Notes under the pieces: generated by a model
What the model was told of the DNA's origin: nothing
Databases searched by the model: none
What the model saw: only the letters and a program-made list of their open reading frames with translations
Assembly (NCBI GenBank): GCA_947584295.1
Contig: CANPWM010000014.1
Span: 1-44,102 of the forward strand
Length of the DNA stretch: 44,102 nt
From: an uncultured Oscillospiraceae bacterium
GTDB taxonomy: Bacteria; Bacillota; Clostridia; Oscillospirales; Oscillospiraceae
Direction of reading: 5' to 3'
Shown: positions 1-44,102 of the stretch, one piece after another
Layout of the letters: each line of letters begins with the position of its first letter
How positions within the stretch are numbered: position 1 is the first letter of the stretch
Translations under genes and position numbers: made by a program

Positions 1-450
1 CCGAGAGGGCAACGCCGAAGCTTATTTCCGGCTTTTTCCGGGCAAAAAAGACCGTTCGATTATTGGACAAGATAAAGAGCCGCCGTCGTGCGCGACGGCA
101 GCTCAGCCACAAACCCCCGCAGTGCGGGGCTTTTCTGAGCTTCGCTACGCAGTCGGTTTTGCGGTGGCGGCGCGGTTTAGGCAGTCGGTTAGAGCGGATT
201 TGTCAGCAAATTCAAGAATAAATCCGCCGTCATGAGCACAGAGAAGGAAACTCTCCCATTTGGGAGAGGCAAGCATCGCATTTGTCTGTACACCGGGCGA
301 GCCCGGTGCCCGCCAAATGCGTTTCCGGGCGGAAGCCCGGACCCACTGGGGGCGAAAAGTTATCCGTTTGTACACAATTTTGCCCTGGCTATTTCGCGGC
401 AAAGATGGTATGTTGTGTGTTTGCCGAAGGGCAGGAAGGAGACGTGCAGC
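1..450. other. Non-coding left flank inside the tRNA-Thr-linked element
   Basis: I see no convincing gene here. Open frames cross it, but none has a ribosome binding site or recognisable protein. It holds two hairpins: one at 77-104 (arms GAGC..GCCGTCG and CGACGGC..GCTC around TGCG), and one at 115-134 with six base pairs, CCCCGC and GCGGGG, followed by CTTTT, which resembles an intrinsic terminator on the plus strand. The open frame of the integrase extends upstream to 232, but the AGGAAGGAG at 433-441 places the real start at 451. By position this stretch should belong to the integrated element whose integrase follows. Confidence 0.5.
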
Positions 451-1599
451 ATGGCAAAGCGCAGAGCCAACGGCGAGGGGAATATACGGAAAAGGCCAGA
501 CGGTCGATGGGAAGGACGGTATATTGCGGGGCATGATGAGAACGGGAAGGCTATCCGCAAGAACGTCCTTGGCCGAACCCAGGCGGAGGTCAAGGAAAAG
601 CTGAAGAAGGCGATCCGGGAGTGCGCCGAGATTGATGTTGAGAAGGCCGAGGAATATACCGTCGGCAGTTGGGTAAGGACGTGGTACGAGACGTACTCAA
701 AGCCACATATCCGGGAAAGCACGCAGGAATTTTACGAGGACTACATCGAGCACCACGTGGTGCCCCGTATCGGCAGCATCAAGCTGACAAAGCTGACCGG
801 GCGGGACATACAGAAGTTGTACAACGATGTCAAGGCAAATGGAAGAATCCGAAAGGGCAAAGACGGAAACACCAGCATGAGCGCAAGCTACGTCCGGGGC
901 CTCCACATGATGCTGCACAACTGCATGGGACGTGCAGTAAAGGAACGGTTGATCCTGCGGAATCCGACCGAGGACTGCATCGTGCCGAAGCTGGAAAAGA
1001 AGGAGATGCACATATTGCACTCAGAGGACATAAGCGCCTACCTCAAGGAAGCAGAGAAACGCGGTGTACTGGCGATGTTCTTCCTCGAACTGACCACCGG
1101 CCTACGCAAAGGCGAGCTTGTCGCCCTTCTGTGGAGCGACCTCGATGAACAGTCAATGACGCTGAACGTCTGCAAACAGGCCGTCAGAGTCAAGGGAGGA
1201 GGGGTAAAGGTCACACGCCCCAAGACTGAAACCTCCATTCGCAGAATCTCGCTGTCCCAAGAAACCATCGACGTCCTCAAAACGGAACATGACAAACACC
1301 CGGACATCGAATACATGTTCCCCTCTCCTGTCACCCTCGGCATGTACTACCCCGATTCTGTCACGGCAATCCACAACAAAATCCTCAAGTCCGCCGGGCT
1401 CCCTCATATCCGTCTGCACGACCTCCGCCACACCTTCGCCACCCTGGCGCTGCAAAACGGCGTGGACGTAAAGACAGTCTCCAGCATCCTCGGCCACTAC
1501 GACGCCGGATTCACACTGAGGACCTACACTCACGTCACCACAAAAATGCAGGAAGAAGCCGCAGCAACTATGGGCAAGCTGATTGGAGCGAACGTATGA
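451..1599 (+). CDS. Tyrosine recombinase / phage-type integrase
   Basis: A 382-residue site-specific tyrosine recombinase that would integrate and excise an element at the neighbouring tRNA gene. The start at 451 is chosen because AGGAAGGAG lies nine bases upstream. The N-terminal part (about 1-60) is basic and resembles AP2-like arm-binding domains. A SAM-like core-binding domain covers about 65-180, and the catalytic domain the remainder. The catalytic set is visible: Arg in TTGLRKGEL, Lys in the RPKTETS beta-hairpin region, HDLRH, the LGH box and the Tyr nucleophile in RTYTHV. Length fits the ICE/prophage integrase family. The gene ends 177 bases from the 3' end of a tRNA-Thr gene, the classical layout of an element integrated in a tRNA, with the rest of the element lying to the left, outside the window. 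Whether it belongs to a prophage or an ICE cannot be told. Confidence 0.93.
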   Translation: MAKRRANGEGNIRKRPDGRWEGRYIAGHDENGKAIRKNVLGRTQAEVKEKLKKAIRECAEIDVEKAEEYTVGSWVRTWYETYSKPHIRESTQEFYEDYIEHHVVPRIGSIKLTKLTGRDIQKLYNDVKANGRIRKGKDGNTSMSASYVRGLHMMLHNCMGRAVKERLILRNPTEDCIVPKLEKKEMHILHSEDISAYLKEAEKRGVLAMFFLELTTGLRKGELVALLWSDLDEQSMTLNVCKQAVRVKGGGVKVTRPKTETSIRRISLSQETIDVLKTEHDKHPDIEYMFPSPVTLGMYYPDSVTAIHNKILKSAGLPHIRLHDLRHTFATLALQNGVDVKTVSSILGHYDAGFTLRTYTHVTTKMQEEAAATMGKLIGANV

Positions 1600-1619
1600 G
1601 CAAAATCTACCCCGCCATA

Positions 1620-1657
1620 ACTAAAAAAGGCCGTGGGAACCAAAATCCCGCGGCCTT
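1620..1657 (-). terminator. Intrinsic terminator between integrase and tRNA gene
   Basis: Inverted arms of 12 bases (AAGGCCGTGGGA and TCCCGCGGCCTT, one G-T pair) enclose a seven-base loop. On the minus strand the stem is followed by six T residues, so it would stop leftward transcription that runs past the tRNA. On the plus strand the hairpin may also protect the integrase mRNA end. Confidence 0.6.
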
Positions 1658-1730
1658 ATGCTATCCCGTCCTTTCCGCTCCGAAATCCCGTTGGGGTCAG
1701 AAAGGGGTCAGTGGTTAACTAAAACGCCCA

Positions 1731-1770
1731 AAAAAGTACCGGATTTCCCGATTTTCTCAGGAAATCCGGT
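1731..1770 (-). terminator. Terminator of the tRNA-Thr gene
   Basis: A perfect 11-bp inverted repeat (1738-1748 and 1760-1770, arm ACCGGATTTCC) lies six bases beyond the encoded CCA of the tRNA. On the minus strand it is followed by ACTTTTTT. This is a typical intrinsic terminator for a single tRNA unit. It lies on the element side of the presumed attachment site, so it may have been brought in by the element. Confidence 0.7.
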
Positions 1771-1776
1771 GGGTAT

Positions 1777-1852
1777 TGGAGCTGGATGCGAGATTCGAAC
1801 TCGCGACCTCATGATTACGAATCAGGCGCTCTACCGGCTGAGCTAATCCAGC
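1777..1852 (-). tRNA. tRNA-Thr (anticodon CGU), CCA encoded
   Basis: Read on the minus strand, the sequence folds into a full cloverleaf: a 7-bp acceptor stem (GCTGGAT with ATCCAGC), D arm GCTC/GAGC, anticodon loop TTCGTAA with anticodon CGT, a 5-base variable loop, the T arm GCGAG-TTCGAAT-CTCGC, discriminator T and encoded CCA. It decodes ACG. The anticodon stem has one C-U mismatch (position 28 with 42). The 3' end points to the integrase, so this gene is the likely integration site of the element to the left. It has its own promoter and terminator. Confidence 0.95.
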
Positions 1853-1872
1853 GTTTTTTCGATTGCCTGCGC

Positions 1873-1901
1873 ATTATAACACAATCCCGCCCCGGAGTCA
1901 A
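1873..1901 (-). promoter_or_regulatory. Sigma-A promoter of tRNA-Thr
   Basis: On the minus strand TTGACT (1901-1896), a 17-base spacer and TATAAT (1878-1873) form a near-consensus promoter about 20 bases upstream of the tRNA 5' end. A 9-bp inverted repeat (CCCGCCCCG at 1886-1894 with CGGGGCGGG at 1913-1921) covers the promoter and sits right after the stop codon of the upstream gene. It may be that gene's 3' hairpin. Confidence 0.8.
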
Positions 1902-1922
1902 TCTTTTTCTTTCGGGGCGGGG

Positions 1923-2402
1923 TCAAATTAGATGGATAATGCCAAAGGTGGCGGCGGTGATGATGGCGGCGGCCATCAGCAAGCCCAGCAAAATGGCCGG
2001 AATGGCCTCGCGGGCGCGCATATCCAGGACGGCGGCCACCAGCGCGCCCGTCCAGGCGCCGGTACCCGGCAGCGGTATCCCCACCAGGATCACAAGGCCG
2101 ATGAAGCGGTATTTCGTGACGATCCGGCCCTTCAGGTGGGCCTTCGTCTCCAACGCGGTAACGATCCTGTTAAATTTTTCGTTCTTTTTCCGCAGCCACG
2201 CGAAGATGCGTTTGATATAGATGATAATGAACGGCACCGGGAGAAAATTCCCCACCAACGCGCAGGCCAGCGCCACGGGATATTGAAGTCCCAGCGCGAT
2301 CCCATACGGGAGGCCGCCGCGCAGCTCCACGATAGGCACCATGGAGATCACAAACGTGGCGGTCATGCGGCCCAGCACCGTTCTGGTAAACCATTCCAGC
2401 AT
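1923..2402 (-). CDS. Small multidrug export protein family (COG2426) membrane protein
   Basis: A 159-residue integral membrane protein of the Sm_multidrug_ex family (PF06695). The family is named for export activity, but its substrates are poorly established. Seen in the sequence: four to five hydrophobic segments (about 10-30, 38-62, 100-122 and 130-158), the VPIVELRGGLPYGI motif near the N terminus that is typical of the family, and the IPLPGTGAWTGA motif in the middle. Length matches family members of 150-170 residues. It stands alone, upstream of the tRNA on the same strand and divergent from the spore-protein gene. The start at 2402 is the first ATG, and its ribosome binding site (AAGGCGG) is rather distant. 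Confidence 0.82.
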   Translation of the reverse strand: MLEWFTRTVLGRMTATFVISMVPIVELRGGLPYGIALGLQYPVALACALVGNFLPVPFIIIYIKRIFAWLRKKNEKFNRIVTALETKAHLKGRIVTKYRFIGLVILVGIPLPGTGAWTGALVAAVLDMRAREAIPAILLGLLMAAAIITAATFGIIHLI

Positions 2403-2530
2403 TTTCAGTTTTCCGCCTTTTGTATTTTACAAATTTGATTTTAACGGATTTCCGCAACTTTTTCAAGAGGGGATTTTTGCTTTTCTCACCTGTCTGCCAA
2501 TCCTGACAAAACTTACTCCGTCAACGCGCC

Positions 2531-2561
2531 GCATATCTTTTGCCGTCCGGGCAATTATAAT
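2531..2561 (+). promoter_or_regulatory. Candidate sigma-G (forespore) promoter of the spore-protein gene
   Basis: GCATA at 2531-2535, a 17-base spacer and AATTATA at 2553-2559 match the published sigma-G pattern (GYATR, 17-18 bases, CATNHTA) except for the first -10 base. A TATAAT overlaps at 2556-2561, but there is no sigma-A -35 box at a suitable distance. Forespore expression is the known rule for this gene family. The assignment here is inference. Confidence 0.5.
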
Positions 2562-2610
2562 CACGAAAGGCGTGAAGACGCGTTTCAATCAAAAAAGGAG
2601 ATGCAGAACA

Positions 2611-2871
2611 ATGGCTAACAGAAGCAACAAGATCAACATTCCCGAAGCCCGTGCGGCTATGGACAAGTTCAAGATGGAGTCCGCTTCCGAGGTTGGCGTC
2701 AATCTGAAGCAGGGCTACAACGGCGACCTCACCAGCCGTCAGGCCGGCTCCGTGGGCGGCCAGATGGTCAAGAAGATGACGCCCACGCGAACCTTCCTCG
2801 TCTCCCGGCAAAACCGCGCGGCCAACGGCCACGCGACGCAGATCCGCTACATAGCCAGCCTCGGGGTGTGA
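2611..2871 (+). CDS. Alpha/beta-type small acid-soluble spore protein, 3' end replaced by the inserted element
   Basis: Alpha/beta-type SASPs coat and protect DNA in the dormant spore core and are degraded by the GPR protease at germination. Residues 1-56 are a normal SASP: a MESASEVGVNL segment that fits the GPR cleavage region, and GSVGGQMVKKM, the conserved DNA-binding helix motif. After KKM the family would continue with an EAYE-type tail of about ten residues. Here 30 unrelated, basic residues follow (TPTRTF... to SLGV), encoded by the inserted element. The missing tail, IEAYENGLK and stop, lies at 7459-7487 as the end of the serine recombinase gene. The uninterrupted protein would have 65 residues, the usual size. 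The start at 2611 has AAAAAAGGAG upstream. Whether the chimeric 86-residue protein works is unknown. Confidence 0.9.
   Translation: MANRSNKINIPEARAAMDKFKMESASEVGVNLKQGYNGDLTSRQAGSVGGQMVKKMTPTRTFLVSRQNRAANGHATQIRYIASLGV
2768..2779 (+). other. Attachment-site core, left copy
   Basis: TCAAGAAGATGA inside the SASP codons Val-Lys-Lys-Met. It is identical to 7447-7458 and in the same codon phase. It is the left junction of the element. The exact crossover dinucleotide cannot be told from the sequence. Confidence 0.8.
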
Positions 2872-2877
2872 CGCCTC

Positions 2878-3303
2878 TCACACGCCGCCTGCGGGCTTCT
2901 CCACCAGCTCCACGATCCCCGCGCCCTTTTTCACCAGGAACGCCACCGGCGCGCCGCCAAAGGCCACGGCGGGGCTGGGCCTGCGCAAAATCCGCCACTT
3001 TCCGGCCCGCATGGCCTCCAGGCTGGCCGCCAGATCCTCCACCGCGTAGCAGATGTGGTACGGCCCCTCGCCGCAGGATCTCAGCCGCCCCGCCACGTCG
3101 GAGTTCTCCCCCAACGGAGCCACAAGCTCCACCACCGTCCCGCCGTTCTCCATAAAGCGCAGCAGGACGTTCCGGCAGGCCCCGGCGCCGTCCGACACGT
3201 CGTCCCGGATCACGCCGGTGACCGGCACAAAGCCCAGCTCGGCGAAGGCCGCCGCGGCGCTGTCCATATCCTTCACCAGATAGCCGATATGATCTACCTT
3301 CAC
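2878..3303 (-). CDS. VOC-family protein, methylmalonyl-CoA-epimerase-like
   Basis: A 141-residue protein of the vicinal-oxygen-chelate (glyoxalase/bleomycin-resistance) superfamily. Two beta-alpha-beta-beta-beta modules are visible. The metal-ligand positions look occupied: His in VDHIGYLV, Glu in TVVELVAP, His in PYHICYAV and Glu in GIVELVEKP, a pattern like methylmalonyl-CoA epimerase, although the second ligand there is usually Gln. The start is the GTG at 3303, preceded by GAGAGGG. The longer open frame upstream overlaps the acyl carrier protein gene and has no family similarity. It is the last gene of the FkbH-ACP-VOC operon (11 bases after the ACP stop). Its probable role is to act on a substrate held as a thioester. 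The real substrate is unknown. It stops 6 bases from the convergent SASP frame with no terminator between. Confidence 0.8.
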   Translation of the reverse strand: MKVDHIGYLVKDMDSAAAAFAELGFVPVTGVIRDDVSDGAGACRNVLLRFMENGGTVVELVAPLGENSDVAGRLRSCGEGPYHICYAVEDLAASLEAMRAGKWRILRRPSPAVAFGGAPVAFLVKKGAGIVELVEKPAGGV

Positions 3304-3314
3304 GCCGATCCCTC

Positions 3315-3560
3315 TCAAGCGCCCAGATGCCGCGTCAGCGCGTCCACGAGCTGTCCCACATTTTCCGATTTCGTCACCTCCGCCAGCGTGAAGGTGACGC
3401 CGAAGGCGTCCTCGATCTCGTTGGTGAACAGCAGATGCGTCAGGCTGTCCCACTCGTCCACGTCCGCCGCGGTGGTGTCGTCGGTGAGTACCACCGTGTC
3501 GTTGTCGAATACGTCTCTGGCGATCTCATTGATCCTCGCCATGATCTCTTCCCTGTCCAT
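3315..3560 (-). CDS. Acyl carrier protein
   Basis: An 81-residue acidic, helical carrier protein. The phosphopantetheine attachment serine is Ser39 in VDEWDSLTHL, the standard DSL site. The protein should be converted to the holo form by a phosphopantetheinyl transferase encoded elsewhere and then carry the acyl or glyceryl group for the partner enzymes. Its start codon overlaps the stop codon of the FkbH-like gene by one base (TAATG), so translation is coupled. The variation around the site (EWDSL rather than GADSL) is common in carrier proteins next to FkbH-like proteins rather than in fatty-acid synthesis. It is therefore probably dedicated to this operon, which is an inference from context. 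Confidence 0.9.
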   Translation of the reverse strand: MDREEIMARINEIARDVFDNDTVVLTDDTTAADVDEWDSLTHLLFTNEIEDAFGVTFTLAEVTKSENVGQLVDALTRHLGA

Positions 3561-5287
3561 TACTCCTCGCTCTCCTTGATATGGAATTTTCCCGGCCGGA
3601 AGCTCTCCGTATCCGCCCGGTAGCGGTTCTCCCCCGCCTCCTCAAAGCCCACGGTCTTGTAGATATCCTTCACCATGGCGTTTTTCGGCGTGGGGATATA
3701 CTCCCCCACCACCCACCTGTAACCGGCCTTTTTCGCCCGATCCATCAGCGCGGCGATGATAAACTCCTCCATTCCCCGCTTCAGCACCCGGCAGCTCATA
3801 AGCCATGTGTCGATGAACAGCGTATCCGCGCCGCTCCTGCGGCCCACCACCACGCCCACCAGGCCGTGGTCGCCGAATTTGTCCCTCAGCTCATAATAGA
3901 CGGTCAGGCAGTCAGGATCCTCCGCCAGCCGCCGGATATCCGCCTCGGTGTACCGCACCGTGCGCAGGTTGAACTGATTGGACCGCTGGGTGAGCTGTGC
4001 GACACGGGAATATACCGCCGGCTCAAAGGGCCGCGCCGTCCCCACCATCTCCAGGCTCTCCAGATACTCGTCCAGAGAGGCGTAGGCGGCCTTCAGCTTC
4101 TCCCGGGCCAGCTCCGCCTGATAGAGCCTCGTCCTGTCCGCGCCGGGGCCGGTGAAGGCGGCCGTCTCAAAATAATTCTGTCTCTGCAAAAAGTCAAGAT
4201 ACAGCGCCGGATCCTCCGGCAGCTCCGGCACCTCGATCTCCGGGATCATGCTCCGCACAAGCTCCCGCTCAAAGGGGTTGTCGTCCACGAACACCATGGC
4301 GTCCATGCCGATGTTCAGCGTGCGCTGGATAAGCCGGATATTCCCGGCCTTATCCTCCCAGTTGGCCACAAAGACGGCAATATCCTCCAGCCGCAGCACC
4401 ATCTCCGGGTTGCTCTCAAAGGGGCGCTTGGCGGCGGCCTCGTCGTTTTTACTGCACACGGCCAGAATAACGCCGCACTCCTTCAGCTCCTTGAGCCATC
4501 GCTGAAAATTGGTAAAGACGTGTCCCCGGCCCAGCTCGCCGATCTCGATGTTCTCCGGCCCGTCGTCCCCTACCACGCCGCCCCAGAGGGTGTTGTCCAG
4601 ATCCAGTATAAGGCACTTCTTGACGCGCCCCGACAGGGCCGCCTCCACGTCCAGGATCGCCTTGGCCGCGTAGGGCAGAGCCTCGGTGCCGATGGCCATC
4701 TTGGCGCTGTAATAGAGGGCCGGATCAAAAAAACGCTCCCGGCCCAGCTCCGCCTGAACCGCCATCAGATCCACCGGGTACACGTCCCCCCTGGCCGCCA
4801 TGCGCTCCTGGAGCAGATAATTCAGGCGGCGGAGCTGATAGACGAAGGCCGACTCCACCCGGCAGGAGAAATTGCCCAGGGCCCGGTCGGGGATCTCCGT
4901 AAACGTACACTGCAAAATGGCGGCGTTGGCGTGCCGCCCCAGGGCGTCCCAGTACATCTCCAGCCTTGCCAGAACGCCGTCGGCAAAGCCGCCGCGGCTC
5001 GCGGGGGCCATATCCAGAAATTCCTCATAGAGCTTCTCCGTGGCCAGATACAAAAGGACGCTGTCCGGGGCGCAGGCGTACAGCTCCGAGCCGTCCTCCA
5101 GCACCTGGGCCTCGATCTGATTGTATCCGGCGTCAAACACCGTCAGCGGCAGCTTCTCCAGGGCCGCCAGACCCCGCACCGCCATCGCCAGAAACTGCGT
5201 GGAGCAGTTCCCCAGGATCGCCAGCGTGCGCGCCTTGCCCGGGGCCGCCGTTTTGGCCGCCCTTCTCAGCTCATTGAAGGAATACAC
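3560..5287 (-). CDS. FkbH-like HAD-IIIC phosphatase/acyltransferase family protein
   Basis: A 575-residue protein. FkbH-type proteins belong to the HAD superfamily and, in characterised cases, move a glyceryl group from 1,3-bisphosphoglycerate to an acyl carrier protein. The layout seen is an N-terminal SGNH-like region (about 1-210, with GNCSTQF), a HAD domain with LILDLDNTLWGGVVGDDG (nucleophile region about residues 229-231) and VFVDDNPFERE, and a C-terminal GNAT-like domain (about 400-565). The GTG at 5287 is chosen as start because the promoter's -10 box lies at 5335-5340. An upstream TTG-initiated frame would begin inside the promoter. The gene leads an operon with an ACP and a VOC protein. 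No ketosynthase or other assembly enzyme is nearby, so the product is unknown. Confidence 0.85.
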   Translation of the reverse strand: MYSFNELRRAAKTAAPGKARTLAILGNCSTQFLAMAVRGLAALEKLPLTVFDAGYNQIEAQVLEDGSELYACAPDSVLLYLATEKLYEEFLDMAPASRGGFADGVLARLEMYWDALGRHANAAILQCTFTEIPDRALGNFSCRVESAFVYQLRRLNYLLQERMAARGDVYPVDLMAVQAELGRERFFDPALYYSAKMAIGTEALPYAAKAILDVEAALSGRVKKCLILDLDNTLWGGVVGDDGPENIEIGELGRGHVFTNFQRWLKELKECGVILAVCSKNDEAAAKRPFESNPEMVLRLEDIAVFVANWEDKAGNIRLIQRTLNIGMDAMVFVDDNPFERELVRSMIPEIEVPELPEDPALYLDFLQRQNYFETAAFTGPGADRTRLYQAELAREKLKAAYASLDEYLESLEMVGTARPFEPAVYSRVAQLTQRSNQFNLRTVRYTEADIRRLAEDPDCLTVYYELRDKFGDHGLVGVVVGRRSGADTLFIDTWLMSCRVLKRGMEEFIIAALMDRAKKAGYRWVVGEYIPTPKNAMVKDIYKTVGFEEAGENRYRADTESFRPGKFHIKESEE

Positions 5288-5334
5288 CGATGGTTCGCCC
5301 CCTCCCTGGTTGCCCTGTCCTAAAAGCTGCCCCA

Positions 5335-5363
5335 ATTATCTTTCATTTGACGCGGGTTGTCAA
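5335..5363 (-). promoter_or_regulatory. Sigma-A promoter of the FkbH-ACP-VOC cargo operon
   Basis: TTGACA (5363-5358), a 17-base spacer and GATAAT (5340-5335) on the minus strand give an almost perfect vegetative promoter. The transcript would start near 5328, about 41 bases before the GTG start, and would run towards and, without a visible terminator, into the antisense strand of the SASP gene. Confidence 0.85.
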
Positions 5364-5556
5364 TAGTTTTCATACAATTCCTTCAAAAACTCCCCCCGTC
5401 CATCTTTTAAAAATCCCTCCGCCGCCCCGCCGGAACACCGAACGGCCACTCCCCCCAAAGTCGTATAAAACCATGAAAAATCAGCCATACTCCACTAAGG
5501 CGGCGGGGATTGAACTCCCACTGCTTTAATCTACTAAACGGAAGGGAGTTTTCACC
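5364..5556. other. Intergenic stretch between divergent units of the element
   Basis: No gene is seen. It is C-rich on the plus strand, with no clear inverted repeat or consensus promoter for the small frame that follows. A TTGAAC and a TACTAA near 5510-5538 are 16 bases apart but lie too close to the ribosome binding site to be convincing. Confidence 0.4.
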
Positions 5557-5721
5557 GTGGACAGCCGGGAGCGGGACGCCTTGCCGGAGGAGATCTGGCT
5601 CACCTACTACAATAACTATCTCCTGTCGCGGGGCGTCCTCACGGAGTGCCAGCACGCTAGGCTCTGCCGGGACATCGCCCTCCGCCGCGCCCCGGAGCGG
5701 GACGCGCGGAGCGATGGATAA
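5557..5721 (+). CDS. Small hypothetical protein preceding the serine recombinase
   Basis: A 54-residue frame starting with GTG and preceded by GGAAGGGAG at a suitable distance. It encodes a charged peptide with the core PEEIWLTYYNNYLLSRGVLT. Short proteins with a similar YxNNYL...G.(I/L)T pattern are, as I recall, common just upstream of recombinase genes in Clostridia, often with a SHOCT-like helix. A role as a recombination directionality factor or regulator would be an attractive guess from position, but nothing in the sequence proves it. The GTG start, size and shortness leave some doubt that it is translated. Confidence 0.6.
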   Translation: MDSRERDALPEEIWLTYYNNYLLSRGVLTECQHARLCRDIALRRAPERDARSDG

Positions 5722-5748
5722 AGCCGCCAGCGCCGGAAGAACTTGGCA

Positions 5749-5776
5749 TTGCTTCTTTTTGCGCGTCTGGTATAAT
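5749..5776 (+). promoter_or_regulatory. Promoter of the serine recombinase
   Basis: TTGCTT (5749-5754), a 16-base spacer and a perfect TATAAT (5771-5776). The ATG at 5775 lies within this -10 box and cannot be the start codon. The ATG at 5808, about 25 bases beyond the expected transcription start and preceded by GGGAGG, is. Confidence 0.65.
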
Positions 5777-5807
5777 GGAAGAAAAGCTCACAGTGGGAGG
5801 CAAGGCA

Positions 5808-7487
5808 ATGGATATCCACACCGCGCGGCAGGAGCTGCGCACGCGCACCATATACGATCTCACCATGCGGGTGACCTTTTACGCCCGGGTGTCCAGCGAG
5901 AAGGACGAGCAGCTCAACTCCCTGGAGAACCAGATCTCCTATTACAGCGACCTGATCCGCAAAAATCCCCGCTGGACGTATGTGGAGGGCTACATCGACG
6001 AGGGCCTGTCCGCCGCCACCACCAAAAAGCGGGAGAGCTTTCACCGCATGGTGGAGGACGGCAAGGCGGGCAAGTTCGACTTCATCATCACCAAGGAGAT
6101 CACCCGGTTTGCCCGAAACACCCTGGACTCCATTCAATTCACCCGTGAACTGCTGGGGGCCGGGGTGGGCGTCTTTTTCCAGAACGACGCCATCAACACC
6201 TTGGACGAGGACAGCGAGCTTCGCCTCACCATCATGTCCGGCATCGCCCAGGACGAGCTGCGAAAGCTTTCAAGCCGCGTGAAATTCGGCCACGCCCAGG
6301 CCATCAAAAAGGGCGTGGTGCTGGGCAACAGCCGCATCTTCGGCTACCGCAAGGACGCGGGCCGCCTGGTCATCGACGAGTCCCAGGCCCCCCTGGTGCG
6401 GGAGCTTTTCCAGCTCTACGCCACGGGACAGTATTCCCTGCGCCAGCTGGAGCAGACCCTGTGGGAGCAGGGCTGGCGCAACCACCGGGGCGGCAGGCTC
6501 TCCCACACCACCCTGTCCGGCGTCATCGCCAACCCCAAATACAAGGGCTTCTACGTGGGCAACAAGGTCAAGGTGATGGATCTTTTTACCAAAAAACAAA
6601 AATTCCTCCCCCCGGAGGAATGGGTCATGTACCGGGACGAGACGGGCCAGACTGTCCCCGCCATCGTGCCAGAGGCGCTGTGGGAGCGGGCCAACCGGGT
6701 ACTGGCGGCCCGGAGCCAGGACGTGAAGGCCCGGCGGGGGATCTGCAACCACGCCAACCTGCTCACCGGCAAGCTCCGGTGCGCCCACTGCGGCGCGCCC
6801 TATTACCGGCGCGACAGCGTGGACCGGCAGGGGCGTAAAAACAGCAAGTGGGTCTGCTCCGGCAAGCTGAAAAACGGCGCCGGGTCGTGTCCCTCCCGCC
6901 CCATCTACGAGGAGGAGATCAAGCCCCTGCTGTTAGAGGTCTTTCAGGAGACCGGCGACGGCGCGGAGGCGTATCTGGAGGAATATCTGTCCCTTTACGC
7001 CGCCCGGTGCCGGGAGGACGGCGGCGAGGATCGGATCAGGGAGCTAAAGGAAACGATCCAGCTTGTCCGGCGGAAGCAGAGCAAGCTGCTGACCTACAAC
7101 ATCGAGGGTCAGATCACCGACGGGGACTTTCTCACCATGAACCGGGACTGCGACCGGGAGCTGGAGGCGGCGGAGGCGGAGCTTCAGGCGCTGGAGCAGA
7201 GCCGGGTCACCGGGGCGGAGCTGGACGCCCACCTGGCCGCCGTCAGGCAGGTGCTGCAGGAGGCCAGACATGACGCCGCCCGGGGGCTGATCACCAGGGA
7301 ATTTGTGGAAAGCTACATCGACAGTATCCTGGTCACTCCCGAGCCGGACGGCTCCCTGCGGCTGGATATCCGGATCCTCACCGGCGAGGAGACCCAAAAG
7401 CTCCTGAAAAAGCTCACCGGCGGCGCGGGCCGTACGGGCCACACGTTCAAGAAGATGATCGAGGCCTACGAGAACGGCCTGAAGTAA
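5808..7487 (+). CDS. Large serine recombinase carrying the attachment site in its 3' end
   Basis: A 559-residue large serine recombinase (resolvase N-terminal, recombinase and zinc-ribbon domains), which catalyses integration and excision through a Ser-DNA intermediate. Visible are the catalytic motif FYARVSS (Ser about 29), ITKEITRFARNTLD with active-site arginines, the recombinase domain (about 170-300, FGYRKDAGRLVIDE, LSGVIANPKYKG), a zinc ribbon (CAHC, then WVCSGKLKNGAGSC) and a coiled coil (about 400-480). The last residues, KKMIEAYENGLK, are not recombinase-like: they are the tail of an alpha/beta SASP. The codons for FKKM lie in the 12-bp repeat shared with the SASP gene at 2768. In the circular form the protein would end with the 30-residue tail now fused to the SASP, giving 580 residues. 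Confidence 0.95.
   Translation: MDIHTARQELRTRTIYDLTMRVTFYARVSSEKDEQLNSLENQISYYSDLIRKNPRWTYVEGYIDEGLSAATTKKRESFHRMVEDGKAGKFDFIITKEITRFARNTLDSIQFTRELLGAGVGVFFQNDAINTLDEDSELRLTIMSGIAQDELRKLSSRVKFGHAQAIKKGVVLGNSRIFGYRKDAGRLVIDESQAPLVRELFQLYATGQYSLRQLEQTLWEQGWRNHRGGRLSHTTLSGVIANPKYKGFYVGNKVKVMDLFTKKQKFLPPEEWVMYRDETGQTVPAIVPEALWERANRVLAARSQDVKARRGICNHANLLTGKLRCAHCGAPYYRRDSVDRQGRKNSKWVCSGKLKNGAGSCPSRPIYEEEIKPLLLEVFQETGDGAEAYLEEYLSLYAARCREDGGEDRIRELKETIQLVRRKQSKLLTYNIEGQITDGDFLTMNRDCDRELEAAEAELQALEQSRVTGAELDAHLAAVRQVLQEARHDAARGLITREFVESYIDSILVTPEPDGSLRLDIRILTGEETQKLLKKLTGGAGRTGHTFKKMIEAYENGLK
7447..7458 (+). other. Attachment-site core, right copy
   Basis: TCAAGAAGATGA within the Phe-Lys-Lys-Met codons of the recombinase. 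Downstream, the nine codons IEAYENGLK and TAA complete a SASP. This is the right junction of the element. Confidence 0.8.
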
Positions 7488-7508
7488 GGTCGTTTTCAAC
7501 CAAAAAGC

Positions 7509-7538
7509 GGGAGAAGGGCAGCCCCTTCTCCCCTTTTT
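7509..7538 (+). terminator. Intrinsic terminator, original 3' end of the split spore-protein gene
   Basis: A perfect 10-bp stem (GGGAGAAGGG with CCCTTCTCCC, four-base loop) followed by CTTTTT, 21 bases after the recombinase stop. By the reconstruction it is the native terminator of the SASP gene and is now used by the recombinase. Confidence 0.85.
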
Positions 7539-7622
7539 GTCTCCCGAACCCCGCCCCGTCAAGCGGGAAGCCGGCGCCCGGTCATATCAAAGCGCGTCGT
7601 CACGCCTCCCACGGCCCCCGCT

Positions 7623-8606
7623 TTACCGCTCCTTATCCCGCTCCAGGAGAAGATTGCACAGGCACATGACCGCGGCGAACAGGATCCCCGCCACCGGCCA
7701 GACGACCCAGGTGGATTCCCAATCCCTGGTCCAAAAGCTCCAGGCGAGATACACGGCGGCGGCGCTCAGCCAATAGATCGTGGATACGGTCTCCTTGACC
7801 CGGCGCTTCCGCGGATCCCGCGTGGCGTACTCCCCCTCCTTCAAAAGCTTTTGCGTACTGGCCCAGCGCACGCCCGCCAGGGTGAAAAGAGCCGCTCCCA
7901 CGCCCGCCAAAAGGAGCGTGACGGCCAGCATGACCACCGTGAAAAGCTCCTTTTCCGTGACCAGCCCCGCAAAAAGCGAGATCGGCGAGAGGACGCACAG
8001 GCAGGCGGCGACGATATTGCATTTTACATAGGCGGGCCGGTACGCCTTCTGCCGTTCCTTTACCATGCCGTCCACGCCGTACTCCGTCTCAAACGGCTCC
8101 CTGTCGATAAACGCGAAGGGGGTATTCTTGAAGCCGCAGGAGATGAACAGCGCCACGGCGGCGGCCACAAAAACCAGCAAAAGGACAAGCCCCACCCCGG
8201 CGGCCAGGCTCTCGGAGACGGCCCACCCCGGCGCTTGCGACGCCGCCGCCAACAGGATCAGCGGGATCACGGCGACGACGCACAGGAGCGTCCCCGCGGC
8301 AATGTCCTTGGCCGCCTTGGCTCGCCACTCTAAAAACTCATTGGCAAGGGCCAGAGAGACACGCTTTACAGGCGCGCGGTCCGGCTCGTCCGTAAATTCC
8401 TCGTCCTCCAGCTCGTCCTTGAGCAGATAATCTGTGGTGACGCCAAAAAGCCGGCTCAGCGCCAGAACCTTCTCCAGATCAGGTGCCGTCTGGGCGCTCT
8501 CCCACTTGGAGACCGCCTGCCGGGACACCCGCATCTTCTCCGCCAGCTCCTCCTGGGACCAGCCGTTCTTTTTTCTCAAGTTTATTATTTTGTCCGCTAA
8601 GATCAT
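7623..8606 (-). CDS. XRE-family regulator with C-terminal membrane domain
   Basis: A 327-residue protein with an N-terminal helix-turn-helix (residues 1-65: WSQEELAEKMRVSRQAVSKWESAQTAPDLEKVLALSRLFGV is the standard XRE pattern) and five to six predicted membrane segments (about 98-120, 128-155, 195-215, 222-245, 275-290 and 300-318). Such membrane-tethered XRE proteins are frequent in Clostridia and their signals are mostly unknown. The conserved VSKWE recognition helix implies DNA binding. The gene stands alone with its own promoter about 150 bases upstream and is divergent from the histidine kinase, which could be its target. That link is only positional. Confidence 0.85.
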   Translation of the reverse strand: MILADKIINLRKKNGWSQEELAEKMRVSRQAVSKWESAQTAPDLEKVLALSRLFGVTTDYLLKDELEDEEFTDEPDRAPVKRVSLALANEFLEWRAKAAKDIAAGTLLCVVAVIPLILLAAASQAPGWAVSESLAAGVGLVLLLVFVAAAVALFISCGFKNTPFAFIDREPFETEYGVDGMVKERQKAYRPAYVKCNIVAACLCVLSPISLFAGLVTEKELFTVVMLAVTLLLAGVGAALFTLAGVRWASTQKLLKEGEYATRDPRKRRVKETVSTIYWLSAAAVYLAWSFWTRDWESTWVVWPVAGILFAAVMCLCNLLLERDKER

Positions 8607-8752
8607 CTTTCGTCCCTCCGTATTGATTTTTTGCGGCGGCTTTCTCCGCCGCTGAGATAATCATAGCGTCTTTTGCGGTTGCCTGCCACCAAACGGCGGC
8701 TGGAAATCTGTCAACCGGGGGTTGCGTACGCCATATTTCGTACACGATGTAT

Positions 8753-8781
8753 ATTATACAACCATTCCGCCGCGCTATCAA
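8753..8781 (-). promoter_or_regulatory. Sigma-A promoter of the membrane XRE gene
   Basis: TTGATA (8781-8776), a 17-base spacer and TATAAT (8758-8753) on the minus strand. The leader would be about 140 bases long, with a GCGGCGG/CCGCCGC hairpin near 8631-8653 that could act in regulation. Confidence 0.75.
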
Positions 8782-8896
8782 CCTTCTTTTGGCGGTGTAT
8801 TTGTACCTCTTTCACGGGGGCTGGCGCCAACCCCCGCCCGGGGAGGGAGGATCTCCCAATTTTTTACCAAAAACCGATAAAAAAACGCCTCGCCGA

Positions 8897-8925
8897 TTGA
8901 TTTTTACCGAACGCCGTGGTAAAAT
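8897..8925 (+). promoter_or_regulatory. Promoter of the histidine kinase operon
   Basis: TTGATT (8897-8902), a 17-base spacer and TAAAAT (8920-8925). The start codon at 8980 follows a GGAGGTG site at a suitable distance. Confidence 0.65.
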
Positions 8926-8979
8926 GGTATGTAAAGTATTGACTATCCCTGTTTTGGAAACCTTTTCGGAGGTGAAGGC

Positions 8980-11928
8980 ATGAAAAACCGACTGAAGAAG
9001 CTCCTGTCGCCCATCGCCATCGCGGCCGTGCTTTTGATATCCCTTCTCATCGGCATTTTCTACTTCAACTATATGTCCCGGCACATCTACAACGACAGCA
9101 CCGCCCATCTGGAGGAAATTTACGGCCAGGTAAACCGTGCCTTCGGCACCTTCGTGGAGAAAAACTGGGGCGTGCTGGCAAGCTGGGGCGAATACCTCTC
9201 CCTTCTTGGCAATGACGACCCGGACAGCGTGGCCGCGTACCTCTCCCAGAACCGGGATTACTGGGGGGCCACCAAGTTCTATTTCGTCGCCTCCGACGGC
9301 ACGGTGATGGCGCTGGACGGCCAGCGTTACACCATGGACTTTGACGGGTTCCTGGACACGCTGATGCGGGAACGCCAGCCCATCGTATCCGGCGAGTCCA
9401 TGCCCGACGGGCAGGAGATCGTCATCTTCGCGACGCCCGTGACCAGCGGTATGTACCGGGATTTTGAATACGACGCCATCGCCGTCAGCTACTCCAACGA
9501 CGACCTGGCGGCCTCCCTGCGGGTGGACGCCTTCTCCGGGCTTGCCAAGTGCTTTGTGGCCCAGAGCGACGGGCGGGTGCTGTTCTCCACCCAGTCCGGC
9601 GGGATCGTCTTCGCCAATTACCTGAAATACCTCTCCGCCGCGTCGGATCTCAGCCCGGAGGCCATGGACAAGATCTCCGCCGACTGGGCCGTAGGCGCCC
9701 CCGGCATCGTGGAGTGCCGCATCGGCGGCGAGAAGCAGATCCTGCTCTACCAGGGGGCCGGATATCAGGATCTGATCCTGCTGTCCGTGGTACCCAGCGG
9801 CGTGGTCAGCGCGGGCTTTTTGTCCGTCCAGCGGATTACCCTCTATGTGCTGGCGATCCTGTTCCTGCTGATCAGCGGCCTGGTGTTCACCCCCCTGGTC
9901 GTCAGCTCCCACCGCCGCTCCAAGCACGACCAGAAGGAGCTTCGCTACCGGGAGATGATGTTCGATATCCTCTCCAACAACGTGGATGACATCTTCCTGA
10001 TGCTGGACGGCGACCGGCGGCAGGTGGAATACATCAGCCCCAACATCGAGCGCCTGCTGGGGATCCCCGTGGAGGAGGCCCGGTCAGATGTCCGCGTCAT
10101 GGAAAAATGCTCCGTGGGCGGCGACGCGGTGATCCCCCACGAGGTTCTGGACTCCATTCCCCTGGGTGGGAGCATCACCCGGGAGAACGAATATATGCAC
10201 CAGACCACCGGCGAGCGCCGCTGGTACAGGCTCACCGTCTACCGCACCAGTATCCAGGACGTGGAAAAGATCATCTTGGTGCTGTCCGACCGCACCCAGG
10301 AGCGCCACATGAACCAGAAGCTCCAAGAGGCCCTGGATGCCGCCCGCAGCGCCAACGAGGCCAAGTCCAACTTCCTCTCCAATATGTCCCACGATATCCG
10401 CACCCCCATGAACGCCATCGTGGGCTTCTCGGTACTGCTGGAGAAGGACGCGGGAAAGCCCGAAAAGGTTCGGGAGTACACCGGCAAGATCATGGCCTCC
10501 AGCCACCACCTGCTGAGCCTCATCAACGACGTGCTGGACATGAGCAAGATCGAAAGCGGCAAGACCTCCCTGAACGTGGACAGATTCAGCCTGCCGGAGC
10601 TTCTTTCGGAGCTGAACATCATCTTGCTGCCCCAGGCCAGGGCCAAGAACCAGACCCTCACCGTCTACATAAAGGGCGCGCCGCCTGAGAACCTGATGGG
10701 CGACCATCTGCGCCTCAACCAGATCCTGATAAACCTCCTTTCCAACGCCATCAAATACACCCCCGAGGGCGGGAAGATCGAGTTCACCGTCTCCGAGGTC
10801 TCCCAGGCCGCGTCACAGTTCGCCAAACTGCGCTTCATCGTAAAGGACAACGGCATCGGCATGAGCGAGGAGTTCCAGAAGGAGGTTTTCTCCCCCTTCA
10901 GCCGGGAGGTCAGCGCCCTCACCAGCCAGATCCAGGGTACCGGCCTGGGCATGGCCATCACCAAGAACCTGGTGGATCTGATGGGCGGCGTCATCTCCCT
11001 GGAGAGCCAGCTTGGCAAGGGCAGCACCTTCACCGTGGAGCTGACCTTCGCCCTGCCCGACGAGGCCGAGGCGGATTTCCGCGCCCGCCACATGATCAAG
11101 CGTATGCTGGTGGCCGACGACGAGGAGGAGATCGGCCGGGATATCCAGGAGATCATGGAGGGCTCCGGCGTGGAGGTGGTGGCCGTCACCGACGGCAAGG
11201 CCGCCGTGGAGGCCGCCCGGCAGGCCCAGCGGGCGGGCCGGGGCTTCAACGTCATTTTGGTGGATTGGAAAATGCCTGATCTTGACGGCATCGAGGCCGC
11301 CCGGCTCCTCCGGGAAGCCATCGGCCAGGAGACGCCCATCGTGGCCCTGACCTCCTACGACTGGGCGGATATCCAGGAGGACGCCAAGAAGTCCGGCGTC
11401 AGCGCCTTTATGCCCAAGCCCTTCTTCGCCTCCACCTTCTGGGAAACCATCGAGCCGCTGTTTTCCGACCCGTCCGGCGCCGCCGACCAGCTCCCCGACG
11501 ACAAGGTTCTGGAGGGCCTGCGTTTCCTGGTGGCCGAGGACAACGAGCTGAACGCGGAGATCCTCTCCGAGCTTATGGATATGGAGGGCGCCTCCTGCGA
11601 GATCGCCGCCAACGGCAGGGAGGTAGTGGACAAATTCGTTTCCTCCGAGCCGGGTACCTACCGCATGATCCTCATGGACGTGCAGATGCCCGTCATGAAC
11701 GGCTACGAGGCCACCCGCGCCATTCGCGCCAGCGCCCACCCCGACGCGGGGACTGTCCCCATCATCGCCATGACCGCCAACACCTTTGCCGAGGACGTGA
11801 AGCGGGCGCTGGATTCCGGCATGGACGGACACCTGGGCAAGCCCATCGACATGGACGCCGTCAAGGCCACCGTGGGCCGCCTTTTGAACGGACGCAAAAA
11901 CGCGGCGAGAGCCGAAGGGAGCGAATGA
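8980..11928 (+). CDS. Hybrid sensor histidine kinase with two receiver domains
   Basis: A 982-residue membrane sensor. Order of parts: a transmembrane helix (about 10-32), an extracellular sensing region (about 33-280, probably a Cache-type fold), a second membrane helix (about 285-306), a PAS-like domain (about 320-445), HisKA with SNMSHDIRTPMNAI (phospho-His near 471), HATPase (about 570-700, with DNGIGMSEE and the G-rich box TGLGMAI), receiver 1 (about 705-825, ILVDWKMPD) and receiver 2 (about 848-972, ILMDVQMPVMNGYEATRAIR). Both receivers keep the phospho-acceptor Asp and the Lys (PKPF, GKPID). No DNA-binding output domain is present, so it may work through phosphorelay or protein interaction. 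It ends one base before the ATG of a solute-binding lipoprotein, which suggests that the two are made together. Confidence 0.93.
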   Translation: MKNRLKKLLSPIAIAAVLLISLLIGIFYFNYMSRHIYNDSTAHLEEIYGQVNRAFGTFVEKNWGVLASWGEYLSLLGNDDPDSVAAYLSQNRDYWGATKFYFVASDGTVMALDGQRYTMDFDGFLDTLMRERQPIVSGESMPDGQEIVIFATPVTSGMYRDFEYDAIAVSYSNDDLAASLRVDAFSGLAKCFVAQSDGRVLFSTQSGGIVFANYLKYLSAASDLSPEAMDKISADWAVGAPGIVECRIGGEKQILLYQGAGYQDLILLSVVPSGVVSAGFLSVQRITLYVLAILFLLISGLVFTPLVVSSHRRSKHDQKELRYREMMFDILSNNVDDIFLMLDGDRRQVEYISPNIERLLGIPVEEARSDVRVMEKCSVGGDAVIPHEVLDSIPLGGSITRENEYMHQTTGERRWYRLTVYRTSIQDVEKIILVLSDRTQERHMNQKLQEALDAARSANEAKSNFLSNMSHDIRTPMNAIVGFSVLLEKDAGKPEKVREYTGKIMASSHHLLSLINDVLDMSKIESGKTSLNVDRFSLPELLSELNIILLPQARAKNQTLTVYIKGAPPENLMGDHLRLNQILINLLSNAIKYTPEGGKIEFTVSEVSQAASQFAKLRFIVKDNGIGMSEEFQKEVFSPFSREVSALTSQIQGTGLGMAITKNLVDLMGGVISLESQLGKGSTFTVELTFALPDEAEADFRARHMIKRMLVADDEEEIGRDIQEIMEGSGVEVVAVTDGKAAVEAARQAQRAGRGFNVILVDWKMPDLDGIEAARLLREAIGQETPIVALTSYDWADIQEDAKKSGVSAFMPKPFFASTFWETIEPLFSDPSGAADQLPDDKVLEGLRFLVAEDNELNAEILSELMDMEGASCEIAANGREVVDKFVSSEPGTYRMILMDVQMPVMNGYEATRAIRASAHPDAGTVPIIAMTANTFAEDVKRALDSGMDGHLGKPIDMDAVKATVGRLLNGRKNAARAEGSE

Positions 11929-11929
11929 T

Positions 11930-13183
11930 ATGAAGCTGAAAAAACTCCTGCCACTCCTGCTCGCCCTCTGCCTGCTTCCCGCCGCCTGCGGGAAGGCCCC
12001 GGCGGACGGCGGCGCCACCCTCACCGTCATGGGCAAGCCCATGGATCTGAAAAAGAGCTACATGACCCGGGTCTTTGACCGCTACGAGCAGGCTACCGGC
12101 GTCAAGATCGTCCCCGTACCCATCGACGACTCGGCGTTCGAGGACACCGCCGCCAAGGCGCTGGCCAGCGGCAAGGGGCCGGACATCCTCATGCACTTCC
12201 ACAACGCCGATCTGGACGCCTTCGACGTGGAGAAAGATTTCCTCCCCCTCACCGACCAGCTCTGGGTGGAGGAGCTTACCGAGGGCGCCCGGGCCTACTG
12301 CACCGACGCCCGGGGCGATCTGCTGGGCCTTCCCTTCTGGGAGAGCTCCGTCTCCGGGTGCTACTACAACAAGACCGTTTTAGACAGCCTGGGCCTTCGC
12401 CCCGCCTCCACCCAGGCGGAGTTCAACGCCCTGTGCGCCGCCTTGAAGGAGGCGGGCATGACCCCCCTGTGCTGGCCCGCCGACGGCTGCGCCTGGATGA
12501 TCCAGTTCGCCCTGGATCCCCTCTTTGCCGACGACCCTGAAAACCTGGCCGCCATCAACGAAAATAAGCTCTCCTACGCCGATCTTCCCCAGGTGGCCGA
12601 TATGTTCACCTGGATCGACGCCGCCTACAAGGCCGGTTGGATGGGCAGCGACTCCATGACCACCGGCTGGGATCAGATCGGCCCCGTCATGGCCTCCGGC
12701 GACGCGGTGATGACCTTCATCTGGGACACCTGGTTCTATACCGACTTCACCCCCGGCAAATACTCCATGGACGACTTCGCCCTGATGCCCGTCTTTCTGA
12801 ACACCACCGACGCCGGTACCTACGAGGGCGGGAACCTGAACATGATGATGATCAACAAAAACTCCCCCAACGTTGACACGGCCCTGGATTTCCTGGCCTT
12901 CTGCGCCAGCCCCGAAAACTACAACGCCGCCTTTGAGGGGATCTCCACCGTCAGCTGCTTCGTCCACCAGACCACCAATATCCAGTCCCACATGGTCACC
13001 GACGCCCAGTCCTCCCTGGCCTCCCGGGAACGCGCCTCTACCGCCTCCTCCCGGATCCGGGGCTACAAAAACGACGACGTGGTGAGCATCGTCAGGGAGC
13101 TTTTCTCCGGCATGATCTCCCCCCAGGAGGCCGTGGCGCACCTGGACGCCTCCCGGCTCCGCCAGACAGCTCCCGCCTCCTGA
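11930..13183 (+). CDS. Extracellular solute-binding lipoprotein (family 1), coupled to the kinase
   Basis: A 417-residue protein with a lipoprotein signal peptide: a basic start (MKLKKLL), a hydrophobic stretch and the lipobox LPAAC, placing the lipidated Cys at residue 20. The rest resembles sugar-type binding proteins of ABC importers (SBP_bac family 1): VFDRYEQATGVKI near the N terminus, ALASGKGPDI, YYNKTVLDSLGL, and GNLNMMMINKNS with DTALDFLAFCASPEN near the C terminus. No permease or ATPase gene is nearby. The start codon lies two bases after the kinase stop codon. A reasonable inference is that the protein delivers ligand to the sensor domain of the kinase, as known for other sensor/binding-protein pairs. 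Use by a transporter encoded elsewhere is the alternative. Confidence 0.88.
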   Translation: MKLKKLLPLLLALCLLPAACGKAPADGGATLTVMGKPMDLKKSYMTRVFDRYEQATGVKIVPVPIDDSAFEDTAAKALASGKGPDILMHFHNADLDAFDVEKDFLPLTDQLWVEELTEGARAYCTDARGDLLGLPFWESSVSGCYYNKTVLDSLGLRPASTQAEFNALCAALKEAGMTPLCWPADGCAWMIQFALDPLFADDPENLAAINENKLSYADLPQVADMFTWIDAAYKAGWMGSDSMTTGWDQIGPVMASGDAVMTFIWDTWFYTDFTPGKYSMDDFALMPVFLNTTDAGTYEGGNLNMMMINKNSPNVDTALDFLAFCASPENYNAAFEGISTVSCFVHQTTNIQSHMVTDAQSSLASRERASTASSRIRGYKNDDVVSIVRELFSGMISPQEAVAHLDASRLRQTAPAS

Positions 13184-13204
13184 TTGCGAACTAAATATAC
13201 ATAA

Positions 13205-13240
13205 AAAACCGTAATGTTTCACGTGAAACATTACGGTTTT
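13205..13240. terminator. 36-bp perfect palindrome between convergent genes
   Basis: Positions 13205-13240 are fully self-complementary around 13222/13223. The site lies between the stop of the solute-binding protein (13183) and the stop of the VanW-like gene (13266), and is flanked by A- and T-rich ends. It can act as a bidirectional terminator. Its centre is the parS-like site listed next. Confidence 0.7.
13215..13230. other. parS-like site (ParB/Spo0J binding), exact consensus
   Basis: TGTTTCACGTGAAACA is identical to the B. subtilis parS consensus, the 16-bp site bound by ParB/Spo0J near the replication origin. It lies in the centre of the longer palindrome. Function is inferred from identity only. 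parS sites are expected near oriC, which is in keeping with the ribosomal-protein block 4 kb away. Confidence 0.65.
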
Positions 13241-13265
13241 CGTTTTGTTTACTTTGTGTATTATG

Positions 13266-15152
13266 TCAACCGGCTACCGGCACGTCGCCGCCGCCCTGAT
13301 CCCAGTCCTCCTCCTGGTCGCCGCCGGTGTCCTCGGAGGTGTCCTCCGTGGTGTCATACCACCAGGGAACGTCCTCGGAGGTATCCTCCGCGGTGTCCTC
13401 GGTGGTGTCGTACCACCAGGGGACGTCGGGGGAGGTGTCCTCGGTTTCCGGGGTAGTGTCGCCGGTATCGGGGGTGGTGTCCTCGGTGTCGGGGGTGGTG
13501 TCCTCGGTGTCGGGCGTGGTGTCGCCGGTGTCAGGGGTGGTGGTGTCGCCGCCGCCGGCGGGGGTGTCAGGTGGCCCCACCAGGACGACCTTGGTCATGG
13601 GCTTATACACGTCCTTGGAGATCAGGGTGCGGCTCAAGAGCTTCCCGCTGCCGTCATAGACCAGCTTATAGGCCTCGGAGGTGATGCCCACCTGCCCGCT
13701 GTTGGCGGTCTTGCGCTGGCCGGGCTTCAGGCTCTCGTCCACCTCCTCCACGGTCTCGTAGTCCTTCCGGGAGATGATGTTGGACTCCAGCTCGATCCTG
13801 TGGTCGTTCTCCTTGGTACCCCACAGCTCCACATAAAGCTCCTTCTTCTCCACCCAGGCCACGATCTTAACGGGGAAGTTGGCGTTATTCTTAAAGCGGA
13901 AGTTCAGGTTGGGCCAGCTCACCGTGGCGTCCAGGCCGGCGGGCAGGTAGCTGACGGTGTAACCGTGGTTGGTGCGCTCCACCGTCTCCAGGTCGGCGAT
14001 CAGGGTGCAGTAGTAGAGGGTGGAGCTGACCTGGCAGATGCCGCCGCCGATGGAGTCCACGTGCCGCCCGCCCACGTAGGCGCCGGCGGACTTGTAGCCC
14101 TTGGCGGTGGTCCTCTGGCCCACTACCTTGTTGAAATCGAACTCCTCGCCGGGGTTCATGACGAAGCCGTTGATGGCCGCGGCGGCCAGGGTGATGTTGT
14201 TGATGCGGTTGGCGGTGCTGGTGGAGAGGGTGGTGCTTTTCTCCGCCAGCTTATCCTTAAAGAGCAGCGCCTCCACGCCGCTGCCGGTGATTTCCGGCTC
14301 GGTGACGATCAGGGGGACGCGCACCGTCTCGCCGGGGCCGCTGGAAGCCAGAAGGGCCCTGGCGGCCTCCTTGTCGAAGGAGATGCCGTTGACGGCGGCT
14401 ACGATCTGGCCTGTGGCGGCGTCGATGCGGGCGTTCTCCGGCTGGCGGAACACCTGGTCGTAGATGGCGTCCAGATCCACGTCCTCCCCGTCGCCGCTGC
14501 CGGTCTTGGCCTCGGAGAACTCGTCGGTGGTTTTGGAGGCGCCGGAGAGCAGGGTGTCGCGGATAAAGTTGAAGACCGCGTCCTCGTCCACGGTGTAGCC
14601 GTCGGTGCCGCGGGTGATGAACAGCTCGTTGGACGTGACCTCGAAGCTGGCCTCCTGGGCTGTGTGGTTGGCGCTCTGGGCCGCCTGGGCGATCTTGGCC
14701 CGGACGCCGGACTCGTTCATGGACTGCTCGGAGTACACCTCATGGGGCTGGGAGACGCAGCTGATGAAGGAACCCAGGTTTTTAAAGAAATTCCCGGTCC
14801 GCCCGTAGGAGTAGGCCACGTCCACCGCCTCGGTGATGGGCAGGGTCAGGCCCGCCTCGTCGCTGGTGACGGAGACGCTGACGCTGGAGGTCAGTACCGC
14901 CGTGGCCTGGATCCCCGTGGGGGTACCGGCGTTGGAGCCAAGGAGAGTGCTTCTGGCCGTCTCGTAGGTCATGCCGCCCACGTCCACCCCCGCTACGGTG
15001 ATGTTGGGGAAGATGGTCTTGCGCCCCGCCACATACACCCCGGCGCCCACGATGGCCCCCAGGATAATGGCCAGGACGATAACGCCGGAGACCAGCACCA
15101 CAAAGCCGGTGTCGTTCTTTTTGCGGGCGTTCTGGTTGTTTTGCTGTGCCAT
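13266..15152 (-). CDS. VanW-family protein, membrane-anchored, acidic repeat tail
   Basis: A 628-residue surface protein of the VanW family, whose biochemical function is not settled but which is linked to the cell wall. Residues 1-15 are cytosolic and polar, followed by a single membrane segment (about 17-40). The extracellular part has two peptidoglycan-binding-like domains of the YoaR type (about 50-320), and the VanW domain follows (about 345-480: PGEEFDFNKVVGQRTTAKGY, GGGICQVSSTLYY). The last 90 residues are repetitive and acidic, TPDTGDTTPDTEDTT-like blocks and three DVPWWYDTTEDT-type units, probably a wall-spanning or exposed stalk. The ATG at 15152 has AAAGGAATT upstream. The longer frame reaching 15278 runs through its leader. 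Confidence 0.88.
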   Translation of the reverse strand: MAQQNNQNARKKNDTGFVVLVSGVIVLAIILGAIVGAGVYVAGRKTIFPNITVAGVDVGGMTYETARSTLLGSNAGTPTGIQATAVLTSSVSVSVTSDEAGLTLPITEAVDVAYSYGRTGNFFKNLGSFISCVSQPHEVYSEQSMNESGVRAKIAQAAQSANHTAQEASFEVTSNELFITRGTDGYTVDEDAVFNFIRDTLLSGASKTTDEFSEAKTGSGDGEDVDLDAIYDQVFRQPENARIDAATGQIVAAVNGISFDKEAARALLASSGPGETVRVPLIVTEPEITGSGVEALLFKDKLAEKSTTLSTSTANRINNITLAAAAINGFVMNPGEEFDFNKVVGQRTTAKGYKSAGAYVGGRHVDSIGGGICQVSSTLYYCTLIADLETVERTNHGYTVSYLPAGLDATVSWPNLNFRFKNNANFPVKIVAWVEKKELYVELWGTKENDHRIELESNIISRKDYETVEEVDESLKPGQRKTANSGQVGITSEAYKLVYDGSGKLLSRTLISKDVYKPMTKVVLVGPPDTPAGGGDTTTPDTGDTTPDTEDTTPDTEDTTPDTGDTTPETEDTSPDVPWWYDTTEDTAEDTSEDVPWWYDTTEDTSEDTGGDQEEDWDQGGGDVPVAG

Positions 15153-15193
15153 AATTCCTTTTATCCTCTCTTTTTCTGTTTCGCTTTCCGTAA

Positions 15194-15257
15194 GGCGCCC
15201 CGGAGGCGCCGGCGATGTTCTTTTGCCAAGATGTTCTTTTGCCAATTGGTAATTATA
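15194..15257 (-). promoter_or_regulatory. Leader of the VanW-like gene: promoter -10, 16-bp tandem repeat and hairpin
   Basis: On the minus strand a TATAAT (15257-15252) is preceded at 16 bases by TTTGCC. Downstream, 15214-15229 and 15230-15245 are two exact 16-bp tandem copies, followed by a GGCGCC-N-GGCGCC hairpin (15194-15211). The repeat may be a regulator site or a replication slip. Confidence 0.5.
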
Positions 15258-15330
15258 TCTTATTCCCATCGGCGGCAAAAATCAATTACAAATCGGTTAA
15301 CAATCGTGCCAAAACAGCTACATAACGGCA

Positions 15331-16581
15331 TCATGTGATTCCGTGGAAGAGCTGGACCTCCCCGGGGCGCTTGGAGAACATGGAGAACTGGTAGACGTCC
15401 TCCCCCTCCTGCTTCCAGGGGGAGACGATGCTCATGCGCTGTTTGGTCTGGGCGTCCAGGATCTCGCCGATCAGCACGTTGGACAGCAGAAAGCCCTCCG
15501 GCGTGAAGCTCCACCTGTCGCCGTTTTTCACCATCCAGCCCCGCTTGACGCAGGCATCTAAGATCTCCCGGGCGTTGTCGAATTTGCAGGGAAAGATGTT
15601 GTAATACTCCTCCTCGGAGATGCCGTAGGTGGTGCGCAGGCCCAGCATCAGGTACTCCCCCGCCCGCTCAAAGTCCGTGACGGACTCCGCGTGATCCACC
15701 ACGCTCTTGCCGGAGAGGATATTGTCCGCGTACAGCTCCATATCCGCCACGCAGGAATACCGCTGGCCGGACATACACGAGTGGGCCGCCGCGCCAAAGC
15801 CCATATACTCCCCCATCTGCCAGTATTTCAGGTTGTGGCGGGAGGCGCAGCCCCGGCGGGCGAAATTGGACACCTCGTACTGCCTGTACCCGTAGCGGCT
15901 GAGCGTCTCCACCGCGAAGAGATACATATCCGCCTGGAGGTCGTCGTCCGGGATAAAGGGGGAGTCCTTAAAGGGCCACAGGGCCGTCCCCTCCTCGATC
16001 TTCAGCCCGTAGGCGCTGATGTGGTCGGGCTTCAGGGCCAGCATCTTCGTCAGCGTGTCCGCCCAGTCCTCCCTGGTCTGGGAGGGAAGGCCGTAGATAA
16101 GATCCAACGACACGTTCTCAAAGCCCGCCTTCCGGGCGTTCTCCACGGTCTTTTCCACCTGGGCGAAGTTGTGGAGCCTGCCGATGCTCTTGAGGATCCC
16201 GTCGTTGGCCGACTGCGCCCCGATGGAGAGCCTGTTGAAGCCCGCCCGGCGCAGCTTTACCATGTCTGGATAGGTGATGCTGTCGGGGTTCACCTCTACC
16301 GTGGCCTCCCCGTCCACCATGACCCGCCCGTATTTTTTCAGCGCCTCGAAAAGCTCCACCAATCGGGAGGCCCCGTAGTAGCTGGGCGTCCCGCCGCCGA
16401 TATACACCGTGTCGATGATGTATCCCTCCAGCTGGGAGCCTGCCTCCCTGATGTGGGTGAGCAGGGCCTTCTGATACCGGGGCATCAGCGCGTCCTTCCC
16501 CACCCGGGAGTAGAAGTCGCAGTAGGCGCACTTCCCGGCGCAAAAGGGAATGTGGATATATATGCCAAGTCTCTTTTCCAC
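15331..16581 (-). CDS. hemW: HemW, radical SAM heme chaperone (coproporphyrinogen III oxidase-like)
   Basis: A 416-residue radical SAM protein. The cluster motif is FCAGKCAYCDF (CxxxCxxC) close to the N terminus after IYIHIPF. YIGGGTPS, EVNPDS, RLSIGAQS and LIYGLP follow in the order known for the family, and the C-terminal HemN-type region ends the protein. HemW was once annotated as oxygen-independent coproporphyrinogen oxidase, but is now regarded as a heme-inserting chaperone. The extra cysteine of the true oxidase motif (CxxxCxxCxC) is absent here (CDF). The GTG at 16581 is chosen for its AAGGAGGGGG site. It stands in the usual bacterial neighbourhood downstream of ruvX, but with its own promoter. 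Confidence 0.92.
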   Translation of the reverse strand: MEKRLGIYIHIPFCAGKCAYCDFYSRVGKDALMPRYQKALLTHIREAGSQLEGYIIDTVYIGGGTPSYYGASRLVELFEALKKYGRVMVDGEATVEVNPDSITYPDMVKLRRAGFNRLSIGAQSANDGILKSIGRLHNFAQVEKTVENARKAGFENVSLDLIYGLPSQTREDWADTLTKMLALKPDHISAYGLKIEEGTALWPFKDSPFIPDDDLQADMYLFAVETLSRYGYRQYEVSNFARRGCASRHNLKYWQMGEYMGFGAAAHSCMSGQRYSCVADMELYADNILSGKSVVDHAESVTDFERAGEYLMLGLRTTYGISEEEYYNIFPCKFDNAREILDACVKRGWMVKNGDRWSFTPEGFLLSNVLIGEILDAQTKQRMSIVSPWKQEGEDVYQFSMFSKRPGEVQLFHGIT

Positions 16582-16616
16582 CGTTCCCCCTCCTTCCGCA
16601 CAGATTGACATAATAC

Positions 16617-16645
16617 AGTATAAACCAACTCCGCCGCTATTGCAA
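16617..16645 (-). promoter_or_regulatory. Promoter of hemW
   Basis: TTGCAA (16645-16640), a 17-base spacer and TATACT (16622-16617) on the minus strand, some 35 bases before the GTG start. Confidence 0.7.
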
Positions 16646-16653
16646 GAGCCAAC

Positions 16654-16700
16654 AGGAAAATGTCCATCAGTATCTTGTAGGAAGATGTCCCTCAGTATCT
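16654..16700. repeat. 25-bp tandem duplication of the ruvX 3' end
   Basis: 16654-16675 and 16679-16700 differ at two of 22 positions. The second copy contains the last codons and stop of ruvX. The first is a non-coding relic just downstream of the stop. Confidence 0.7.
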
Positions 16701-17099
16701 GTCCAGGTACCCCTCTAAAATCAGCGTGGCGGCCACCGCGTCCACGGTCTCCTTGCGTTTTTTGCCGCGGCGGTCGTTGGCGGAGAGGATCCCGTGGGCC
16801 TCCACGGTGGTGCGCCGCTCGTCCCACATCACCACCTGAAGGCCGGTCTTTTCCGCCAAAAGCGCCCCGAAGGCCCGGGCCTTCTCACTGCGCGGCCCCA
16901 CGGTGCCGTCCATGTTGACGGGGTTGCCCAGGACGATCTTCTCCACGCCCCTTGTCCGGCACTCCCCAGCGATCTTGTCCGCCAGGCGCTCCGGATCCCA
17001 CTCCCGGATCACAAAGGCGTCCCCGGCGATCCGCCCCGTGGGGTCGGACACGGCGATGCCCGTCCGCTGATCCCCATAATCCACAGCCAATATCCTCAC
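16692..17099 (-). CDS. ruvX: YqgF/RuvX family putative Holliday junction resolvase / pre-16S rRNA nuclease
   Basis: A 135-residue RNase H-fold nuclease. The family motifs are present: ILAVDYGDQRTGIAVSD at the N terminus (first acidic residue), IVLGNPVNMDG in the middle, WDERRTT (Glu) and the C-terminal DAVAATLILEGYL (Asp). Members process the 5' end of 16S rRNA in E. coli and have been proposed to act on Holliday junctions. The GTG start at 17099 is chosen for the AGGAGGGAG upstream. The longer frame has no support. It is divergent from rpmG. Confidence 0.93.
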   Translation of the reverse strand: MRILAVDYGDQRTGIAVSDPTGRIAGDAFVIREWDPERLADKIAGECRTRGVEKIVLGNPVNMDGTVGPRSEKARAFGALLAEKTGLQVVMWDERRTTVEAHGILSANDRRGKKRKETVDAVAATLILEGYLDRY

Positions 17100-17197
17100 G
17101 CGGCTCCCTCCTAAAATAATCGTTTTCACGTTGTATAATCTACCGCAAACGGCCGGGGATTTCAACGTTTTTTTCCCGATTTTTGTGAAAATTTTTC

Positions 17198-17226
17198 TTG
17201 ACTTCCCGCTATGAGGGTGGTATAAT
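17198..17226 (+). promoter_or_regulatory. Sigma-A promoter of rpmG-secE-nusG
   Basis: TTGACT (17198-17203), a 17-base spacer and TATAAT (17221-17226). A leader of about 110 bases follows, with a small GTGCGCG/TGCGCG hairpin near 17260 and an AATTAGGAGG ribosome site before rpmG. Confidence 0.85.
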
Positions 17227-17341
17227 TTCCTCACCTGTCGGCTGAGAGGGCTTTATTTTTGTGCGCGTTTGCGCGAAAAGATCCGGCCCTGACCCGGCCA
17301 ATTCAAAGCAGGGAGGCAATTAATTAGGAGGTGCCGAAAAG

Positions 17342-17503
17342 ATGGCCGCAGAAAACAGAGTCAAGGTCGTTCTCCGCTGCTCGGAGTGCAAGCAGCGCAA
17401 CTACAACACGACCAAGAACAAGAGAAACACCCCTGACAAGCTGGAGCTCAAGAAATACTGCCGTTTCTGCCGTAAGCACACGGTCCACACCGAGACGAAG
17501 TAA
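17342..17503 (+). CDS. rpmG: Ribosomal protein L33
   Basis: A 53-residue protein of the large subunit. It has the zinc-binding type of L33: CSEC near residues 13-16 and CRFC near 40-43, with the conserved [10 protein letters not shown] and LELKKYC segments. It is the first gene of the rpmG-secE-nusG unit, 19 bases ahead of secE, the typical Gram-positive order. The start at 17342 has AGGAGG upstream. Zinc-free L33 paralogues may exist elsewhere. Confidence 0.97.
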
Positions 17504-17521
17504 GGGAGAAGGAGAACACAA

Positions 17522-17737
17522 ATGGCAAAGTCCGAGAAAAAGTTCTTCACCCGGATCGCCGATTGGTTCCGCGGCATGAAGAGCGAGCTGAAAAAGGTCG
17601 TTTGGCCCACGGCCAAGCAGACCGCCAACAACACGCTGGTGGTTCTGGCCGTCTGCGCCGCTTCCGCCGTTGTTCTTGGAGGTATTGACTGGGTCGCCAG
17701 CGAGCTTGTCAACGTCCTGATCAACCTCTTCTCTTAA
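17522..17737 (+). CDS. secE: Preprotein translocase subunit SecE
   Basis: A 71-residue single-span membrane protein of the SecYEG channel. The conserved cytosolic amphipathic helix GMKSELKKVVWPTAKQT is followed by one membrane segment (about 40-64). Length is normal for Gram-positive SecE. It is nine bases ahead of nusG, and the ribosome site GGGAGAAGGAG precedes it. Confidence 0.97.
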   Translation: MAKSEKKFFTRIADWFRGMKSELKKVVWPTAKQTANNTLVVLAVCAASAVVLGGIDWVASELVNVLINLFS

Positions 17738-17746
17738 GGAGCGAAG

Positions 17747-18271
17747 ATGGCACAGGAAGCAAAGTGGTATGTGGTGCATACCTACTCCGGCTACGAAAAC
17801 GCCGTAGCCGACACCGTCATGAAGTCGGCGGAAAACCGCAACATGACAGACCTTATCCAAGAGGTCAACATTCCCCTGGAGACTGTTACCGAGCTTGAGG
17901 ACGGCGTGCAGAAGACCTACGAGCGCAAGGTATTCCCCGGCTATGTGCTGGTCAAGATGATCATGACCGACGAAAGCTGGCATCTTGTGCGCAACGTCCG
18001 CGGCTGCACCGGCTTTGTGGGCACCGGCAACAAGGCCATCCCCCTCTCCGAATCCGAGATCCTCGCCCTGGGCGTTGAAAAGCGCGATTTCAAGGTGGAT
18101 TTCGACATCGGAAGCCGCATCCGCGTCTGCGACGGCCCGCTGGAGGGCTTTTTCGGTCAGGTGGAGGAGCTGGACATGGACAAGCAGATCGTCCGCGTCG
18201 TGGTCTCCATGTTTGGCCGCGAGACGCCCGTAGAGCTGGACTTCGACCAGATCGAGCTGGCAAAAGACTGA
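17747..18271 (+). CDS. nusG: Transcription termination/antitermination factor NusG
   Basis: A 174-residue factor that binds RNA polymerase and links transcription to other processes. The NGN domain covers about 1-115 (KWYVVHTYSGYENAV, RKVFPGYVLVKM, VRGCTGFVG) and the KOW domain the C terminus (about 123-174, GSRIRVCDGPLEGFFGQVEELD). Order and length are as usual. Confidence 0.97.
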   Translation: MAQEAKWYVVHTYSGYENAVADTVMKSAENRNMTDLIQEVNIPLETVTELEDGVQKTYERKVFPGYVLVKMIMTDESWHLVRNVRGCTGFVGTGNKAIPLSESEILALGVEKRDFKVDFDIGSRIRVCDGPLEGFFGQVEELDMDKQIVRVVVSMFGRETPVELDFDQIELAKD

Positions 18272-18372
18272 GCAGACCCCGCCCGAAAGGGCATAAGCGC
18301 CCCCGCGGCGCTGTGGGAGGAGCTTTTTAAAAGCTTCGCCTGACCACATCTATATTATGGAGGTTCACGAAA

Positions 18373-18801
18373 GTGGCACAGAAAGTTACAGGAATCATCA
18401 AGCTTCAGATCCCTGCGGGCCGCGCGACGCCCGCGCCCCCCGTAGGCCCCGCCCTTGGCCAGCACGGCGTCAACATCGGCGCCTTCACCAAGGAATTCAA
18501 CGAGCGCACCAAGGCCGACATGGGCATGATCACCCCCGTGGTCATCACCGTCTATTCCGACCGCAGCTTCACCTTCGTCACCAAGTCCGCCCCCGCCGCC
18601 GTGCTTCTCAAGAAGTACTGCAACATCGAGAAGGGCTCCGGCGTCCCCCAGCGCGATAAGGTCGCCAAGATCAGCAAGGAAGACGTCCGCAAGATCGCCG
18701 AGACCAAGATGAACGACCTGAACGCCGGTTCCATCGAGGCCGCCATGAGCATGATCGCCGGCACCGCCCGCAGCATGGGCATCGTAGTAGAGGAGGGCTG
18801 A
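18373..18801 (+). CDS. rplK: Ribosomal protein L11
   Basis: A 142-residue protein of the GTPase-associated centre. The N-terminal domain has [26 protein letters not shown], and the C-terminal rRNA-binding domain has the usual SMGIVVE end. The start is a GTG at 18373, with GGAGG at 18359-18363. The 100-base gap from nusG holds short hairpins but no clear terminator. Confidence 0.97.
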
Positions 18802-18805
18802 GACT

Positions 18806-19498
18806 ATGTTCAGAGGTAAAAATTACAAAGACAGCGCCAAGCTCATCGACCGCTCCGTGCAGTATGAGCCGCAGGACGCTTTTGACCTGATCACCAAAAC
18901 CAGCAAGGCCAAGTTTGACGAGACGGTGGAGCTTCACGTGAAGCTGGGCGTGGATTCCCGCCACGCCGACCAGCAGGTGCGCGGCGCCGTCGTCCTGCCC
19001 CACGGCACCGGCAAGACCCGCAGGGTCCTGGTGTTCTGCAAGGACGAGCGTCGTGACGAGGCCCTGGCCGCCGGCGCGGATTACGCCGGAGCCATGGACA
19101 TGGTGGAGAAGATCCAGAAGGAGAACTGGTTCGAGTTCGACGTGGTCATCGCCACCCCCGACATGATGGGCGTGGTCGGCCGCCTCGGTAAGATCCTGGG
19201 CCCCAAGGGCCTGATGCCCTCCCCCAAGGCCGGTACCGTCACCCCCAACTTGACCCAGGCCATCACCGAGGTCAAGGCCGGTAAGATCGAGTACCGTCTG
19301 GATCGCACCAACATCATTCACTGCCCCATCGGCAAGGTCAGCTTCGGCGCTGAGAAGCTCACGGAGAACTACAACGCTCTCATGAACGCCCTCCTGCGCG
19401 CCAAGCCCGCCGCCGCCAAGGGCCAGTATATCCGCTCCTGCGTCACCGCGTCCACCATGGGCCCCGGCATCAAGATCAACGCCCAGAAGGCCCTGTAA
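18806..19498 (+). CDS. rplA: Ribosomal protein L1
   Basis: A 230-residue protein of the L1 stalk. Visible are the [12 protein letters not shown] motif, [32 protein letters not shown] and the C-terminal MGPGIKI. Known L1 proteins also repress their own operon by binding the mRNA. No such site can be pointed out here. It is four bases after rplK and followed directly by a strong terminator, so rplJ and rplL are not in this unit. Confidence 0.97.
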
Positions 19499-19517
19499 AA
19501 CGCAAAAAACATACCGA

Positions 19518-19547
19518 ACAAGCCCGGAAATCTGGGCTTGTTTTTTT
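19518..19547 (+). terminator. Terminator after rplA
   Basis: A perfect 8-bp stem (ACAAGCCC with GGGCTTGT, eight-base loop) followed by six T residues. It ends the rpmG-to-rplA transcription block. Confidence 0.9.
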
Positions 19548-19556
19548 GCGGGAAGA

Positions 19557-20100
19557 AGGTTGCGGCTTCGCCGCTTATTTGTATTGCGGGCCGCCAAGAG
19601 AGGCGGCCCCTACGGCGTCTAACAGAGATGTTTCGTCAATGGCCGTACGGGCCGCCGCCCACGGCGGCCCTTGCGCCATCGAATTTCGCAACAACTCCTT
19701 CTTACGCTCTCGTAGGGGTCGCCCTCCCGGGCGACCCGTCAATCGAATTACGAAAAAACCATCGTACACCCTTGTAGGGGCCGCCTCTCCAGGCGGCCCG
19801 CCGTCTTACGCATCGGTTCCCCCTATTTCTTTTTGCTTTCTCCCAACGCATCAACCACCTGTACGGGCCGGACACCCGGCCGGCCCGCCTGACGAATTAC
19901 GCATCGTCTTCCCCAAAAAGGTTGCGGCTTCGCCGCTTATTTGATTTGCGGGCCGCCAAGAGAGGCGGCCCCTACAACATATGGGGAGGTTTTCCGGGAA
20001 TACGGTGGGCCGCCGTGGGCGGCGGCCCGTACGGCGTTTAAATCAAATTTCCAGAAATTCGGCGGGCCGCCAAGAGAGGCGGCCCCTACAACCGTTGACG
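19557..20100. repeat. Field of GGGCCGCC palindromic interspersed repeats
   Basis: Eight short palindromic units stand here, near 19588, 19645, 19712, 19774, 19861, 19949, 20007 and 20064. Most consist of (G)TAGGGGCCGCC, a 4-8 base centre and GGCGGCCCG, or the reverse. Two units with their left flank (AAGGTTGCGGCTTCGCCGCT, at about 19556 and 19917) are direct copies of roughly 58 bases. Similar units are near 41105-41374. No credible gene lies in 19548-20190. They resemble REP-like repeats of Oscillospiraceae. Whether they are moved by a transposase or selected as RNA hairpins is not visible. Confidence 0.85.
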
Positions 20101-20190
20101 AAACAGCTCTATGAAACGCCGTACGTCCCTCTCCCCTTAAAGACAGCCGGGAAGGCCCAGCCTTCCCGGCGTCTTTTCGCATCGCAATGC

Positions 20191-22413
20191 CTATTTCGCT
20201 CCGTTCAGCAGGCTCAGGTCGCCGTCCTCCGCCATCTCAAGGGTCTCCGGGAAGGTCTGGTAGTCCTCCTCCGGCCCCAGGAGCCGGTGGGAGATCTCCG
20301 TCTCGGTGACCTTGCCGCCGTCGAAGCCGATCCGGCTGACGACCTCGTAGCCCATATAGCCCGTCAGGCGCGTGAGCTTCCCGTCCACCACGTAGAGCAG
20401 GGCGTGGGCCATATCGAAGGAACCCAGCATTTCCAGCCGCCCGCTGTCCATGCTCCAGACGCCCGCCTGGGCGTCGGTCTCGTTGTGGCCGTACCCGGCG
20501 ATCAGCTCCGGCGTGCCGTCCCCCGTCAGGTCAAAGAGGCCGTAGCGCAGGTACAGGGCCTCGTAGTCCTGGGCCTGGAGATACGCCAGGATCCCCTGGT
20601 AGTCGTTGGCCTCCGCCCCGTCGCCGTGGCTGGCCGTCTCGGTCTTAACCAGCTTCAGGCCGCCCTGCCCGTCCGGCTCGTAGGTGTTGTAAATATAGTC
20701 GCTGACGCCCTCACTGGCCTTGTAGCACTCCACGATCTGCCCGTCCTTCACCTGGGCGTTGCGCAGGGTGGCGCCGTAGACGAATTCCCCGGCATCGTTG
20801 TCCCAGAACCAGTAGTAGCAGGGGGCGTCGGCCTCCATACCGGCCTGCACGCCCAGGTCGCAGAAGCCGTCCAGATTCAGGTCAAGGGCCGTCATGGTGC
20901 CTTCCCGCCGCGGCGCCTCGGTGTAGCCAACGTAAATACCGTTTACAAACCCCTCGGCCTCTCGCACGTTGATGATCTGCACAGGCTCGCCGGAGGCGCC
21001 GTTCTCATAGATCCTGATCTCCCGGATGCCCCAGGACTCGTCAAAGGGCGCCTTGCGGCCTATCGCCTTGATGACCAGCCTCTTGCGGCCCTCCTGAATG
21101 GCGAAGGAAGCCGCCGTCACGTCGGTGACCCGCTCCGTATCCAGCCGCACCCCTGCGCCGTAGTAGGTCTTGCAGAATTCCCGCACATCTGCCACCGTGG
21201 GTTCCGAGTCGGCGCTGGCCTTCCGCATGGCCTCGCCGATGCCCGGCTCCAGGACGAACTCGCCCTCCCCGGCGTAGCGGAACAGGCGCACGTCGCGGTA
21301 CGCGGCCCCGGCCTCCGGCACGTAATCCAGCAGCACCAGCACGTCTCCCACGCCCATTCCCGTGAAATCCCCGAAGCTCACCGCCGCCACGGAGACGGAG
21401 GCGTTGTCGTTGCACACGGGGGTGAACTCATAGTCCGACACCTTCCCGTCTTTGGACAGGAAGAACCGCATATCGCCAAACTCCGGCGTGGGGCGGTAGG
21501 AGATGAACCACACCTTGTCCCAGCCGGCCAGCTCCACCTCAAAGCTCTGCTCCCGGTCGATATACGCCGGCAGAAGCTCCACACCGGCCCCGTACTGCAC
21601 CTCCGGCGGCGCGGGGGGAAGCTCCGGCGCGGCCACCACCGCCAACACGCTCCAGTTGAAGGACTTGGCAAACTCCTCCAGATCGTCCTTTGTCAGAACC
21701 GGCGTCCCCTCCGCCCCGGAGGTACCCGCCAGCACGTTGACGGTGGCAAAGCTGTCGCCCAGATCGGCGATCACCAGGGCCTTCTCCGCCCCCAGGGCCA
21801 GGGTCAGCGTCCTGCCGCCCACGTCAAGGCTCCACTGCTCATACCCGGCGGGGTCGCCCAGGTAGAGCATATTGTCCACGATGCTCCCCTTGACGGAGCG
21901 GACGAGCTGATAGTCCAGCGCCCTCCCGTCCGCCAGGGCGTAGCTCCCGTCCATGCCGAAAGCGCCGTTTTCATAGATATAACAGCCGTTTTTGTCGTGC
22001 CGCCCGTCGAAAAGCTCCCCGCCCTGGAGCGCCGCAAGCTGGCTGTACGCCATATCCCGGCTTCTGGTCTGGGCCTTCAGGCCGTACTTGGCGGCGGCGT
22101 CCTCCAGGGAGATCCCGCCCGTAAGATACTCCTCCACCGCCCTGGACTCCAGGGAACCGGCGTAGCCCTGAAGGGTCATATAATCCCCGTACCGGGGATC
22201 CTTCCCCTTCAGCACCAGCTCCGACAGCCCAAAAAAGCCCGTGGCCGAGGCCGTGATGCCGATCGCCGCCACCAGGGATACCACGGCGGCCACCAGCAGT
22301 ACCCTTTTCAGGGGAAACGCTTTTTTCGTCTTCATTTTTTCAAAATCCTCCATGTTGAACTCGTAGGAGGAACGCACCTGGGAAAAGGTCTCGCGGTAGA
22401 TCTCCTTACTCAT
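20191..22413 (-). CDS. Large membrane protein paired with an ECF sigma factor; probable anti-sigma/sensor
   Basis: A 740-residue protein with a short cytosolic N terminus (about 1-36: RETFSQVRSSYEFNMEDFEKM), one membrane helix (about 37-60) and a very long extracellular part. The N-terminal stretch resembles the sigma-binding segment seen in Clostridia anti-sigma proteins. The extracellular part has two or three repeats of the type LDLNLDGFCDLGV and LFDLTGDGTPELIAG, Asp-rich loops like FG-GAP/VCBS or calcium-binding repeats. The start ATG overlaps the stop of the sigma factor gene (ATGA), which fits a sigma/anti-sigma pair. The long outer domain suggests signal sensing or a surface role. I do not recognise a named family for the whole, so the function is inferred from context. 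Confidence 0.75.
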   Translation of the reverse strand: MSKEIYRETFSQVRSSYEFNMEDFEKMKTKKAFPLKRVLLVAAVVSLVAAIGITASATGFFGLSELVLKGKDPRYGDYMTLQGYAGSLESRAVEEYLTGGISLEDAAAKYGLKAQTRSRDMAYSQLAALQGGELFDGRHDKNGCYIYENGAFGMDGSYALADGRALDYQLVRSVKGSIVDNMLYLGDPAGYEQWSLDVGGRTLTLALGAEKALVIADLGDSFATVNVLAGTSGAEGTPVLTKDDLEEFAKSFNWSVLAVVAAPELPPAPPEVQYGAGVELLPAYIDREQSFEVELAGWDKVWFISYRPTPEFGDMRFFLSKDGKVSDYEFTPVCNDNASVSVAAVSFGDFTGMGVGDVLVLLDYVPEAGAAYRDVRLFRYAGEGEFVLEPGIGEAMRKASADSEPTVADVREFCKTYYGAGVRLDTERVTDVTAASFAIQEGRKRLVIKAIGRKAPFDESWGIREIRIYENGASGEPVQIINVREAEGFVNGIYVGYTEAPRREGTMTALDLNLDGFCDLGVQAGMEADAPCYYWFWDNDAGEFVYGATLRNAQVKDGQIVECYKASEGVSDYIYNTYEPDGQGGLKLVKTETASHGDGAEANDYQGILAYLQAQDYEALYLRYGLFDLTGDGTPELIAGYGHNETDAQAGVWSMDSGRLEMLGSFDMAHALLYVVDGKLTRLTGYMGYEVVSRIGFDGGKVTETEISHRLLGPEEDYQTFPETLEMAEDGDLSLLNGAK

Positions 22414-22892
22414 TGTCTTTCTGCCTCCTCAAGCTCCTGTCTCAAAATGGCCCTGGCCCGTGAAAGCCGCGTGGTCACCGCTGAATCCCGCAGCTCCAAC
22501 AGGCTCCCGATCTCCTTGACGGAATATTCCTCGTAGTAAAAGAGGTACAGCGGCACCCGGTATTTCTCCGGCAGCGCCATCACCGCCGTAAAGAGGGCCA
22601 GCTGCTCCTCCGCCTCAAAGGGGACGGACAGCGCCAGCTCCTCCGGCGGGGTGGGAACGCGGCGTTTTTCCGCCCTGGCCGCGTTTTTGCAGAAGTTCAA
22701 CGTCACCCGTATCAACCAGCGTTTGACGTGCTCCTCGCCCCGGAACCGCTCCCTGGACACATACAGGCGCATCAGCGCCTCCTGTACCGCGTCCTCCGCG
22801 TCCTGGGGATTGCCCAGGAAATTCAATGCCACCCGGTACACCGTGTCCTTATATTTTTCAGCGTACCGGCAGAAATCATTCCTGTCCATCAC
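22410..22892 (-). CDS. ECF-type RNA polymerase sigma factor
   Basis: A 160-residue sigma-70 family protein with only regions 2 and 4. Region 2 has FLGNPQDAEDAVQEALMRLY (about 26-45) and the -10 recognition part RFRGEEHVKRWLIRVTLNFCKN. Region 4 has LPEKYRVPLYLFYYEEYSVKEIGSLLELRDSAVTTRLSRAR (about 110-150), a normal helix-turn-helix. The start may be the GTG at 22892 or the ATG directly after. It is co-transcribed with, and overlaps, the membrane protein gene. Its promoter is not clear. The inverted repeat TTTTGTCACAAAA at 22941-22953 upstream may be a control site. Confidence 0.92.
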   Translation of the reverse strand: MMDRNDFCRYAEKYKDTVYRVALNFLGNPQDAEDAVQEALMRLYVSRERFRGEEHVKRWLIRVTLNFCKNAARAEKRRVPTPPEELALSVPFEAEEQLALFTAVMALPEKYRVPLYLFYYEEYSVKEIGSLLELRDSAVTTRLSRARAILRQELEEAERQ

Positions 22893-23133
22893 ACCACTGT
22901 CCTTTGAAAGCTTTCATCTATAAAACACATCATACCGCCATTTTGTCACAAAAGGGCATAAAAAAATAAAAGACTTTTTTAACAGAAAAAGACACAGCCC
23001 CACTTCGCCTCCGTCCCCGGGCAAAGACAAGAATACCAATGTCAAATGGTATATGGCCGACCCCAAAGAGCGCGGAAAAGCCGGTTGGCAGGCAAAAAGC
23101 GAAAAAATAACACTGCAAATTTGTCGTATATAC

Positions 23134-23162
23134 TTGACTCATGTTCAAATATATGTTACTAT
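23134..23162 (+). promoter_or_regulatory. Promoter of the small XRE operon
   Basis: TTGACT (23134-23139), a 17-base spacer and TACTAT (23157-23162). GTATATAC and CTATATAC-like arms stand on either side (about 23126-23133 and 23159-23166), a possible operator for the XRE protein. The transcript would begin near 23169, just before GGGAGGTGATC. Confidence 0.6.
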
Positions 23163-23173
23163 ATACAAGGGAG

Positions 23174-23386
23174 GTGATCACAATAGGCAGAAATGTAAAG
23201 ATCAAAGCGGCAAGAGGCGAATTGGATATGACGCAAAAGGCGCTTGCGGAGGCTGTCGGCATTTCCCGGCAGACGATGAACGCCATAGAGCAGGGGGATT
23301 ATAACCCTACGATCAAATTATGCCGCGCTATTTGCCGGGTGTTGGGGAAATCGCTTGATGAATTGTTTGGCGAGGAGGAAAGTTAG
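23174..23386 (+). CDS. Small XRE-family transcriptional regulator
   Basis: A helix-turn-helix protein of about 68-70 residues that fills the whole frame: VKIKAARGELDMTQKALAEAVGISRQTMNAIEQGDYNPTIKLCRAICRVLGKSLDELF, typical of the short XRE proteins that accompany membrane proteins in Firmicutes. The true start is unclear. The GTG at 23174 lies inside the perfect ribosome site (GGGAGGTGATC), while the codon at the ideal distance is ATA at 23183, where relatives usually start (MGRN/MK.LKIKAAR). ATG codons upstream lie in the promoter. The membrane protein follows one base after the stop. Autoregulation is likely, given the palindromic sequence around the promoter. Confidence 0.85.
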   Translation: MITIGRNVKIKAARGELDMTQKALAEAVGISRQTMNAIEQGDYNPTIKLCRAICRVLGKSLDELFGEEES

Positions 23387-23387
23387 C

Positions 23388-23864
23388 ATGAAATACAAAA
23401 AATCAAAAAATATGCTCGATGAAATGCAGGACAATCAATTGCTGAAAATCGAGGAGTTCGGTTTTTGGCTGGTATTCTGGGTATTGTTTGCCGCTATTCT
23501 TTTGCAAGCATTGATGGGGACAACTTTAAAAGAGCTGGCCGGTGAGATCGCCGCTCTATTGGCGGCGAGCGTTTATGTCGCGTTTTCCACCCTGAAAAAC
23601 GGCCTGTGGACACGAAAATATACCCCAACGCTTAAAATGAGCGTCCTGGCGAGCGCCATACCCTCATTTATCCTCGGGGTCATCAACGCCATCAGAGCGT
23701 TTGTTATCTTGAAGAAACCGATCGCGTTTGGCGCCACCATTCAAATCGTCGCCATGTGCGTGGGCGTGTACGTACTGTGTTTTGCGCTTTTGGAGGTTTT
23801 TCGTCTGATATACAAAAAGAGGCGAGAGAAATTGGACGATATTGAAGATGAGAAAGACCGGTGA
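23388..23864 (+). CDS. Four-span membrane protein partnered with the small XRE regulator
   Basis: A 158-residue protein with a polar N terminus (LDEMQDNQLLKIEEFGFW) and four hydrophobic segments (about 25-45, 52-68, 88-108 and 115-140), ending in a basic/acidic tail. Proteins of this form follow small XRE regulators in many Clostridia (I think of the DUF6773 group, not certain). GAGGAGG precedes the ATG. It is one base from the regulator stop and overlaps the next gene region. The function is unknown. Stress or envelope-related roles are guesses. Confidence 0.75.
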   Translation: MKYKKSKNMLDEMQDNQLLKIEEFGFWLVFWVLFAAILLQALMGTTLKELAGEIAALLAASVYVAFSTLKNGLWTRKYTPTLKMSVLASAIPSFILGVINAIRAFVILKKPIAFGATIQIVAMCVGVYVLCFALLEVFRLIYKKRREKLDDIEDEKDR

Positions 23865-23868
23865 CGCC

Positions 23869-24174
23869 ATGTACTGTGAAAAATGCGGGCTTATTTTTGA
23901 AGAAAACCGTTGTCCCGCTTGCGGAAATCAAAATGTCCGGCCGCCCTCGTCCGGCGACCTCTGTTTCCTCACCGAGCGGGAAGCCTTGTGGGCTGAAATG
24001 CTTGAAGATGTACTGAAACAAAACGACATTCCTTGTCTCACAAAAAATGTCTTGGGGGCGGGGTTGGCGTTAAAGGTCGGGCCAATGTGGGAGCGAGTCC
24101 GATTTTATGTCCCTTATTCGCGCCTGCAAAACGCGAAAACGCTTGTAGACCAGCTGTTTTCCGCTGGGAAGTGA
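23869..24174 (+). CDS. Zinc-ribbon protein with DUF2007-like domain
   Basis: A protein of about 101 residues. It opens with CEKCGLIF and CPACGN, a four-cysteine zinc ribbon, and continues with REALWAEMLEDVLKQNDIPCLTKN and VRFYVPYSRLQNAKTLVDQLF, which fit the ferredoxin-like DUF2007 fold (also called putative signal-transducing protein). The start at 23869 is chosen to begin just before the zinc ribbon. An ATG at 23848 is also possible. It is the third gene of the XRE-membrane protein operon. No enzymatic role can be stated. Confidence 0.75.
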   Translation: MYCEKCGLIFEENRCPACGNQNVRPPSSGDLCFLTEREALWAEMLEDVLKQNDIPCLTKNVLGAGLALKVGPMWERVRFYVPYSRLQNAKTLVDQLFSAGK

Positions 24175-24264
24175 TGTGTATCTGTTCTACACGGCGCAGG
24201 ACCTTGGCGTTACCTGTACCACGCCCATGACGAGAAATAGATTCATTAAGAGCTTTTCAAGGTT

Positions 24265-24527
24265 CAGGGCGGCGGGTGAGGCCGCCGCCCTGTGAGACTG
24301 TCGAAAAAGCCCTGACGGGCTTTTTCCGACAAGGGGAACGTGCGGGAAATTTTCTCTGAATTTTGCGAAATTCAGAGAAAATTTCCCTGCTGTCGCCCTG
24401 TGCGCGTCCCGCAGGGACACACTTGGGCGACAAAAGGAATTTTTTCCGACGTACATGCCGCCGGAAAAAACACTCGACTTGAGTTTTTCGACAGGCTGTC
24501 AGGGCGGCGGGTAAGGCCGCCGCCCTG
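24265..24527. repeat. Nested inverted-repeat element in the gap 24175-24530
   Basis: The outermost parts are two 28-bp near-identical palindromes (24265-24292 and 24500-24527, core GGGCGGCGG...CCGCCGCCC). Inside, TGTCGAAAAA (about 24299) and TTTTTCGACA (about 24484) form terminal inverted repeats around 190 bases. Within these lie a hairpin AAAAAGCCC/GGGCTTTTT (24304-24325), a perfect 20-bp stem with a four-base loop (24344-24387), and arms TGTCGCCC/GGGCGACA. No protein is encoded. It may be a MITE-like element or a structured RNA. The right palindrome can also terminate the leftward operon that ends at 24530. Confidence 0.75.
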
Positions 24528-24529
24528 TC

Positions 24530-24964
24530 TCAATCCCTATACCTGAAATGCTCCACGGTTTTCCTCCCAATGCAAAGGAAGAAACAGAGGATCAGCGCCC
24601 CTACCGCCCCGGCGGCGTTGCCCCCGCAGACGGCGATGAGGTAGGAGGATATGAGATAGGCCAGGGGATCCGGCCCCGCGCCGGGGGCCGAGGCGCTGCC
24701 GGACACGGCGTAGAGGATCTCCCCGGCGCACAGCCCCACCAGCCCCAGCAAAAACGGCTCCGCCGCCAGGACGGGCCTCTCCACCTTCAGGAAAAGCACC
24801 GTCTGGGCGGCGATGGAGCAGTAAAAGAACAGGGCGGCGGCGTGGAGCCTGCCGCTCAGCACAAAATCGTCCAGGACCATCAAGGGCGCCGGCAGCAGGA
24901 ACAAAAGCGCCGCGATAAGCAGGGCGGAGACAGCCGGACGCCTGTCGGTAAAGTCCCGGATCAC
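24530..24964 (-). CDS. Hypothetical four-span membrane protein
   Basis: A 144-residue protein with four hydrophobic segments (about 12-32, 38-58, 64-86 and 105-135). It starts with a GTG that overlaps the stop of the DUF951 gene, so translation is coupled. I do not recognise the family. It is the last gene of the exonuclease-rarA-DUF951 series and may merely be carried along in that transcript. Its outer loop SGSASAPGAGPD is low in complexity. A longer frame upstream is a shadow of the DUF951 gene. Confidence 0.65.
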   Translation of the reverse strand: MIRDFTDRRPAVSALLIAALLFLLPAPLMVLDDFVLSGRLHAAALFFYCSIAAQTVLFLKVERPVLAAEPFLLGLVGLCAGEILYAVSGSASAPGAGPDPLAYLISSYLIAVCGGNAAGAVGALILCFFLCIGRKTVEHFRYRD

Positions 24965-25152
24965 AGCTCCTTCCCCTCTCTCTCCACTTTCCTGATGCCC
25001 CGCTCCACCTTGGAGCGGGGGTTCATGATCTCCCGGCCGCACCCCAGGCACCGCAGCTTGAAGTCCGCCCCCACGCGGGTGATCTCCCACCGGGCGGAGC
25101 CGCAGGGGTGGGGCTTTTTCATGGTGACGATATCGCCCACTTTAATGTCCAT
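24961..25152 (-). CDS. DUF951 family protein
   Basis: A 63-residue protein of a family found throughout Firmicutes, of unknown function. The typical features are present: VGDIVTMKKPHPCGSARWEI, VGADFKLRCLGCGREIMNPR (a Cys pair that could bind metal) and a basic C terminus. Its first codons overlap the last of rarA by 11 bases, so it is translated in the same transcript. It is often seen beside replication or cell-division genes such as ychF or parB, again hinting at an origin-proximal location. Confidence 0.9.
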   Translation of the reverse strand: MDIKVGDIVTMKKPHPCGSARWEITRVGADFKLRCLGCGREIMNPRSKVERGIRKVEREGKEL

Positions 25153-26425
25153 CTCGCTCCCCCTTGATAAGCTCCCAATATTTTTTGGCGGCCTGCTCCG
25201 TCTTGTTGTCGCCGTACTCGTAATAGACCGCGTCCTTCAACGTGTCGGGCAGATACTGCTGTCTCACCCAATGGCCGGGGAAGTCGTGAGGGTAGAGATA
25301 CCCCTGCTCCCGCTCAAAGCCCGTGCCGTCGGCGTGGACGTTTTGCAGCTCCCGGGGGATCGGCCCGGCCTTCCCGGCCCTCACGTCGGCGAAGGCCCGG
25401 TCAACGGCCATCACCACGGAGTTGGATTTGGGCGCGGTGGCCAGCAGGATCACCGCCTGGGCCAAGGGCAGCCGCGCCTCCGGCATTCCCAGCTGCAGGG
25501 CGGAGTCCACGCAGGCCTTGACGATGGCGGCGGCCTGGGGATAGGCCATGCCGATGTCCTCGCTGGCCGAACAGAGGATCCGGCGGCACGCCCCGGCCAG
25601 ATCCCCCGCCGACAGCGCCCTTGCCAGATAGTGCAGGGCCGCGTCGGGATCCGACCCCCGCAGGGACTTCATCAGCGCCGACACCGCGTCGAAGTGCTGA
25701 TCCCCGTCCCGGTCATACCGCATGGCGTTCTTCTGGGCCGCCAGGGCCGCGTCCTCCAGAGTCAGCAGCAGCTTCCCCTCCCGGCTCCTGGCGGCGGCGG
25801 TGAACAGCAGCTCCACGGCGTTGACGGCCTTGCGCACGTCCCCGCCGGAGGAGGCGGCGATATGCTCCAAAACCCCCTCCTCAATATCCGCCTCGCCAAA
25901 GCGCCCGGAGGCGATGGACACGGCCCGCCTCACCGCCTGAAGCACGTCCTGGGCCGTCAGCTCCTTAAACTCAAAGACCGTGGAGCGGCTCAGTACCGCG
26001 TTGTAGACGTAAAAATACGGGTTCTCCGTGGTGGAGGCGATGAGGGTGATCTTCCCGTTCTCGATGAACTCCAGCAGGCTCTGCTGCTGTTTTTTGTTGA
26101 AATACTGGATCTCGTCCAGGTACAAAAGCACCCCGTTGGGGGCCAGGAACGTGTCAAGCTCCGCGATGATGTCCTTGATATCCTGCAGGGACGCGGTGGT
26201 GGCGTTGAGCCGCCGCAGCTCCCGGTTCGTCTCCCGGGCTATGATGTTGGCCACGGTGGTCTTGCCGGAGCCGGAGGGGCCGTAGAAGATCATGTTGGGG
26301 ATCTGCCCGGATCGGATAATGCGGCGGAGGAGGCCGTTCTCCCCTAAAATATGCCTCTGCCCGTATACCTCGTCCAAGGTCTGGGGCCTTATCTCGTCCG
26401 CCAGGGGCCGTGTGTGTTCCATCAT
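25142..26425 (-). CDS. rarA: Replication-associated recombination protein A (RarA/MgsA, AAA+ ATPase)
   Basis: A 427-residue AAA+ ATPase acting at stalled replication forks. Visible are RPQTLDEVYGQRHIL at the start, Walker A GPSGSGKTT (about 49-57), Walker B VLLYLDEIQYF, sensor 1 ASTTEN, an arginine finger in AVLSRS, and the C-terminal MgsA domain (about 250-425: LHYLARALSAGD, ICSASEDIGMAYP, YLYPHDFPGHWV). Two ATG codons in tandem could serve as start. The first overlaps the stop codon of the exonuclease gene. The length is standard. Confidence 0.96.
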   Translation of the reverse strand: MMEHTRPLADEIRPQTLDEVYGQRHILGENGLLRRIIRSGQIPNMIFYGPSGSGKTTVANIIARETNRELRRLNATTASLQDIKDIIAELDTFLAPNGVLLYLDEIQYFNKKQQQSLLEFIENGKITLIASTTENPYFYVYNAVLSRSTVFEFKELTAQDVLQAVRRAVSIASGRFGEADIEEGVLEHIAASSGGDVRKAVNAVELLFTAAARSREGKLLLTLEDAALAAQKNAMRYDRDGDQHFDAVSALMKSLRGSDPDAALHYLARALSAGDLAGACRRILCSASEDIGMAYPQAAAIVKACVDSALQLGMPEARLPLAQAVILLATAPKSNSVVMAVDRAFADVRAGKAGPIPRELQNVHADGTGFEREQGYLYPHDFPGHWVRQQYLPDTLKDAVYYEYGDNKTEQAAKKYWELIKGERDGH

Positions 26426-26976
26426 CTCACCTCTCCCGTCTTGGGAAGCATATAGTAAAAGCGTTTGAATTCCCGGGCGTCCATGCCCCGGGCCATCTCG
26501 TCCATCAGCAGCAGGGCCGCCGCCCGGGAGTCGCTGCCCGCCCGGTGGTGGTCAAGCTCGATGCCCAGGTGGTCGCACAGCACGTTCAGGTTGTTGTGGG
26601 GCAGGCCGTAGCACCGCCGGGCCATCTGGCAGGTACACACATAGGGGGCGTATTTCCGCCAGGGGATATTGTAGTGGGCCAGGCACGCCCTCAGCACCCC
26701 CATGTCGAAGGGGGCGTTGTGGGCCGCCAGGATCCCGCTCTCAAAGACAGGCCGCAGCTCCCGCCACACCTCGGGGAAGGTGGGGGCCTCCGCCGCCGCC
26801 TCCGGGGTGATGCCGGTGAGGCCGATGTTGAACCGGCTGAAAAAGGTCTCCGGGTTAATGAGCGTGTCAAATTGGGACACCAGCTCCCCGTTCTCCACCA
26901 CGGCCACGCCGATGGCGCTCATTCTGTCGTTTTTGAAGTTGGGCGTCTCCACATCAAAGACCACAAATCTGTCCAT
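26422..26976 (-). CDS. DnaQ-like 3'-5' exonuclease
   Basis: A 184-residue DEDDh exonuclease. Exo I is FVVFDVETPNF (Asp and Glu), Exo II AAHNAPFDMGVL (Asp), and Exo III HHRAGSDSRAAALL (His and Asp), so the catalytic set is complete. It corresponds to short stand-alone epsilon-like nucleases of Firmicutes rather than to PolC or DinG. It overlaps rarA (ATGA) and shares the promoter region with the divergent nth gene. A role in repair or RNA turnover is likely. The substrate is not shown by the sequence. Confidence 0.92.
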   Translation of the reverse strand: MDRFVVFDVETPNFKNDRMSAIGVAVVENGELVSQFDTLINPETFFSRFNIGLTGITPEAAAEAPTFPEVWRELRPVFESGILAAHNAPFDMGVLRACLAHYNIPWRKYAPYVCTCQMARRCYGLPHNNLNVLCDHLGIELDHHRAGSDSRAAALLLMDEMARGMDAREFKRFYYMLPKTGEVR

Positions 26977-27041
26977 ACCGGGCCTTCCTTTACCGTTTAT
27001 CTTTCTTTTTCCGTTTATCCTTCTGATAACCTAATAATAGG

Positions 27042-27070
27042 ATTATACCACGCCCGCTGTACGCTTGCAA
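27042..27070 (-). promoter_or_regulatory. Promoter of exonuclease-rarA-DUF951
   Basis: TTGCAA (27070-27065), a 17-base spacer and TATAAT (27047-27042) on the minus strand. The -35 box is self-complementary and shared with the nth promoter. Confidence 0.8.
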
Positions 27071-27093
27071 GGACAGAGTTGACGTGTTATAAT
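27065..27093 (+). promoter_or_regulatory. Promoter of nth-SLH protein
   Basis: TTGCAA (27065-27070), a 17-base spacer and TATAAT (27088-27093) on the plus strand. It uses the same six base pairs as the leftward promoter for its -35 box. Confidence 0.8.
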
Positions 27094-27135
27094 ATCTCCA
27101 TTCCCCGCGAAATCTGTCGAAAGGGAGCGAACCGT

Positions 27136-27783
27136 ATGGACAAGGCCGTTTCCGATGAGATCGTGGCGCGACTGGAGCGGGCGTACCCCCTGGCGGCGTG
27201 TACCCTGGACTACGACGACGCCTACCACCTGCTGGTCAGCGTGCGTCTGGCCGCCCAGTGTACCGACGCCCGTGTGAACCAGGTCACCCCCGCCCTCTTT
27301 GCCCGCTACCCCACGGTACACGATATGGCGGAGGCCAGGATCGAGGACGTGGAGACCTATATCCGCTCCTGCGGCTTCTACCACGGCAAGGCCAGCGACA
27401 TCGTCAGCGCCGCCGTCATGATCGAGACCCGGTTTTCCGGCAAAGTCCCGGACAACATGGACGACCTTTTAAAGCTCCCCGGCGTGGGGCGCAAGAGCGC
27501 CAACCTCATCTTGGGCGACGTCTACAACGTCCCCGGCGCGGTGGTGGTGGACACCCACTGTATCCGTATCACCAACCTTTTGGGCTATGTGAACACCAAA
27601 GACCCCGCGAAGATCGAGCCTGTCCTGCGGGCTATCCTGCCGCCGGAGAAGTCCAACGACTTCTGCCACCGCATGGTCCTCCACGGCCGCGCCGTCTGCG
27701 TGGCCCGCCGCCCCCAGTGCGAAAAATGCGTGCTGCGGGATCTGTGCGCCTATTACAACAACTGTCAGGAGGTCGTGTCATGA
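27136..27783 (+). CDS. nth: Endonuclease III
   Basis: A 215-residue base-excision-repair glycosylase/AP lyase. The helix-hairpin-helix LPGVGRKSANL has the catalytic Lys (about residue 120), VVVDTHC the catalytic Asp (about 138), and the 4Fe-4S loop is C-x6-C-x2-C-x5-C (CVARRPQCEKCVLRDLC). Length is standard. The start at 27136 follows AAGGGAG. It is divergent from the exonuclease-rarA pair, so three DNA-maintenance genes lie together. Confidence 0.96.
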   Translation: MDKAVSDEIVARLERAYPLAACTLDYDDAYHLLVSVRLAAQCTDARVNQVTPALFARYPTVHDMAEARIEDVETYIRSCGFYHGKASDIVSAAVMIETRFSGKVPDNMDDLLKLPGVGRKSANLILGDVYNVPGAVVVDTHCIRITNLLGYVNTKDPAKIEPVLRAILPPEKSNDFCHRMVLHGRAVCVARRPQCEKCVLRDLCAYYNNCQEVVS

Positions 27784-29030
27784 AAAAATCTGTCCTGAAA
27801 AAACGGCTTTTCGCCCTTTTCCTGGCCCTGGCGCTGCTCCTGCCCATGTCCCTGACCGCCGGGGCGACGGAACACGTCATGCAGTGCCGCCTGCGGGGGA
27901 CGTACTTCAACAGCCTCAGCGAAGCCCTGAAGGTCTACAAGGAGGGGGACGTCATCGAGCTTCTGATGGAGCTCCACCGGGCCTGTACGGCGCCTTATGG
28001 CATCGAGGTCCGCGTCCGGGGCGTGGACGGCGTGCGGGTGTACGACGACCTCTTTTACGCGTACCCCCACCAGGAGGTCCGGCACCGGGTGGAGGGCGGC
28101 GTCCACATCTTCAAGCTGGTGGAGCTGGAACGCGACCCGGCCTGGCCGGAACAGCTCATTCTGACCAGCGCCGTCCCCAACGGATATCTGTCCCTTTTCT
28201 CCAGCGACGTCTGGCCGGGGGAGACGGCCCTGGTAGATGTGGAGCCTCTGGAGGGCTGTCAGGCGTCGTCCCTGACGGTGCTGGACGCCAAATTGAACCA
28301 GATCCCCGCCCGGCTCTATGAGGGAGATATCCCCGTCAGCCCCGGCCGTGTACGGTATGAATTTACGATCCCGGAGGAAAACCTGCCCCTGACGGTCTAC
28401 GCCACGATCCTGCCCGCCGGGGAGACGGACGAAAACTGCCCCAGCCGGCCCTTCGCCGACGTGGAGGCCGGGGCCTGGTATCACCGGGCGGTGGACGAGC
28501 TGGTGGGGCGGAAGGTCATCAACGGCACCGATCCCCATCACTTCACCCCCAACGGAATGCTGACCCGCGCCGAGGCGGTGACTATCCTCTACCGGCTCAT
28601 GGGTTCTCAGGCCGTCCCCTACTCCCCCGTCTATGCCGACGTGCCGGACGGCCAGTGGTACACCGCCCCCGTCATGTGGGCCACCCGGGAGGGCATCGTC
28701 AACGGCGTCGGCGGCGGCCTTTTCGCCCCCGACGAGCTGCTGACCCGGGAAGCCCTGTGGACCATGCTCCTGCGCCTGTCCGGCGATAAGGTACTGTACT
28801 CGATGCTGGACACCAAGCTGGCCCTGAGGGCCGGGGAGATCAACGATTTTGCCGCCGACGCCTTCACCTGGGCGCACGTCATGGGGCTTGTGAGCACGGG
28901 CGCCATCCGCGGCAAAAGCGCCCCCACCCGCGCCGAGACCGCCGTCACCGTGTATATGTACCTTCAGAACCGGGAAAAAGTCGCCGCCGACCCGCCCCCC
29001 TATTACCCGGAGATCGAGCTGAACAGATAG
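27780..29030 (+). CDS. Secreted S-layer-homology (SLH) domain protein
   Basis: A 416-residue secreted protein. A signal peptide is clear (basic MKKSVLKKRL, hydrophobic core, cleavage near AGATEH). Residues 30-210 have no family that I recognise, a beta-rich region. Three SLH repeats follow (about 218-275 with PFADVEAGAWYHRAVDELV, 280-340 with YADVPDGQWYTAPVMWATREGIVNGV, and 345-400), with TRAEAVTILYRLM as the typical second helix. SLH triplets bind pyruvylated wall polymers. It overlaps nth by ATGA, an unusual operon partner for a DNA repair gene. Confidence 0.9.
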   Translation: MKKSVLKKRLFALFLALALLLPMSLTAGATEHVMQCRLRGTYFNSLSEALKVYKEGDVIELLMELHRACTAPYGIEVRVRGVDGVRVYDDLFYAYPHQEVRHRVEGGVHIFKLVELERDPAWPEQLILTSAVPNGYLSLFSSDVWPGETALVDVEPLEGCQASSLTVLDAKLNQIPARLYEGDIPVSPGRVRYEFTIPEENLPLTVYATILPAGETDENCPSRPFADVEAGAWYHRAVDELVGRKVINGTDPHHFTPNGMLTRAEAVTILYRLMGSQAVPYSPVYADVPDGQWYTAPVMWATREGIVNGVGGGLFAPDELLTREALWTMLLRLSGDKVLYSMLDTKLALRAGEINDFAADAFTWAHVMGLVSTGAIRGKSAPTRAETAVTVYMYLQNREKVAADPPPYYPEIELNR

Positions 29031-29045
29031 CGGCCCTGCCCGCGG

Positions 29046-29166
29046 CCATGCCTCCCCCTTTCCCCGCCCCGCGGAGCGGTTATGCTTTATGATATATGCA
29101 TTATACACTATATCGAAGCATATGTCAAGCGTAATATTTTATTTATTCAAAAATTGCATAAATAAT
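29046..29166 (-). repeat. Promoter cassette, copy A
   Basis: Read leftwards, it contains TTGACA, a 17-base spacer and TATAAT (about 29128-29100), a palindromic flank (TATGCTT...AAGCATA) and a GC-rich end (CCGCTCCGCGG). It is a close inverted copy of 35731-35853 (roughly 118 bases with about one difference per eight to ten bases). It points into the antisense strand of the SLH gene, with no gene of its own behind it. Confidence 0.8.
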
Positions 29167-29222
29167 TCGTGTTCCTTGCCTGAAAATGATAAAAAGAACC
29201 CCCTCCCTTTAAGGAAGGGCGC

Positions 29223-29265
29223 AAGCAGCTCCGGCGATCATTCCATCGCCGGAGCTGCTTTTTGT
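29223..29265 (+). terminator. Intrinsic terminator after the SLH gene / before the ABC operon end
   Basis: A perfect 16-bp stem (29223-29238 with 29245-29260, six-base loop), followed on the plus strand by TTTTTGTTTTT. It can also mark the 3' end of the convergent ABC transporter transcript, although the T tract is missing on that strand. Confidence 0.8.
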
Positions 29266-29285
29266 TTTTATAAATGGTTCGGTGC

Positions 29286-31181
29286 TTATTCCAGCTCGAA
29301 GGCGCCGGTGTAGAGCTGGTAGTAGGTACCCTTCTGGGCGATGAGCTGGTCGTGGGTGCCGCGCTCAATGATGTGGCCGTGATCCAGCACCATGATGGCG
29401 TCGGAGTTCATGACGGTAGAGAGCCGGTGGGCGATGACGAACACGGTACGGCCCTCCATGAGCCGATCCATGCCCCGCTGGACCAGCGCCTCGGTGCGGG
29501 TGTCGATGGAGCTGGTGGCCTCGTCCAGAATCATCACCGGGGGGTCGGCCACGGCGGCCCGGGCGATGGAGATAAGCTGCCGCTGGCCCTGGCTGAGCCG
29601 CGCGCCGTTGCCCGTCAGCATGGTATCGTAGCCGTCGGGCAGGCGGGTGATGAAGTCGTGGGCGTTGGCCAGCTTTGCGGCCTCAATGCACTCCTCGTCG
29701 GTGGCGTCCAGCTTGCCGTAGCGGATATTCTCCATGACGGTGCCGGTGAACAGGTTCACGTCCTGCAGGACCATGCCCAGGGAGCGGCGCAGGTCGTCCT
29801 TCTTGATTTTGTTGATGTTGATGCCGTCGTAGCGGATCTTGCCGTCCTCGATGTCGTAGAAGCGGTTGATGAGGTTGGTGATGGTTGTCTTGCCCGCGCC
29901 GGTGGCCCCCACAAAGGCCAGCTTCTGGCCGGGCTTGGCGTAGAGGGAGATATCGTAGAGGATCTGCTTATCCGGCACATAGCTGAAGTCCACGCTGTCC
30001 ATGGTGATATCCCCCCGCAGCGGGGTGTAGGTGATGGTGCCGTCGGCCTTGTGGGGGTGCTTCCAGGCCCACTGGCCGGTGCGTTTGTCGGACTCGTGAA
30101 CGGTCCCGTCCGGGTCGATCCGGGCGTTGACCAGGGTAACGTAGCCGTCGTCCACCTCGGGCTGTTCGTCCATCAAATCGAAGATGCGCTCCGCGCCGGC
30201 CAGGGCCAGGACGATGGCGTTGAGCTGGTTGGATATCTGGGCGATGGGCATATTGAACTGGCGGGAGAGGAGCATGAAGGCCATGAGGGAACCCAGATCC
30301 AGGGCCTTGCCGCCGGAGGAGACGGCCAAAACGCCGCCCACCACCGCCAGAATGGCGTACTGGATATAGCCCAGGTTGTTGTTGATGGGGCCCATGGCGT
30401 TGGCGTAGACACCGGCGGTGTAGGCGTTGCGGCACAGCTCGTCGTTGATCTGGTCGAACTCCCGCTTGCAGGCGTCCTCGTGGTTGAACACCTTCACCAC
30501 CCGCTGGCCGTTGATCAGCTCCTCCACGTAGCCGTTGACCTTCCCCAAGGCCCGCTGCTGCTCCAAGAAGTATTTTCCCGAGCGGCCCACCACGGTCTTT
30601 GTCACCAGGACGATGACGAAGACGGTGAACACCATGACGATGCACAGCACCCAGGATTCCATGATGAGGTTCACGGAGATGACGATCAGGGAGATGATGG
30701 ACGCGGCGCACTGGGGAATGGACTGGGAGACCATCTGCCGCAGGGTGTCGATGTCGCTGGTATACCGGGACATGATGTTTCCGGCGGTGTTGGAGTCAAA
30801 ATACCGCAGGGGGAGCTTTTGCATCTTGGTGAACATCTCGTCCCGAATGACCTTCTGGGTACCCTGGGCCACGGAGACCATCAGGAAGTTATAGAGCCAC
30901 GCGCAGACGATGCCCGCCGCCAGCACGATCCCCACTCTCACCAAGAGATCGACGATGGGGGTAAAGTCCGTGGAGCCTGTCTCCACCATAGCCAAGATCT
31001 CGTTCACCAGATCCCCCAGGGAGGTGGACATACGGGCCTGGGCGTAGGAGGTCACGGTGATACATATAAGGACGATGACCAGGGTAGGGATATACTTCTT
31101 CATGTAGCCAAGAAGCCGCGTCAAAGTCTTTTTGGGGTTCCGGGCCTTGCGCCCGTTGCCGCGGGGTCTTACGGGGGGCAT
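29286..31181 (-). CDS. ABC exporter subunit with ATPase (multidrug type), canonical active site
   Basis: A 631-residue fusion of a six-span transmembrane domain (about 25-330) and an ATPase domain (about 385-625). Walker A is GATGAGKTT, the signature LSQGQ, and Walker B VMILDEATSSIDTRTE with the catalytic Glu; the H-loop is IAHRLST. It has a longer linker (TVHESDKRTGQWAWKHPHKADG) before the ATPase, seen in many Clostridia exporters of this type. Its start codon overlaps the stop of the partner gene (TGATG). Together they form a heterodimeric exporter of the BmrCD/LmrCD/TM287-288 kind. Drugs, lipids or peptides are possible cargo. Confidence 0.94.
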   Translation of the reverse strand: MPPVRPRGNGRKARNPKKTLTRLLGYMKKYIPTLVIVLICITVTSYAQARMSTSLGDLVNEILAMVETGSTDFTPIVDLLVRVGIVLAAGIVCAWLYNFLMVSVAQGTQKVIRDEMFTKMQKLPLRYFDSNTAGNIMSRYTSDIDTLRQMVSQSIPQCAASIISLIVISVNLIMESWVLCIVMVFTVFVIVLVTKTVVGRSGKYFLEQQRALGKVNGYVEELINGQRVVKVFNHEDACKREFDQINDELCRNAYTAGVYANAMGPINNNLGYIQYAILAVVGGVLAVSSGGKALDLGSLMAFMLLSRQFNMPIAQISNQLNAIVLALAGAERIFDLMDEQPEVDDGYVTLVNARIDPDGTVHESDKRTGQWAWKHPHKADGTITYTPLRGDITMDSVDFSYVPDKQILYDISLYAKPGQKLAFVGATGAGKTTITNLINRFYDIEDGKIRYDGININKIKKDDLRRSLGMVLQDVNLFTGTVMENIRYGKLDATDEECIEAAKLANAHDFITRLPDGYDTMLTGNGARLSQGQRQLISIARAAVADPPVMILDEATSSIDTRTEALVQRGMDRLMEGRTVFVIAHRLSTVMNSDAIMVLDHGHIIERGTHDQLIAQKGTYYQLYTGAFELE

Positions 31182-32926
31182 CAGTCCTCATCTCCTTTCT
31201 TCTGGGAGGAGTAGACCTCCTGATAGATGGGGGAGGTCTTTAAAAGCTCCTCATGGGTGCCTACGGCGGCGACAGCGCCGTTTTCCATAATGACGATCAT
31301 ATCCGCGTCCTGGACGCTGGACACCCGCTGGGCGATGATGAGCTTGGTAGTGCCGGGGATCTCCTGGGCGAAGGCCTTTCGGATCATGGCGTCGGTCTTG
31401 GTGTCCACGGCGGAGGTGGAGTCGTCCAGGATCAGGATCTTCGGCTTTTTCAGCAGCGCCCGGGCGATGCACAGCCGCTGCTTCTGGCCGCCGGACACGT
31501 TGGTGCCGCCCTGCTCGATGTGGGTGTCGTAGCCGTCGGGGAAGCCCTCGATGAACTCGTGGGCGCAGGCCAGGCGGCAGGCGTGTTCCATCTCCTCGTC
31601 GGTGGCGTCCGGGTTGCCCCACCGCAGGTTATCCTTGATGGTGCCGGAGAAAAGCTCGTTTTTCTGCAAGACCATTGCCACGCTGTCACGCAGGGTGGTG
31701 AGGTCATAGTCCCGCACATCTACGCCGCCCACCCGCAGCGTCCCCTGGGTCACGTCGTAGAGCCGGGGGATCAGCTGGACCAGGGTGGATTTGCTGGAGC
31801 CGGTGCCGCCCAGGATACCCACGGTGGCCCCGGCGGGGATATGGAGATCAACGTCCTTCAGGGCCATGTTCTTGGCCTTGGCGGAGTATTTGAAGCTGAC
31901 GTCCTCAAAGTCGATGGAGCCGTCGGGAACCTCGGTGACGGCCCCGGCGGGGCTTGTCAGATCCGGCGTCTCGGTGAGGATCTCGTATGTACGCTTCAGG
32001 GGCGCCCGGGACATGATCATCATGACGTAGACCATGGACAGCATCATGAGGGACGACAGCACCTGGGTGGTGTAGGTGAACATGGCGCTCAGATCCCCGG
32101 TGGTCAGGCCGTTGCCCGGAACGTTGCCAGAGGCCACCACCATCTTGGCGCCCATCCAGGAGATGGCCAGAATGCACCCGTAGACGCAGGTCTGCATGAC
32201 GGGGTTATTGAGGGCCAGGATCTTCTCGGCCTTGCAGAAGTCCTTATAGATGGAGGCGGAGATGCCGGTGAATTTCTCGATCTCCCTGTCCTCCCGGACG
32301 AAGCTCTTCACCACCCGGATACCGTGGACGTTCTCCTGGACGGTGTTGTTCAGCTTGTCGTAGGTGCGGAACACCCGGTCAAAGATGCTGTGTACCAGCG
32401 GCACAAGGCACACCAGGGCCACGATCAGCACGGGCATGGCCACGCAGTAGACCAGGGACAGCTTCACGGAGATGGTCATGGCGGAGATAAAGGCCAGGAT
32501 CATGGTCATGGGGGCCCGGATCGCCATGCGGATCATCATCTGGAAGGTCATCTGCAAATTCGCCACGTCCGAGGTCAGGCGCGTGACGATGGAGGCGGTG
32601 GAAAATTTGTCGATGTTGGAAAAGCTGAAATCCTGGACACAGTAATACATATCGTGCCGGAGGTTCCTGGCAAAGCCGGTACCGGCCTTGGTGGCGAAGG
32701 CCGCCGAGGCCACGCCGAACGCCAGGGAGCAGAGGGCGCACAGCACCAGCTGCAGGGAGCGGACCAGTACCACGTGCATATCCCCCATGGAGATGCCGTA
32801 ATCGTAGAGGGCCTTCATCACCTTGGGAATGGTGACCTCCATGGCCACCTCGCCGATCATGGTCAGCGGCGCCAGAACGGCCGCCAGGGTGTATTCCCGG
32901 ACGCACCGGGCTAATCTTCGTATCAA
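31181..32926 (-). CDS. ABC exporter subunit with ATPase, degenerate catalytic site
   Basis: A 581-residue half-transporter with six membrane spans (about 15-315) and an ATPase domain (about 340-575). Walker A is GGTGSSKST, the signature VSGGQ, and Walker B ILILDDSTSAVD, where Asp stands in place of the catalytic Glu. The H-loop position has Gln (IAQRVSS) in place of His. Both changes mark the degenerate site of heterodimeric exporters, so the partner at 29286 should carry out most hydrolysis. The start is a TTG at 32926, with AAGGAG before it, four bases after the stop of the marR gene. Regulator and transporter form one operon. Confidence 0.94.
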   Translation of the reverse strand: MIRRLARCVREYTLAAVLAPLTMIGEVAMEVTIPKVMKALYDYGISMGDMHVVLVRSLQLVLCALCSLAFGVASAAFATKAGTGFARNLRHDMYYCVQDFSFSNIDKFSTASIVTRLTSDVANLQMTFQMMIRMAIRAPMTMILAFISAMTISVKLSLVYCVAMPVLIVALVCLVPLVHSIFDRVFRTYDKLNNTVQENVHGIRVVKSFVREDREIEKFTGISASIYKDFCKAEKILALNNPVMQTCVYGCILAISWMGAKMVVASGNVPGNGLTTGDLSAMFTYTTQVLSSLMMLSMVYVMMIMSRAPLKRTYEILTETPDLTSPAGAVTEVPDGSIDFEDVSFKYSAKAKNMALKDVDLHIPAGATVGILGGTGSSKSTLVQLIPRLYDVTQGTLRVGGVDVRDYDLTTLRDSVAMVLQKNELFSGTIKDNLRWGNPDATDEEMEHACRLACAHEFIEGFPDGYDTHIEQGGTNVSGGQKQRLCIARALLKKPKILILDDSTSAVDTKTDAMIRKAFAQEIPGTTKLIIAQRVSSVQDADMIVIMENGAVAAVGTHEELLKTSPIYQEVYSSQKKGDED

Positions 32927-32930
32927 AGCG

Positions 32931-33410
32931 TCATTCTCCTTCCTTGCAGCGGCACCTGCCGCCGGCAGATTTGGCGTTCTCCACCATTCGGTCCAGAAGC
33001 GCGTTGAGGGTCATAAGCTCCTCCGGGGTGAAGCCCTGGGAGAGCATGGCCTCCAGGTCGTCCAGGCGCTGCTTGGTGTGGTGGGCGGCGTCCAGGCCCT
33101 CATCGGTCAGCAGGATACGCTTGCGCCGCCGGTCTGTCCCGTCCTGCTCGAAGGTCACAAGCCCCCGCTCCGCCATGCGCTCCAAGATGCCCGTGGCCGT
33201 GGGGTGCTTGATGTTGAAGCGCACCTCGATGTCGTGCTGGCAGGGGGGCTGGGCGGAGGTCATGTCCAGATACCCCAGCAGAAAGGACTGCATTCCCGTG
33301 ATGCCCAGCTCGTGGGTGGATTCGTCGGCGATCCGCCGGAAGCTGTTGGAGATGAACCGCACCTTCTGCCCCAGACGGGCGCCGTTGTTTTCGCTTTCCG
33401 TGTCACTCAC
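32931..33410 (-). CDS. MarR-family regulator of the ABC exporter operon
   Basis: A 159-residue winged-helix protein (GTG start at 33410; the exact start is uncertain as GAGAGG is very close). Recognisable are GITGMQSFLLGYLDMTS, HDIEVRFNIKHPTATGILERMAERGLVTFEQDGTDRRRKRILLTDEG, the standard MarR helix-turn-helix and wing, and a C-terminal dimer helix. The Cys-rich end (GGRCRCKEGE) may be meaningful or not. It is the first gene of the operon, and two direct repeats downstream of the promoter are likely its operators, so autoregulation is likely, with the exporter derepressed by its ligand. Confidence 0.88.
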   Translation of the reverse strand: MSDTESENNGARLGQKVRFISNSFRRIADESTHELGITGMQSFLLGYLDMTSAQPPCQHDIEVRFNIKHPTATGILERMAERGLVTFEQDGTDRRRKRILLTDEGLDAAHHTKQRLDDLEAMLSQGFTPEELMTLNALLDRMVENAKSAGGRCRCKEGE

Positions 33411-33416
33411 CCTCTC

Positions 33417-33451
33417 AAAACGTCGTATGCGACATTTAAAACGTCGTATGC
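33417..33451 (-). promoter_or_regulatory. Two MarR operator candidates
   Basis: AAAACGTCGTATGC occurs exactly at 33417-33430 and 33438-33451, with a 21-bp period (two helical turns). Each contains a palindromic GTCG-N4-CGAC or near copy. They lie between the -10 box and the marR start. Confidence 0.75.
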
Positions 33452-33456
33452 GTCTT

Positions 33457-33485
33457 ATTATAGAAACTTTTTTCAGCCCGGTCAA
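33457..33485 (-). promoter_or_regulatory. Promoter of marR-ABC operon
   Basis: TTGACC (33485-33480), a 17-base spacer and TATAAT (33462-33457) on the minus strand. Confidence 0.85.
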
Positions 33486-33555
33486 GTGTAAAAGGGGAAA
33501 GAAACAGTGGAAATCCCGGCGGGAATATGGTAAGATTGACATACGAGGTGACACC

Positions 33556-33957
33556 ATGGATTTTTTCGCTTTTGACCTGACGGAGACACAGCTGGGGAAC
33601 CTGTCGTCCCTGGCGCTGGCCCACATCGGGGACGCGGTGTATGAGCTGATGGCCCGGTCGTATCTGGTGGCCCGGGGCAAGGAGACCAACCACTCCCTCC
33701 ACCGGGCCACGGTGGCCCTGGTGGCGGCCCCGGCCCAGGCCGCCGGGGCGGAGCGGATCGGGCCGCTGCTGACGGAGGAGGAGCGGGAGGTCTACCGCCG
33801 GGGCCGGAACGCCAAGGTGCATACCGTCCCCCACGGGGCTACCCCGCGGGAGTACCACGCGGCCACGGCCCTGGAGGCGCTGTTCGGGTATCTTTACATC
33901 AAGGGGCGGCGGGAGCGGCTGAATGAGCTGTTCGCCGCCATGCTGGAGGGGAAATAA
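33556..33957 (+). CDS. mrnC: Mini-ribonuclease 3
   Basis: A 133-residue RNase III-like protein without the double-stranded-RNA binding domain. The catalytic segment is LALAHIGDAVYELMARSYLV (with Asp), and YHAATALEALFGYLYIKG has the second acidic site. In Bacillus it matures 23S rRNA. The start at 33556 has GAGGTG upstream. The longer frame upstream passes through the marR control region. It overlaps the next gene by TAATG. Confidence 0.95.
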   Translation: MDFFAFDLTETQLGNLSSLALAHIGDAVYELMARSYLVARGKETNHSLHRATVALVAAPAQAAGAERIGPLLTEEEREVYRRGRNAKVHTVPHGATPREYHAATALEALFGYLYIKGRRERLNELFAAMLEGK

Positions 33958-35669
33958 TGGCCTTTGACGCCTTGTTTTTACGCTGTTTGAAGGGCGAGCT
34001 GGAGCGGGAGCTGACCGGGGCGCGGATCGAGAAGATCCAACAGCCGGCCCGGGGTACCCTGCTGCTGACGGTGAAGGGGGAGCGGCGGCGGGAGCTGCTG
34101 ATCGGCGGCTCCTCCGGCGCGCCGCGCCTGCACTTCACCGGGGAGGCGCTGGAAAAGCCCCAGGAGCCGCCCATGTTCTGTATGCTCCTGCGTAAGCACC
34201 TCACCGGGGCGCGGATCATGGAGGTGTCCATGCCCGCCACGGACCGGGTACTGCTTTTCCGCCTGGCCGCGCCGGGCCAGTTCGGCGAGGGCGAGGAGCG
34301 GGGCCTGGCGGTGGAGCTTATCGGCCACGCCGCCAACGTGATTTTGACAGACCGGGAGGGGATCATCACCGACTGCCTCTTCCGGGCCGGTTCCGCCGAG
34401 GACGCCCGGGCCGTCCAGCCGGGGTCGCGCTACCGCCTGCCGCCCCCGCAAAAGAAGCGTGACCTGCTGGCCCTGTCGGACCGGGAGATCGTCGAGCTGT
34501 GCGAGGCGCGCGACCCGGGGCGGCCGGTGGATCGGTGGGTGCTGGAGAGCTTCTTGGGGGTCTCCCCCCTGGTGGCCCGGGAGATGGCCTACCGGGCGGA
34601 GAGCGGACAGCTCGCGGCGGAGCTTTGCCGCCTGCGGGACGCGGTGCTGGCCGGGGGCCAGCCGTGCCTGCTGACGGGGCCGGAGGGCGCGCCCTTTGAC
34701 TTCTCTTATATCCCGCTCTTTCAATACGGCCCGGGGTACGCCTTGGAGAAGGCGGAGAGCTTCTCCGCCCTGCTGGACGCCTTTTACGCCAAAAAAGACG
34801 CCGTGGAGCGGCGCCGCCAGCGGTCCGGGGAGCTGCGCCGGGCGGCGGGGACGGCCCGGAACCGGGTGATCCGGCGGCTGGAGGCCCAGCGGCAGGAGCT
34901 TTTGAATACGGAGAACAAGGACTGGCTGCGCCAGTGCGGGGATATCATCACCGCCAACCTCTACGCCATGAAAAAGGGCCAGACGGAGCTGGTGGCGGAG
35001 GATTTTTACGCCGGGGACGGCGCGATGCGGCAGATCGCTCTGGATCCGCAAAAAACGCCCCAGCAGAACGCCGCCCGGTATTATAAGGACTATACCCGGG
35101 CCAAAAGCGCCCTGGCGCACCTGACGGAGCGGATTGAACAGGGCCAGGAGGAGCTTTCGTACCTGGACAGCGTCCTGGAGGAGATCGACCGGGCGGAGAC
35201 GGAGCGGGATCTGGCGGAGATCCGGGTCGAGCTGGAGGAGACGGGCTATCTGCGCGCCCCCCGGCAGAACCGCCGCCCCAAGCGCCAGCCCATTCAGCCC
35301 ATGCGCTTTCGCTCCGGGGCGGGCCTGCTGATCCGCGCCGGCAGGAACAACGCCCAGAACGACCAGCTGACTTTGCGCGACAGCGCCAAGACAGACCTGT
35401 GGCTCCACGCCCAGAAGCTCCACGGCGCCCATGTGATCCTCTCCTGTGAGGGGAAAACGCCGGATCCCCAGTCCGTGCGGGAGGCGGCCTGCGTCGCCGC
35501 CTATTACTCCCAGGGCCGCGAGGCCGCCAAGGTGCCGGTGGACGTCACCCAGGTCCGGCAGATCAAAAAGCCCCCCGCCAGCCGCCCCGGCATGGTCATC
35601 TACCACACCTACCGCACCCTCCTGGCCGAACCCGACGAGGCCCTGGTGGAGAAGTTGCGGATAAAATAA
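33957..35669 (+). CDS. rqcH: RqcH (Rqc2/NEMF homologue, NFACT protein)
   Basis: A 570-residue NFACT protein, which in Firmicutes works on stalled 50S subunits and adds Ala tails to incomplete chains. The NFACT-N part covers about 1-240 (MFCMLLRKHLTGARI, VELIGHAANVILTD), helix-hairpin-helix and coiled coil about 250-420, and NFACT-R about 440-560 (SGAGLLIRAGRNNAQNDQLTLRDSAKTDLWLHAQKLHGAHVIL). It was previously annotated as fibronectin-binding protein FbpA. Full length, with no loss of motif visible. It overlaps mrnC. Confidence 0.94.
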   Translation: MAFDALFLRCLKGELERELTGARIEKIQQPARGTLLLTVKGERRRELLIGGSSGAPRLHFTGEALEKPQEPPMFCMLLRKHLTGARIMEVSMPATDRVLLFRLAAPGQFGEGEERGLAVELIGHAANVILTDREGIITDCLFRAGSAEDARAVQPGSRYRLPPPQKKRDLLALSDREIVELCEARDPGRPVDRWVLESFLGVSPLVAREMAYRAESGQLAAELCRLRDAVLAGGQPCLLTGPEGAPFDFSYIPLFQYGPGYALEKAESFSALLDAFYAKKDAVERRRQRSGELRRAAGTARNRVIRRLEAQRQELLNTENKDWLRQCGDIITANLYAMKKGQTELVAEDFYAGDGAMRQIALDPQKTPQQNAARYYKDYTRAKSALAHLTERIEQGQEELSYLDSVLEEIDRAETERDLAEIRVELEETGYLRAPRQNRRPKRQPIQPMRFRSGAGLLIRAGRNNAQNDQLTLRDSAKTDLWLHAQKLHGAHVILSCEGKTPDPQSVREAACVAAYYSQGREAAKVPVDVTQVRQIKKPPASRPGMVIYHTYRTLLAEPDEALVEKLRIK

Positions 35670-35697
35670 AAATTAAAAAATTCTCCCCTAAAGCCTT

Positions 35698-35725
35698 GGG
35701 CCGCCTGTCCGGCGGCCCACTTTTT
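35698..35725 (+). terminator. Terminator of mrnC-rqcH
   Basis: A perfect 8-bp stem (GGGCCGCC with GGCGGCCC, five-base loop) followed by ACTTTTT. Its arms match the core of the GGGCCGCC repeats. Confidence 0.85.
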
Positions 35726-35730
35726 ATGAT

Positions 35731-35853
35731 TTTATTGATGCAACTTTTGAATAAGCCAAAAAATATGCTTGACATATGCTTTGATATAGCGTATAATGCG
35801 TATATCATAAAGCATAACCGCTCCGCGGTGCGGGGAAAGGGGGCGTCAGGCGA
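35731..35853 (+). repeat. Promoter cassette, copy B
   Basis: Contains TTGACA (about 35770), a 17-base spacer and TATAAT (about 35793), with arms TATGCTTTGATATA and TATATCATAAAGCATA and a GC-rich end (CCGCTCCGCGG). It is the inverted partner of 29046-29166. It ends exactly at the stop codon of the convergent tetR gene, so the transcript would be antisense to tetR. Confidence 0.8.
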
Positions 35854-36397
35854 ACAGGCCGCCGCTGAGCAGATTTTTCGTCATGCCGCTGAGCCTGTCC
35901 ACCGCCAGGCCCTGATCCGTGGTCAGCCACATATACATAAGCTCGTAGCTCACCCCGGCCAGGCTCGCTTTTATGTACGGCAGCTGCCACACCTCGCACC
36001 GGAAAAGCCCGTCCAGCACCTGGGCGTCCTCCAGGAAGAAGCCCCGGTTGCACTCCTGGAAGAGATACCCCAGGCCCTGCTTGTAGAGCAGGGACAAAAA
36101 GTCCCGGCTCTCCCCCCAGAAGAGGAAGTAGTCGATGAGCAGCTCCTCCGGCTCCGGCAGGGCCGCCGTGAGCTTGTCCTGATACCGCTGAAAAAGCCCC
36201 CTCAGCAGATAGGTGAGGATATCCTCCTTCTTTTGAAAATTCGTGTAGAAGGTCTGCCGGGAAAGCCCCGCCCGCTCGGTGATGTCCGAGATGGTGATGT
36301 CCTTGAAGGGCTTATACATCATCAGCTTCAGCAGGGTCTCCGACAGGGCGTTCTTTGACCGCACCGCCATGGGATTTTCATATTTCCGTTCCAGCAT
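35846..36397 (-). CDS. TetR/AcrR-family regulator
   Basis: A 183-residue regulator with a TetR helix-turn-helix (about 12-60: ALSETLLKLMMYKPFKDITISDITERAGLSRQTFYTNFQKKEDIL) and a C-terminal ligand domain of the TetR_C type typical for Firmicutes. AGGAGG precedes the ATG. An inverted repeat lies over its promoter, so autoregulation is likely. The target may be the TSUP permease genes, whose last gene ends within this promoter. That is only positional. Confidence 0.9.
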   Translation of the reverse strand: MLERKYENPMAVRSKNALSETLLKLMMYKPFKDITISDITERAGLSRQTFYTNFQKKEDILTYLLRGLFQRYQDKLTAALPEPEELLIDYFLFWGESRDFLSLLYKQGLGYLFQECNRGFFLEDAQVLDGLFRCEVWQLPYIKASLAGVSYELMYMWLTTDQGLAVDRLSGMTKNLLSGGLFA

Positions 36398-36442
36398 TGA
36401 AGCGCCTCCTGGCCAAAAATGGTAAATTCAGGTCAATTTCTA

Positions 36443-36476
36443 TGACAATTGTAATAGTTTTTACACCAATTGTCAA
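36443..36476 (-). promoter_or_regulatory. Promoter and palindromic operator of tetR
   Basis: TTGACA (36476-36471), a 17-base spacer and TACAAT (36453-36448) on the minus strand. TGACAATTG (36443-36451) and CAATTGTCA (36467-36475) form a perfect 9-bp inverted repeat over both boxes. Confidence 0.8.
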
Positions 36477-36847
36477 GCCTTATCCCGGGGCTTTTTTTCT
36501 GACCCTGTCCACATTTTAACGCCTGCCACTACGCAAAAAATGCCGAAAAGGCGCCGAAGGAGCGAAGGATCCACTTTTGTGGCCGCCAAGGCGGCCAGGG
36601 CGGCGGCGGCCATTCCGGGGAGGGCGAGCCACAGGAGCGCCTTTTTCTCCACCAGGCCGTTTTTCAGGTGGGCGATCACCGCCGCGGCGGAGGTGGGGAG
36701 GAAATAGAGCAGGTTGATCCCCTGGGCGGCGGCCTGCTCCATGTCGGCCGCCTGCGTCAGCCACAGCAGGAGCAGGGAGCCGCCCCCCAGGCCGTACCCG
36801 GACAGCACCCCGCAGACAAACCCCGCCAGCACGTCCAGCGCCCTCAT
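36473..36847 (-). CDS. TSUP (TauE/SafE) family half-size permease, second gene
   Basis: A 124-residue membrane protein equal to half of a usual TSUP permease (about 250 residues): ALDVLAGFVCGVLSGYGLGGGSLLLLW is the family's N-terminal motif, with four membrane segments. Its start overlaps the stop of the first half (ATGA). The two parts probably form one transporter for sulfite, sulfoacetate or other anions. The end of the gene (KMWTGSEKK) fits the family's half. Whether this pair is a split gene or an ancient two-gene form is not certain. Confidence 0.82.
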   Translation of the reverse strand: MRALDVLAGFVCGVLSGYGLGGGSLLLLWLTQAADMEQAAAQGINLLYFLPTSAAAVIAHLKNGLVEKKALLWLALPGMAAAALAALAATKVDPSLLRRLFGIFCVVAGVKMWTGSEKKPRDKA

Positions 36848-37212
36848 CTCAGCACGCTCCTGACGCCGCCCGCCAGGATCAGCAGGGCGAAGGCCCGCCG
36901 CAGAAGGCCCGGCGGCACCCTTTTGAAGCTCAGCCCGGATACGATCCCTCCGGCCAGGCCCCCCAGAAGGTACGGCCACGCCGCCGGGAGGCTGATCCCG
37001 CCCCGGAGGGCGTAGGCCGCCGCCGACACGGCGCACAGGGGGAGCATCACGGCCACGCTGGTGGCGAAGGTCTTGCCGTCCTCCAGGCCCACCCAGCCCC
37101 GCAGCAGCGGCACCAGGGCCATTCCCCCGCCGCCCCCGAAGAACCCGTTGAGAAGCCCCGACACCGCCCCGGTGACGGCCAGCTTCAGCTTTGTCTTTCC
37201 GTCTATTTCCAT
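36844..37212 (-). CDS. TSUP (TauE/SafE) family half-size permease, first gene
   Basis: A 122-residue membrane protein with GAVSGLLNGFFGGGGGMALVPLL, the glycine-rich family motif, and four membrane segments, ending LILAGGVRSVLR. It overlaps the AI-2E-type gene upstream by ten bases and the second half gene downstream. A frame extending upstream to 38172 is a shadow of the neighbouring gene. Confidence 0.82.
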   Translation of the reverse strand: MEIDGKTKLKLAVTGAVSGLLNGFFGGGGGMALVPLLRGWVGLEDGKTFATSVAVMLPLCAVSAAAYALRGGISLPAAWPYLLGGLAGGIVSGLSFKRVPPGLLRRAFALLILAGGVRSVLR

Positions 37213-38270
37213 AGCTTTACCGTTCCTTTTGCGTTCATCTGATTGAGGATCATCAGCCCGAAGGGGAAAAGCACCATGCCCGCCACCCCGCACAGCCGGA
37301 AGCCCCCGTACATGGCCAGCAGGGCCGCCGCCGGGGCCACGCCGAACTGGTCGCCGATGAGCTTCGGCTCCAGGCACTGGCGCACCAGCGTCACCAGCAG
37401 GTAGGTGATCAGCAGGCCCGAGGCCCTGGCCGTGTCCCCGCCCAGGAAGCTGGCGGCGGCCCAGGGCAGCAGCACGGCCCCCGTCCCGAACACCGGCAGG
37501 GCGTCGATAAGGGCCGTCAGCAGGGCGATGACCGCGCCGTACTCCACGCCGATCACCGTGAAGGCCGCCGTCAGCTGGGCGAAGGTGATGCCCACCAGCG
37601 CCGCCTCGGCCCGGAGCCACCGGCCCAGGCCGTCCAGCAGATCCTCCTTGACGGTATGGGCGGTCTTTCTCATGCCGTCCGGCACCTGCCTTGCCAGGAA
37701 CGCCTTGACGGAGGGGAAGCCGGAGCTTATGAAGAACGAGCCGATGCCATAGGTGGCCACCGCCAGGATCGTCCCCGGCGCTCCGGCGGCCACGGCCCGG
37801 AGCCTTGCCAGCGCCCACTCGGAAAGCCGCGCCGGGATCTGTACGGCCCGCTCCCCGGCGGCCCTCATGGCCTCCTCCAGATACCCCCGCGCCCCCTCCG
37901 GGACGGCGGCGGTGACCCGCCGGAGGACACTCTCCAGCCGCTCCAGCACCTGGGGCAGTCCGGCGGTGAGCCGGGGCAGGGCCTCCAAAAGCCCCGCCGC
38001 CTCGTCCAGCAGCCGCACCACCACCAGGAGGAAGAAGCCCACCAGGGAGGAGAGTACCGTCAGCACGCACAGCGCCGAGGCGATCCCCCGCCGCAAATGG
38101 GCCTTCTCCGAGAGGAACTCCACCGCCGGTTCGCACAGCGCCGCCGTCAGGAAGGCCAGCAGAAAGGGCCACAGCATCGGAAGCAGAACCTTTACAAAAA
38201 TCACAGCCCCCAGCACCGCCGCCGCGGCGTACAGCGCCGTCCGGGCCGCCCGTCTGACGCCCGCCTCCAC
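37203..38270 (-). CDS. AI-2E family / YtvI-like membrane transporter
   Basis: A 355-residue membrane protein of the AI-2E transporter superfamily, which includes the sporulation protein YtvI. It shows the typical pattern: two N-terminal spans (about 15-60), one further span, a long amphipathic central part (about 90-190) and the conserved C-terminal cluster (YGAVIALLTALIDALPVFGTGAVLLPWA, CLEPKLIGDQFGVAP). The GTG at 38270 has AAGGAGGGGAG at an ideal distance. An ATG at 38330 would give 375 residues, but has only a poor site. The function is not established. It forms an operon with the TSUP genes. Confidence 0.85.
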   Translation of the reverse strand: MEAGVRRAARTALYAAAAVLGAVIFVKVLLPMLWPFLLAFLTAALCEPAVEFLSEKAHLRRGIASALCVLTVLSSLVGFFLLVVVRLLDEAAGLLEALPRLTAGLPQVLERLESVLRRVTAAVPEGARGYLEEAMRAAGERAVQIPARLSEWALARLRAVAAGAPGTILAVATYGIGSFFISSGFPSVKAFLARQVPDGMRKTAHTVKEDLLDGLGRWLRAEAALVGITFAQLTAAFTVIGVEYGAVIALLTALIDALPVFGTGAVLLPWAAASFLGGDTARASGLLITYLLVTLVRQCLEPKLIGDQFGVAPAAALLAMYGGFRLCGVAGMVLFPFGLMILNQMNAKGTVKLWK

Positions 38271-38382
38271 CTGCTCCCCTCCTTGGCCCGCTCCCAGGCG
38301 GGCATATGACCGTTTTGTGAAAAATGACATTTTTTTCGCCGGTTATCCGCCGAATTTTCGCTTTTGCAGAAAGAAGAATCTG

Positions 38383-38411
38383 TTGCGAACCACGCCGTTT
38401 CGTGGTATGAT
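38383..38411 (+). promoter_or_regulatory. Promoter of hom-lysC
   Basis: TTGCGA (38383-38388), a 17-base spacer and TATGAT (38406-38411). A leader of about 90 bases contains a hairpin (CTCCCC/GGGGA, around 38467-38480), too short to be recognised as a riboswitch. Confidence 0.6.
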
Positions 38412-38507
38412 AAGGAATAATCGTTGATCGTTAGTCAAAAGATTTCCGTTGCTCCTATTTTTTGAAGCTCCCCGTGGGGACTATTCACTTTGGAAAGAGG
38501 AACCGGC

Positions 38508-39728
38508 ATGGTAAATATCGCCATACTTGGCTTTGGGACGGTTGGCTCCGGCGTGGCGGAGGTCATGCGTGAGAACGCCCAGAGCATCGCCCACAACGCC
38601 GCCGAGGAGATCGGCGTCAAATACATTCTGGATCTCCGGGACTTCCCCGGCTCCCCCTTCGCCGACAAAATGATCCGCGACTTCGCCCTCATCGAGTCCG
38701 ACCCGGAGGTGCAGGTGGTGGTGGAGACCATCGGCGGCGTGGGGGCGGCCTACGACTTTACAAAGCGGGCGCTTCTGGCCGGAAAGAGCGTGGTCACCTC
38801 CAACAAGGAGCTGGTGGCTACCCACGGCCATGAGCTTTTGGAGATCGCCAAGCGCCTGAACGTCAACTATCTCTTTGAGGCCAGCGTAGGCGGCGGGATC
38901 CCCATTATCCGGCCCATCACCCAGTGCCTCACCGCCAACGAGCTGGACGAGATCTACGGCATTTTGAACGGCACCACCAACTATATCCTCACCCGCATGA
39001 TCACCGACGGCGCTCCCTTCGGGGAGATTTTGAAGGACGCCCAGCGCCTGGGCTACGCCGAGGCCGACCCCACCGCCGACGTTGAAGGATATGACGCGGC
39101 GCGGAAAATATGTATTCTGGCGGATCTGTGCTTTGGCAAAAGCGTAGACCCGGAGAAGATCTCCGTGGAGGGCATCACCGGCGTGACGCTGGAGGACATC
39201 GAGTACGCCCGCCGTCTGGGGTATAAGCTCAAGCTCCTGGGCCGCGCCTACCGGCTCCCCGGCGGACGCATCACCGCCTATGTGGCCCCCCACCTCATCT
39301 CCAAGACGAGCCTCCTTTCCAACGTGGACGGCGTTATGAACGGCATCGTGGTACACGGCAACGCCCTGGGGGAGTGTATGTTCTACGGCGCGGGGGCGGG
39401 CAAGCGGCCCACCGCCAGCGCGGTGGTGGCGGACGTCATCGACGCGGTGAAGCACCGCAAGGCCCGGAAATACTTAGGCTGGGACGAATCGGACCCCGGC
39501 TACCTGGTGGACGCCGGGGACGTGAAGACCCGCTGGTATATCCGCACCGGCTCCGGCCTTTCGGCCATCGGCCGCGCCTTTGGCGACGTGCGGCTCATCA
39601 GCTACCCCGGGGAATACCCCGGCGCCGGCCCCGGCGAGTACGCCTTCGCCACGGAGGAACTGACGGGCCGGGAGCTGGCCGCGAAATGCGCCGGTATGGA
39701 GATACGCTCCAGGTTCCGCATCCTGTGA
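38508..39728 (+). CDS. hom: Homoserine dehydrogenase
   Basis: A 406-residue enzyme reducing aspartate semialdehyde to homoserine, for threonine and methionine. The Rossmann motif GFGTVGSGV is at the start, KELVATHG and GGGIPIIRP are in the active region, LNGTTNYILTRM follows, and EADPTADVEGYDAARK holds the catalytic Lys/Asp. A C-terminal extension (about 325-406) takes the place of an ACT domain, though its sequence is not a clear ACT. AGAGG precedes the start. lysC follows 77 bases on. Confidence 0.95.
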   Translation: MVNIAILGFGTVGSGVAEVMRENAQSIAHNAAEEIGVKYILDLRDFPGSPFADKMIRDFALIESDPEVQVVVETIGGVGAAYDFTKRALLAGKSVVTSNKELVATHGHELLEIAKRLNVNYLFEASVGGGIPIIRPITQCLTANELDEIYGILNGTTNYILTRMITDGAPFGEILKDAQRLGYAEADPTADVEGYDAARKICILADLCFGKSVDPEKISVEGITGVTLEDIEYARRLGYKLKLLGRAYRLPGGRITAYVAPHLISKTSLLSNVDGVMNGIVVHGNALGECMFYGAGAGKRPTASAVVADVIDAVKHRKARKYLGWDESDPGYLVDAGDVKTRWYIRTGSGLSAIGRAFGDVRLISYPGEYPGAGPGEYAFATEELTGRELAAKCAGMEIRSRFRIL

Positions 39729-39805
39729 CCCGGGAATAGAATGGTTAAGGAGCGTAATTCGCTACCCCTTTGCTATGACAGATTTTCATGAGAAGGAGGC
39801 CTCTT

Positions 39806-41014
39806 ATGGCACTCATCGTACAAAAATTCGGCGGCAGCTCCGTGGCCGACGTGGAGAAGGTACGCCGCGTCGCCGGGATCATCTCGGAGTGTTACCGCGC
39901 CGGGAATGACGTGATCGTGGTCCTCTCCGCCCAGGGCAAGACCACCGACGGGCTGATCGCCAAGGCGCTGGAGTACAACCCCAGGCCCTCCAAGCGGGAG
40001 ATGGATATGCTCCTCAGCACCGGCGAGCAGCAGTCCGTGGCCCTGTGCGCCATGATGCTCAACTCCATGGGCGTCCCCGCCGTCAGCCTCACCGGCTGGC
40101 AGGTGGACTTCAAGACAAACACCAACTATTCCAACGCCTCCATCAAGTCCGTGGGCTCCGAACGCATCAGAAAGGAGCTGGACGGCAGGCGTGTGGTGCT
40201 GATCACCGGCTTCCAGGGCGTCAACAAGTATGACGACATCACCACCCTGGGCCGCGGCGGCTCCGACACCTCGGCGGTGGCCATCGCGGCGGCCATGCAC
40301 GCCGACCTCTGCCAGATCTACACCGACGTGGACGGCGTCTACACCGCCGACCCCAACAAGGTCAAGGGCGCCAAGAAGCTGGACGAGATCACCTTCGACG
40401 AGATGCTGGAGCTTGCCAGCATGGGCGCCAAGGTGCTCCACAACCGCTCCGTGGAGATGGCGAAAAGATATAACGTGGACCTGGAGGTGCTCTCCAGCTA
40501 CGAGAGAAAACCCGGTACTAAAGTCAGGGAGGTAAAGAAATTGGAACAGGTAGAAGTCAGCGGCGTCGCCAAGGACGTCAACGTGGCGCGTTTCACCCTT
40601 GTGGGCATCAAGGACGAGCCGGGGATCGCCTTTAAGATCTTCCGCATCCTCGCCAACGAGAAGATCAACGTGGACATCATTATCCAGTCCCTGGGCCGCG
40701 ACGGCAATCAGGACGTGACCTTCACCGTCACCCGCGCCGACGCCGAGGCCGCCCGGGAGTGCCTGGAGCAGAACGCCGATTCCCTGGGCTATCAGAAGCT
40801 GGATCTGGACACCCATGTGGCCAAGATCAGCATCGTGGGGGCGGGTATGCTCATGACCAGCGGCGTGGCCGTGAAGATGTTCGACGCCCTGGCGAAGAAG
40901 AAGATCAACATCAAGATGATCTCCACCAGCGAGATCAAGGTCTCCGTCCTGGTGGACGAGGACGACGCCGACAAGGCCGTTCAGGCCGTCCACGATAAAT
41001 TCTTCGGGGACTAA
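39806..41014 (+). CDS. lysC: Aspartate kinase
   Basis: A 402-residue enzyme that phosphorylates aspartate, the first step to lysine, threonine and methionine. KFGGSSVAD is the kinase start, TGFQGVN, TLGRGGSDTSA and VDGVYTADP the nucleotide and substrate motifs. Two ACT domains (about 265-400: GIAFKIFRILANEKINVDIIIQ and VAVKMFDALAKKKINIKMIST) provide feedback control. AGAAGGAGG precedes the ATG at 39806. The order hom-lysC suggests that the two are transcribed together. Confidence 0.96.
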   Translation: MALIVQKFGGSSVADVEKVRRVAGIISECYRAGNDVIVVLSAQGKTTDGLIAKALEYNPRPSKREMDMLLSTGEQQSVALCAMMLNSMGVPAVSLTGWQVDFKTNTNYSNASIKSVGSERIRKELDGRRVVLITGFQGVNKYDDITTLGRGGSDTSAVAIAAAMHADLCQIYTDVDGVYTADPNKVKGAKKLDEITFDEMLELASMGAKVLHNRSVEMAKRYNVDLEVLSSYERKPGTKVREVKKLEQVEVSGVAKDVNVARFTLVGIKDEPGIAFKIFRILANEKINVDIIIQSLGRDGNQDVTFTVTRADAEAARECLEQNADSLGYQKLDLDTHVAKISIVGAGMLMTSGVAVKMFDALAKKKINIKMISTSEIKVSVLVDEDDADKAVQAVHDKFFGD

Positions 41015-41030
41015 AAAGGGAAAAAATGAG

Positions 41031-41065
41031 CAGCGGGCCGTCCCAAGACGGCCCGCTGATTTGTT
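41031..41065 (+). terminator. Terminator after lysC
   Basis: A perfect 12-bp stem (CAGCGGGCCGTC with GACGGCCCGCTG, loop CCAA) followed by ATTTGTT. Confidence 0.85.
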
Positions 41066-41104
41066 GGGGGGGGAGATTTCGTCCAACGCATCGGAATTCG
41101 TTTA

Positions 41105-41406
41105 GCGGGCCGGCCGGGTGTCCGGCCCGTACGGGTAGATTGTGCGTTGGGGGAAAATAAAAAGATATGGGGAGGCCGTTGCGTATGACTGCGGGCCGCC
41201 TGGAGAGGCGGCCCCTACAAGTCCTATTGAAAGATTGTGCATACAACACAATTGCTATCCTTAAAAATCTTCCCGCGTATCGTATCTCTGAAAAACTTCC
41301 CCATATGTTGTAGGGGCCGCCTCTCTTGGCGGCCCGACATATTTTAATACGCGGCGGAGCCGCAACCTTTTTTGGGGGCCCCCATCGGGCCGTTGCCCGA
41401 TGGGGA
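41105..41406. repeat. Second field of GGGCCGCC palindromic repeats
   Basis: Units at about 41105-41135, 41191-41220 and 41310-41337 match those of the 19.6-20.1-kb field. The first, with its flank, is an inverted copy of the unit near 19861 (both next to an AACGCA/TGCGTT flank), and the third with GCGGCGGAGCCGCAACC is an inverted copy of the units at 19556 and 19917. A further perfect hairpin (CCCATCGGGC / GCCCGATGGG, about 41381-41405) follows. No gene is present in 41066-41496. Confidence 0.8.
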
Positions 41407-41496
41407 AAGGACGAGCCGAGCCTGCGCCTGAGGGCGAATACTTGGAGCCCGAGGTTAAGCGGCTCGCGCGAGGACGCGGCAAGGGCCGCAACCTTT

Positions 41497-43785
41497 TTAT
41501 TTCCTCCCCTTAATCCTCGCCAATATTCTATAAAACACGGGGCGTTTTCCCGCCGGGATCTCCACGGTGATGCTCCCCTTCCCGGTCTTTACCACCGTGG
41601 GCCTGACGGTCTCCGGCTCCGCCGGGGCCGGTTCAGGCTCCGGCGCGGAAGACTCCCCGGCGGGGGCGCTCTCCTGTTCGGCCTCCGGCGCCGCGCCGTT
41701 CAGCTTCCACGCCCCGGCGTAGGCCTCCTCGTAGAAAAGCTCCTGGGAACAGAGACTCTCCGTCCCCTGCTCCACATAGTTATAGCTCCCGTCGGGGTCC
41801 TGCCGCCGCAGCTTGACGTTGTCGGAGAGCTGAAGCTCAAACATTCTGACGATGTGCGCCCTGATGGCCCCGTCTAAGATGGGCGCGGCCACCTCCACCC
41901 GCCGCTGGGTGTTGCGGGTCATGAAATCGGCGGAGGAGATATAGACCCGCCGCTCCTCTCCGACACCGATTATGTAAACCCGCGCGTGTTCCAGGAAGCG
42001 GCCCACGATGGAGTAGACGCTGATGTTGTCCGTGACGCCGGGGATCCCGGAGACCAGGCAGCAGATGCCCCGCACCAAAAGGTCGATCTTGACCCCGGCC
42101 CGGCTGGCCTCCACCAGCTTTTCGATGAGGCCCTTGTCCGTCAGGCCGTTGAGCTTAAAGCCCAGGTACGCCTCGCCCCCCGCCCGGGCCGTGGCGATCT
42201 GGCCGTCGATCATCTCCAAGATCCTGCCGCGCAGGCACGCCGGGGCCACCAGCAGGTACTTGGTGTCCTCAATGACTTCCCCCATGGAGAGGCAGTTAAA
42301 GACCCTGGCCGCCTCCGCGCCGATCTCCCGGTGGGCGGTCATCAGGGCGAAGTCGGTATAGAGCCGGACGGTGTCCTCGTTGTAGTTGCCGGTGCCGATC
42401 TGGGTGATGTACTCGATCTCCCCCTCATGCCGGCGGGTGATGAGCAGGAGCTTGGAATGTACCTTCATGCGCTCCAGGCCGTAGATCACCCGGCACCCGG
42501 CCTGCTCCAGCACCCGTGACCAGCCGATGTTGTTCTCCTCGTCGAACCGCGCCCGCAGCTCCACCAGCACGACCACCTCTTTGCCGTTCTCGGCGGCCTC
42601 GCACAGCGCCTCCACGATCTTGCTGTTGTGGGCCACCCGGTAGAGGGTCATCTTGATGGACACCACCTCCGGATCCTGGCCCGCCTCGTTGAGCAGGTGC
42701 TGGAAGGGCCTGATGGACTCGTAGGGGTAGCTGAGCAGCACGTCATGCTCCCGCACCTGGGGCGCGATGGGCCGGTGGGCGTCGATGTTGACGCTGTTCT
42801 GCGGCACCCGGCGGGGGTAGAAAAGCTCCGTCTTGTCCCGCAATACGTCCCGCAAAAAGCCCATGAAGCCCAGATCCAGGGGCGTGGAGGTGGCGAACAG
42901 GTGCCTTTTGGAAAGGCCCAGGTATTTCCGAAAAACGCTTCGCAGCTCGTCGTCCAGCCGCCCGTTGTAGTCAAGCCTCACCGGCTCCCGGCGTGTGCGG
43001 GAGCGGACCAGCTTCTCCATGGTCTTGCGGTAGTCCTCGGCGGACTTGAAGTCCGCCTCGTTGCCCGTCTCGTCCACGTCGATGTCCGCGTTGCGCACCA
43101 GGCGAATGAGGACGGAGCCCTCCACCCTGTACCGCTCAAAGACCCGGGGCAGGAAATGGCGGATCAGATCCTCCATCAGCACGAACCGCAGGCCCTCCCC
43201 CGGCAGAGGCACCAGCCGCCGGAGGCCCCCGTCCCCGCAGGGCACCACGCCCAGGCTCATCTGGCCGGACTTGCTGATGAGCTTTGCCACGGCGTAGATG
43301 GTCTTGTTCTTCAAAAACGGGAAGGGCTGCTTGCGCTGAATGATCTGGGGCGACAGCACCGGCAGGACGTCGGACAGGAAGTATTTTTCCAGATATGCCC
43401 TGGACTTGTCCTGGAGGCTGACAAACCGCACCAGCTCCACGCCGTAGTCGTGGAGGGCCACGAACAGATCCCGGAAGCTGGCGTCGCGCCGCTCAAAAAG
43501 CTCCCCTGTGCGGTTGAGGATAGACTTGATCTGCTGGGCCGAGGTCAGGCCCATCTTGTCGTCCGTCACCCCGTCCTTCAGGGTGTCGATGAGCGTCCCC
43601 ACCCGCACCATGTAAAACTCGTCCAGGTTGGACTGGAAGATGGACAGGAAGTTCAGCCGCTCCCCCAGGGGGTTCCTGGCGTCCTCCGCCTCCTCCAGCA
43701 CCCGCTCGTTGAATTTCAGCCACGAAAGCTCCCGGTTCTCAAAAAAGCCGCTCTCTTCGGCGGAACGCCCGTTTTTCTCGTCCAT
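41497..43785 (-). CDS. ppk1: Polyphosphate kinase 1
   Basis: A 762-residue enzyme making polyphosphate from ATP. The N domain has the family start NRELSWLKFNERVLEEA. The catalytic part has VSIKMTLYRVAHNSKIVEAL, the autophosphorylated His in MKVHSKLLLI, a second His motif in the C-terminal domain (VDL.RG.C region, residues about 560-620), and GTGNYNEDTVRLYTD. The usual length is about 690-720. About 80 residues after LNGAAPEAEQESAPAG are Pro/Glu/Ala-rich with a basic end, outside the known fold. It stands alone, leftward. Confidence 0.95.
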   Translation of the reverse strand: MDEKNGRSAEESGFFENRELSWLKFNERVLEEAEDARNPLGERLNFLSIFQSNLDEFYMVRVGTLIDTLKDGVTDDKMGLTSAQQIKSILNRTGELFERRDASFRDLFVALHDYGVELVRFVSLQDKSRAYLEKYFLSDVLPVLSPQIIQRKQPFPFLKNKTIYAVAKLISKSGQMSLGVVPCGDGGLRRLVPLPGEGLRFVLMEDLIRHFLPRVFERYRVEGSVLIRLVRNADIDVDETGNEADFKSAEDYRKTMEKLVRSRTRREPVRLDYNGRLDDELRSVFRKYLGLSKRHLFATSTPLDLGFMGFLRDVLRDKTELFYPRRVPQNSVNIDAHRPIAPQVREHDVLLSYPYESIRPFQHLLNEAGQDPEVVSIKMTLYRVAHNSKIVEALCEAAENGKEVVVLVELRARFDEENNIGWSRVLEQAGCRVIYGLERMKVHSKLLLITRRHEGEIEYITQIGTGNYNEDTVRLYTDFALMTAHREIGAEAARVFNCLSMGEVIEDTKYLLVAPACLRGRILEMIDGQIATARAGGEAYLGFKLNGLTDKGLIEKLVEASRAGVKIDLLVRGICCLVSGIPGVTDNISVYSIVGRFLEHARVYIIGVGEERRVYISSADFMTRNTQRRVEVAAPILDGAIRAHIVRMFELQLSDNVKLRRQDPDGSYNYVEQGTESLCSQELFYEEAYAGAWKLNGAAPEAEQESAPAGESSAPEPEPAPAEPETVRPTVVKTGKGSITVEIPAGKRPVFYRILARIKGRK

Positions 43786-43867
43786 ATCCTTATCCCCCGT
43801 TTAAAGGTTTTAATCCATGTTTTTTATCATACCACAGGATTCAAATAAATTCCACCCCCTTTCGCGC

Positions 43868-43898
43868 AAAAAATGCCGCCCCCGTTCTCGGGGGCGGC
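43868..43898 (-). terminator. Terminator of the SDR gene
   Basis: A perfect 9-bp stem (GCCGCCCCC at 43875-43883 with GGGGGCGGC at 43890-43898, six-base loop). On the minus strand ATTTTTT follows. Confidence 0.85.
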
Positions 43899-43913
43899 AA
43901 AGAGACGCTGCGT

Positions 43914-44102
43914 TTATTCGTTTCCGGGCTGCTTGCCGATGTAGGCCAGGATACCGCCGTCCACATAGAGGATGTGGCCGTTGACGAAATCCGAGGCCGG
44001 GGAGGCCAGGAACACAGCGGGGCCGGCCAGATCCTCCGCCTCGCCCCAGCGCTCCGCGGGGGTCTTGGCGATGATGAACTGGTCGAAGGGGTGACGGCTG
44101 CC
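43914..44102 (-). CDS. Short-chain dehydrogenase, gluconate 5-dehydrogenase-like (C-terminal part)
   Basis: The last 62 residues of a gene cut by the window edge. TPAERWGEAEDLAGPAVFLAS and FVNGHILYVDGGILAYIGKQP are the classic C-terminal pattern of short-chain dehydrogenases, and the ending ILAYIGKQP is typical for gluconate 5-dehydrogenase and 2-keto-gluconate reductases. The catalytic Tyr and cofactor motif would lie beyond the edge. Confidence 0.88.
   Translation of the reverse strand, partial: GSRHPFDQFIIAKTPAERWGEAEDLAGPAVFLASPASDFVNGHILYVDGGILAYIGKQPGNE

Follow-up and report, generated by a model that had tools for sequence, protein, structure and literature searches.

A serine-recombinase element splitting a SASP gene in an Oscillospiraceae bacterium and its possible excision in the forespore

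Elements that split sporulation genes

In Clostridioides difficile, sigK is split by skinCd, which encodes the recombinase CD1231 and the recombination directionality factor (RDF) CD1234. According to the passages describing this element, the recombinase is expressed constitutively with sigma-A and the RDF is controlled by sporulation; excision is confined to the mother cell by RDF expression under sigma-E and SpoIIID (PMC5025042). Further elements splitting sporulation genes are SPbeta in spsM, vfbin in spoVFB, vrin in spoVR, gin in gerE and yin in yabG, and the excerpted accounts report excision for SPbeta, gin and yin. Those accounts class spsM, spoVFB, spoVR and gerE as mother-cell genes, and yabG is described likewise (PMC10681294).

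The locus discussed here lies in a window of 44,102 nucleotides (contig CANPWM010000014.1, uncultured Oscillospiraceae bacterium). As in the skinCd described there, a serine recombinase with a sigma-A-type promoter, a small protein with a sporulation-sigma-type promoter and a split sporulation gene occur together. Unlike in that description, however, the split gene belongs to the forespore, the promoters in front of the small gene are of forespore type, and the tail of the target is encoded at the end of the recombinase gene itself. None of the described targets of SPbeta, vfbin, vrin, gin and yin is a SASP gene and, unlike in those elements, no phage gene except the integrase was recognised in the element of the window. 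In the literature searched, no SASP gene was described as being used in this way. The analogy to sigK/skin and spsM, drawn by an earlier sequence-only reading, therefore holds for the split sporulation gene but not for the compartment: those are mother-cell genes, whereas SASP upstream regions are enriched in sigma-F/G promoters and not in sigma-E/K promoters, which differs from the mother-cell expression of skin-type targets. Since the SASP gene is a forespore gene, excision would affect the genome entering the spore.

The interrupted gene and the exchanged tails

SASPs protect DNA in the spore and are encoded by forespore genes; the protease GPR degrades them. In a profile search of the whole genome, the SASP ORF at 2611 was the sole PF00269 match, and GPR was present. 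This alpha/beta-SASP gene is interrupted after codon 56 by an element of 4,679 bp, leaving a head and a tail part, both in frame, with a short core repeat at either junction (Table 1). The head matches PF00269 with an E-value of 7.3e-26, and the match stops at profile position 51 of 59 (from position 1), in agreement with the earlier proposal that the family-typical tail is missing. This tail forms the last nine codons of the recombinase gene, also as proposed. The 12-bp repeat TCAAGAAGATGA has exactly two copies in the window (both strands searched), which are 4,679 bp apart and in identical codon phase. Joining the flanks in silico yields the expected 65-residue SASP, which ends with KKMIEAYENGLK and by eye differs in few residues from the intact SASPs of congeners. 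In line with the earlier reading, a terminator-like hairpin follows the recombinase gene; it probably served the SASP gene before the insertion. The promoter of the split gene matches the sigma-F consensus at 11/13 and the sigma-G consensus at 9/11 positions and resembles the corresponding region of three congeners.

Table 1. Features of the split SASP gene and the inserted element, in window coordinates.
Feature	Position	Strand	Basis
SASP forespore-type promoter, GCATA ... CAATTATA	2531..2559	+	consensus match
SASP gene 5' part, codons 1-56	2611..2778	+	PF00269
attL core repeat TCAAGAAGATGA	2768..2779	+	exact copy at 7447-7458
Element-encoded 30-codon tail and stop, now fused to SASP	2779..2871	+	tail comparison
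Cargo: glyoxalase/methylmalonyl-CoA-epimerase-like ORF	2878..3453	-	PF13669
Cargo: acyl carrier protein	3315..3560	-	PF00550
Cargo: FkbH-like HAD-IIIC protein	3560..5335	-	PF21211, TIGR01686
Small-ORF sigma-G-like forespore promoter, GTATA-N18-CATACTC	5463..5492	+	consensus match and family-wide enrichment
Small conserved protein, candidate RDF	5557..5721	+	association with recombinase
Recombinase weak sigma-A-like promoter, TTGCTT-N16-TATAAT	5749..5776	+	9/12, poor -35
Large serine recombinase, last nine codons = SASP tail	5808..7487	+	PF00239, PF07508, PF13408; phrog_95 integrase; alignment A1
attR core repeat TCAAGAAGATGA	7447..7458	+	exact copy at 2768-2779
SASP gene 3' part, IEAYENGLK and stop	7458..7487	+	residues identical to intact SASP tail, three congeners
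Terminator-like hairpin	7509..7532	+	10-pair stem, then T-rich DNA

The element encodes its own site-specific recombinase, whose resolvase, recombinase and zinc-ribbon domains are those of a large serine integrase. It shares the domain order and a short core with large serine integrases of phages and IMEs. In contrast to these, its deduced attP falls within the 3'-terminal part of the integrase reading frame, both tails are translated in both states and the 30-residue tail is under protein-level constraint. Because attP is located there, integration exchanges the C-terminal tails of SASP and integrase; once the element is a circle, the 30-codon tail would end the integrase. Within the split SASP, residues 57-86 are not junk but represent this conserved tail, in which R10, R13 and Y24 are invariant among 27 compared tails of 30 codons.

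The conservation could also mean that no excision is needed because 56 SASP residues with the 30-residue tail still function as a SASP. The invariant arginines and the position of the cut, within the last nine of 65 residues, are in line with such a fusion, but the conservation is explained by the free-form integrases, seven of which end with this type of tail and not with the SASP tail (two from viral contigs with 59% identity, four with 41-44%, and that of G383). Moreover, some carriers have a second element that interrupts the SASP at about residue 28 as well, and in inverted insertions the SASP ends at KNV or shortly after. Butyricicoccus pullicaecorum DSM 23266 is a case of such an inverted insertion. 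We thus regard a functional fusion as improbable. For the free-form recombinase of G383, no exact terminal overlap of the contig was found among 20-400 bases searched, and the search of that genome found no SASP. A search of the viral_contigs set with two DNA patterns representing attP and attR gave no match.

Occurrence and mobility among relatives

The congeners G117, G231 and G270 contain an intact 65-codon SASP gene with the same tail and a similar promoter region. In BLAST comparisons, window positions 2499-2779 and 7437-7487 adjoin in G231 with an overlap of 22 bp, and likewise in G117 and G270. Hence, the arrangement is not a fixed ancestral state lacking any empty site, and the intact SASPs examined end otherwise than residues 57-86; either observation to the contrary would have spoken against the sequence-only reading. 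Within the genus, a full-length SASP is present in 21/34 genomes, all of them without a recombinase of this clade, and the recombinase is present in each of the three genomes in which the best match covers just the fragment 1-51. An artefact of metagenome assembly or binning might be suspected because many records are metagenome assemblies, perhaps including this genome (123 contigs). However, besides the three empty sites, the same arrangement occurs in the single-contig G128 and in strain records, e.g. Pseudoflavonifractor phocaeensis An858, which makes an artefact extremely unlikely. Intestinibacillus massiliensis is another cultured carrier whose SASP gene is split.

Sampling 300 genomes of the family gave 31 with a close recombinase (the present genome among them), and each of the 31 recombinases terminates in a SASP tail. 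One could argue that this recombinase family always had a SASP-like tail and that its likeness to the host SASP is due to chance or ancient. Yet free-form relatives end differently, and the CCNA10 element, inserted elsewhere, has a recombinase with another tail and leaves the SASP intact; we give this explanation next to no weight. Only 1/30 other carriers (299 other genomes sampled) has an intact alpha/beta-SASP, so that the element would affect formation and spread of resistant spores in the remaining 29. Among these 30 carriers, a SASP head was not detectable in five, and a GPR match was absent in four (G047, G167, G217, G296).

Cargo is unrelated between elements, which are therefore mobile. 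In some cases the recombinases resemble each other more closely than the flanks of their hosts do, so that the elements move horizontally and recently. Together with the empty sites, this shows well the mobile-element half of the earlier reading, in which a selfish insertion takes a conserved spore gene as its target. Taken alone, it could mean that a conserved spore gene serves as attB and the SASP stays broken, with no developmental control of excision. Young, mobile insertions agree with this, as do insertions into other genes (L168, G273) and the presence of non-carriers beside carriers in 18/20 carrier-containing genera of the sample (counted by eye). On the other hand, no decay is apparent in the SASP halves: 26 split heads contain no stop, and their codon-position ratio is 0.30, compared to 0.27 in 32 intact genes. 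The attR tails are slightly less constrained than intact ones (0.64 vs 0.52; 107 rows, duplicates included). Plain selfish insertion appears rather unlikely as the whole explanation. Undamaged halves were also considered as proof of long-term selection; this was dropped because many insertions are recent and lack of damage may only reflect their youth, and they are retained as weak support.

None of the five ORFs of the window's element matched phage structural or replication genes in Pfam and PHROGs, the sole hit to a phage family being that of the recombinase, to an integrase family. On the viral contigs L206 and L207, genes of phage type are located near the recombinase. One record matched among annotated plasmids (33% identity) and two among annotated phages (53% and 33%), the former of these two with a SASP-type tail at its end. 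In Flintibacter muris, the SASP fragment and the recombinase appear to be about 89 kb apart and in opposite orientation.

The small neighbouring protein and possible forespore excision

The small protein upstream of the recombinase belongs to a family with 57 members adjoining this recombinase. It was detected in 26/31 carriers vs 1/269 non-carriers (profile A4; Fisher p 2e-31 with genomes treated as independent); as A4 was built from proteins beside this recombinase, its matches in carriers are to some extent built in, and it is the near-absence in non-carriers that is informative. At 22/76 loci there is no same-strand small ORF within 500 bp, and at L204 and L205, inside the clade, none was found in the upstream DNA searched. 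Six members gave no significant match to Pfam and PHROGs (best E-values 0.022 and 0.028). This unnamed protein with forespore-type promoters beside the recombinase is new here, and we propose it as a candidate RDF, possibly of a new RDF family.

Promoter thresholds were fixed in the script before the result, yet after the upstream sequences had been viewed by eye. At these thresholds, sigma-F matches of at least 11/13 occur upstream of 32/54 small ORFs (mean of 20 shuffles 1.6), but of only 4/253 other ORFs (3.6) and 2/94 recombinase genes (3.0). Conversely, sigma-A matches of at least 11/12 precede 19/94 recombinase genes (0.2) and 0/54 small ORFs (0.1). Small-ORF upstream regions showed no excess of sigma-E or sigma-K promoters. 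A second set of them, overlapping the first, gave 10/28 with a promoter (shuffles 0.6), and strict regular expressions a weaker first signal (sigma-G 5/57, shuffles 0.7; sigma-F 3/57, shuffles 0.0). Both promoters score lower in the window than in the family at large: that of the small ORF matches sigma-G at 10/11 and sigma-F at 10/13 positions, and that of the recombinase, with 9/12 to sigma-A, is below the threshold of the promoter scan of the window. For a plain selfish insertion, one would not expect forespore-type promoters to be enriched at a small ORF that accompanies the element. The developmental switch considered by the sequence-only reading fits and receives indirect support from this partner gene.

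Excision in the forespore, directed by the small protein and restoring the SASP, is the explanation we favour and consider fairly probable. The element is mobile, encodes a large serine integrase and uses the 3' part of the alpha/beta-SASP gene as attB. The integrase, made in vegetative cells from the sigma-A promoter, would favour integration. In the forespore the small protein, presumably produced under sigma-F/G, would act as directionality factor and turn the integrase to excision, which by computation would rebuild the SASP exactly and so make it available at the place and time of its use. Once the spore has germinated, the small protein would be absent, and the circle would reintegrate or be lost. 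If forespore excision occurs, developmental DNA rearrangement in spore formers would no longer be limited to the mother cell, which is a dead end, but would reach the forespore, from which the genome passes to the progeny. Counting against forespore excision, the element would risk being lost from the progeny. The low promoter scores in the window, the loci lacking a small ORF, the carriers in which no SASP head or GPR match was detected and the arrangement in Flintibacter muris also speak against it.

A more elaborate cycle is conceivable, albeit unlikely: the element would leave the SASP gene in the forespore of every generation, persist as a circle in the spore and reintegrate after germination, and the exchanged tail would tell the integrase its state, with the 30-residue tail favouring integration and the SASP tail permitting excision. 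The locus is also a natural example of an integrase whose own C-terminus changes at each recombination. The deduced attP of the window is no clean inverted repeat; that of G251 forms, by eye, an inverted repeat around the central dinucleotide.

The split spore-protein gene and its relatives

The genome of the window (2.35 Mb in 123 contigs, the window being contig C14) has a single PF00269 match, the SASP ORF, in which the match ends at profile position 51 of 59 and is followed by a 30-residue tail. A sequence-only reading had proposed that this gene is split by an element, which measures 4,679 bp. Its observations hold: the repeat TCAAGAAGATGA occurs in exactly two copies, one at each junction and in identical codon phase, joining the flanks computationally yields a 65-residue SASP, and a terminator-like hairpin follows the SASP tail. 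The intact gene that it expected in relatives without the element was found in three congeners (G117, G231 and G270), with the same IEAYENGLK tail and a forespore-type promoter region similar to that of the window. The SASP gene lies near a block matching 13.5-19 kb of the window in G231 and G270 and near one matching 0.2-2.4 kb in G117, and these common neighbouring blocks show that it is the same locus. The tyrosine-integrase-like ORF beside the tRNA-Thr gene (232-1852) perhaps marks another integration site.

Among 34 genomes searched in the genus, a full-length SASP was found in 21, all without a recombinase of the element's clade; in three the best match was a fragment of positions 1-51, and all three have the recombinase. 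One further carrier (G319; carriers being genomes with a close recombinase) and nine non-carriers had no detectable SASP. In a family sample of 300 genomes, the window's own included, recombinases of 60-78% identity occur in 30 further genomes, and the SASP tail after KKM ends the recombinase in 31 of 31 carriers. In the 30 other carriers, the SASP head is cut at about profile position 51 in 19, and in four more SASP has an additional cut near residue 28; G235 retains just a head that stops near residue 28, in G186 a head fragment accompanies an intact copy, and no SASP pieces were detected in five (G152, G080, G262, G077 and G286). Head (in G244 a middle piece) and recombinase share contig, strand and right order in 13 of these 30. 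With the window there are 14 such arrangements, which span roughly 4.7 to 42 kb by our reading of the coordinates. Of 20 genera that include a carrier, 18 (counted by eye) are also represented in the sample by a non-carrier. The contig of genome G361 that has an intact SASP also carries, about 8.4 kb away, a SASP-like end, GSAGGRMVKKM, fused to an element-type tail.

Coordinates of features in the window and of insertions in other genomes
Feature	Location	Remark
Tyrosine-integrase-like ORF	window, 232-1599	by eye, from motifs
tRNA-Thr gene	window, 1777-1852	
SASP ORF	window, 2611	
12-bp repeat	window, 2768 and 7447	
Cargo genes	window, 2878-5335	FkbH, acyl carrier protein, glyoxalase
Terminator-like hairpin	window, 7509-7532	
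Inverted insertions	L154:2430-4228; L188:10001-11787; L202:2476-4265	recombinase ends TGHTFLTI or TGHTFLTM
Recombinase with non-SASP tail	L168:10001-11734	genome CCNA10
Insertion outside SASP	L305:1007-2542	genome G273
SASP-like fusion	L306:5775-5970	genome G361
Residue-28 serine recombinase	L160:2434-4343	DUF4368 (tested in L160 only)
SASP middle fragment	G330:C1:87214-87309	Flintibacter muris DSM 110149

Tail exchange and attachment site

Judged from the sequences, the insertion and its attachment site are established, as is an exchange of tails: by this comparison, integration swaps the 30-residue tail of the integrase for nine SASP residues. The tails extracted at attL (n=29) comprise 30 codons in 28 cases and 32 in one. 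R10, R13 and Y24 are invariant in all 27 tails compared, the 32-codon tail and that of L067 (which reads like L133) being excluded. From codon 9 onwards third positions are the most variable (0.63-0.64 vs 0.35-0.52); in codons 1-8, adjoining the core, they are not. Since a tail of this type is found on free-form integrases, attP, the site of the free element, lies within the integrase coding end. Of 24 recombinase ends on viral contigs, six are of the 30-residue type, five of the SASP type and seven different; two stop early, and four extend past the contig end. The 30-residue type (alignment A2) comprises L206 and L207, with 59% recombinase identity, and, with more diverged tails, L211, L213, L214 and L215 (41-44%). 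Genome G383, in which no SASP was found, has one recombinase with this tail. On its contig C28 (L304, L326) the small ORF described below lies directly upstream of the free-form recombinase, and a mobilisation-protein-like ORF was noted by eye.

The attP deduced for genome G251, ACACGTTC-AA-GAACGTGT, is by eye an inverted repeat around a dinucleotide; that of the window shows no clean inverted repeat. In inverted insertions the central dinucleotide position reads TT (by eye), consistent with the dinucleotide determining orientation. Three such insertions, with SASP head and recombinase joined head to head, are among the best 80 loci of a genome_contigs scan for the recombinase, many of them from genomes of the family sample; their opposite-strand heads end at KNV or shortly beyond.

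The small gene and proposed forespore excision

The recombinase gene is immediately preceded by a conserved small gene, whose product has about 50 residues and the pattern E..WL.YYN..L...G.ITE.ER..M..I (alignment A4). It is found at most 500 bp away on the same strand in 54 of 76 loci examined, these being the window and those named genomes, from the best 80 loci, in which 400 bp or more of upstream sequence was available. On viral contigs it lies 69 bp (L206) and 884 bp (L207) upstream; it is absent from the upstream DNA searched of in-clade L204 and L205 and from 10 of 10 examined viral-contig relatives of 38-45% identity. In the family sample, taken as the same 300 genomes because handles are shared, the protein occurs in 26 of 31 carriers vs 1 of 269 non-carriers (Fisher 2e-31, genomes taken as independent). 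Its profile was built from recombinase-adjacent proteins, partly from the same genomes, hence the near-absence in non-carriers is the informative part. The sole non-carrier with the protein (G279) has it near a contig end, and of the five carriers that lack it, four have a recombinase that a contig end truncates or approaches to within about 230 bp. Small ORFs that do not adjoin the recombinase are located at another point of the element or alongside the SASP fragment (e.g. G020, G244, G039).

Promoter matches were scored against the consensus sequences that PMC3416734 tabulates for B. subtilis, after removal of similar upstreams (kept: small ORF 54/70, other ORFs 253/280, recombinase 94/123, SASP 58/63), with the mean of 20 shuffles as background. 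Sigma-F matches of at least 11/13 precede 32 of 54 small ORFs (shuffles 1.6, maximum 4), 4 of 253 other ORFs (3.6) and 2 of 94 recombinases (3.0). Sigma-G matches of at least 10/11 precede 12 of 54 small ORFs (0.8). SASP, the positive control, gave 26 of 58 for sigma-F (1.1) and 20 of 58 for sigma-G (0.7). Sigma-A at 11/12 or better was found for 19 of 94 recombinases (0.2), 0 of 54 small ORFs (0.1) and 7 of 253 other ORFs (0.2); sigma-E and sigma-K showed no excess in small-ORF upstreams. A second small-ORF set (n=28, some loci shared with the first) gave 10 for sigma-F (0.6; maximum 3 in 50 shuffles). In the window, the DNA upstream of the small ORF matches the sigma-G consensus at 10/11 and that of sigma-F at 10/13; upstream of the recombinase sigma-A reaches just 9/12, too weak to be reported by a separate promoter scan. 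Sigma-F and sigma-G are not told apart here, since their consensus sequences are alike according to PMC3789822.

The likeliest function of the arrangement is excision in the forespore, to which we give moderate credence. The small protein would act as recombination directionality factor, directing excision within the forespore, the compartment where SASP acts, and so restore the SASP gene. SASP is used in the forespore, as the sigma-F/G promoters upstream of SASP support. GPR, the protease degrading SASP, is present in the window's genome and in 30 of 35 genomes searched, the five without a match being carriers G047, G167, G217 and G296 and non-carrier G181. The layout of recombinase and small gene resembles C. 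difficile skin, where, according to PMC5025042, a sigma-A promoter drives the recombinase and a directionality factor of 72 residues under sigma-E and SpoIIID confines excision to the mother cell; the compartment proposed here, in contrast, is the forespore.

Counting against forespore excision, the small ORF is not nearby in 22 of the 76 loci, and in Flintibacter muris (L151) SASP fragment and recombinase lie about 89 kb apart in apparently opposite orientation, C1 and L151 being taken as one contig. Moreover, such excision, if true, would endanger the element's own retention; SPbeta is excised only in the mother cell and is thus retained in the spore genome, as stated in PMC4191935. Split heads (n=26, those starting at a second element excluded) have no stops and a codon-position ratio of 0.30 vs 0.27 in 32 intact genes, with overlapping bootstrap ranges; young insertions could explain conservation as high as this. 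The attR SASP tails are slightly less constrained than intact ones (0.64 vs 0.52).

Among papers listed in searches of the open-access PMC literature, none has a title or abstract that presents a SASP gene as insertion site, most subscription literature being outside this scope. SASP, ssp and small acid-soluble are absent from the main texts of the gin, yin and SPbeta papers. In the open-access literature searched, PMC8270828 alone combines "small acid-soluble" with "serine recombinase".

Mobility, hosts and other insertion sites

Recombinase identity exceeds that of the downstream host flank in several pairs, such as L171/L185 (97% vs 84%) and L127/L128 (95% vs 85%), and the reverse holds in others, such as L167/L169 (flank 92%, recombinase 85%); mismatches in both directions point to separate insertions and movement. 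Cargo varies from element to element and comprises Rep-like and FtsK-like proteins (G128), a relaxase and AbiEii (G116), a DUF5906/D5-like protein (G298) or transporter and metabolic genes (G227). The window's cargo, which looks like a small acyl-ACP pathway, has no DNA match in the three congener loci. The viral contigs L206 (137 kb) and L207 (100 kb) have phage-family genes near the recombinase, namely NrdD, and DNA polymerase with primase, respectively.

Hosts of the best 80 loci are Oscillospiraceae, Butyricicoccaceae genera (Butyricicoccus, Intestinibacillus) and Flintibacter and relatives, many being given as Clostridia or Bacillota only. The recombinase ends with the SASP tail in 76 of them, and in one (L168) with a different tail, presumably the end of a Y-family polymerase. 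Of 11 of these genomes checked, nine have SASP pieces only and one none detected; the SASP of CCNA10 is intact, in keeping with an insertion elsewhere. Genome G273 has an element-type tail fused to a gene that, by eye, is solute-binding-protein-like. A different serine recombinase stands at the SASP break near residue 28 in L160, and also in L115, L116, L117, L118 and L134, which leaves SASP in three pieces in some genomes. Apparently, two different elements reside within one 65-codon SASP gene in these genomes.
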